A stretch of DNA of 64,000 nucleotides from the NCBI RefSeq assembly GCF_022458985.1, contig NC_061774.1, positions 11,150,616 through 11,214,615 on the forward strand, given 5' to 3'. Below, piece by piece: positions 1 through 64,000 of the stretch; the first letter of the stretch is position 1, and the number at the start of each line of letters is the position of its first letter. Under the pieces are notes generated by a model. It was not told the DNA's origin. It made no database searches and saw nothing but the letters and a program-made list of their open reading frames with translations. The position numbers and the translations under genes are program-made. Source of the DNA: Mugil cephalus. Taxonomy: Eukaryota > Chordata > Actinopteri > Mugiliformes > Mugilidae.

Positions 1-1779
1 ATGTTCATAAAAGTTTAACGCCTTCACGGCCTGTTAACGGTGCAATGACTTCGCTGACCCAAACACAAAAGCTACAAGTCCAAACAACTGTGAGTCACCT
101 CAGCCTCAGGCTGAGAGCATAGATGGCATTCAATGCACAGTTTAAGGAAACAATATGACAGCTTTCTCAGGTCTCAGCAGATGTGATAGTGTGTGAAGTG
201 ATGATAATATAAGGTAGGTGAAACTTCACAGAAAACAAAAAACATAAAAAACAGTACAGTCAAAACTAGATTGAACTCTGATCATAAGACTAAAGGCTTC
301 ATGGATACATCAAGGTTTAAATGAGCAGTTAATGTTATACAACACATCAACATCAGACCAATGTGTTCATCTGTATGTATGACAGATGAAGTGAGGTCCA
401 AAAGCCTTCGTATCTGTTACCATACCATAATACTCCAGTGAATATGGGCAGCATGACTAATTTGTCCTTGACTCAACTCACAACAGCACCGAGTTTCTCC
501 TGTATTGATCTTCTGTAACAATTTTATGCAGATTTTAGATGTGAACACAACATGAAAATGATCTTCGATCAATATTTTGTGCTGCTCAGTAAGAAGAAAC
601 ACGCACGAAATTGCACAGGGATTTGTCCTGTTTCAGTCCTGTTCAGCTTGTAACCGTATTAGTCGGTAAGTTAGTGTAAGTGTGTTATAGCACACTGATT
701 TTTGTCAAAACATTAATGGCCAGTGAAGGCCATGATGTGGTCCTGTGTATATATTGTATTGATCCACCTCCAGGTCTGTAGTGTGCAGTACAAATACACA
801 AGAATACTTTTTTTTAATTTAAGGTATTTCACTCTGTATGTGTGGGAAAATAAACCCTGTCATGTGTGATCGTCTGGTGGCCTTATTCTGGTTAAAATTA
901 TCTCAAGCACGATTAGAAGCTAAACATTATAATATATAGCCTTCACAGCAGCAGTAATCATGGGCTATAATATTATGTGTTCAGGGTGTCCTTTGGTTTG
1001 TTCATCTTGACATCTCTCGAGTGGCTTGAAGAAATTTCTACAGATTTGTTCCAAACACTTGGAGTCATGGATGAACCGATTTAAATTAAGTGTTCAAAGG
1101 TCAAATCTCTGGTCCCTGTATCCTCAGAAAACACATTTTTGGTCATATGCTAATAAGGATCAAATTTCCCACACATGTCTAACAGGATAAAATTATTTAG
1201 TGATAACATTTTATGTGTAAAAAGTCAAAGATCAACCCTACTGGGACATCAGGAGAATCCCTTGATTGGTTAATGGAGTTAAAGTGGCTGCAAGGCAGAT
1301 ATTTTTGATGCCATGTGTATTACAGTTAATGCTAAAGTCAATTGCTATTGCTAGCTACTAGTTTCTTGACAAGGACACTAATAATTAAAATGTGACCAAA
1401 TTCACTAGAACCGTTAATCTTCAGGATTAATACTTAACAATGTCTACTATGGCCCTACTTGTTTAAGCTTTTCACCAGATTTTTAATCTCACTCTCTCCC
1501 AATCTCACTTTGTGTCATCACAAGGTTCCCAGTGGTGTTAAATAAATGTATTTGGTGGAATTCATTATGTCAAAAGATCTGACAAGTGGGTTTAAAAGGG
1601 ACACGTACGAGGATGGATGGCATAAGAGGATAAAATAATAAAAACAAAACAAAAACAAACCTTTTAGGAAAATGGGGGATTTTGTAACTATTGCAATGAA
1701 GTTGCTCAGTCTTTGTTCCCACTTTCATTACTTAGTTTTACACACACACGCGCGCGCGCTCATTATGTCGGTCACATAC
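1..1779. other. Non-coding, probably intron 4 of the nAChR gene
   Basis: No exon with recognisable homology is visible on either strand. The stretch lies downstream (minus strand) of the fourth coding exon of the receptor gene, so it is most likely intron. The large exon expected next, carrying the rest of the extracellular domain and the first membrane helices, is not present and must lie left of the window. A short CA/CG dinucleotide run lies at 1741-1760. Confidence 0.55.
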
Positions 1780-4700
1780 TTGTTATAGAGGACGATGTCT
1801 GGCAGCCAGATGTGCTGCGACGGGAGCCTGATTTTCTTGATTCCCTCATACTCTTCAGGGTCCCACATTAATCTGTAGTCGTTCCACCCCTAACATAAAA
1901 GTGGACAACACATGTAGAAGCACATCAATGCGTTCAGTGGTCCCGCGCTCAAATAGGAACAACGATTAGGATTCATTTGCACCCAAACACAAGAACACAT
2001 ACAAATAACAGGGCCAAAATAAAACAGAAGAATTTGGAGACCATAGATAAACAAACCAAGACACACACTGGCTGAGTCATACCTGTCTGGCAAAATGCAT
2101 TTCAAACAGCACTACACTGACATATTTAACTTACATGCCAAGGGCTTGCCTGCCCAGTGAACCAGGTGGATGTCTACATCTGTGTACCTGCATAGGTGTG
2201 TGCCGGTCAGTGACTAATGCAACTCACACACCTGTTGCATCCCTTGGAGACAGTGTTTTAACCAAAGACTGTAAATAAAGATGGGCAGTGGAACGCCTCC
2301 CCAAAAGTGAAGTCAAAGTAAACACAGCTCCCCCTGGTGTCTGGCTGCAGTATAGGTCATAAGTGTACTTGGCCAAACACAAGAATGGATTCTCTCAATT
2401 TATGTAGATAATGTAATGCTGATGTACACTCACTGGCCGCTTTATTAGGTACACCTGTTCAATTGCTTGTTAACACAAATAGCTAATCAACCAATCACAT
2501 TGCTGCAGTTCAATGCATTTAGACATCTAGAGGTGATCAAGACAACGTGGTGAAGGTCAAACAGAGCATCAGGATGAGGAAGAAAGGGGATTTAAGTGAC
2601 TTTGAACGTGATATGGTTGTTGGTGCCAGACGGGCTGGTCTGAGTATTTCAGAAACAGTTGATCTACTGGGATTTACACCCACAACCATCTCTAGGGTTT
2701 ACAGACAATGGTCCGAAAAAGGGAAAATATCCAGTGTTAATGTGACAGGTCAGAGGAGAATGGGCAGACTGGTTGGAGATGATAGAAAGGCAACAGTAAC
2801 TCAAATAACCACTCGTTACAACCAAGGAATGCAGAATACCGTCTCTAAAAACACACAACACGTTGAATCTTAAAGAAGATGGGCTACAGCAGCAGAAGAC
2901 CACACCAGGTGTCACTCCTGTCAGCTAAGAACAGGAAACTGAGACTACAGTTCACACAGGCTCAACAAAATTGGACAATATAAGTATAAGGACCAACATT
3001 TCCTGGTCTGACAAGTCTCGATTTCAGCTGCAACATTCAGATGGCAGGGTCAGAATTTGGCATAAACAACATGAGAGCATGGATCCATCCTGCGTTGTAT
3101 CAATGGCTCAGGCTGGTGGTGGTGTAATGGTGTGGGGGATATTTTCTTGGCACACTTTGGGCCCAGTAGTACAAATTGAGCATGGATTAAATGCCTCAGC
3201 CTACCTGAGTATTGTTGCTGATCATGTCCATCCCTTTATGACCACAGTGTACCATCTTCTGACGGCTACTTCCAGCAGGATAATGCACCATGTCACAAAG
3301 CTCATATCATCTCAAACTGGTTTCTTGAACATGACAGTGAGTTCACTGTACTCCAATGGCCTCCACAGTCACCAGATCTCAATCCAATAGAGCTCCTTTG
3401 GGATGTGGTGGAACGGGAGATTCACATTATAGATGTGCAGCCGACAAATCTGCAGTGACTGTGTGATGCTATCATGTCAATATGGAACAAAATCTCTGAT
3501 TTTTCAACACCTTGTTGAAAGTATGTCACGAAGAATTAAGGCAGTTCTGAGGGCAAAAGGGATCCAACCTTTTATTAGCAAGGTGTACCTAATAAAGTGG
3601 CCAGCAAGTGTATGTTCAAGTGTCAATTTTTAGTTGCATTTTAGTTAACTATTTAACACTATAAAAACAGGTTGACTACCAGTCACCATGCCAACCGCTC
3701 TGTCTTGTAGGCTGATAGAGTAGGAAAAAAATACAGTGTATAATCCAACTTGTAACTGGTGGAGGTAAAGCAGAATGCAGTAATGTAGCGAAAACATTGG
3801 TGAGTCTGGCGGGAGTGCAGCCGGAGGATTGTTAACACAGCTCCATGTGTAAAACTCGCCAAGATGGCGCCACCCATATCCCTGAGAAACTAGCATCAGT
3901 TTGGCATATGCGAGGGAGTGGGGATGCATTGTCCATGTTTATATACAGTCTATGGTTTGACCCACAGACATGCAGTAAAAATACACACATGAAGTATAGT
4001 CAAATAAGGAGGACACAAACCTGAGAGAGCCAGCAGTTGGTTGTCATGATCTGCTCCCTCTCGTTCTAAAACACAGACACGAGGTTAATGTATCACTGAA
4101 AACCCCAAACTCACTCTTAATACCAACAACCAACTATATTCTTCAATAAATTTTAAATGAGCAGAGCAGGCCTTTACGTTAGCAGCTTATGTGGTTTTGG
4201 ATTAGTGTGCGTGGGTGTTTTCGTACCACGTTGATCAGCTGAGCTAGAGACACCTGGATGTAGATGGTAACCTGCTGGCTGTTGTTGACAGCTGGCCTGA
4301 TCAGCTTGTTGTAGCGCTCCGACGACAGCAGGTGACTCACCAGACGCTCCTCAACCTCCGCACAGCGGGCAGCTGCACATACACAGAAATAAACACACAA
4401 TGAATGTAAGTTCAACTAATAAATATCTGTGTTACGCTTTATGTTATGTTGAGAATAAATCCCATCATCATTACTGCTTGAATAACAGCAGTAAATCCTA
4501 CATTTCTTCGGCACACTGTTAAAACCTGATGGGGGTTAAAAAAAGAAATCGTCTACGTAGATGAACCCAAATGCAGGAAATGGGAAGAAGAGCCACAGGA
4601 ACCTGAGAGAAGACATCACAGGTGAACGCATCCAGCATGAACAGAAGGCACAGCTAACAAGACACGAATGAAAACAATGAAACTAAAAGATACAGGATGA

Positions 4701-7700
4701 TTGATTCCTGAAATTAAACAACAGAAGCAGAAAGTAAACTGGATAAAATAGCAGAAAAATAACCTAAATGCAGACACTGGTGGTGCCTCACGCTGGATTT
4801 TGTAGGACTTAATCTGATTTTAACCTTGAGTTTGATGAGATCAAAAAGCATTTAGTTGTTTTTTTCTTCGCTGAGTAAGAAAAAATATGCTAAAATCAAG
4901 CTATTACATTAATGGATAGTTAAAATGCTTTTAAAAACTTCATTGTTCCTCATTTGAACATATTTTGCTTATTCTTAACTGCATTCGCTTTATTTCAGGC
5001 ATTACATTCTCATGTGATGTCCACAAACAACTAATAAATAGAAACACAACTCACGCCAAATCTAAAATTCCTGATCATCACTGACAAACACTTGATCTTC
5101 ACGTGCACATTCTCAGAGCTTTAGCTGGTGAAGTGATGATTAAATCTCGTGCCAAGTGCTGTAGCGATGCAGCATGCTGCATGTGCCCGAATGTAATGAG
5201 TGTGCAATGAGTGTGAGAGAGGGAAGGAGCGGACTATCCACATCTAACACACTGATCAGATGTAACATCATATTTAGTGACAGTCCAACAAACATAAACA
5301 CACAAACATGCTCTATACGTACGTGCCTCCTTCACAGGCCTTTAATCACATACCTCGCATGCTGCATGTTGCATGTTGCATGTCAACGCTGCATGCAATA
5401 TGCGCTTCATATCGGTCACATTTAATCAGAAATACAGAGAGGGAGGCAGAGCACCTCAGGGAGAACATCACCCCACGACACAGAACATCTGTCTGGATCA
5501 CAGAGCTTCAGTGACATTGAGTGGTTTAAAACACGAGCCCTCCCAGACTTTAATACATTTTTAAACTTAGAAACCATTAGGCCCTAACCTGATTGTGAGG
5601 CAGTCAGCTGGACAAATGATACTTAACTTCAACAAAAGTTTCAATCAGTTTGCTGTTCATGGAGAAGGATCAGGGATCGAGGATCCTTGTGAAAGAATTA
5701 ATATTTAAGAAAGGAAATATTGAGATGGATTCTTACAGTAGCTGGCGTGTTTTCTTGCTGTCTAAATAAACATTTGCTCACGTCTTCAGTTTAGTATCAG
5801 CTTGTATCTCATGTTTGCCTTGTCTGTTTTTATGTTGCATGGTTTTTGCGAGCCTTTTCTGACAGCTTAGTTCCCTGAAATGATTCTTGGATTTCCTGCT
5901 TTAAGGAGAGTGCAAACTATGGGGTGTCAATAAAGACAAGAGAAAGGTGGATTAAATTTGGAGTGACGAGCATTTTACTTAAGTATGAAACTGAATGAAG
6001 CTTAATCTTAACCTCACAACTTGTTATTTTAGGAACACAATCAAAAACCAATAGAGCTACAAAAGTAACTAATATGACTTCTTAGTGAGTTACAATTCTG
6101 TCAGTCCTCTATTCTGTCTATTATTACAAAACCTGGTGTCATCTGTTTTGAGATGAATCAGCCATGGATTTGCCAGTAGGCAGAGAGAAAACTGCGATCT
6201 GCCGTTGCCAGGCAAAGTTTACAGATACAGAATTTAATACCTAATCTGATTCTAAGACATGAGTCAAGAAAACAAGTTTCTGGTTGAGAAACATCAGGGA
6301 TGTCACATTTGACTTAAACAGCTGGCTATATGATACACGAGAGCTGTATCCTCTTTTGATGCATCTACATTTTTAGTTGTGCAAACAAAAACCAGCAGCA
6401 TATTTTGTCCAGGCATGTCAGGACTGTGAACCTTTGGAATATTGTTGGTTTTGACACTTTCATTGATAACAATGTGTTTTGAGGCGCGTCCGTGAACTGA
6501 GGAGGAGAGGCGCTGCGCTTTAAAGACAGGTGCAGGGGTAGGGAGGTATACTCTACACTTGGTCACTCCACATTAACCTCCAGCAGCCCTCCATCTGAAA
6601 AAGAGACAGGAGCAGTCTGAGCAGTCATGACATGACACTAAACCCTGAGGGTTTAGAGACAGAAAGCTCTGTCTGTCAGGATTAGACGGAGAGAGGAGAC
6701 GGAGACAAGGAGAAAAGGACAATGCACACAAACGCACTACAATACACGGAGCGTGATGCGAAACAATTCCCTGATTGGGGGATAATCATCTGATAAAAAG
6801 AAACGGCATCATGTCGTATTACGTTGATGATTCATGGGAAATGGCAGCGATTCGTAAATTTGCTTAATGGGATTACAGCTCGGCAACAATATGTCGTTTA
6901 TGTGCAATATGAGGGCAAACCGATGCATGAAGGGAACGCTGGGTTCTAATTAAAAGCAACTGGTTTTCAGATTAAGGTTGCACTGGGAGCTGAGACAAGC
7001 CTCTCTAGGAATCCTGTTGTGTCTGCTCACTGTTGGTAGTCATCAGGCTTTGGTTAAGTGGATTAAAGCTATCTTAAAAAGCAAGAGGCATACTCCCATT
7101 CAGCTAAAGGGACACTTCACAAGTTTAACACATTAAGCTCAGTTCACTCGTCACAAGAACTTTAACTCGGCCTCGGAAACAGTTGCGTAATAACTCATCT
7201 TGAGTGTGAGAGACATTGGCAGGACGACAGGGTCAAACAAGATGCCAGAGGTTGAATTACATGAAATATGGGATCCAGTGGGGTCTAAAGATTAAGATAT
7301 TTCCACCTCTGCTGCATTAAATCCAGGCATTATCCATTTTAATCTGTCTCTAACAGAAAGAAACTGCATTTCAATTATAACGATACATATTCAGTCACTG
7401 CAGAATCCACGGTATTACAGTTTTGGGAAATCCCTCTTCAAACAACATACACTGTAAAATCCCAGTTTACGACAGTTCAAGTTCTAGAGGAAAAAAAGAT
7501 GATTTTTATTTGTATTTTATTTTATTTTGCTTAAAAAGTGGGAAATTTGAGCTTGAATGTCACTTTAGGAAAGGATGGATTACAAAGACATATAACCTCA
7601 GTATTGTGTTCCAGTTGTCAGCTTCAATATCACACAAATCAGAATATATTTATATATAATGTTAAACACAAATTGCGGTTTGACCCTGCAGTGCGTTTCC

Positions 7701-9771
7701 TTGTGTCATGGCTTCAGCCTTTGGTCTTTGGAGGCTGCTCTCTGATTTCAGCCTGAGAGAAAGACGACGTGTCACACTGCCTTAAAAATGTAAAGGGGCC
7801 AGCGTAAAAATAAACCCAACAAATCCCACTGAAAAGGATCAAGCGGAGGTAAAGATTATTAAGAGAGATGTAAGGTAATGGGTTTGACAGGAAATGCTAA
7901 AATGGCAGAAGAGGCTAAAATGAGATGAGGTTGACGTAAGTAGAGATGGCGCATTAGGGAGTCTACCAGCAGGTCTCATCACACATGTATGCACAGACAC
8001 ACACACACACACACACACACACTCCTGTCCGGCCCACTGCACTCTCCACACCTCAATAATTCATTGCCGCTAAAATAAAAATGCCATCATCCTACATGCA
8101 CAGAGACTCAAACACAATCAGAGATTATTCTCCGAGTCTTTTTCGCCCACGTGAAATCGACACAATGTCCATCACGGCACGCGCTAAATGTAAAATCAAA
8201 TAAACACACAAAAGAAACGCTCCGAAAAGCTGCAGTGTCTCCATATGGTTGGATAGACTGTCTCATCAGTCCAGAGCACAGAGAAATTCTGCAACCTTGT
8301 AGGTTTCTTTTTAGGATAATGAATTATTTGTTGTGTTAGCATCTCGGGTGGTCTTTCCGAGGCCAAAACAGTTGAGCTGTCTTTGGCTCTCTTCACTACA
8401 CAGGCCAAAACGGTTACGTTATAAAAGACTCCCAAGTACCATTTACATGCAGCCACATGAAGCATTGTTCCCGGTGAATCAACTGCCTGAGAGGCTTTTG
8501 TGTTTTTAGCATCTCGTGGGATTTTCCTCAACGCAGACTCTTTCTGTCTAAGGATAAAAAGAGCTCTTACTACAAAGATTTTTTTTTATCTGTCGCAACT
8601 CCTCCCTTGTGTCTTTCTCATCCTTCTTTGCTCTTTTCCTTTTTGCATAGTGACAGGAACAAGCGCATATTTAGGACAGAAGCGCAGACAAAAAGTGTCT
8701 TTCTTCTGCTCTTAGCTCACTCAACGTCACTTTTAAGGGTAACTGCTGCTTGGGCTGGCACCACCTGATGTAGCCTGCACAGTGCACTGATCCCCCTCTT
8801 TGTCTGCCTGTTTCTCTCCTTCAAAGAGCTGCATCCAAACAAGTGTGCCAACACAGTGACTAATAGTTTACTATCAGGTGTTGACTCACTGACGCTGAGC
8901 TCGGTTGACCGGACTCACATCAGCAGTTATGAGAAAGCAGTTTAAAAAGTCCCGGGAAACAAATGCCAAAACTCACAACTGCATGTTTCTTTACATATAC
9001 CCAATATAAATTATGGCCTGGATTACACAGTGGGTGTTGTGTGACTCCGTATTGCACTGAAAGTCATTTTTTAAGAATTTAATGAGCATAAGAGAGACAC
9101 AAAGCAGGGGCATCAGAAGACTGTGTGTCAGAAAGGTTATAGCACAAGAGTATGAGTCTGGAAATACAGAGTCAAAGTGAAAACACAGCAAACAGGACCA
9201 GACAGGGAACGGCACAGACAGTGAAAAGGGTGCAGGAGCAAACAGTAGACACAATGCGATGTGGAGCAAATAAATCCCAACAGAGTCACTGACTGGATTT
9301 AGTCTTTTTTTTATGGTTGCGGGGAGGGGGAAGTCTGACAGGAGTGACAGCGCCACAGATACACACTGTCTCAGCTGCAGATGGAGCACAGGTGGTAATG
9401 AATGATTCACAGATGAAGTTGGATCCATAAACTTCATGTTTGTCCTGTTTCACTTAATAATGGATACACGTGTCCAGTTTGTGAAAGTAGAGAGTTACTT
9501 AATGAATTTAATGTGGTTTTTACTAAATAAACTGAAACTGGTTTCTGTGGAAGTTACTGTTTCTAGAATAACAACACACATTTTTACATTATCTGCACAG
9601 CACTTGCTCTAATTATAGTCTAACCTACACAGACTCAACCTCAAATTAAATCTCAAATCACTGATTTTAATTAAACTGAACAAAAACAATGTCCATGGGG
9701 GAGTTGAATTGAATTGAACTAAATGTAGTGATTCTACAATGTTGTTCTCCTTGAACAGAGATTAACACAGT

Positions 9772-9842
<71 letters not shown>

Positions 9843-10567
9843 GCATTTGAAACAGCAAAACTGCAAACTGTAATGTGCATGCAATTAGGTACAGCAAGAG
9901 CCACAGGATGACATCCCCGGATTTCTGATGTGGATTGAAAACTCAAGTTGTGTCTGCATTTAGAAGCACCAGCTGCTCAGTGAGTAAGGAGAAGAACACA
10001 TTGCTAAATGTGTTGATCAAATTCCGGGCTGGGACTTAATGCAGAGGAAGTAAAGGTAAATGTGAGCAAAATAAATGCCCCCGTCTCAAATCTGACACCC
10101 ATGACCGTCCAAATTCGATTTCGCTATGACTCCATGGGTTTGCTGTGGAAAGAGGAGCAAGTTGGTTAATTGAGGCGCGCTGAAAAATCACGTGCTGATG
10201 TGTCTGACGCGCACCACTACTTTTCACCACTGGCATGCTATGTGTGTGCAAGGTAAACGTATGACTTTAACATTTCCCTAAAATGGTAAATGCTAGCAGA
10301 TATCATTATGCGTTTGCCCTACTGTGACACTGTGATGTTTTAGTGAATAATAATAATAATACTAATAAATCTACATTACTTACCGGGTGCAATACGTTAA
10401 GTGCATATGTCTAAGAGAGAGTTTGTCATTTTATAATGGACAGCACAATACTTGGTGATTAAACCCCCACAGCAGAACCCGTCCCACTCCAGGATTATTT
10501 AAACGGATTACTTACTTGCCACGGTGAGAACCAGGAGAGCCAACACTGCTTTCACCGGGGCTGCCAT
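1780..10567 (-). CDS. Neuronal nicotinic acetylcholine receptor beta-type subunit, 5' half (exons 1-4)
   Basis: Pentameric ligand-gated cation channel subunit of neuronal membranes. Four coding exons on the minus strand: 10516-10567 (52 bp), 4227-4372 (146 bp), 4021-4065 (45 bp) and 1780-1889 (110 bp). All have AG/GT borders and keep one frame; 146/45/110 bp is the classic vertebrate nAChR exon pattern. Exon 1 encodes a signal peptide ([17 protein letters not shown]). Exon 2 gives EERLVSHLL and RYNKLIRP and a possible glycosylation sequon (NNS). Exon 3 gives [10 protein letters not shown]. Exon 4 gives [13 protein letters not shown] and [11 protein letters not shown], the conserved agonist-site face. 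The match is best to the beta2/beta4 class and clearly not to muscle subunits; a fish-specific beta paralogue is possible. The Cys-loop and membrane helices are outside the window. Start chosen as the ATG immediately before the hydrophobic leader. Oddity: NCWL replaces the usual NVWL in loop D. Confidence 0.88.
2427..3610 (+). mobile_element. Tc1/mariner transposon, degenerate
   Basis: The ends are inverted copies: left CACTCACTGGCCGCTTTATT (from 2427) and right, read in reverse complement, CACTTGCTGGCCACTTTATT (from 3610). Both are followed by AGGTACACCT and flanked by the TA dinucleotides expected for Tc1/mariner integration (2425-2426 and 3611-3612). At about 1.18 kb it is a little shorter than an intact element. 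The interior is a recognisable transposase gene with frame breaks. It lies in intron 3 of the nAChR gene, in the opposite orientation. Confidence 0.92.
2547..3590 (+). pseudogene. Broken Tc1-like transposase
   Basis: The N-terminal helix-turn-helix region is open from 2547 to 2873 ([17 protein letters not shown], then [16 protein letters not shown]), with a deletion inside the second DNA-binding segment. The frame is then lost. The central catalytic part resumes at 2971-3390 ([25 protein letters not shown]), but a shift just after this replaces the conserved second catalytic block, and a stop follows. The final segment (3433-3633) is in another frame. It cannot encode an active enzyme. Confidence 0.88.
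7996..8022. repeat. CA dinucleotide microsatellite
   Basis: Uninterrupted CA repeat of about 13 units, in intron 1 of the nAChR gene. Confidence 0.9.
9773..9842. repeat. TATC tetranucleotide microsatellite
   Basis: About 17 perfect TATC units, in intron 1 of the nAChR gene. The perfection suggests a length-polymorphic locus. Confidence 0.95.
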
Positions 10568-13500
10568 CGCTTCCTCCCCTCCAGTGCGAACCACACGAGA
10601 AAACTTGAAGATGGTGTGCTTGTCGCTTTGACTTCCTTTCTGTGCTCGATTTCTAGTGAGTAAAATGTGGTGTGGGGTGCAAAGAAAAAGACCGAAAATA
10701 GAATTATAGCGGTTCCATTGCGAAGGGTGCCACAGATGACAGCCGGTAGCTGACGCTGGTACGCATGGAGATGAACGCTGACTGCTGTCTGAGCCGAGAG
10801 ATGAGGAGGCTGGACGCTTTCTGCCAGAGCGCACCGACTCCACCGCTGGTTCTGGAGCTGTGATTGCGCACAGCGGAAACCGGCTGCAGAGAACAGAGTG
10901 ACCCTTACTTCTTCTTGAGCAATGCAAACAAGGTTATCCAGGGGAACGCGGGCCAGGAGCTAGTGGGGATACGCCAGTCCCGTTATCGCCAAAGCGCCCA
11001 TTCTTCCGATAAAAGATTTAAGCGCCCTGGTCCTCACTTCGATCTGCCCACCCAGCACGCTCCCCGGCCGGGCGTCAGTTTCACTCTTTTTGACACAGTC
11101 TGACATGTGCGACAGCAAACAGGAAGCGATAACGGTTAGAAGTCCCCCCCAGGGAAGAGCTTTGATACCCCCAGGAGCCAGTAAAAACCAACCTTATGGC
11201 CTCGAATTAAACGAGCATCTCTCGGGAACCTGGAGTTCCTCTTCAAGTTAATGAGAAGACACACTCATGAAGCCCAAGTTTTGCTGGAACGATTAAAAGT
11301 AGACTTTATCTCATAATCTATTTTATAATCTACCAAATTAGGAAAATAGCCAAATGCCAATAATTCAGAGACTGAAGCAGGTTCCCAGAAGCAAAATAAA
11401 GAGCTGTTATCTGCAGTGAGCACATTGTTGCTACTGAGGTTGAGAAAAAATGAGGTGTGGAGACTGATCTTTAGGTGAGGGCTTTTTGATTTATTTATTT
11501 ATTTATTTTTTGTACAGGAATCATTAAAACCTTTGGATCCTCACAGCCCAGCGTTTGGAATAATATCAATTCAGCGAATCACTACATCAGCCAAAGGCGT
11601 GCATCATAACAGCAACACCAGCAAACCCCTGTAACTCTTTATGAAACCTTCATATTTGACTTCTAATCGCAGCTTGACATAGATCGATCAACACGGGGAA
11701 CATGACAGGCCTTTTATTGCACACTTAGCATGCGGAGAGGCAGCCCGTTACAGGTCTAGTGTGTCTGCGTCTGTGTGCGCAAGCTTGTCAGAACGGAAAA
11801 GCTGCAGGCTTCCTCAGTCTGCGCTCATCAGTGTGGTAAAAGCCCCCCAGAGGTCCTCGATGATGTGAGAAGAGGTGAGGGCACGCAGGAAGACGTGACC
11901 CAAAGTGTGCTTCACAAAATGACTCCTTCTAATCTTTTCACCTCGTGGATGGAGAAATGGGAGAGGAGAGGGACATGAAGAAGAGGAGTAAAAAAAAGTA
12001 AAGAAAATAAAAAGGTAAGCTCTTACAAAGATGGATTAAACATATTCCATATGGATAAAAATGTGAGCTTTCTTACCAGGAATATTAAGGAACATATAGA
12101 AGGATCAATTAACAAGTTTCCTCAGAGAACACCATGTATCACCACCATCTTTCTGGCTGAGAAAAGATGAACCAAACACTGGATCTAGAGAGGGAATTTC
12201 ACAGTTTGTCATTAAAGTATTTGCCCCTGCAGGTTTCTGACATGCTTTGAAGGCATAACCACACAATTACTACACAAAACGTCATATGATATATATATAT
12301 ATATATATAGATATACCTTACTTATAATGAAACCAGTTGCTGTGGATACAGTCATAGGAGTTTTGGTGTTTGGTGTGTTCCCCACCCGACTAAAGATGCT
12401 GATCAACAGATTTTGTAACTTTAGCTATATGCTAAATATAGCTATATATAGCTATAACGCTTTATATATTTATATATATAAATAAGAGTGGTGTTAATTT
12501 TTCATATAAATCATGGTCAAAATGTTAATAAGTGTATTTCATACTATTCCTTTAAGCCTCACACAAACAATGATCCTGAGAGCAGAGAAACAAGCTTCTG
12601 TAATATGTTACTCTTCACCATTCGAGTGAAGGTGCGTGGACATGGAGCACTCTCGTCGGAACCTTATCCTCATCCCTCATCCTCATACGATGGAGGCATT
12701 GTACTGCCTATGCATTCACACACTCCATAAAATCAACCCCCGGCTCACAGCTCCAAATTCAACCAAACTGTATTACCCCACCATCACGTCTCATTACGCC
12801 CTCACTTTAGCAACATGCGAGCATCCGCCTCTCAAAGTCCTCACCGTCTCGCCTAATGAGCATTATCTCTGCATCCTAAAAGCAATGGAGAGGAGCAGAG
12901 GGAGGCCAGATTTAATCAGAGCTACTTAAGCTCGCTGTGGGGTCTGCTGGGTCTCTGCAGAGACAGCCAGCAAAGACACAAACATACGTGCAATATAGAG
13001 ATTAAATCCTTGTTCCCATGTTTGTTGTAGGCTGTAACTAAAATATATGGGAGATTAATCATCATTAAAAGCAAGTCTTCATCAAAGTGCAAATGAGGAC
13101 CCTCGGATTGAACACTTTGTATGCAACTCACAGGAAAACAGTTTGTGGTTGTGGTTGAGGTGAAAATGTATTTTGTTGAAAGATAGGCTACTGGCAAGAA
13201 GGGATGTGTTCGTTTTAGAGCGGGGTCCCCAACCACAGGGCCATGGACGTTGCTTAGCATTTGCTTCAGGGGCTTAAGAAAAATATGACTCTGCAAAAAC
13301 CACAACAACATAACAGGCTGTGGGTTTGTCCAGCCTCCCCACAAGGACGGCCCATCAGATAGAGTTTTCAGAGCATCACAGACATTTCTTTGAAGAAAAA
13401 CAGTCTGTTCTCTCCAGTCTGTATTCAAAGCTGAACTTGTGATGAATTTGAGTGGAAAGGAGCATATGTGACATGTCCACAAGATTACGATAGATTCTGT

Positions 13501-16500
13501 GACACACTGAGGCTGGACTATTCTGTAATACCAGCTGGTATGCAGTCATCTGTCTTTACTGAAGAGCACCAGATGACGGAAGAAATGCAAAGCTATGTAT
13601 CCATGACTGATCTGTGAATCTCCCCGTGTCGACGAACCTTTCATGTTAGTCCAGGAACAAGATCAGCTCCTCAAAGTAAAGGCTGGATATCCTGAGAAAG
13701 TCACATACAGTAGGACCTATTTCTAACATCATAGGTGTGTCTAGTCCATTTTCATGGGTGACCCCTAAACTTTGTCCCAACATGCCTAGAAATAAGAAGG
13801 GATCCATGTTGTTACAGGAAAAACAGCTCAGTGATATTGGTGAGTTGCAATGTTTTTTTTTTTTTTTATGTTCACGCAAGTAAAAAGTGTCATTATACCA
13901 CAAAATTGTTTCTGCCATAATGGACATTTGACAGACATAAACATGAAATAAGGTAAATCATCAACATAAAAATAGACTGTGGATAAACTGGGAAAATAAA
14001 CACATTCACATGATATTTAAACCAAAACTATTTTGCCTTTTATGAACCCATTTAAAATCATGAGAACATATTTAACACACATTTTTGGTTCAGTCCGGTC
14101 CTCAAAGTGCTATTTGCATAATCATTCACCAGCTCCGTTCCCACAGCGATGATCCTCTGATATGCCATAACCAAACCACTCTGACATCATAATCCAGTTA
14201 ACCAATACTGCATACAGCTCCTTATGTGCATGTAATGCATCCTCTCCGCACAGAAACACACACTCCACACCTGAGTTACGGCAAACATCTGCATCTATTT
14301 CCCTACGGCTGTGTTTTCATTTCGTATATCATTTGAGTGGATTAAGTTTGTTTCGTGTCCTCCCGTCCTAAAGAGCCTCCTCCTCGCCAGCTCCTCCGTC
14401 ATCTAACGGTGTGTTTGTTTGCCTCCAGGCTGCTCAGGCAGTAACAGCGGGGTCTGGCGAGGTGGCCGATTCCCCCTGCTGAATTAATGTCGTCATAAAT
14501 TCGTATCTTGGACAGGCAGTATAATATGAGACTTTCTAAATTCTAGCTTGGTGCCCTGTCACTTTGGGTCCTTGCCTTGCTCAGGTGGGACAGAGTAAGT
14601 ATGATGGGAACTCTTGAACACGTGGTGATGAATGCATCTCATCTGTTTTCCCTGCTGCTGCTTTAAGCTCCTCATCATCAGCAATAGCCGTCTGTCACTG
14701 TTTGTCCCTTGTACTCCGTGTCTTTTTGGCCCATTCATGTGCCTGCTAACCTTTTCACCTCTTTCTGTCGCCTCCTCTTCCGACTTTTGCTTATTCTTAT
14801 TGAGGTTTCTTCTTACCCTACTCTCATTTCTCTTTAACCAAACTGACATAGAAACCCCTGCTTAGCTGTTAGTGGGTGGGAGAAAAATGTTGAAAACATC
14901 CTAGGAATATTATCTAGGCCTTCGGACTTACAGCATATCTTCGAATGGGTGTCTCTGCTGCTCTGCCACATATTGCGTGATTTTGTTTTCTGTGAAAGAG
15001 GAAGGTGGTTCATGGGATTTTGCTCTAAAAAGACAATCTGAAAGTCTGGGAAGTGAGTAAATCCAACTGAATAAAGGACCCCCTGTTCACCTTTTTGTGA
15101 TCTGAAAGTCTGGAGCCAGTAATTAAAAAGTATATAGGAATACGGGATAAGTGTATCACATTTGAAACACGTTCTTACAGGTCTCTAGATGTGCAGGGTG
15201 GTGTACATTGATGGATATGTAGTGCCTACTGTGGCCGTCCTCCACATAAACCTCCATCTTTACTGCAGGCCACGAAGTGCCGCCTGCAGTCCAACAAAAC
15301 TCTGACATGAGGCCATGGACCACACACATGCTGTGGAAAGAAAAATATGACAGCAACTCCATTCAGCTGCTGGGGAAAAAAATTTGTAAGGGGAAAACAG
15401 ATGCATACATGGATGAAAACGTGAGACCATTCAAAGCAGGAGACTGTATTTTCTCCCTGTCAACCATGCAACTTTTGTCCAAAAATGACCTGGTCTGTCT
15501 GATTATTTAAAAAGCCTAACACATTATGACTCAGCTAATTACACCATACTGAAAACTTCTTTTCAGAATCCATGGGCAGTGACCACGTTTATATCAAATT
15601 ATGTGACACAGAAACATTTCAGATGGGTCACGTTTGACACAGAGGACAATAAAAAGGTTAAAATCGCTGGCCTGGTTTATTATAGTGATTACATTTCCAT
15701 GTTTGCATTAGGTGATCAGGGTTCGAGGTTTCATTTTCTTCATCATGACACAACCCCAATGATCTGTCACTATGTGTGAGTAGACGTGTCCATTTATCTA
15801 AAGGTGCACTAAAAGTGCATTATTGTTTCAGGTGTGATGTGGGAAATCCTTACTCTTAGTTGGGTTGGGATGGAGGTTTGGCTTTACATTTAGTGTCTTC
15901 AGGTGCCTTTACATGACCGGGAACACTCATGAATAATAAACTGATTCATACTGCAGCTCTTCTCTCTGAATGGCTCTGGTTCATTTTAACGTGACAGTAC
16001 AGGTGGATCCATATCTGACTGCTTACTGGCTCACGATGGACTGAATTAAACAGAAGGTTAATACTGAACCGAAGACACATCCTCACACGAAACATTTCTG
16101 AAATAGCCAATTTGGTAAGTTGTCAAAGGTCTCCTGTGATAAATGTTTAATATGTCTGTTTTTACAAAGTAAGGAGACAGAATAAGTCCTTTTCATTTCA
16201 CTCTCTGCCATTAGTCTGTCTTCTGAAGCTAAATGGAAACAGAGCAGCATCTGAACTCCTGTTATTAAAGCTACTTTATAGGTAAACAAATGAGCTTTTA
16301 GGGGTTAACCGACATAACGAATGAGAGTCGACGTAATTATCTGGGGCAACACATTCAGAGTAAAGGCAAACACATGAGCTTCTTGGAAAGCTTGCTGCTG
16401 CAGTCCAAGTCCCCACTGAAAACCAGCAGGGAAGCCTGATGGTGCCTGGCTTGAGGGGTTTTATGATATCAGGGATGTTGATGATGCGTAAAGAGGTTAT

Positions 16501-17169
16501 TTGTGTAGTCCCATATTTAAAGTCAGCAAGCTGTTGCTTTAATTCTGCACAGGAGATGAGCATGTCTTGTTCACTAAAGCATTTTAAATGTCATAGATTT
16601 TCTGTTAAATCAGTTTATCGTGTTTGCTGAGAAATGTATAAAATCATCTCAAATAGCACTCGCTATCTTTTGGTATTTTAATTGACTTGTGCATATGTTT
16701 TTAACAGAAGATCCACAAATTCACACCACTGATAAGACGAGGCAAGCAGCCTTAACATATGAGGGACACATTGACTCAACAGACACTCACTAATTGAGGT
16801 CACCCAACTCCCGGATAATTCAAAAGTGGGAAAAACGTTGGAGCGTGAATGGAGAAACTTCATTTAGAAATGTGTCCTTGAGGGAACAGTTTTTAGTCAA
16901 CCGAGCGAGCAAAAGGTTAGTTATCAGTCTTCATTCAAATCTGGAATGAAGTGACTGACGCCATAGGAAAGTAAATAACACAACATACAACACACAAAAA
17001 ACAAAATAGATGAGTTATTGTCACTGTCAAGCTTTTGTCCAGCTTCATGGTAAGATGTAGTAACGGCAATTGGTTTTGGGTCACTTTCCAGCCTTTAATC
17101 TGATGTGATATATATAAATATATATATATAATATTTTATATATTTTATATATGCATTATGCATAAAAAT
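10568..17169. other. Upstream flank of the nAChR gene and intergenic DNA
   Basis: The first few hundred bases upstream of the receptor start codon (about 10568-11100) are comparatively GC-rich and would include its 5' UTR and promoter on the minus strand; no TATA box or defined motif can be assigned. Further on I recognise no gene. Open frames here, including a 186-codon one at 12922-13482 on the minus strand, match no family I know. A short AT tract lies near 12290-12310, a hAT-like end motif (GGGGTCCCCAACC) near 13224-13236, and a poly-T at 13855-13867. Confidence 0.5.
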
Positions 17170-17450
17170 TGGGGCTGTGTTTAGCATTGATGCCTCTCAG
17201 CTTGGGCCTTTCTGGGTGGAGTTTGCTCAGGGTACTCCGGTTTCCTCCCACCTCCAGAGAAGTTAATTGGTGACTCCAAATTGACCCTAGGTGTGAGTGC
17301 TAGTGCGAATGGTTGTTTGTCTCTGTGTTAGCCCTGACATAGACCGGCGACCTGACCAGACCACCTCTCGCCCGATGCCAGCTGGGATAGGCTCCAGCAA
17401 CCCCCGCAACCCTTTTGAGGATAAGCGGCAGTAGAAGATGAGATGAGAAG
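17170..17450 (+). repeat. Dispersed fish repeat (class uncertain)
   Basis: The block running from TCTGGGTGGAGTTTGCTCAG through GGTTAATTGG-like and TGTGTTAGCCCTG phrases to AGCTGGGATAGGCTCCAGCA and GGATAAGCGGCAGTAGAAGA is a very common interspersed sequence in teleost genomes. I recognise it from memory but cannot assign the family without a repeat library. It has no coding capacity. Confidence 0.7.
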
Positions 17451-20119
17451 AGACACAAAAATATGATTAAAATGTCATCTAAGGTTAAGTGTGGGGCAAA
17501 ATGCTGGGACGTGTGAGTGCACTGATGGAGAGTTTTGCATCCTGGACACTGTTACGCCAACATGACTCAGTCTGTGGCTGACCTCAGCACACCTTACTCA
17601 GGCTGCTGCTGGGCCTGCAGTCAATACCTCAACCTGAAATAACACGACCACAGACACAGAATAACAAGCAGACGAATGATAAGGTTGCATACAAATAGGT
17701 GAAGAGGACACACAAGGACACAGAAAATCAATCTTTTCTCCAAATATTGAATCTATAGCCCCTCGTACTCATTGGTTAACAAAGATATTAAGTACTCTTC
17801 AAATCTCTCTTCTGTGTTACCGTTCGTGGCTGATAGTTTGAATTTTAGTACTGTGTTTTGGTCGTGTTCCACCAAGAACAGACAGATTTCCATTAGGTAC
17901 AAACTGTAGGCGACATCAGGTGAGGTTGAAGCCAATGCTTTTCCATTTGTTTCACTGTCTCAGACTCAGCCTGGGAACCATCACTTGAACATGGTGCTAA
18001 ATTGTATTTCTGTGGTCTGACATATTGGCCTGTGCAGACATGAACAGCAGGAAAGTCACAAAGAGACAGCTGGAACCAGATGTGCTTGCTGGCATTTGAA
18101 ATAATATCAGACCATCAGACTGATGCAACAGATCCTCAGAGACTTTAGAGTGTCGGCCAAAGGGACAGAGAGGGGACAACAGCACCGAGACGAATAATAT
18201 CTGTGTGATTTATTAATACAGCATGTGGATATTTATGTGACCATCAAAATCAGACGAAAGGACTGGTACTGGGTTCAAAGTTGGGTTAAAATCATAAAGT
18301 TAGTTTTTAAAATTGTGTTGAATAAATAAATAATTTTGTTAAATGTTATTCCCGTCAGAAAGAAATAATCAAGCATGGCCTTTAACGAAATGAATGGATG
18401 GAAATTACATTATTGCGTCGAACATACTATGTAGTGAACACATTTTCAAATAAAAAATAAAAATGGAGAAAACCAATTCAGCCAATATGCATGGTCAGAT
18501 TTTAAGAACTTTAAGTCTACCACAAAATGCATTAATCATGAACTGCCCGGTACTTGAAAAATAAAAACTCATTAAATGCTTTTTATTGCAATGCAACTTT
18601 ATGCACATAAAAATCTCCAGTTTTTTCATCTGCTTGTTCATTTCTGATTTTCAATACTCCACATACGTTATGTGACAAGATAAAAATGAAAAGTCCACAT
18701 CTATTTTCAGAGTAAAATGCATCTCAAGTGTTATTATTTAAAAACTGTGACACCAAGAGCCCGATACAAACACTGTCATTGCTTTACACACCGAGTTCTT
18801 ATTTCTTTGAAAGAGGCAGGACTTTATTGTTTTCCTGTGTTGGACTTAAACTCCTAATATCTTCCAACAGCAGCAAACAATGATGTCAGCATTCATACTA
18901 TCTCAGACGACCTCATCCCACAGCAGAGTGGGAAGACGACCCCCGAGGGTCCTGCCATCCATGCACACTCTGTGCTCTACACAAAACAGTGTGTATACGT
19001 TACAAACATGTATGATGCCTCTGCCTCCGAGCACGGCCTTTCGTCGACCGTGTGTAATTGAAAGCCACACACACACACACACACACATTCACAGAGTGCT
19101 GTCTTGTCTGTCTCCCACACACACACACACACACACACACCTCTCATGCTCTGTGACAGTGACGGCATGTGACAACTCAGAACATGATGACACGGCCGGC
19201 AGCCGGCCCACACGCAGAGAGGGAAATCCCGATGAAATAAATGTTACACACACACTCACACACACACACACTTCACCTAGGGAGATGAGCAGGGAACAAC
19301 CTCCCCTGCTGGCGGGTTCACATTTAACCCTCACACTCCTGAGCGCAGAAGTGCGGAGGAGAAATGAAGGAAGGGGGATGCAGCGCACGCTGCCGTGTAC
19401 ATGCTTGTGTGACTCTAAGTAAAGCGGGCAGAGTATGATGTGTTCACTTTCTTTTTATATTCGAGGAGGATGGAGAATCCGTGTACCCTGTCAGCTTGGG
19501 ACAGCCTGCATGCACACACACACACACGCACACACACACACAAATACTGTTTTGCATTCGCACATTAGAAATGTTGACTGCCTGCAGGAGAGCCGTGGAG
19601 ACAGCTGAGACGTAAACCTGCCCCTCTCTTTGTTTAGACAGCACAATGACGACAGAGGTAAAGTGAAGGAAGAAATCATTCTGTCTGAGTGCAGAATGAA
19701 CGATGTGTTGCATCGTATTTAAATATGTAGAAATCTGCCATAATAACTCTGGGCCTAAAGCACCGACTTTCACCTTGCACGGCAACTTCCACTATTGGTG
19801 AATGAATAAGAAAGACTGTAATATATCATTAAAATATATCAGTTTCTTCCAACTGTACTAACTCACACACAATGAGTGCATCATTGAGACTGTACAGATA
19901 TACCAACCAGTTCAGTTTGCCCAACCCCAAACTAATCTGATCACAAACGGCCCAAATAATATATCTGTTGGTATGATAATAGGCCAGTCTGTGCTCACAG
20001 CGACCTGTGGTGGTTTTACAGAGGTGTGAAAGAGTGTTGGCGCTCTTCCCGATTTCTTATTTGGCAGCGGTTTTGGTCTTTGAGCTCTCCGGGCCATTTT
20101 AGCCCAGTCTCTTTCTGAT
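17451..20119. other. Intergenic DNA with clustered CA repeats
   Basis: No gene recognised. CA microsatellite tracts, all in the same orientation, occur near 19065-19087, 19118-19141, 19247-19271 and 19512-19541. Open frames across them are simple-repeat artefacts. Confidence 0.6.
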
Positions 20120-20776
20120 GGTGGAGTCATGAACACTGACCTTCACTGAGCCAAGTGAGGCCTGCAGTTTTTTGGATGCTGTTGTGGGGTCTTTTGTGAC
20201 CTCTTGGATGAGACATTGCTGAGCTCTTGGGCCTAATTTTGGTCGACCTGACGCCCCTGGGATGGGTCACCATGGTTCCATGTTTTCAACATTTGTGGAC
20301 GACGACTCTCACTGTGGTTCTAGAGTCCCAACGTTTTAGAAATGGATTTATAACATTTTCCACAGATAGATTTCAATGACTTCCTTTTCTCATTTGTTCC
20401 CGAATTTCTTTGGCTCTCAGAATGATGTTTAGCTTCTGAGGATCTTTTGTTCGGGTTCACTTGGTCTGTCAGGTCCTGTTTAAGTGATTTCTTGACTGAG
20501 AACAGGTGAGGTAGTAATCAGGCCTGGAGAAACTAAACTCAGGTGTGATAGACCACAGGTAGGTTATGTTTTAACAGAGGGGTCAAATATGTATTTGGAC
20601 TTTCATAAGAAAAATCTTAATTTTAAAACTGTCTTATATATAAATTTATTTGATGATCTGAAACATTTAAGCAAAGCAAGAAGCAAAATAGATAAATAAG
20701 AAATCACGAAGAGGCCCAACATCACAATAAATACCTAACGAGTGCTCCAGTTTATCTTAAACCAGTGGTCAAATAC
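20120..20776 (-). mobile_element. Tc1-like transposon fragment
   Basis: Read on the minus strand, the segment contains the usual 5' untranslated phrase of a fish Tc1 family (TCAGTCAAGAAATCACTTAA). Decayed transposase coding follows, with an N-terminal helix-turn-helix region and phrases equivalent to 'EVTKDPTTASKKLQASL' and 'VSVHDSTIRKRLG'. A terminal-repeat-like motif (GGTCAAATA) appears at about 20583 and again near 20768. Homology fades left of about 20080 and the catalytic domain is missing, so the element is 3'-truncated and inactive. Confidence 0.75.
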
Positions 20777-23494
20777 TGTGCATGTTGCTCCTCTCTATTG
20801 AACACTGCGACGCTGAATAATCAAATAGATGATTTACTTCTTGCAGGAAGAAATGGGTTAAATAAAAAATAATAACAAACAGTAAGCAGCCGTGTGCACA
20901 GGCTTTTCCAGCGACACCAATGGCCTTTAAAAAGTTCACGTCAAGAAACAAAAGCAGGCACCGTGTTCAGAAATGTCTTTTTTCCTCCCTTCCCCTCTGT
21001 TTGATCTGATAGCAGCACACTTGGAGAAGCCTCCTCCTCCTCACAGCCGCTGTAGGACGACGAGCTGCCTGGAACATGTCACCAGTCCGGGCGCGGCCTC
21101 GGGGCACGACAGCCACACACAAGTGACCGGAGTGCAACTAACCAACCGAGCAGGCGGTCATCCACACCAGAGCTCTTTTTGGGCATCTTAAACTTAATAC
21201 CATGTGTAAAAGCAATATCATGCAGTTAGATACTATTTTGTATGTAAGTACAAACTGTAATGATTCTTGAGCTTTACAAATGAGAAGGAGCCACAGCTGC
21301 TTGATTTCTGTCCTAAATAGTTATTTTTTATGTTTCACGGGTAATTCAAATAAAATATTCGAAGATGGGCTCATCAGCCATGAAAGTTTGGGCAACTTCC
21401 AGCCCGGGAAAGAGAAAACGAGACAAGGCAAATTATGTGTTCCCTGGGAGTAAATGTGCAGACGGTTTTAGACAGAAATCCCCCATCACTTCCACTTCAC
21501 TGCAGCGGAAGCAGGTTAAAGGAGTGGGTGGTGATCACAGCAGAGGCAAACAAGGAGAGAAGGAGCAGGGTGGAAGAGAAGATGCATAAGTAAACAGACA
21601 GCGGAGAGGAAAACGGGGCGGCGAGGGCAGATAGCTGAAGGAGAGAGGACGAAAACAGAGGAGAGTGCACGGAGAGGACGGGGGGGGAGGAAGAGGAGTC
21701 ACTGAAGGAAAGGACGGGAGCGGTAGAGGAGAGGGGAAGAAGAGCAGAAAAGGAGGTGATAGGGCGGAAGACGAGAGAGGAAGGGATGCAAAAGAAAAAG
21801 GGGGCGTTGAAGCAGAGAACTGGTACAAGGCGTGAGATGAAAGATGAAAAATATATAGAGAGGAGAGGAGACGCTAACATTGGGAAAGGGTGAAGGACAA
21901 CGGCAAAACCTTAAGAAACGTCTCCATCGCAGAAGCTCTCCAGAGTAAAACTTTAAATACTAAATGTTGTTTAAAATTATAATATTCCATTTCTAATTTT
22001 AAACTTTTTTCTGCTTCCAGCGACTTTCAAACAGCAAGCGAATGTGAATTTGTCTCAGGAACTTATTTTTGAAAACACAAAAGCAAATGTCAACATAAAA
22101 GGCCTTTTTCTATCAGCTGGTAAAATATGCATAAGACGAGCACAGCCCTCAGGTCCCTGTGACCCGCGTCGCATCCTTCATAAACGCGCTCCGTAAATCG
22201 TGTGTCCAGTAAAGCAACAATGACATTTGTGTTGTCTGAGCCTCAAGCAGCTTTACGCAGTGTGGCCATTTGCGCTGCAGAGCCTGGAGGTGACGCCGGG
22301 CTTTTGGAATTCAGCTGTATACAGTCTGTTAGTATGCACTGTAACACAGTTTCCTGCTCTGTTAATCGACATAAGGCACAAAACAACAGGAGTGCTACCA
22401 AGGCAACAGATGTCAGCCGTGAGGAGAGGGCAGCCTGTCTGTACGCATACATTTGTTTCACATAGTCAACTTAAAACAATATCACTAATAATACATCCTC
22501 GGTACATTGGTAGAGGCCATGAGTTTGATTTACGTAATTACATTTTTCTCTAGGTGGACTAGTCTGTGTTACAGTAAAGTCACAGGTATAACAGCAGAGA
22601 TTGAATACAACTTGCAGTGAATTTGGAGTTACACAAAAGACAGTTAATGTTTAGTTGGTATTATTATTCCTCCAATGAAGGAATTCCAGTTGCATAATAC
22701 CACAATAGTGCAGCATAGTGTATGCATCACAGAAACCAAAACAAAAGAAACGGTGGCACCATCTAGTGGTCGCTTGAAGGGGTTGCACCACTTAAACAGA
22801 ATTTGGAAACAAGTTAATATCTTCCCTTCAAAAATACGAGATTCATCAAAATTGCGGGTGTTTCAAAACGTTGAAAGCTTGACACCAATAAAAAATGTTT
22901 TGCAAAATCTACAAATATTTTATAATTGACAATTATGATGTTTCTTTAAAACTAAAAATGTGTCACCGTGCTCCTAGTTTATTGGTTCGTTGTTTGGGTT
23001 TAAAGGGTCAAAAGGTTCTTGTGGATGAAATCTTCTGAACTGTGTACTGTAAATTTGTATTTGTGCTGAAGCCACTTTCTAGAAGTTTGACCAGACAATT
23101 GTTCGCTTGCAATTGTTTTTTTTTGTGCCTGGTTTTGTCATTGCTCCAGTTTAAAACTGTGAAACAGATGGTGAGGCCGAGAACAGTGCAATACGAGCGC
23201 AAATATAGACCTGTCTGGTATGTGCTGGAGAAACACTAAAAATAATGCTGCAGATGTGAAGAAATTATATTCTGTTATACAAAAAAAAGATTAAAACATC
23301 GTTTCAGAACATTATGCAACATTATGCAAGCCTTCAGAAGTTTCAGTTTCGTATAACCTTGTTTCAAACTTTCAAAACGTTTCAATACTATTTATCCCAT
23401 AAAAATCAAGAATAAGTAGACCTGATTTATCCCTCAATGTTATACAATCGGTACAATCAAAACAGGAAAAGCATAAACAAAATACCACATTTAA
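20777..23494. other. Intergenic DNA downstream of rnf38
   Basis: No gene recognised. A strongly purine-rich stretch (GA-rich on the plus strand) covers about 21530-21870. It produces long but meaningless Ser/Pro/Leu-rich open frames on the minus strand. The remainder is AT-rich and featureless to the eye. Confidence 0.55.
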
Positions 23495-23512
23495 AAAGTT
23501 CTTATCAAGCCT

Positions 23513-23518
23513 TTTATT
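23513..23518 (-). promoter_or_regulatory. rnf38: Candidate poly(A) signal of rnf38
   Basis: AATAAA on the minus strand, about 1 kb downstream of the rnf38 stop codon. It is a plausible canonical hexamer for the terminal exon. No transcript evidence is available. Confidence 0.45.
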
Positions 23519-23764
23519 TGGTATACAGATATTCATAGATTTATACAGTATGTATATATATCTATATATAGATATATATATGTAACATGTGCCACTGCAA
23601 AGTCACAGACAAACTTATTTTTGCTAAGAAAAAAAAGGAAAAGAAAAATACATGTGCGTAATATCCAAGTAGCGCAAGTAGTGAACCGCTTGTAACGAGT
23701 GAAGAACAAAACCGGAATGAATGAGGTAACTGCCAGGCAGGAAAACAATCACTTATAATGGTCC

Positions 23765-23800
<36 letters not shown>

Positions 23801-24142
23801 CTACTGAATAAATGGATCAAAATGGTAACCGAGAACTATAGTGGCAGCATGGACCCCTTAGTGTCAAACTAGAGAAAAGGATTAAGTCTATAACATACAT
23901 ACACACAAAGTATGCATACAGACAGACAGTGCATAAACGTACAAACAGGAAGTAAAGTCAGTCACTCATGAGAGGAAAAAAAGCTCTCACATGTCGTTAC
24001 TTTTGTCTGATACACAACAGAAACTCAGGCATGCTCCAGGACACCAAAAAATCTCTCTCTCGCACGCACACGCAAAATACACAATCATGTACCAACAACG
24101 TTGTGACCGAACAACGCTTGCACAGTTGTGGTGCATGCACAT

Positions 24143-24144
<2 letters not shown>

Positions 24145-24178
<34 letters not shown>
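24145..24178. repeat. CA microsatellite in rnf38 3' UTR
   Basis: About 17 uninterrupted AC units on the plus strand, so GU in the rnf38 mRNA. It is complementary to the tract at 24373-24418. Confidence 0.95.
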
Positions 24179-24180
<2 letters not shown>

Positions 24181-24371
24181 ACACCACTGTAGGATGGTGG
24201 GTCATTGCTGGGAAAATGTGAGGACCAATATGCATGTACAGGAAAGAACGGAGAGAAGGAAATAAGATAACAAAAAATAAAATTACATGACGTGTTAGAG
24301 GGGGTATAATATTTTAGAAAAGAATGAAATAACAAAAGAAGAAAAAGTGCTGCACAGAGGTTTAAGGTAAT

Positions 24372-24372
<1 letters not shown>

Positions 24373-24409
<37 letters not shown>

Positions 24410-24418
24410 TGTGTGTGT
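24373..24418. repeat. GT microsatellite in rnf38 3' UTR
   Basis: About 22 GT units, with one interruption (GTTTGT), on the plus strand, so AC in the rnf38 mRNA. It can pair with the tract at 24145-24178 across a loop of roughly 195 nt. Confidence 0.95.
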
Positions 24419-24503
24419 CTGAGCACGTGTATCAATATATCAGGAGCAGGCAGTGCTGATGGTGTCTGACAGACAACGGGGAGTGTCTGGCTCCCTCATG
24501 TGG

Positions 24504-34116
<9,613 letters not shown>

Positions 34117-36147
34117 GGCTGGGAATGAGGAGGGCGGTGGTGGATGGATGTGATGGAGGTAGAGGCTGGAGGGACGCACGTCCAGGAACCTCGCTTCTTC
34201 AGACGGCTTCCTCTGCCTCTCTACACCCCTACCCTGGTTACCTCTGCTGACGGCCCGGCACAGCGAGTGTTTTCAGGGGCATTTAAAGCTACTGTTTTAA
34301 TATAACGAGGTGAGGTACCTGGAAGAGGTGGGTTCAGGGAAGCGCAGCCCTCATCTGTCGCACAAGCACCAGCTGCATCGACTCCATCCACTCTCCCTTT
34401 ATATGTGTGGCTTAACTTGACGGAAACCGCGTCTTTCTTATTATTTTTTTTCAGACCACGTACGAGAATTTAGTCTTCAAAAATAAAACAGCTACGTGAA
34501 CACGTAGTATCAAAAAAAAAAGAATAATAATGAAAAAAAAAACAATATCCCAAGAGGTATAATGTCTCTCTTGGTTATCCGCGGTGTCCTCGTTACCAGA
34601 ACAACGACTGATGAACAAGTCTTCTTCTCTATTGTCTTTTCACAGTGAACACCATCAGTCTTTACCCACAGTAACATAAAGTGTTTTATCCGCTTTATTC
34701 GCATGCATTTGGGTAGTTTACGAGCGAGCGCTACGTCGACGCCTATGTTAACAAACAACTGAAGTTAATATTGCTCTTGGCTTCTAAAAAGCTGGCCAAG
34801 TTAAATACTTGAATCCGTCAACACAAGCAAGAGGGCTAGCTGGCGAGCGTTAGCAAAGCCGTCTCGATGACTGGTGGTAAAACTAAGTTATTAGCACGGG
34901 TTCGTGAATAAATTACAACTAAACTGCGCCGACTAGCCTACTGTAAGTATTCAAGTAACACCCCTTGGCGTTGGTTAACTATACATGCTCGTTCATTAGC
35001 ATAATTTCGATTTTCCAGCTAGCCCAAGGCTAACAGGAAGCGGGGACTAGAGGGGAAAACAAGTCCAACCGCGCCGACATTACAAGCCAGCTAACGTCGC
35101 GCTGCACCGATGTTATGCTAGTCTCTTGGAGTGCAAATAGCGAATTACCTCTGGCCACGCGAGAAAGTGGAAAGCTACATTGTCCGTCAAGTGAGACGGA
35201 TAACATTTGTCTAATTTAAATCCCCTCTCGCAGTCGCTGAGGAGCGTCGTCTCTGGTCAGCGGGGAGTGTAGTGGAGATCAATCAATGGGAGGTTCACAT
35301 CTCTGGCGAGTCGACACTAATCGATAACAGACACATATAACGTTCGTCATGAGACAATTACGTGCTAACCTTCAAATAAAATATCGCAACCCATGAGCGT
35401 CGAAACGTTAAAACACGTACAATATATATCAGAGTCGGACTTAATTTATTAGCACCGTCTAAGGATGGTTTTAATTCGTTTGTTATCAGAGTTGACTACT
35501 TCTGTCTGGACAACCCCAGGCAGCTGCCCCGCTCATTAATAATTCAGCAGCTTCATATCAGAAATACTATAGGACCACGCTTTGAAAGCCGCTGGCTTCA
35601 TACGCTTCTCAGGTAGATGTGCTTCACTTACACATACATACTCAGTCACTTACTACATACACATACTCACCTATATACTATATAAACATAAGCGCGTTTC
35701 TACTCATCACACGTCCCCAAAATCGCCTTGTTTCGTGTGCACAAAAGTAGGTTATTATTACCCTTACAATATTTCCGATGCTCCTTTGTAGGGAGCTTTT
35801 ATACAAATTTGGGGCAATTGAACAAAGAAAATCATTATTACCATAAGACTAGCATTATATTTAGAAAGATAAACAATCACCTGCACCACATTATGATGTA
35901 TAAGAATCAAAAAGGCCCATGGTTTCTATCTATATTCAAAACATGTTGAGAAAAGACATACAATTTGATAACAGTCAGTATCAGTTTTGCAGTTTAAAAA
36001 TGAGGATGTAATAACCGAACATTGTTAAAATCAAAAAGTACAAATTAGTATCCTGCTCGTTTTTTTGTACATAAAATAAATAAAGACATCAAGGAACAAT
36101 GACACTTTTTAAATCAGTAAATTAAAAAAACATTTAGAAAAGACACA
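34117..36147. other. rnf38 5' region and zcchc7 3' flank
   Basis: About 34117-35300 would hold the rnf38 5' UTR and promoter on the minus strand. It is comparatively CpG-containing (GCGAGCG, CGCGCCG and similar motifs) and has TA-poor patches, but no core element can be assigned. About 35300-36147 is AT-rich and includes the zcchc7 3' UTR on the minus strand. No protein gene is recognised. Confidence 0.5.
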
Positions 36148-39100
36148 TCATCTTCTTCTGTGGCGTACTCTTTGTCTTGGAGAAAGAAGATTTTCATTTC
36201 CTATGCCCACGTCACCATGGGGATACAAATCCCCACGTTTTGTCCCACCTCTTTTCTTCCACCTCTCTGCCTCTCTGCTTTTCTTGCTCTTTCTGGCACC
36301 TGTCTCTTCCCTCTTCTTCTTTTGTGGAGGGGGGGTGCACTGTTTGTGCAGGCGGTGTCTTAGGGGATCTGCGTGGCGGCCTTCATCATCAGAGTCACCT
36401 CGAGTTCTCCCCAGTAGGCTCCCTTCTCGCATGGCCTGGGCCTCCCTCCTCAGTCGCTTCACCTCACGTCTCTCCCTGCGCCTCTCTGGCCACGTCTTCC
36501 TCCTGCCAGCTCTGGTACTCCATGTCTCCTGCTTTGTCTTGCTCCTTTCCTTGTCCTCACCACTCTCCCCTGTTTTTTCAGACAACTGGTCCGTATCTGA
36601 AGGGGGCGGCGGTCTAGGACTCTTAATCTCTGGAACACACAGAAAAGACTTCCTTGATCAATGGTGTGATCCTGTTGTGTAGAATAACTACTGTTATATA
36701 TTAACAGCAGGCCAAATTTAATGCTCCCTGAGACAGATGAACAAGGTGAACAAGACATATTTTGCTTAAGAGCAGGTGGAGACTGAAAGACAGATTAAAA
36801 TAAGAGGCCACCTGTTGTTACTTACGTCTGTTAAATTAAGTGAATGGATGCTAATGCAAGCAGATAAAAATTAAGACCTTTATTTTCATTTGCTCACATC
36901 TCTCTATTTTTTACTATCATCTCCATTAAATGTTCTGCTAAAATCTAGCCATTGTGTTGTGTATCTGTAAAAGGTGACTCTTTGAGGGCTAGATATTTAT
37001 TTTCAATCAGCTCAAGGTCAAGTTCCACCATTTCCACCAGACTCGGTTTTTGTATTGTGTCTTGCATCGGTGACACCAGTCAGACTCCAGCCAACTCAGC
37101 ATGTTGTGTTGGCTACTCCAGCTCGCCTAATAGGTGACCAAAGTAAAGAAAACTACATACTTCAAAGGGCACGCAGGAGGCTCTTCTTATTTTTTTTTTT
37201 CTTATTTTACATCATCTGATCTAGACATTACAAAACATGACGATTTGTAGTTCTCACTAGCTTCCTAGCATCTGGGCTAAAAGCAAAAGTTATTCCTTTT
37301 TGCACATGAGCACAATGCACATGACTGCAACAAGTAGTCTTTGCATTGTAGATATGTGCAACTTTTTGGTTTTGGACTTGACATAACAATCTGCCTTCAA
37401 TGCTGGTGTAGTTTATTCATGTTGCCCTGTTATGTCTGTACCTTCATGTCAGATGCACAATACGACACCTACACACCAGTATCTGCCCAACACTGACTAC
37501 TACATAAAAACTATGGTAATTTAGAGTTTGTAGTTTCCAGGGAAACAAGTTTAAGTGATTTTGCGTACAATAATGCACGTACAATACACAATAATATATG
37601 TTTGGTCACCTTTGACTCCTTTCTTGGTACGACGTTGGAGAATGTCCTGCACGGTGTCATAGCAGCAAACATAAGGCACTGAAGGGAAAGTGCCACTGAC
37701 CATCCTCCTGCTAGTGCACTCCTGATACCAACAAAAAGACAGATGAATCGGACAAGAAGAGAAAAGCTGAAAGATGAATACAAAACTGAGAAAGCTGCTA
37801 TCAAAAAGGAACAACTCACAAGGAAATGAGGGGGAGAAAGAGTGGATGCGATGGAGCAAGATGATTTATTAAAGAATGATCCAAAACAGAGAGAGACAAT
37901 GGCATGTTGGATGGAGGAGGAACGATGTGAAGAAAGGGAAGCAACAGAAAGAGAGTATTTGCAAGTTTTAGTGAGGAAGGCTGAAAGAGGTGGTAGAAAT
38001 AAGCGAAGTGCTGATTAAATGTATCACTTACATAGCCAAAAATGTCCCTTTTTAGAGCAGTTGTAACAATGAGCATGGAATCTCTTGTGGTTGACGTTGG
38101 GCACAATCTGTGGCCTGAGGGGAACCTCTAACCTGATCTGGGGGGAAAATGGTGAAACGAGTGCTATTTTAGACAGAAGGAAAAAAAGTTTGTATTACTC
38201 TGTGTCTTTCTGAAAAACAAACATGAATTTGGTTTCTTAATTTCACCATGTAAATAAAAAAGTACGATAGATTACAATAGCACCTTGGTATTTGCTTCTA
38301 GCTCAATTAAATTGCATTATTATGGTCAAATTAATTAAAATGTGTAACTATGTTTATACAGTAAACCAGAAAGGTGTGTGCACGTTGCACGTTGGAAAGT
38401 GTAGGTAAATCAACTCACTGTCAAGTGGTACTGTCTCCATGTGTCGGGGCAGGCCTGAAAAAAAAAAAACCCAGGAAACAGGAAAAAAAATACTTAACTC
38501 TCATAGGGGCTTCACAAATTGGGCCCCACACACTCCTTCAGGCTACAGAACCTGCCTCGACAAACTCACGTCAGAAAGGTGTCCTGTAATCCCACAGCGC
38601 TGGCAGTGCTGGTTCCACACTGGAGGCATTTCACAGGGCCTGAGGCCATGGAAAGGCAGTCCACAGCTAGAGCAGGGGCGGCCCGGGCAGTCCCTCCGGA
38701 TGTGGCCCTGGATCCCACAAAGGACACACGTGGGACATTTCTGCTGACATACAGTTTTTAAGAACATGTTAGGCTATGCTCTGTCACCCAACCTCTGCAG
38801 GTGAATGGGGGGCACTGGAGATTGCACGGAGAAGGGAGAGACAAGTGTGTTCCTTTACTTTTTGGAAGTAGCAGCTTTTGGCCAGGTGTCCTGTCCTGTT
38901 GCAGACGTGACAGATCGTCAAGCGGCCGGGCGCGAAATAGCGGCTGGTCAGAGACTGATAGGCACCGTACTAGGCAAGACGAAAGGACAAGACAGAGATT
39001 TTTAAAAGGCCGCTCAAAGACTGCAGAAAAATGGTTTCTTTCCTTTCTCTAGCCACGGTTTATTCGATACAAATAAGATCTCTTGCGGTATCTGTGAAAA

Positions 39101-40981
39101 CTAATAGATGTCAAAGGTTACCTTGTCTTTGTCTGATACATCCCAGATATCTTTTAATGGTTTCACATTCTTGTCAGTTCTATCTGTATCTGTGATTGAG
39201 AAAATACAAATGAGGCATTTGTCACACAGGCACCAATACAGTACGTTCAGAGAAAGATCTTTGTCGCTCTCAGCGATGGTCCTTGAACGAGAACCCAAAC
39301 TTCTAAAAGAAAAAAAAATGTGCAAAAACAGACCAAGCCCAGTAAATAGAGTATAATATTAGTGGAAGGTTTTCAGTTTTGTAAATGCTTTACCTCTTAA
39401 GGCTTAAATATGTGATGAATAATATCTGGCCTTTCTAACATGATCCAATTATTACGTATAACCATGTGCAAAGAAAACCTTAAACCTCTCATCCAGTGAA
39501 GACCAATTTAGCAGACAAGACAAGAAAAAAAATGTGTAGTGCAACTACCTGTGTGACTACGGGGATCTTCATTTCTGTGAAGCGTTTATACAAAAAGGAA
39601 TTTCTGTGCATCCTGAGCAAACTGTAACTGGTGTTCTCCCACCAGAAAGCACAATATATCTACAAAAATGTATTTACATCAGGACTTGTCTGTCCCTTAT
39701 TGGAAGGTGTAAAATCAATAAACTTAACAGTCTGCTGCTGCAACAACATTGTCTTTCAAAACCAAGCTGTCCTTTGATGAACAACGTCCAGTTTTAAGTA
39801 AAGATGAGATCCACCCATGACCACTTCGACATTGTTAAATAAAAGCAAGAGTCAGATCCAGTTTCGTGGATAATTTCTTCTCTGTTTTTCTCATAAATTA
39901 CACAACACGATAAGTGCTTCCAGTCACATACTAGCAAGTAAAATAGATTGCGCAGATTACACAGTATCATTTTTTAATCACATAAAATCTATTTAAGATC
40001 TTCTCATACCCATGACTCTTAGTCTAAACGCCCATTACTGTCAGGCTGTGGAAACTCTCTCGGGCTTTATTCTTGCATCTTTATTCTTGCACGAAATGTA
40101 GCAGGACCCTCTAGGTCAGGGGTGTCAAACATACTGCCCTCGGGCCACAACCATCCCGCCAGAGGGGCCTATCTGGCCCGCGGGAAAAGCAACGTGCAAA
40201 GTGTGAAAATTAGAATTAAGCTTAAGAGCAATTATATTTCAATAAAACTGAAACAATAAATATAAATTTCAGGTTGTTTATAAAATGTTTTTTTAAAAGG
40301 ATAGTTCGTTAAATGTAAACATTTACCTAATGTACACCTGTGAACTAAAATAAAGGGCACTGTCGTTAATTATAGGTTATTATTCTGTTATGTTACTGGT
40401 CCTGTCTGCTTGGGATCAAATGTGACCCCTGAACTAAAATCAGTTCGACTGATCCTGATGTCACATCCTGTCTTCTTCACTCAGGTTTTACTTTTTGGTT
40501 GCTGATGTTCGGCATTAAAATATAACAGTTATAATAGTTACTTTCCTGCACTAATGCAGGTGAAAAGGCAATCACTTGGAGGAAAACGTGAAGTCTAACC
40601 TTCATCTCCAGAGTCATCCTCGGAGCTGTTCCCGTAGCTCAGGTTGAGCTGGATGCTCGAGTCCCCCACCTGCTCCTCTTCCTCCAGGATCATCCACTCC
40701 TCAATGGGTTGGTCACCGTCCTCCTCGTCGTCCTCCTGTGAGTCATCACTGGAGGACAGGCTGGTGTCCTGCAGAGATCTTGCTGAGTGGACGGAGAAGG
40801 CCAGGAGAAGAGGTGGAGAGCTTTCCCTCCTGAGTCTTGTGGCTTGCTTGCAGCTCATGTCATTGTGCTGGTGGCTGAAATTAATTTCTCCTTCTGAACT
40901 ACTGGAGTCCCCAATGAAGAAGAGGTCGTCTTCGGCAGCTTCCTCACCACCACCAACTTCATTTTCCTTAGCGCCGTCCAT
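36148..40981 (-). CDS. zcchc7: Zinc finger CCHC domain-containing protein 7 (one frameshift)
   Basis: Orthologue of ZCCHC7/Air2, the RNA-binding zinc-knuckle subunit of the nucleolar TRAMP polyadenylation complex. Eight coding exons on the minus strand: 40600-40981, 39122-39189, 38859-38969, 38570-38743, 38419-38454, 38032-38137, 37610-37721, 36148-36629; about 489 aa if the frame is continuous. Exon 1 is acidic and Ser-rich with EEWMILEEEE, and exon 2 has IWDVSDKDK, both matching human counterparts. CCHC knuckles: C170-C173-H178-C183, C193-C196-H201-C206, C234-C237-H242-C247 and C281-C284-H289-C294, with a further Cys/His-rich segment near 211-224 and CPDTWRQYHLT after the third. The C-terminus is very basic and charged. 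Exon 6 has five T where four are needed (38037-38041 region), shifting the frame inside the fourth knuckle; every other junction is in phase. Start taken as the ATG at 40981 (MDGAKENEV); an in-frame upstream ATG exists at about 41044. Confidence 0.9.
40117..40445. mobile_element. hAT-like non-autonomous element fragment
   Basis: Begins with CAGGGGTGTCAAACATACTG and contains GGGCC-type and TCTGGCCCGCGGG phrases, then an AT-rich interior, ending near TGACCCCTGAACTAAAA. This resembles a common fish repeat whose end motif GGGGTGTCAAAC I recall from hAT families. It lies in intron 1 of zcchc7, and the right end appears decayed. Confidence 0.55.
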
Positions 40982-42699
40982 AGTATGACCCAACGCTGCA
41001 GCTGAACAGCACCACCTAACGCCCGCTATCTGAACTGCAGTCACATACCGGCGGCTAATGGCTCGTTCATCGCAACATTTTTTACTAATAACCTGCTCAT
41101 ATAGATTTAAAACTGCACTGTTCTGAGTGTTTCTTTCAGAAACGTTAATTTGTTGCGTTCCTATGGAAACATTTCTAATATTTATACACGTGGTTTCTGG
41201 CTAACCAACGCGATGCTAACTAGCTCTAGTAGTAGAAGAAGCTGTTAGCAACGTAGCTAAATTAGAAATCAAGTAAAATAAGGCACTCCTTTGGTCACTT
41301 ATCGCCTTAATCCACAATACCTCGGTTGAGATTTCTTGCACTAATATAAATGAATACGGCTCTCGTGTATAGCTCAAACTAAAAGTTGCTCCTTCCACGC
41401 TTGTGTTTACATGTGTGACGATTTATCCGCCGGTGTTTCCGGTCCTGTGTCAGTTTCCTCAGCTTCCTCCTGACTTCACCAGAGCAGCAACGTCAAAAGA
41501 GACTTCGAGTCAAAAGGAAGCACTCCTGGTGCCTCTTATGCTCTTAATATCTCTCTGATAAATTCTTGTTTGTGCCACTTCTCAATGGAATAAACTTAAT
41601 GATGTAGGCTTTTTCAAAACTGTCGAGTGAAATGATAATACATGGCCAGATGATGGAGCTATAAACTAATTACGCAAAAGTGTCTTGGCTCGGTTTTTTC
41701 TTTTCACTTCTTCAAACACTTTCAGCTCTTTGTTTGCGTCTGATTTATTTTCAGTTACAGTGGGTGAGGGCGGAAACTACCAAAACACGACTCCATTTTT
41801 TTTTTAAATAAACCATGGTTGCTTCATTCGCGTATTTCTTTGCTGAGCAGCTGTGAACTTTGATTATGAGCCTTACGAAGAATTGATGTGTCATTTGCAC
41901 ATTACTACAAAACGAGCAACAGCCCACTCGCCTTTAGAGGCTGACATTTTGGTGCGCTAAGAGAAAAATCACTTTTCTGGGGCACATCGAAGACAAAATG
42001 TTCTGAGAGGGAAATGTGTGTCAGTGTAATTCTGTGGGCTAAAATACATCAAAAATACTGACATTCACTTCTGCGTCTGCCTGTTTCTAAAACTGCTGTG
42101 CTGGGAACAAATGAAATTCTGTGTCATTTATTTACTTCTTTACAGGTTTTTAAAGTATAAGGCAGTATGGATCACAGCTCGTCCACGTGAGGAGCTTCAT
42201 ACACATGTCATCTATAATTAAACAAGAACACGAGTTGATGACGAGATGATATGTTATTATTTTTTTTAATTCCATCCAAATTTAAAGCTATCATAGATTC
42301 CTAGACGAGACAACTTTTAAACACCAGGTAGAACTTTGTGTTGTGGGCCAACAATGATGCATAGTCCGCAATTAACTGGACAAATTCCTAACTAGGCTAT
42401 ACGGGGATACTAGCGTGGAAAAGGAGTGTGGTGTCTTGGGAGGAAGACGGACTTCGCAGCCTATTTCTAAAATCCTAGCTCTAAGCACTTCTGAAGTAAA
42501 CACGGCGTCTGGCCCCATGCGTGTACATCCAAAAGCTTGTGCCACCGTCCACATCTCAGGTTGTGTGAGTAGCAGACGCAGCCACCTGCAGCCCTGCAAC
42601 GCACGACGTTTCAGTTTTTGAAAAGAAATGCTACGTCCTCCAAACTGAGTAGAGACTACGACTTTTCCAGGGCTACAAACCTTAAAAGGCTGGTTTGGG
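40982..42699. other. Head-to-head intergenic region between zcchc7 and the Pax gene
   Basis: About 1.7 kb between two divergently transcribed genes. It presumably carries both 5' UTRs and promoters. No TATA box or defined site could be assigned. A 143-codon open frame at 42372-42803 on the minus strand overlaps Pax exon 1 and matches nothing I recognise. Confidence 0.5.
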
Positions 42700-44120
42700 A
42701 TGGAAGTGCGTTTTGGACAGGTTCCACTCACCATTACGCACAGTAAGTAAACTCGTTTATGAGTTTCACGCTGTCTTTGTCCACGCAGTGAATTAGGCGT
42801 CAATGTTGGTATAGCACTTCCCGTTTGATTGGTGCTCAGGTCACGGTGGGGTGAACCAGCTCGGAGGTGTCTTCGTCAACGGGCGCCCGTTACCGCACCT
42901 GGTGAGGCAGCGGATCGTGGAGCTCGCTGAGCGCGGCGTTCGTCCCTGTGAGATCTCCCGCCGCCTGCGCGTCAGTCACGGCTGTGTCAGCAAAATACTG
43001 GCCAGGTAAAAGGGGGCTGAGTTTGGTCATTTATTTAGTTTATTCATGTCTTTGTTAGTTGATTTAAGTAAAGCTAAGATCTTTTAAATTGCAGTTGTTC
43101 TTTTTTGACTTTACGGTGAAGGTCTTTCCTCTTTCTCTTTTTATTCAAACGTACAATGTATAATCATTTACGTATAAAGCATTCAGACATGTCTGGATTT
43201 AAACAGAAAAAAAGTTTGGTTGCTGGATAGAAAATTTTGATCGAAATTTGCATTCAAATGTTCGTTCAAATATTCCAAAAGACTCTTTTATACTTTCTTA
43301 GACCTGAATCCTTGCTGGTTTTCATGTTGATGATGATGGCAAACTCTACTGGGTGTGTTTTTAACTGTTTATTTGAAAAAAAGAAAAATTGACTTGTGTT
43401 AATGACAGCTATGTAATTAGTTAAAATAATTAACAGGCGCATCAAATTAGCTCAGTATCCAAAGGAACACCCTGAGTGATTCAGGGCCTGTCATCTTAAA
43501 ATTTTTACACATTTGACGCAAACGTGAAATGAACCTCAGCCATAGCTTTGTCCTCAGGTCATATGTAAACTCTGATCACATTCATATTCTTCACCCAGGT
43601 ACAATGAGACTGGAAGCATTAGACCCGGACTGATTGGAGGGTCGAAGCCCAAAGTGGCCACTCCCAGAGTTGTGCAAACCATCTTGCATCTAAAAAACAG
43701 TAACCCCACCATGTTCGCGTGGGAGATCCGAGACAGGCTGGTGCTGGAGCAAGTGTGCAACCGCAACAGCGTGCCCAGCATCAGCTCCATCAACAGGTGA
43801 CCACGTGTATTTGTGTGCTCGACAACAACAGACTTTTAAAATGACTTTTGAGTGAGTTTAAACCTCTGCCTCTACAGGATCATCAGGAACAAAGTCCAGG
43901 CCGAGTCTTATGGAGTGGGTCCGTCTTTCTTTTGTCCATTTCCTCTAAATCTGTTTATCTTCTTCACTTTGATGTTTCATGACTATAATCTCTGTCCCTA
44001 GCATCACCTGTTGCCGTGGGAACAGCCTCTGAATCCAGCTTTTCTATCAGTGGGATTCTGGGAATCAAGAAATGCAGCAGTAAACACAAAGAAGGTAATA
44101 ATATCCGTGGCTGTGATTAG
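42700..44120 (+). CDS. Diverged, apparently truncated Pax5-like transcription factor
   Basis: Paired-box (Pax2/5/8 class) DNA-binding protein. Exons: 42700-42742 (start ATG, 43 bp, donor GTAAGT), 42840-43005 (166 bp), 43599-43796 (198 bp), 43878-43918 (41 bp) and 44002-44094 or 44120. The 166/198 pair is, as far as I recall, the exon pattern of vertebrate Pax2/5/8. The paired domain starts [18 protein letters not shown] and keeps [21 protein letters not shown] and [13 protein letters not shown]. Relative to recalled PAX5 about 28 of 128 positions differ, mostly in the C-terminal half, which is extreme for this family. The octapeptide region reads [11 protein letters not shown] (PAX5: [11 protein letters not shown]). 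If the last donor is not used the frame stops at 44120, giving about 188 aa. I find no homeodomain remnant or transactivation region downstream. The donor after 43918 (GTCCGT) is weak. The head-to-head position with zcchc7 supports a pax5 origin. Exon 1 is inferred from its phase. Confidence 0.8.
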
Positions 44121-46009
44121 TATTTCTATTTGTTTGAAAGTGCCACAGCAAAATAATTCTATTTGTTTCCGCTTAATGTGTTATTTTTAGTTTGGCTCAA
44201 TCTTTACTCCTGCTGATTTCATAATGTCCACAACTAATTAAATGTTTGACTAATGTGAAAAGCTCTTTTTTTTTTTTGTAAAAGTCGACCAAACTTATTC
44301 TTTTCTTCTACAATCAGTTAAGTATTTTACTTTTCTTGTAGATACACTCAAATAATTAAATTAATGTTGCATGAAATACGCTCACAGCTTGTTGACCAAA
44401 ATGGTTTATTGCAGTTTGTGTCAATTTAAATGTGTTTCAAGGCACTTGTTAATGACTGGATGTTTGTTCTTTTACTTAAAAATATGTTTATTTTATATCT
44501 GGTAATACAAGGTTCATTTAATTGTATTTCACGGTCACTGGCTCTGAATCCATGTCTTTTCCGATTCATTGTTTTAATAATTTTTTCTTTAGACGTTAGT
44601 GTCTGTAAACATTTTGTGAAGATGGATGTATTTAGAGAGTAAACTCAGAGATCGCCGCAGTGTCTCTGCTGTTCCAGAGCAGAGTGATGTGTGAGGCCGG
44701 TTTGTCTTGTGTTAATATTAATCCGGCAGAAACAACCTCCGCAGCATGAAGCCCACCTCACCTCTCCAGGCTCCTGTCCTCTAAATCAGCAGGCTCTCTG
44801 TGCCTCTCCTCGGCCTCTCATTACAGGCCCGCTTACACCTCCACTCCTCCATCACTGCAGGCATTAGAGCAGGACATTGCACAGATAAATGCGCTCGGTT
44901 GCCCCTGGAAATGCATACATACATGTATTTTATCATTCCCATAATTAGAATGAGCGAAGACAGAAATGGAGGTGGGAAGGGAAGTAAATGTGAACCTTGG
45001 CTGAAGCTGGTTTATTTTCCAGGAGGGGACGTCTCCTGCGGTGTGCGCCACAACCATCCATGTTCCTGTAATGACGCCTGGGAAAAGTCTCACCCACGCT
45101 TGACCTTTCACCCCAGCCTAGCAGCGTATCATAATCCTCATCTGTCCTCCTGTTTAGGCCCTTTGTCGTGTCATTATAACTGAACAATGCTGCGAAGGAA
45201 AAGCATCATCGCTATTTATCACCGACACAAACTTGATGAAATAAAACTGAAATGAAACGCCTCTCATGTTCATGTTTATTTACATCGTTTGGAGAAAAGA
45301 ACATGCACATGCTTGTCTTCAAGAAGACAAATTCAGCTTCATCAGTCCTGCATATTACCACCCCCGTGGCCATTTTCTCCTCAGTCAGTGGTTGAGGGGG
45401 GGCATCATTAAGGGCCCCATGGTGGAGAACAGCAACGGTTTCTTCTCCTTAGTGTGCGTCTCTCCAGCCTCCCCTCCAGGATGAGGGATTAAAGAAAGGG
45501 GAGCTGCTACTAGAGGCACCAGCAGGGTCAAGGAACACCACTGAGAAAGAAATGTGTCCTGCAGTGGAGATCGGTCTACAGGAGGCATATTATTGTCTCG
45601 TCTTTCCACAACAACCACAAGCATGCACGCATTTGCATGCATCACATTATGCTATCATCTGTGTCTATGTAACGTTTTCTTTATGGAGTGTTTGTGTTGG
45701 ATGGGACATATGTCACATATTTTTATGTGCAGGTACTGACAGCACTCAAATGTGACTGCAAATTAGAAGTGAAAAGTTAAATGAGATAAACAAAATGAAA
45801 AAAAAATGTATGAATAGTAGAGACAAAAAGGTAAATTTGATGGGGACTGAAGGAGAATCCAAAAATAATCCGACCATAAAATGCAAAAATAATAAGAGAT
45901 TTACAAGATTACACAGTTAAACTGCATTTAAATTGCATGTCAGTATATCCACTTATATGGGTCTGTGTGTATGTGGAGGCTGTGGTGTGTGTGTGTGTGT
46001 GTGGTGATG

Positions 46010-46140
46010 GTAGGTTGGGGTGGGGGTTCTTTGTTGCTTATAACGTTTTAAGTTCTTATTTGTGTGAAGCACTTTGGGTTGCATTTCTTTGCTTGAAAGG
46101 TGCTATATGAATAAAGTTTGATTTGATTTGATTTGATTAA
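46010..46140 (+). mobile_element. L2-like LINE 3' tail fragment
   Basis: Ends with AAGCACTTTGGGTTGCATTT, then AGGTGCTATATGAATAAAGT and repeated TTTGATTTGATT. This is a typical 3' terminus of L2-like LINEs and derived elements in fish. No coding part is attached. Confidence 0.6.
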
Positions 46141-48289
46141 TATTTCTGTAAAGTTTGCCCTGGGGGTCTAAGGGGATTTGCTCCCTTTTGGAATCAGCCT
46201 CAAGCGGCCACTCGATGCACTGCAGTTTTTGGCACATGGGCTTCGTCGCTCAGTCCTGGAGGAAGCTAAGTGAAAACAATGAAATGGGTCCATGTTGTTC
46301 AGTACGTGGTGTTTTGACGCCAGTAGGGGGCAGTAGCTATACAAGATCAGTAGTTTGCTTTGTAACCTATCCCACAGATAATCCTTTAATAAACACTGTA
46401 ACATATCCTTGTTCAGAACTCATTAGAGAAAAACACCAGGAACCCATATCATCTCTTGCTGGAGTTTGTACAGGCAAGACAGCTGACTCATTCATTTCTA
46501 CAAGAAAAAGAGCTGATCTTGATAATGTATCTGTTTTCACAGGAGAGCCCTGTTAACTTAACTCAAGTCAAGTTTATATTCTGTATATAGCCCAAAGTTA
46601 CAAATCACAGTGTTTCAAGGTGTATCAGAATCAGATTTGTTGGCTTGGGGAGGAGTGATACCTTCAGCCTCCCTGTGATGTTCGTCCAGGAGAGCTTGGC
46701 CTGCATCTCATTTACATTTGACCTTACTGTTCACTTAAGGGCAAGTGGAGCTGCTCTGTTTTGTGCCAGCTGCTCTTTTCTGACCAAATCATTGAGCAGT
46801 TAATCTACTAGTGACAACACTAGTGTATCAATTACGTGTTTGACCAGTTACGGTGTCGAACACACGGAGCATCTCCTTATGATTGATAAGTTCTTCCCCA
46901 TCTCTGCCTCGTCCACAACAGATTGTTTTCTAAAATGACACCCAAGAGCTTTGTTTCTTCAACCTGCTCAACAGTAACATTGTTAAATGTAACTGGGCTT
47001 TACTGTTCAGTGAGTGATTTGGCCCAAATATACCACAGTCCATGGTCCATTATATCAAAGGCTCCACTGTAATCCACTTCTACCACTCCCACCTTTTTTT
47101 CCCCCTGTCTTTCTCTCAACCCGTCTCCTCTCACTTGTGTATGTGCTGTGGCTGTTGGGGCGGTGATTTGAGCAGCTACTGTCTTTATCAGTTTACCATC
47201 TATATTGTCACTACCAGGTGGTTCACCATATCTGCCCTAAATGTCCCTGCTGCTGTTAACAATGAGAATGTCTCCATTGTTAGATGAATAAAGGCATATC
47301 AGCTCTTATCTTATCATTTTTTATGGACACCGATATTTATTCCACCTCTGTAGCGGTAACTTTGGACAGTTCAAAAGTGCACGCTTCATTCTTCACTCTT
47401 TGTTATCTTATCTCTGATATAGTGATTTTTTACAGCTAGATTTTGGCATAGCCTGCCTCAGTTTTTCAACTTTATGTGTTACCCCTAACTGAATATAAAA
47501 TGCAGCCGTTTTAAATCAGATAGTATGTAATCTATTTTATTTGTGGCTGTGTTTCCCATTCATTTGTCTACACGATGTAATGTGCCTGCGCAATTTAATG
47601 AGAAACCCGTGGGCAAAACTCTTGACGTTAAATATTAAAAGCTTTGGTCACCAATTAAATGAAGTTGTAAAACATGACACGGAGTCTAAAGTTGAAATTG
47701 TTTTGATTAACCTGACAGGTGACAGAAACTCTTTATGATGCTGTTTGTGGATGGTGAGTAGATTCAACAACAACAAGCTTTTTTTACAATGACTGCTGAC
47801 AGTTTCTACCATTGATACAATATCAAATAGAATCGAACAGAAATGTGTCTCTGATTTCAAAACAGCATTTAAAATCCTTTACTTGGTAGATGGCAACTAA
47901 GTGTCAAGTACGAACAACAGTAAAATTAAAAGCTTAAATGCATCCAATTCTGTGATTCTGGTCACATACAGGATTTAATCTTTATTGACATTAAAAAGGA
48001 TTCACTTTAATGAAAGAGTGTGTCCTACTTTGGTATAAGCGTAAGTAAATCAAATAGTCCATCCCAAGACAAACAAAATGTTTTGCTTTTTTTTGCAGCA
48101 GGTATATAAAATAAACATAAATTTCATTATTTTATTTTTTTTTTGAAAATGTTGATGTCCTTTTTTTCATTAAAAAACAAAAAACAAAAGCCTATTTTTT
48201 ACATTCAGGAATTTGCAAATTTGCATGTACACCAATAATGGAAGCTACAAGCAATTATTTTAAAGATTTTAAAGACACATTAGACAATG

Positions 48290-48590
48290 TGTGTTATGAA
48301 TATTCTACAAGTGTGTGATAGCCAGTGCCATCTCCTATGCTGTTGTGTCCTGGGGCAGTAGACTGATCAGATTGATCCACCAGGCCCACTTCATGATGTG
48401 CTGGTCATGCACTAAAGAACGCCAAAGGAAATCATTCTTGACTGTGGCTATCAACCTGTACAACCCCTCCTGTCTGATTATCTGATTATCAGAGGATAAT
48501 CAGTTGGTTGGACAAATTACTTCTTAATGAGAAGTAATTTCCCCTCGGGATCAATGAAATATTTCTGATAATGATTCTAATTTTCCTTTT
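48290..48590 (+). mobile_element. L2-like LINE fragment (RT C-terminus and 3' UTR)
   Basis: Conceptual plus-strand translation gives decayed phrases SAISYAVVSWGS and KERQRKSFLTVAINLYNPS, which belong to the C-terminal part of the fish L2-like reverse transcriptase reading frame. It continues into CTCGGGATCAATGAAATATT, the characteristic 3' tail. Two short perfect hairpins precede the tail (48484-48541). Heavily truncated and inactive. Confidence 0.65.
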
Positions 48591-48881
48591 TAGTATTTTA
48601 CCACCTTGTAAAATACATTATATATTTTGCCCTTGTCCAGCACTTAACAACGCTGACCGACGCTCAGTGTAAACATATGTGTAAACACAGTGTAAACATG
48701 GCACTGGTGAGTTTTTTTTTGTAAACTTGTATATCAATAATAGAATTGAATTCCTGTTTCCTTGATATGAATGAATGTTACCAATTACAGATGCTGAACA
48801 GATGCTGTGTTTAAGCACATTAAATTTCTTTACCTAAACACATCTTATGTGAAATGCAAATAATGAATCTGTTAGTAAGTC

Positions 48882-48893
48882 AGTGTGTGTGTC

Positions 48894-48972
<79 letters not shown>

Positions 48973-48976
48973 GTGT
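48882..48976. repeat. GT microsatellite
   Basis: About 40 GT units with a few interruptions, 0.3 kb upstream of the stap1 start codon. Confidence 0.95.
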
Positions 48977-49288
48977 CTGCAGGTTTTACTGTCTGTCTGC
49001 CTGGAGTATTGCCCATGTTCAAAGTACAAAATCTTTTGTTTATTCAGGGGATGGAGCAACAATAAACCTGAAACAAAGGAGGGAAGAAAAGCTTATCTTT
49101 TTATATTACAGACCCATACTAAGTTATTGCTTCATTAAGAACCGCACAAGGAAATATTCTCAGCAGGACTCTAAGCAGTTTGCCCCAAGGTTGATGAGCA
49201 CGCTGCTGGACAAACGGAGGTAAACGGAGTCAAAGTGGAAGCAAACCGGACCAGAAGAAGCTCGCGGATCTGACCAAACGCTGGGAAA

Positions 49289-52200
49289 ATGTCTGTACAC
49301 CACAGAGTTGTTCATAAGAGGAGGGAGACCATCACATGTCTGCCTCTCTACTACTCTGGACACCTGCTGAAGAAGCTTTCCAAAGAGAGGGTAAGGACAA
49401 AAACAGAGAGCGTACTGAGCAGTGAAGTGCAGAACTGATGGGGCGAAAAAGTAAATAATTAAGTATCAAATGGGCTCTGTTAATGGAGACTGACCTCTGC
49501 GAGGGATGTGTTTAGTTGTTGCAACTGTGTTAACACTGGCAGGAAGTTTACAATTAATATAATCGTATGTACATTTTTCACCCGCAAAGGTCAATCAAAA
49601 AGGGAATTAACTATATTAGTACTTGAGTAATTAAAAGAAATACAAATGAGCATTTTTGGTTTTCAGGATTTCGAGCGGTACTACGGAGAGCTCCGTGGAG
49701 CTACGCTGTTTCTGTACAAAGATGACACACAGGACACTGTAAGAAAATGTGAAAATGAATTTTTGCCCTGAAATAAATGTAACAATGATGAGAATTTAAG
49801 ACGAGGAAGTAGTTTGAATGGTGAAAACGTGAATCTGACGTTTCTTTTTGTTTTGTTTTTTGTTTTTTTGTCAGTACACTGAGATGCTGGACCTGGAGCA
49901 GCTCAAGTCCATGGAGTTGGATACTCCGTACCAACAGAAGACACCAACCATCTTCACTCTCATCCTGCCCACGGAGGAGGTGCAGCTAAAGGTCTGTTAC
50001 ACCACCTCTCACTCACCCGATTTTAGCCACAGATACAAATTGATAAAAAAAATACTGCAGCATTGTTTTAAATGACGTGTTACTTCAAGCGCTAAAATAG
50101 CTTTTACATACTCTGTGTCCTGTGTGACTGTGCAGATGGACGATGCTGACACAGGAGAGGAGTGGAGGGGTTACATCCTGACTGTGGTCAGGGTAAGCAA
50201 GCACACACGCACGACTCTCAGCTCAGTTACTCACTCATTTTACAGTGCTTCTGCGGGTTGCCAGAAAATATTTGTATTCCCTTTGAAATTAATTCTTGTC
50301 TGCAAACGGACCATGGTTAATGATCAAATGAAATTTTGACTTATGTCGCTTTGTGGGATGAACACACCTCTTAAAAGTTAAAGTGCCAAGGACACAAATC
50401 ATTTATCAAAATGTTACAAACAAGATTGTTTAAATCAGTTTAAATAAAGAGGTTGTATTTATTCAACATAACATTTAACGGGTTAAAGATACAAATGGTT
50501 TGACTCCGAACCAAAAAAGACATTCATATTTACTTGAACTGTACCAGGTCATATTTTCTTAACTGAATCACCTGAGTGTGATGGTATTAGTGATGAGGAG
50601 CTCTGCCTCCCTGTAGAAGGAGATTCCCGCTAAGCTGCAGCTGTTGCCGGGCCAGATGTGTCTGCTGCAGGACATTCTGGCTCAGGAGAGAAAAAGAAAT
50701 TCCGCTTCAGGTGGCGTCTCCTCCACGGCCAACACAGACAAGCCAGCGTTTGAGATGCCAGAGTACGTTAAAACAGAACGACTCCGTCTTTGTTTGTAAC
50801 AAGGCATGAAAAACGTGACAGACATAAGGTGTTAATACCTTACACTGGTTACAAAGTGTCATTTTTTGTCTTTGAATCTTGCAGATGTTTCTTTGACGTG
50901 ACCCGACAGGAGGCTGAGCAGATGCTGGAGGCGAACCCCGAGTATGGAGGCATCATCCTGCGCCCATCCGCCATAGCCAACAGCTACGCGCTGACCCTCA
51001 GGCAGCCGACACCCAGGTCTGACCATCCACAACCAAGCCTCTGAAAAGTACCGCTAAAGAAAGAGAACATGGGATTGAACATAGGAAAATGAATCACACA
51101 CATATACATTTTCATAAAGTTTCATAGTTTTCCCTCTAAACCAGCGCTATAACATGTGCGCCTAGAGAGTTATCTGACACCTAGATGTATAGGAGGTTAT
51201 GAAAACTATTGCATATGGTCAGGGTCCACGGGGCATGCATGAAAACAATAACCTGAATGTGTTAACGCTCAACACAAAACTATGAATTATTTAATTAAAA
51301 GTGTCTCGGAGGCCTGTTGTTACTGTATTTCAGTGTCATTTAATTATCGCAACACTCCTCATGTTTCAGGGGGGCTGTCATGAAGAACTACAGAGTGGCC
51401 GCCACAAAGTCAGGGTTCGTCATTGAACTGGAGAAGCCAGTAAGTCCTGCACGCATTGCATCTATATACTGGAGCACAAATGAAGTCACTCGCTTGCTTT
51501 ATTATCACCCTTAAGTTATCCATCCTAAATCTGGAATAAATCTTCTTTATACGGTCTGTGTTTAGAGTAGCGTAAATCTGCCAGATGTGAAATTATGTAA
51601 TTCCATTTAATTAAATTTCATTCATTCATTCATTCACATTTACTTATATAGCGTCAATAACCCTACAAATTGTCTCAAGACGCTTTACAAAAACCAACCT
51701 GAAGGCGACTCATTTCATTTCACTTAATTTAAAATCCCTAAATGCTGTATCACATGTAAAATCGTTTCAGATCCTGCAGACAGGATCAAGAAATACACTC
51801 TTAATAATTAACAACAATTTAAGGAAGCTAATGTGACACCTTAAAGTTTTTCTTTTGTTCTCAACATCATAGTTTCAACATTTAAAAGAATCAATTTGCA
51901 GTTCTCACATAATCCCTGTTGTAAAGACTACTTTAATCAAAGTACAGTAAAGTCAAGAAGCTTTCCTCATCTCTCTCCCTGCATGTGTCTTCCTCCAGGT
52001 GACAATCTCTACCTTGAATGATGCGGTTAAATACTTCGTGGAAAAAAATGAGAACATTCTCCGCCCCTACATGTTGTCTCAGCTCTATGACACTCGCATC
52101 GGTTCGTGAGAAACCCGCTTTTAGAAATAGCACAATAGTGCAGAGCTCCCCTGAAACATCTGTCATGTGTTCAACAGAGGTCACCCCTACCCCACCGAGT

Positions 52201-52323
52201 GTCAGCATCAACTCACCTGCAGATAGAATAAGACTACCCAGGGCACAAGTGGCTCCTGCGCTGCTGCCGCAGCCCAAACCGCAGGTCCTGCCCCGTCCAG
52301 ACACGCCTGGTGACGATGAATAA
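49289..52323 (+). CDS. stap1: Signal-transducing adaptor protein (STAP1-like), PH + SH2
   Basis: Cytoplasmic docking adaptor; mammalian STAP1 is a substrate and partner of Tec-family kinases. Nine coding exons: 49289-49390, 49667-49738, 49875-49991, 50136-50192, 50617-50762, 50885-51016, 51370-51439, 51999-52101, 52178-52323. All are GT-AG and in phase, giving 314 aa (human STAP1 295). The PH domain spans about residues 20-115 (YYGELRGATLFLY, FTLILPTEEVQLK, GEEWRGYILTV). The linker contains LLPGQMCLLQDIL. The SH2 domain spans about 164-265 (CFFDVTRQEAEQML, GGIILRPSA with the phosphotyrosine-binding Arg at about 191, YALTLRQ, KNYRV, VIELEKP). The tail is Pro-rich and ends PGDDE. PH-domain wording is nearer STAP1 than STAP2, though a fish stap2 paralogue is not excluded. 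The start is the first ATG in frame with the PH domain. Confidence 0.9.
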
Positions 52324-52545
52324 TTGGATCCTGATGATCAGAACCTGAAACTAGGTGAGAATGACATCATCTGGTTTGCATGGGTTCATTCGGTCTAAAT
52401 CATAGTTCTTCAACAGGGGGTTCGCGAAACGTAGGGGGTCCGCGGGGGTACTGCAGAGGGTCGCAAATTTAAATTTCTTTAAATGCACATTAACATGAAT
52501 CCAACATATTTTAGTATCTTTCACTGTCTTTCACTGTTCAAATGA

Positions 52546-53860
52546 AAAGTTGTAATATATTCATATTGCAGGTATTCTTCATAAAACATGTTTGTGGCAT
52601 AAGGCCATTTGCATTTTTATTTATTTTTTCATTAATTTTAAAAAGAAATTGCAGTTTTGTATCACTACCCCACACTCTTCCACAAGCGGGGTCAAAAATG
52701 TCCCCAAGCATTTCCTGTGGAATCTTCTATGAACCTTCAATTCTTAGCAACTGACTGTCCCACTTATACATCTGCTGTCAGCAGCCTCACACAGCAACAT
52801 ACACATGAGTATTATCTCCATTTATGAACCTGTTTTTCATTGACACATTATAATGTGTGATCAAATTAGTGATGAAATGTATGAAATGTGTGATCAGATT
52901 AGCCTACTTTGTTGTTAGCTAACAGTGTTGTATTTAGGTAGGTAACACAGTGTTGTGTTAGCTAACAGTATTGGCTAATGTTATATTAGCTAGTTTTTTG
53001 TATATGACTTATAGTTTTCTGTGCATTTCAAACATTGTTTCCTATCTAATGTTTTTATTATTATTATTTTTTATCTAAAGTAACATGGCTAGGATTCCTG
53101 TGGACCTTGTCCTTCAAATGATCCAGGACGGACAGGACGAAGAGCCCATCGGAGGCATTGACTCAGAATCTGACATCTTAGATGTAGAGGACCCAGACTA
53201 TTGTCCCCCCACTGTACAAGGCCAATCAGACACAGAGGAGTCCTCTGAAGAGGAAATGGATATTGTGTTCAACAGAATGAGCCGCAAGGGCTCTTACTGG
53301 GCAGAGTTACCTCCAAGCCAGGCTGAAACACCAAGCCACAATATTCTAAGTAGTCGGCCAGGGCCCGCACCTGGGTTTAGTACTGTCTCCCCGGTAGATG
53401 CATGGAAGCTGTTCATATCTGATAATAGGGTTAGGGTTAGACAGCTTTAGTCAGTGTTATGATCTCCGGACTAGTTCAATGTTCTCTGTTCGTCCTCCGG
53501 ACATAGGGACACACAAACATGTTTTAATGTTTTAACTGATTGATTGATTGTTAAGTGCTAAAATGTGAATGAAAAGTAAAAAATGTGCATGTCAAAAATG
53601 AAATGACTCTTTTGTTCGAACAAAATATATCATCTCTAACCAAAATGAGAGAAATGTCTTTAATTTATTGCAAAAACTCATTGATTTTAATTGGGGTCAT
53701 TTTTGACACCACTTATGGAAGAGTGGGGTAGTGATACAAAACTGCAATTTTTTTTTAAGTAATGAAAAAATAAATAAAATGCAAATGGCCTCATGTCACA
53801 AACATGTTTTATGAGGAATATCTGGAATATGAAAATATTACAACCCTTTGAAACCCACTC
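52546..53860 (+). mobile_element. piggyBac-derived element with long inverted repeats
   Basis: The stretch 52546-52706 and the reverse complement of 53691-53860 are clearly homologous over about 150 bp; both include TTCATAAAACATG-like, GGCCATTTGCATTTT and GTTTTGTATCACTACCCCAC phrases. Between them lies a piggyBac transposase N-terminus. True termini and TTAA duplications could not be placed with certainty. Just left (about 52410-52470) is a separate GGGGGTCCGCGGGGG-type repeat end, possibly hAT. Confidence 0.6.
53085..53450 (+). pseudogene. piggyBac transposase N-terminal fragment
   Basis: An open frame of about 121 codons with the acidic N-terminus typical of PGBD-like transposases (DSESDILDVEDPDYCPP, DTEESSEEEMD) and the start of the conserved domain (PVDAWKLFISDN). 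It is cut off there: the frame continues only into a short TTAGGG-type tract and a stop. The catalytic core is missing, so it is inactive. Confidence 0.75.
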
Positions 53861-54443
53861 GTGGAAGAGTGTAGGTATCGGTAGATTGCGCATCCAAGGG
53901 TCAAATGTAAAGGTAGGTTGTCTCTCTGTCCTGCTAATGTTTTGTGAGTTAATGCCTTACATTGCTTACATGAAGCACATCGTTTACGTAATAAAGCAAT
54001 GATTTCGAATGGTTTCAATCATTAAACGCAAGAATATGAAAACGATCTAACTTGTGAGGGAAAACTAGCCGTGTCTGGTAACTTTCGTGTAGATAGCTTA
54101 AGCCACCTACGGGTAATCTGCGCTGCCTGCATGATATGCGGTAACACAATGTCTCATTAGGCTGCTTTAAACAAAAAAACGTGATCTACTTATGTGTTTT
54201 CAATCAAACCTGCATTAAAAACAAACCCAACTAGAGCACTAAAGATTTGCCTCTGTTCTTCTTGTAGTTGCTGTCAAACCATCTCCTGACCTCTGACCCT
54301 GAATCACCTCACCAACCCAAAGGCACTTTTAAGAGCCACATCTCTAGGACACTTTTGTGGCCTGTTTCACATGTTTCATGTGTTTGTGTAATGTGCTCAG
54401 AGCATTGATAATCATTCTGATTATGTGTGTTGGTTTAAATGAA

Positions 54444-54449
54444 AATAAA
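54444..54449 (+). promoter_or_regulatory. stap1: Candidate poly(A) signal of stap1
   Basis: AATAAA in a segment that follows a convincing acceptor site (54258-54267). It fits the end of a spliced 3' UTR exon. Confidence 0.4.
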
Positions 54450-54826
54450 GTGAACTAAATGCATTCCTTTTGTCTTTACTGTCCCGGCTCTCATTTCATT
54501 GTGCCTCATATTTGTTTATGATAGTCTTATATCCACAACACCTCATTTGCACTAATTTACCTAAAGCTGACAAATAACACCTATGATATTAACATTGTGC
54601 ATATGGGGTAAAGATACCAGACTCAGTACTTAGTTCATTGCACCTTTAATTACTCATAGTAACTTATATCTGTTAATAATAGTGTCATATTCTTGTCACT
54701 TTACTTAGCGCTGACAAATAGCACTTATGTTATTGCATAGCTGTTAATAACTGTGTGCTGTAGGGAGATGTATTCATTATTATAACTTTATTACATATAA
54801 CTACAGATATAAAGCACTATAGGTTT

Positions 54827-55044
54827 TTGTGCTTGCCTCCCCAAATGGCCTGGTCCTGGATTTCAAGGTGTCTCAGAGCAAGAACACATTCGGGGGCCAA
54901 AGGCTGGGAGTTGGAGTTGGAGCTGCAGCAGTCTTGCGAATGGTCGAGTCAGTTCCTACAGGAACTTATGTGTTCTTTGATCGATATTTCACAACGATCG
55001 ACCTCGTGGAGACTTTGCTCTCAAAGGGTCTTTCAGCAACATAA
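54827..55044 (+). pseudogene. piggyBac transposase catalytic-domain fragment
   Basis: The plus-strand frame encodes [25 protein letters not shown] and [19 protein letters not shown], corresponding to the middle/late DDE region of PGBD-like transposases including the D of FFDRYFT. No start region and no C-terminus. It may come from the same family as the N-terminal piece 1.4 kb upstream. Confidence 0.75.
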
Positions 55045-55189
55045 TTGCAATATATATTATGTAGACATGTATTAATGCATGTACATATATATCTATATAT
55101 ATATACACACACACACAAGAGGATATAATATACAATATATATCGTATAGGTATAATAAATGCAAATAAGTACTTGAATATGTAAGATAT

Positions 55190-56950
55190 ACTGGAAGTGC
55201 AAAAGTGACATGAAGTAAAGGGTGACAGTTCAGTGCAGATTCAGTTCTGTGATGGTGGATCTGACAGAGGTGGATGAGTTGTGAAGTCTTATTGCAGTTG
55301 GGAGGAACGATGTAATGTATCGTTCCTTAGAGCAGCGGGGTTGAATGAGTCTGTTTCTGAAGCTGCTCTTCAGCTTGTCCAGTGTTTTGTAGAGGGGGTG
55401 AGAGGGATTGTCCATGATTGCCAGCAGCTTTGCCAGCATCCTGTCCTCCACCACCTCCTCCAGGGTGACAAGCTTAGAGTCAACAACAGACTCTGCCTTT
55501 CTGATGAGTTTCTTCAGTCCGTTGTCATCCTTTGACTTGATGCCTGCACCCCAGGACACCACAGCAAAGAAGATGGTGCTCGCCACAACAGACTGATAGA
55601 ACATCTGCAGCATCTTGTTGCAGATATTGAAGGACCTGAGCCTCCTCAGGAAGTAAAGCCGGCTCAGGCCCTTCTTGTAGATGGCCTCTGTGTTAGTGGA
55701 CCAGTCCAGTTTATTGTCCAGTGGGACCCCCAAGTACTTATACGCAGGAACCATCTCCACATCCGTCCCACCGATGCAGACTGGAGAGGGCAGGGGCTTG
55801 TTCCTCCTGAAGTCCACCACCATCTCCTTCGTCACGTTCAGCTGCAGGTGGTTCTCCCCACACCACTTCACAAAGCGGTCAACCAGGTCCCTGTACTCAG
55901 CCTCCCTCCCCCCCTCAACACACCCCACAATGGCCGTGTCATCAGAGAATTTCTGCAGATGACACGACTCAGTGCAGTACTGAAAGTCAGCAGTGTATGT
56001 GGTGAAGAGGAAGGGGGACAGTACAGTTCCCTGGGGGGCCCCGATGTTACTAATCAGACGATCAGACACACAGTTCTGTAATCTCACAAACTGCGGTCCA
56101 CCCGTCAGTTAGTCATCGACCCAAGCGATGAAGGGAGCACCGACCTGCGTGTTCTCCAGTTTGCGGGGGGGTGGGGGTAGACGGGAGTGGTGCGGGGCAG
56201 GGAGTGATGGGGGGGGGGGTTGTTGCTCGGAGAGGCAGTAGAAGCAGTAGAGAGGCCAACAGAGGTGTTGAGGTTGGAGTTGAACCTATTGAAGAACAAG
56301 TTCAGCTCGTTCGCACGTTGTTCATCCCCCTCTGCTGCTCCCCCACCTCTCCTCTGGAAGCCGGTGATCTCTCTCATCCCTCTCCAGACGTCCCTGGTGT
56401 TGTTTTCTTCCAGTTTGTGCTCCAGTTTCCTCCTATAGTTGTCCTTACTCTCACTGATGCTGCGTTCGAGCTCCCTTTGTACTCTTTTGAGTTCTGCTCG
56501 GTCCCCTGATCTAAAGGCCCTCTTCTTCTTGTTGAGAAGGGCCTTCAGGTCGCTGATTACCCATGGTTTGTTGTTTGAGTAGCAGCGGACCTCTTTAGTG
56601 GGGATGGTGTTGTCAGTGCAGAACCCAATGCACTCAGAGACACAGTCAGTCATGCCATCAATGTCCTCAATATGTGGCTCATAAAGAGCATCCCAGTCTG
56701 TGGCCTCCAGCGCTCCACGCAGTGTATCCATGGCCTCAGGAGACCATTTCATCACTGTCCTCACTGTGACTGGGTGCCACTGAACCACAGGCTTATATGA
56801 TGGTGAGAGCAGGACAAGGTTGTGGTCTGACCTGCCCAGTGGTGGCAGGGCAGTGGAGCTGTACGCACCCTTAACATTTGCATACATCAGATCTAAAGTC
56901 TTATTGTCACGGGTGGCACAATTGACAAACTGGAAGAAGGTTGGGAGTTT
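55190..56950 (-). mobile_element. L2-like non-LTR retrotransposon, internally deleted
   Basis: On the minus strand, 56950 to about 56150 encodes the end of the endonuclease domain (FVNCATRDNKTLDLMY, LGRSDHNLVLL) and the linker (NNKPWVISDLKALLNKKK). About 56087-55230 encodes the later reverse-transcriptase part (IGAPQGTVLSPFLF, FSDDTAIVG, YKYLGVPLDNKLDW, VVSWGAGIKSKD). The RT segment normally between them is missing and a stop lies near 56108, so it is a defective copy. The 3' end runs into AT- and CA-rich repeats near 55060-55190. I assign it to the L2/CR1 group from wording only. Confidence 0.85.
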
Positions 56951-58846
56951 ATTACATACATTTTTGTCCTTGTAAGCAACAAGTAACATAATAGTGATAC
57001 AGACGTTTATTGTTCTTGGGTGAATATCACTCGAAAGATATAATCTGCTCCTTTTTCTCATTTTCTAAATTCAGTTTAATTTTCACACGGATGTCGTCCT
57101 GTTATCCTCTACAGTGGACATGCTGTGAAATTAAAAATAAATAAATAAATTTTTTTTTTTTCCCCCCCACAACTGCATTGGCATCTTTTGTATAGTTTGT
57201 TTGTTTGTTTTTGTTTTTTTGAGAAAGTCTAATCTGGCCCCTTTTCTTGGGTGCATTTGCCTGAGACGACTTCACAAGAAAGTGGGACCTCTAGTATTTC
57301 CTCCAAATTGGATGTGTTCACATTAAAGCTGAGTCTGTACATATTCATTATATGACCATACATATAATAGTTTTTGGTAAACAGAAGAAAGAAAAATAGT
57401 CTCAGTGTCCAAACATATATGAACCTAACTTTAACGTTTTCATTTATAGTTTAGAAAAAGCTACTTCTGCTTTAAATTAATACCATAGAAATGAAATGTG
57501 TTCATCACAAACTGACCAAAATGACACAGTACTTCTACAGAATTTGTTTTATCGTGTAATCTCTTGTTTCTTTAGAATTTCCACCTTGCTGGTTAACCAA
57601 AAAGTGCAGAATGTTTTTTTCCATATAAAAATTGTGTAAAAGTTATTTAGTCGCACGTACATCGACACTTTGACAACTAGACCTTGGTCTAAATACACAC
57701 ATTAACTGATCCAACTAACTAGGAGCAGGGCTCCTAGTCTGTGCTCCTAGTGCTACTCTTTCATGCACTAACATCAAAAATGATTTGCTTCACTTGTCCT
57801 TAGTGGAATACATACAATAATCTAAATCTTTGCTTATCTCAGTACATTGTTTATGACAACTACAATCCACAAAGTACCAAGTGCCTGCTCTTGGCCGGAG
57901 CCTTTCATATAGACCTTTTAAATATCATTTCCCCTCTGAAGGACACAACAAACTGACATCAAAGAGCTACCTGCAACGTCGCTTCACATCTTTTGTGCCT
58001 AGGCTAAGAAGTTGTAATTGAACACATTGCAGTGACTATAGCAACATCTAGATAGAAGATGTTCTACACCTGAGAAGATGCAGTCTCTCCTTATCAGAGG
58101 GGGATGTAGCCACTTTTGTGGCAAATGGCGGACAGTCCACTTGTCAGTATCAAAGCCTTTTCTTTTCTGTATGCAAAATGGTGCACAAGACTGCCATCAC
58201 AGTGTTTCAATCAAGACACGTTATATAAGCACAAATAATAGTGACAATAGTGTGCAAAACATTCCAGTATTTGTATTGGTATTTGAATAAAATACAAAAT
58301 AAGTGTAAAAATCCAGTTCCAGCCCAAACGCGTGCTCAAGTGCCGTCTTGGGAGCCAAAACTCGCTAAAGTTTCCTATTGGGAGGCAAAAAAGTGTGCTG
58401 AAGTGCCCTCCTGGTTGGCAAAATACGCTAAATTGCCCTCTTGGGTCAAAAAAACACTCAGCTGCCCCCTTCTAGTAAATTAAGTTAACTTCAACTTAAG
58501 TTAACTTTAATTTAAGTTAACTAAGTTAACTATATACACACAGGGGCAGAGGGATGACGGGACACAGGTGATACAAATCAGGGCAATCACACAGGGAGGA
58601 AACCAATAAGCAATCTTACCAAAACACTAGGAGGCACAACAGACAGGAAACCAGGAAAGTTAATAAAATAAAACAGGAAACGCAAAACATGATACAGACA
58701 GACATAATCGTGACTTTTCAAATGCTTTGGAACATACTCTTGGTATAAACTTAACTATCAAAAGAGTGAGCCCTTGCTCATTGGTTCAGTTAAGACATTT
58801 CAAGATACAGCACGCAAAAATAAAGTATTGAACACATCACAATTTT
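56951..58846. other. Intergenic DNA up to the assembly gap
   Basis: No gene recognised. Contains low-complexity runs near 57135-57175, a degenerate 30-bp tandem repeat (58321-58470), a short TTAAGTTAAC-type tandem (about 58480-58535), and a segment about 58545-58715 that resembles a dispersed fish repeat of uncertain class. Confidence 0.55.
58321..58470. repeat. Degenerate minisatellite, about 30-33 bp unit
   Basis: Four to five imperfect copies of a unit built on AAGTGCCCTCTTGGGAGGCA, each followed by AAA and a variable CGCTA-like end. The unit length is mostly a multiple of three, so the plus strand stays open with a recurring PSW-like motif; no gene is attached. Confidence 0.7.
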
Positions 58847-59346
58847 NNNNNNNNNNNNNNNNNNNNNNNNNNNNNNNNNNNNNNNNNNNNNNNNNNNNNN
58901 NNNNNNNNNNNNNNNNNNNNNNNNNNNNNNNNNNNNNNNNNNNNNNNNNNNNNNNNNNNNNNNNNNNNNNNNNNNNNNNNNNNNNNNNNNNNNNNNNNNN
59001 NNNNNNNNNNNNNNNNNNNNNNNNNNNNNNNNNNNNNNNNNNNNNNNNNNNNNNNNNNNNNNNNNNNNNNNNNNNNNNNNNNNNNNNNNNNNNNNNNNNN
59101 NNNNNNNNNNNNNNNNNNNNNNNNNNNNNNNNNNNNNNNNNNNNNNNNNNNNNNNNNNNNNNNNNNNNNNNNNNNNNNNNNNNNNNNNNNNNNNNNNNNN
59201 NNNNNNNNNNNNNNNNNNNNNNNNNNNNNNNNNNNNNNNNNNNNNNNNNNNNNNNNNNNNNNNNNNNNNNNNNNNNNNNNNNNNNNNNNNNNNNNNNNNN
59301 NNNNNNNNNNNNNNNNNNNNNNNNNNNNNNNNNNNNNNNNNNNNNN
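58847..59346. other. Assembly gap (500 N)
   Basis: Exactly 500 unknown bases, a conventional placeholder length, so the true distance and even the adjacency of the two flanks are not established. Confidence 0.99.
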
Positions 59347-59561
59347 AGAAAAACACATTATGTCTTTATTACACACCCATGAATGTGTCTACTCTTCAGA
59401 CGATGAAAATGTGTGTTATGTTTCAGACAGACTGCCAAGGATTTTATTTATTTATTTTACAAAATACAAGCACCTGTGTGTGAACATTCCTACTTGGATA
59501 TTCTTAACAATAATACAATAGGTCCTCAGTTTCAGTGAAGTTATGATTGCTTATATCTTAC

Positions 59562-59870
59562 CTGTGGTTCATACATCCAAGTTTCAGCTGGCCTTGTTTC
59601 ATTTGAGGAGCTCATCAGGTATGCAGAGAACAGTGCTGTACGTTTCTGACGATCATAAAGGGTTGCAAAGCGGTATTTATTTTCGTAGCGCTGGCATATC
59701 GCCTGATGTCCTGTTCCAAAACCCTCTGGTGGAGTTTTGTTGTAGAAGAACTTTTGGCACATGGTAAATTTTGACGGGCTGAGCTCTCCAGAGGTCAGGC
59801 CACCAAACCAGGGTAAAAGAAGAAGCAGAGCTCCAGCGGTGAATGGCAGCATCTTCCTTGGAGTCATCAT
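59562..59870 (-). CDS. Endonuclease domain-containing 1-like protein, first coding exon only
   Basis: Minus-strand exon of 309 bp (103 codons) ending at a good donor (CAG then GTAAGA). It begins MMTPRKMLPF, followed by a hydrophobic signal peptide (LLLLLPWFGG). It then shows the N-terminal signature of fish ENDOD1-like secreted nucleases: FFYNKTPPEGF, ICQRYENKYRFATLYD, FSAYL and WMYEPQ. The catalytic part of the non-specific endonuclease fold would be in a later exon at lower coordinates, inside or beyond the gap. Its linkage to the neighbouring genes is uncertain because of the gap on one side and the duplicate junction on the other. Confidence 0.82.
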
Positions 59871-60081
59871 GTACAACAGAGCAGTAACCTGAAAGAGATG
59901 TAGAATAGTGCTCCAGTCCTCCTCTAGACAAGTCTGTTAACTGGTCTGTCTCTGTGTATTCAGTCACAGACTTGAGTTAAATACTCTTCGTTCAGCCCCT
60001 GGGGTGGTGCTGATTGGTGACTGGAAAGTGCAACGTGAATACAGGATGTCATTTTCACTTCTGCATTTGAACGTGCTATTT

Positions 60082-60720
60082 TGGCGTCTCATTGGAGGGC
60101 TGAGGTGGAAGAAAGGAGGAAAAACTAAAGGAAAGGCAGAAATAATCATGCCGTCATTTGCATCAAATATATTTTGCCACGTAGAGCAAAATATTAAGTA
60201 ATAATATAAGTATATTGATATAAGTAATTAAACCTAAAACTTAATGGTGACAGAGACAGAAAGACGTTGCATTTTAAACAAACAAGTGTTTGAAATTAAC
60301 TCAACGTGCAGATTAGTTCTTCACTTATTGATATTCAGCTTTAATGTAGGCAATCAAATTCTTTCCTATATAAGTGACATATATTTACACAAGCATCACT
60401 TACACTCCCAGTGAACGTTGTGTGATTGTGTTTGATAGAGTCATACATTTAGTTTGTGTTTCTGTGCTTACCTTGTTTAAGAGCATGAACCAAAACACAT
60501 GTAAGTTTCCTGTTTTTTCTATTTATCACTTATGCTAAGACCATGAACGTTTAATGAGGCCCAAGGTGACGACTTTAAATGTAACAGTCTAAATCTCAAA
60601 TATATTATATTCACAATTAGATTACAAAAGAATAAAGCAGTAAGCGTTTCTTAAAAGTGTCAGCGATAGCAATGGACTGTTTCTGGCCTATTTTAAGTCC
60701 AAAAAAAGAAGAAGAAAGAA

Positions 60721-60765
<45 letters not shown>

Positions 60766-62370
60766 GTATATGTACACAATTGTGAGACTGACTCGTTAAC
60801 AGTTATCTACTGACTTAGGACAACATTTTTTTTTTTTTATTACATTTTCTCTAAACCCTTGTTTTATCTTGTTTCATTGTTCAGTGAACAGACGTCAACA
60901 TCTCCTTTTAAGAAATGTGAGCGATTTCAAGATTTTATGTTGTTTACTTATCATCTGTGGTGTTTTATTGGCAGACGAATAGTCAGACCGTACCTGCGAC
61001 GATTTCGAACAGGTGTGTGGCATCTCTCTGGCATGTAGTGGGGGTGTGGTCTGCGGCTCGGAGGCAGCTCCCACGGGCGAATGGGAGAGGAAGGAGTGGA
61101 GGGAGGGGCGGAGCTTAGATCTAACATGGACTGCTGGGAAAGACGCTGCCTTTTTGGGCTCGGGCTGTCTTCCATCTGCACGCACAAGCGAAGGAGGAGA
61201 GACAACCACGGGGAAGGTCGGTTCAGGAAAAAAGGAGGCGAATGAATAAATGAGAGAAAACAACGACATACAAATTCAATTCAAACCAGGAGGCAACAGG
61301 CCGTGGTCATCTCTCATACTTACTTTGTCCCGATCCTCATTGCAGACATTATCTGGATGAAAATGTAACACTCCTCCTGCAGGCCACAGAGGGGAGAAAA
61401 AAAAAAAAAAAAAAAAACATAATCAGATAAGATGGGGCTGAGAAAAACATCAACATCACAAGACACATGGACATGCACTTGTTAAGCCAACAAAAACACA
61501 ACAACACACACAGGCAGCTGGTTTCCTTTGATTATATTTTCCATTCGAACGCCACACGGGACGCTCAAAACAAAACAAAAAAAAAAAGACGTTATCTCGA
61601 TGAAGCCTCTCTAATTTGCCAGAATAGTTACACGGACTTAATGCCGCAAAATCCAACAGTGATAATAAAAACACGCATCTGACATCTTGTTAGAGAAACG
61701 CTGTGTCCTCAGCGAGGGTTTCTTCTTGCAAACAGGCTTTTGAATTTCCTGCTTTAAGCAAGCAGACAAGAAAGCAATCCATCTCTGGAAGATGTCACGC
61801 TGGACTTATCCTCCCTGGCTCTCACAGACAAATCACTCCCTCTGATCTGCCATGAAAAGCCTATGCAGACGCACACAAACAGACAACCCACAATCAAACA
61901 CGTCCAGCACACCAGAGTCCATCTTGTTGACTCTGCGCACGTAACATTTTTTGAATACTGATAACCACTTTTGTCTCCTGTCACCAGTTCACGTTCATTT
62001 CTGTCACCACTGTGTGCTGCCCTGAGGAGGAACGACTTATTGGTCAACTGGCATCTATTTTGATAATGACTGTAATAGTTATCAACACAAACATTTGTCA
62101 GTTTGCCAGTATTGTAAGCAGAATATGTTCCAGTTTGGGACACGAGACACAATTTGAAGATGTCTAATTGGGAAATTATGATGGATTTTTGTGGGATTTT
62201 CTGACACTTTACAGATATTTAACAAATCAACTGGAACCCCAGCACAACATCATAAATTGGAGTAACCCCGTTTGCAAGCATGTGCTATGTTCAAGTGTCC
62301 TTGAGCAGGGCAACCACTATTATCTCCACAACAACAGCTCAGCACTGTGCTTATTCCATTCTTTTTGTTA

Positions 62371-62402
<32 letters not shown>

Positions 62403-64000
62403 TCCATGTGGTGGTGATAAAAGCGATAAAGATGAACTGATCCTAAGCTCAACCAACCATCGCAAACAAAAGCTTCCTTAATGATAATGAGATTAGTATA
62501 TGAAAAAAATGGTAAACTAAAAAAGAAACATTACTGAGCGGAACACAAATGTCATAAACATAATCTTTTTTAAAAAAAAAAAAAAAAAAACGCGCTTTCC
62601 CATCTGTTTATCTGACAGCCCACATGTGCAGTCTGGATGCAACATGTGCACACAGACATTTCAGCAGCTTAAGAAGGATGTCCTTGAACTCCGCTGACAA
62701 GAGTTTCCTCTAAGCAGTTCCCCCTCCCAAATAACATTTAATCACAAAAAAAAAGAGGGGAGAAAACTCCCCCTTTGTGCCTTTCAGTTTCTTCCTCTAT
62801 GCCTCCCTCATCCAAGCAGCCCCCCCTCTTCCTCCTCAGAAACAACAGATCTGAAAGCAGCCCTCTTCCCCTTTCTTGTCTTTGCGAAGCCACTCCAGAG
62901 CCATGTGAAGTCTGCCGATAGTGACGGCTCAAAGACGCCCTGCTAGTGGCTGCGGAGAACAGAGGAACGGGCGCTGACTGACTGGACGACGGTCGGGCCG
63001 GCGCACTGGTTTACATCTTCATTTCATCTTACGATCCCTTTTTCTTCACACCGCATAGGGTCCTGGGGCTCAGATCGCCAATGCGCTTTTGTGGAGAACT
63101 AGGCCTGTTAATGCTGATTCATCCCAGGGACGGTGAACCCAGACTGGACGGTTCTGATGGCGAGCGGACTCAGCCTCGTTCCTTCCTAGCGCGGTTGCTG
63201 GGGAAGACTGACACCATTTCTTTCACGACAGACGACTGAGTCAGACAGAGAAGTGAACTTAAGGGTATTAGCTGTCATCAAGACACAATTTGTTCATGTT
63301 ATTTACTTGACATGCAGTAACTTGAAACTAATATTTAGCAGAGACAAGCTGTAATTAGAAAAACATATTTTAGCCACATAATCAGCAAAGATGTCACATA
63401 ATAATATTAATGAAGGTCCATAAAGTGTGCAATGATGTCAGGTTGGGAGTGCACCCACTGTTAAAGCTACATGCCTGAAACTGGGGAGTAAAAGCAAAGG
63501 AGAAAATAGGAGTGGCTGAAACTGAGGCAAGACAGTGGGACACATTTTTAACACCCCTAAACACAAACCTGAACACATCCAGGATAAAGAGAAGACAAGA
63601 GGCGTAATACAATGACATTACCAACATGCAACAGCTAACCAGAATCTGTGATGTACTTACACATGCACGGTCCTTTATTCTGCTTAGACACACGGAAAAC
63701 ATTTCACACTCATCGACACACAACAACCTGGCCACAAAGAATGAGGCATGTGCAGCTGCTAGGAGCAATAAGGACAACGGCTCACACAGATGGGAAACGC
63801 ACTTTTTAAGTCGTTCGCAACGAACCAGGCTGTAGTCTGTCAGTTTGGGAAGCATACATTTCTGCAAGTGTCCACTCTGTGTGGCTTATTTTGGCTGTTT
63901 GGCAACAGCGCCGCTATTACTACACAGTGCCATTAAAAGGCTGCTTTCATTAATCCGGCACTCTTCTTCTTTTTTTTTTTTTTGCCTTTGAGGGAACCCA
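60082..64000 (-). pseudogene. Partial second copy of rnf38 (copy B)
   Basis: Nearly identical to 28767-32655, in the same orientation, offset about 31.3 kb. It carries the first 18 bp of rnf38 exon 4 (60082-60099), exon 3 (60994-61175, same protein sequence; donor GTACGG instead of GTATGA) and exon 2 (61324-61376), with intron sequence to the window end. It begins abruptly inside exon 4, so exons 4-12 are absent. Differences include an expanded CA tract at 60724-60760 and many one-base indels after about 63070. Most likely an alternative-haplotype contig or misassembly; a recent real duplication is the alternative. Confidence 0.85.
60724..60760. repeat. CA microsatellite, expanded relative to copy A
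   Basis: About 18 CA units here, against about 5 at the equivalent place in copy A (about 29391-29402). This is an allele-like length difference. Confidence 0.9.

Follow-up and report, generated by a model that had tools for sequence, protein, structure and literature searches.

A fast-evolving Pax5-like gene without detectable exons 6-8 in the mullet Mugil cephalus and other spiny-rayed fishes, a candidate competitor of Pax5

The mouse isoform Pax-5d, reported by Zwollo in 1997, is said to have the paired domain but not the C-terminal activation part, and to oppose full-length Pax5. It is a splice form, whereas the locus analysed here is a gene, and the likeness between the two is one of description. 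For human PAX5, the splice forms delta-6/7/8 and delta-6/7/8/9 have been reported (PMC9456430, citing Arseneau 2009). In these forms exons 1-5 are joined to exon 9 or 10, as in the fish gene (PMC9456430); they are splice products of the normal gene, whereas the fishes have a separate gene, with exons 6-8 absent from the DNA and its own fast-evolving paired domain. In mouse, Pax5 activates and represses mostly through its C-terminal domains (PMC10509461), and octapeptides bind corepressors of the Groucho family (PMC10509461 and PMC4488758). A survey of eight ray-finned fishes with complete genomes found extra copies of every PAX gene except PAX5 and PAX8, seven out of nine in all (PMC3759438); against this survey with no extra PAX5 copies, we report here a pax5 duplicate in at least 77 species. 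For the European eel, a "Pax-5-like" locus is given among blood markers (PMC9780358), which may or may not be the gene seen in mullet. By titles and abstract beginnings, we found no published description of this gene in the open-licence literature. The RefSeq models named "paired box protein Pax-5-like" in many fishes are the same gene, automatically annotated; their names give neither ancestry, exon loss nor rate, and some models are instead named Pax-1-like, Pax-2-like or Pax-8.

The window, that is the whole stretch of 64,000 nucleotides of mullet DNA that was analysed, corresponds to C5:11150616-11214615 in a genome of 634.8 Mb and 24 contigs. The features used below are the following.

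24507-34272, minus strand: rnf38, with RING exons at 24507-25553 and further exon frames at 28325-28906 and 33694-34272
38413-41200, minus strand: zcchc7-like gene, with zinc knuckles at 38413-38951 and the first coding exon within 40598-41200, head to head with the Pax5-like gene
42700-42742, plus strand: exon 1 of the Pax5-like gene, 43 nt, with the length and phase of the 1B-type first exon of mullet pax5 (MEIHCKHDPFAAMH)
42840-43005, plus strand: exon 2, 166 nt, PAI half of the paired domain
43599-43796, plus strand: exon 3, 198 nt, linker and RED half of the paired domain
43878-43918, plus strand: exon 4, 41 nt against 65 in mullet pax5, thus 8 codons shorter with equal phase
44002-44094, plus strand: exon 5, 93 nt, with the octapeptide FSISGILG; 126 nt in mullet pax5, thus 11 codons shorter with equal phase
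44095-45022, plus strand: intron 5, 928 bp, at the place of exons 6-8 of normal pax5
45023-45183, plus strand: exon 6, tail GGDVSC...CHYN and stop, resembling canonical exon 9 running into exon 10
58847-59346, unstranded: assembly gap of 500 N

The Pax5-like gene is intact, with six coding exons totalling 702 nt on the plus strand between 42700 and 45183, GT-AG boundaries at all introns and one open frame throughout. Its translation, 233 residues followed by a stop, matches exactly the RefSeq "Pax-5-like isoform X1" of Mugil cephalus (P0001). The first-pass annotation had described a five-exon plus-strand gene with a paired domain at 42700-44120; the five exons and the 166 and 198 nt lengths were confirmed, but the gene extends beyond that interval with its sixth coding exon. 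The donor of exon 4 is weak (GTCCGT), and a different donor is used there in RefSeq isoform X2 (P0014). Both the octapeptide and the distribution of the paired domain over exons of 166 and 198 nt are those of group II Pax genes (Pax2/5/8), and the gene shows neither the broken frame nor the unconstrained change of a pseudogene. The exon lengths 43, 166 and 198 nt are common to this gene and mullet pax5. As a first exon of the same type is also present in the mullet pax2 genes, exon 1 is not diagnostic of pax5, and we dropped it as proof of a pax5 origin. In other species (records P0083 and P0009), a medaka model is without the octapeptide exon 5, and in one Scatophagus isoform exon 5 is followed directly by an end like that of exon 10, GPPCPYN; splice variety or exon decay in this gene may account for both.

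The normal pax5 of mullet, on contig C2, carries exons 6, 7, 8 and 9, with about 22 kb between exons 5 and 9, against 928 bp between exon 5 and the last exon on C5. Searching C5 with the C2 pax5 peptides, over the window plus 10 kb before it and 30 kb after it, yielded only chance-level pieces for exons 6-8 (E 0.11 or worse). Neither the partial homeodomain (exon 6) nor the transactivation part (exons 7-8) was found in this stretch of C5, a diverged exon 9/10-like end being all that was recovered there. Across species, motifs of exons 6-8 occurred in 36 of 36 normal pax5 records and in none of the 77 Pax5-like records, a set that admitted proteins up to about 330 residues only.

The last exon looked clade-specific, and a newly invented tail was considered; this was rejected, as the tail aligns from its first residue with Pax2/5/8 exon 9, with equal phase. 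It starts with GGDVSC where normal exon 9 starts with GGDFSG. Comparison of the tail with canonical exons 9-10 using hhalign gave P 0.0011 and an HH probability of 20.5% over 27 columns from residue 1, versus P 0.57 for the reversed control. In a shuffling test of 32 tails recognised by pattern (300 shuffles each, a tail passing at three or fewer), 23/32 passed against pax2 exon 9, 19/32 against percomorph pax5 exon 9 (the other 13 failing at 1%) and 6/32 against pax8 exon 9. The end GPPCHYS of relatives also resembles GSPYYYS of exon 10. The homology is modest by score; from place, phase and alignment together, we read the last exon as a probable diverged exon 9/10, and the gene as a whole resembles the human delta-6/7/8 form written into the genome.

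A protein search, with a read-through ending soon after exon 5 as query, gave 2894 matches, the best 120 of which were listed; 87 of these 120 were nearer to the Pax5-like clade than to normal pax5. We used 77 records, one per species, leaving out ten of the 87: eight second records and those of Epinephelus coioides (P0003) and Sander lucioperca (P0105). The Ataeniobius record (P0087), a 78th row at the start, was dropped as a Pax5-like candidate, being a normal pax5 fragment; some counts had included it, and the main ones were repeated on the 77. The 77 records formed one clade with FastTree (support 0.865), and 24 of them lay on one side of a branch at 100/99 in an IQ-TREE analysis of 38 Pax rows whose bootstrap had not fully settled. 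With a crab Pax gene as root, the tree did not show the clade; with the crab removed, it did. The Pax5-like gene is present in at least 77 species including mullet, from Myripristis to percomorphs, among them Genypterus, Thalassophryne, flatfishes, cichlids, medaka, killifishes, pufferfish and sticklebacks. When only the C-terminal part served as query, 49 of 56 candidates came back; those that bear a name are all fish Pax or paired-domain records, and the others are unnamed fish proteins. No Pax5-like record of goby, pipefish, cod or Lampris was among the best 120 matches, whereas their normal pax5 was among the best 120 of its own list; loss of the gene may therefore be tolerated. The octapeptide pattern xxxxGILG was found in 55/77 records (41/77 in the strict form) and was missing from 22/77, some of them partial. 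Automatic naming proved unreliable in this set: the Larimichthys crocea record named Pax-8 (P0129) is the Pax5-like gene, matching P0004 over most of its length, and other Pax5-like records are named Pax-1-like or Pax-2-like.

The paired domain of the mullet gene differs from human PAX5 at 27/127 compared residues, in agreement with the "about 28" substitutions announced by the first-pass annotation, and from that of mullet C2 pax5 at 25/127. The latter changes are distributed as 8/63 in the PAI half, 1/12 in the linker and 16/52 in the RED half (Fisher p = 0.02, PAI versus RED), so that the reported concentration in the RED half also stands. Among the 32 species with both genes complete (the Ataeniobius record P0087 not included), the mean pairwise difference of the paired domain was 15.3% (0.153) for the Pax5-like gene and 0.1% (0.001) for normal pax5, a divergence about 150-fold higher, the normal records being the best matches to mullet pax5, which favours conserved ones. 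By half, the values were 0.125 versus 0.002 for PAI and 0.199 versus 0.000 for RED; the 36 records of normal pax5 contained three distinct paired-domain sequences. The fast evolution suspected for the duplicate was thus observed, and the proposed phylogeny of the paired domain recovered one fast clade and not a clade evolving at a normal rate.

Alpha-4 is not the recognition helix of the RED half. With the helix names and limits that we take to be those of the paired domain, the alpha-3 recognition helix was changed in 11/648 cells (1.7%) and the alpha-6 recognition helix of RED (VPSVSSINRIIR) in 83/864 (9.6%), with V to I as the one difference in its consensus, against 498/864 (57.6%) for alpha-4 of RED. 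The consensus of the clade differs from normal pax5 by 20 changes, 12 of them in RED, including D97Q, K98T, A100L, D101H, Y102L, R104H and Q105T; Y102 is invariant in a set of eight Pax-family domains. The turn NGRPLP is kept in the consensus apart from V28I. The predicted model of the mullet protein has helices at 61-74, 92-104 and 131-148, in a block with pLDDT mostly above 90, RED half included, and a tail below 50. Its best Foldseek match was 1k78, PAX5 on DNA (E 1.2e-12); the whole-domain TM score was low (0.44 by target), probably owing to a different pose of the two halves in the model, and one half alone (1k78_I) fitted at 2.7 A. The idea that the protein binds DNA through the PAI half only is not supported by this comparison, given the few changes in alpha-6, the confidently predicted RED half and the location of the heavy change in alpha-4. 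The fast alpha-4 would alter the packing of RED or its partner contacts, with DNA contact not abolished. Constraint counts (below), helix conservation and the predicted model thus describe a gene that is fast but shaped by selection, with RED altered and not lost. With one copy nearly frozen and the other differing by about 15% on average between species, nature has in effect carried out a mutational scan on a paired domain retaining its recognition helices.

Because the DNA-binding part is kept, the activating exons are lost and evolution is very fast, the product is likely to be a built-in competitor or repressor. Our favoured reading, which we hold to be probable, is that this second pax5 without exons 6-8 encodes a protein that likely binds Pax2/5/8 sites without activating, and so competes with or represses Pax5-type control; judging from sequence, competition with normal Pax5 would be its likeliest role. 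A short protein would be made from the C5 gene, its paired domain would bind DNA at Pax2/5/8 target sites and the octapeptide, where retained, would by its motif recruit Groucho/TLE. Occupied Pax sites would then lower Pax5-type activation, partly through Groucho, and Pax5 would be antagonised. In mouse, according to PMC10509461, deletion of the Pax5 octapeptide affects B lymphopoiesis minimally and de-represses three genes, so that repression through this motif may be weak; the paired domain alone can still induce Cd79a and Vpreb3 (PMC10509461), and the Pax5-like product might therefore activate some genes. More tentatively, and as a possibility that we would not yet back, spiny-rayed fishes could carry a dedicated anti-Pax5, a hard-wired version of the human splice form with exons 6-8 deleted, a paired domain evolving about 150 times faster and both recognition helices kept, by which Pax programmes of B cells or of midbrain/kidney would be braked separately. 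Should the short protein indeed oppose Pax5, the truncated PAX5 forms of human B cells and lymphoma would have a gene-encoded natural counterpart, open to knockout in medaka or cichlids with pax5 untouched.

The duplicate could instead have acquired a new DNA specificity or new partners, the fast alpha-4 of RED giving it targets of its own (neofunctionalisation) in place of antagonism to Pax5. The 20 consensus changes with 12 in RED, the replacement Y102L at a residue otherwise invariant in the Pax-family set, and the clade-wide persistence of the gene would fit such a scenario, but both recognition helices are kept, as is NGRPLP apart from V28I, and the helix that changes most is not the one that recognises DNA. 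We consider it rather unlikely.

Relaxed selection after duplication could also leave a slowly dying gene, its intact frame owed to survivorship in protein databases, which list only intact copies. The about 150-fold higher divergence, the octapeptide missing from part of the records and the lineages without a record among the matches listed would agree with this. However, 52/128 paired-domain sites are invariant over 72 complete records, and they are concentrated at sites constant in the set of eight Pax and prd domains (43/65 such family-invariant sites, against 9/63 of the others; odds ratio 11.7, p 1.4e-9). Site entropy also tracks that of the Pax family (rho 0.71); since the variable sites tend to be those that vary in the family, the gene is constrained and not simply decaying. 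Between C5 and C2 pax5, pairwise dN was 0.154 and dS 1.42 (124 codons); for the RED half alone, with 48 codons and about 31 synonymous sites, the values of 0.254 and 0.587 are close to relaxed. The dN of the mullet pax2 pair was 0.0073. The gene is fast yet constrained and is shared by at least 77 species, spanning Myripristis to percomorphs; the lone decaying pseudogene that the first-pass annotation named as a refuting case was not seen, and a dying gene appears improbable.

As to the origin of this constrained duplicate, the mullet genome contains five loci of Pax2/5/8 type, as found with a human PAX5 probe: two pax2 (C13 and C16), pax5 (C2), pax8 (C19) and the Pax5-like gene (C5); the search for the PAX family as a whole gave 34 exon-level matches. 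The second, normal pax5 that the first-pass annotation proposed to look for is therefore the C2 gene, whose first exon is at C2:23620723 and whose exons measure 43, 166, 198, 65 and 126 nt before exons 6-9. It shares with the C5 gene the 43/166/198-nt exons, the phases, the octapeptide and a head-to-head zcchc7, and differs by having at least exons 6-9, the partial homeodomain, the C-terminal domains and a near-invariant paired domain. On C2, zcchc7 begins at C2:23640407, with zinc knuckles at 23666592-23669720. The same neighbour in the same orientation, a mark of pax5 ancestry, is found on C5; as both pax5 copies stand head to head with zcchc7, a two-gene block was duplicated. The C5 zcchc7-like gene is itself strongly diverged, with 32% identity to human ZCCHC7 over one knuckle stretch, against 44% for the C2 copy.

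Descent from pax5 was supported. The block on C2 and C5 fits an ohnolog of the teleost duplication, as had been suggested, and we infer that the pair arose in the teleost whole-genome duplication; dS between C5 and C2 pax5 (1.42) and between the mullet pax2 genes (0.93) is saturated, the branching order is weakly supported in the trees and the Pax5-like records among the matches listed are all from Myripristis and percomorphs. Derivation from pax2 or pax8 has in its favour the near identity of Pax2/5/8 paired domains, the first-exon type shared with mullet pax2 and a tail whose score is slightly higher with exon 9 of pax2 than with that of pax5, but we regard it as very improbable given the adjoining zcchc7, as at C2 pax5, and a FastTree in which the Pax5-like clade joins most teleost pax5 (support 0.997). 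Residue 122 leans the same way, though less cleanly. Among the vertebrate sequences compared it is always R in pax5 and always G in pax2/8; in the Pax5-like gene it is R in 48/77 records, Q in 26/77 (mullet included), G in 2/77 and C in 1/77.

On the other side of zcchc7 lies rnf38, a neighbour of PAX5 in human; a genome-wide search with one of its exons matched C5 only, the second C5 match falling in a copy behind the assembly gap. The rnf38 exon frame at 28325-28906 (minus strand) holds a long histidine- and asparagine-rich run. In eels, an Anguilla rostrata "Pax-5-like" protein (P0237) is full-length and carries K79 and T128, which are found in tetrapods but not in most of the teleost pax5 compared; from this sequence, eels may keep a second full-length pax5.

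The copy just mentioned repeats 28767-53918 at 60082-86527 (window numbering, past the window end). It is about 95-100% identical up to 39.3 kb, the rnf38 part, and then about 83% through the pax region, where its pax exons are broken. Insertions and deletions numbered 209 and 53, and transitions and transversions 497 and 687, at 39.8-47.0 kb, against 30 and 25, and 45 and 31, at 29.0-36.5 kb. Coding positions (103 substitutions, 423 matches) are no better kept than non-coding ones (168 and 886). A tandem duplicate was rejected, as this error pattern points to unpolished sequence; the copy is likely a false assembly duplication, in which a haplotype was wrongly split off and its long reads were left uncorrected. 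That the Pax5-like gene itself is an artefact of this noisy region, with its second copy 31 kb downstream behind 500 N, has a negligible probability, the studied copy having clean frames and clean splice sites, and at least 76 other species having relatives of it, whereas the insertion excess, the transversions and the broken exons point at the other copy. Elsewhere in the window, the open frames at 2523-3390 (plus strand), 52000-53450 and 55230-57064 (minus strand) resemble by eye a Tc1-type transposase, a piggyBac-like fragment and a LINE reverse transcriptase.
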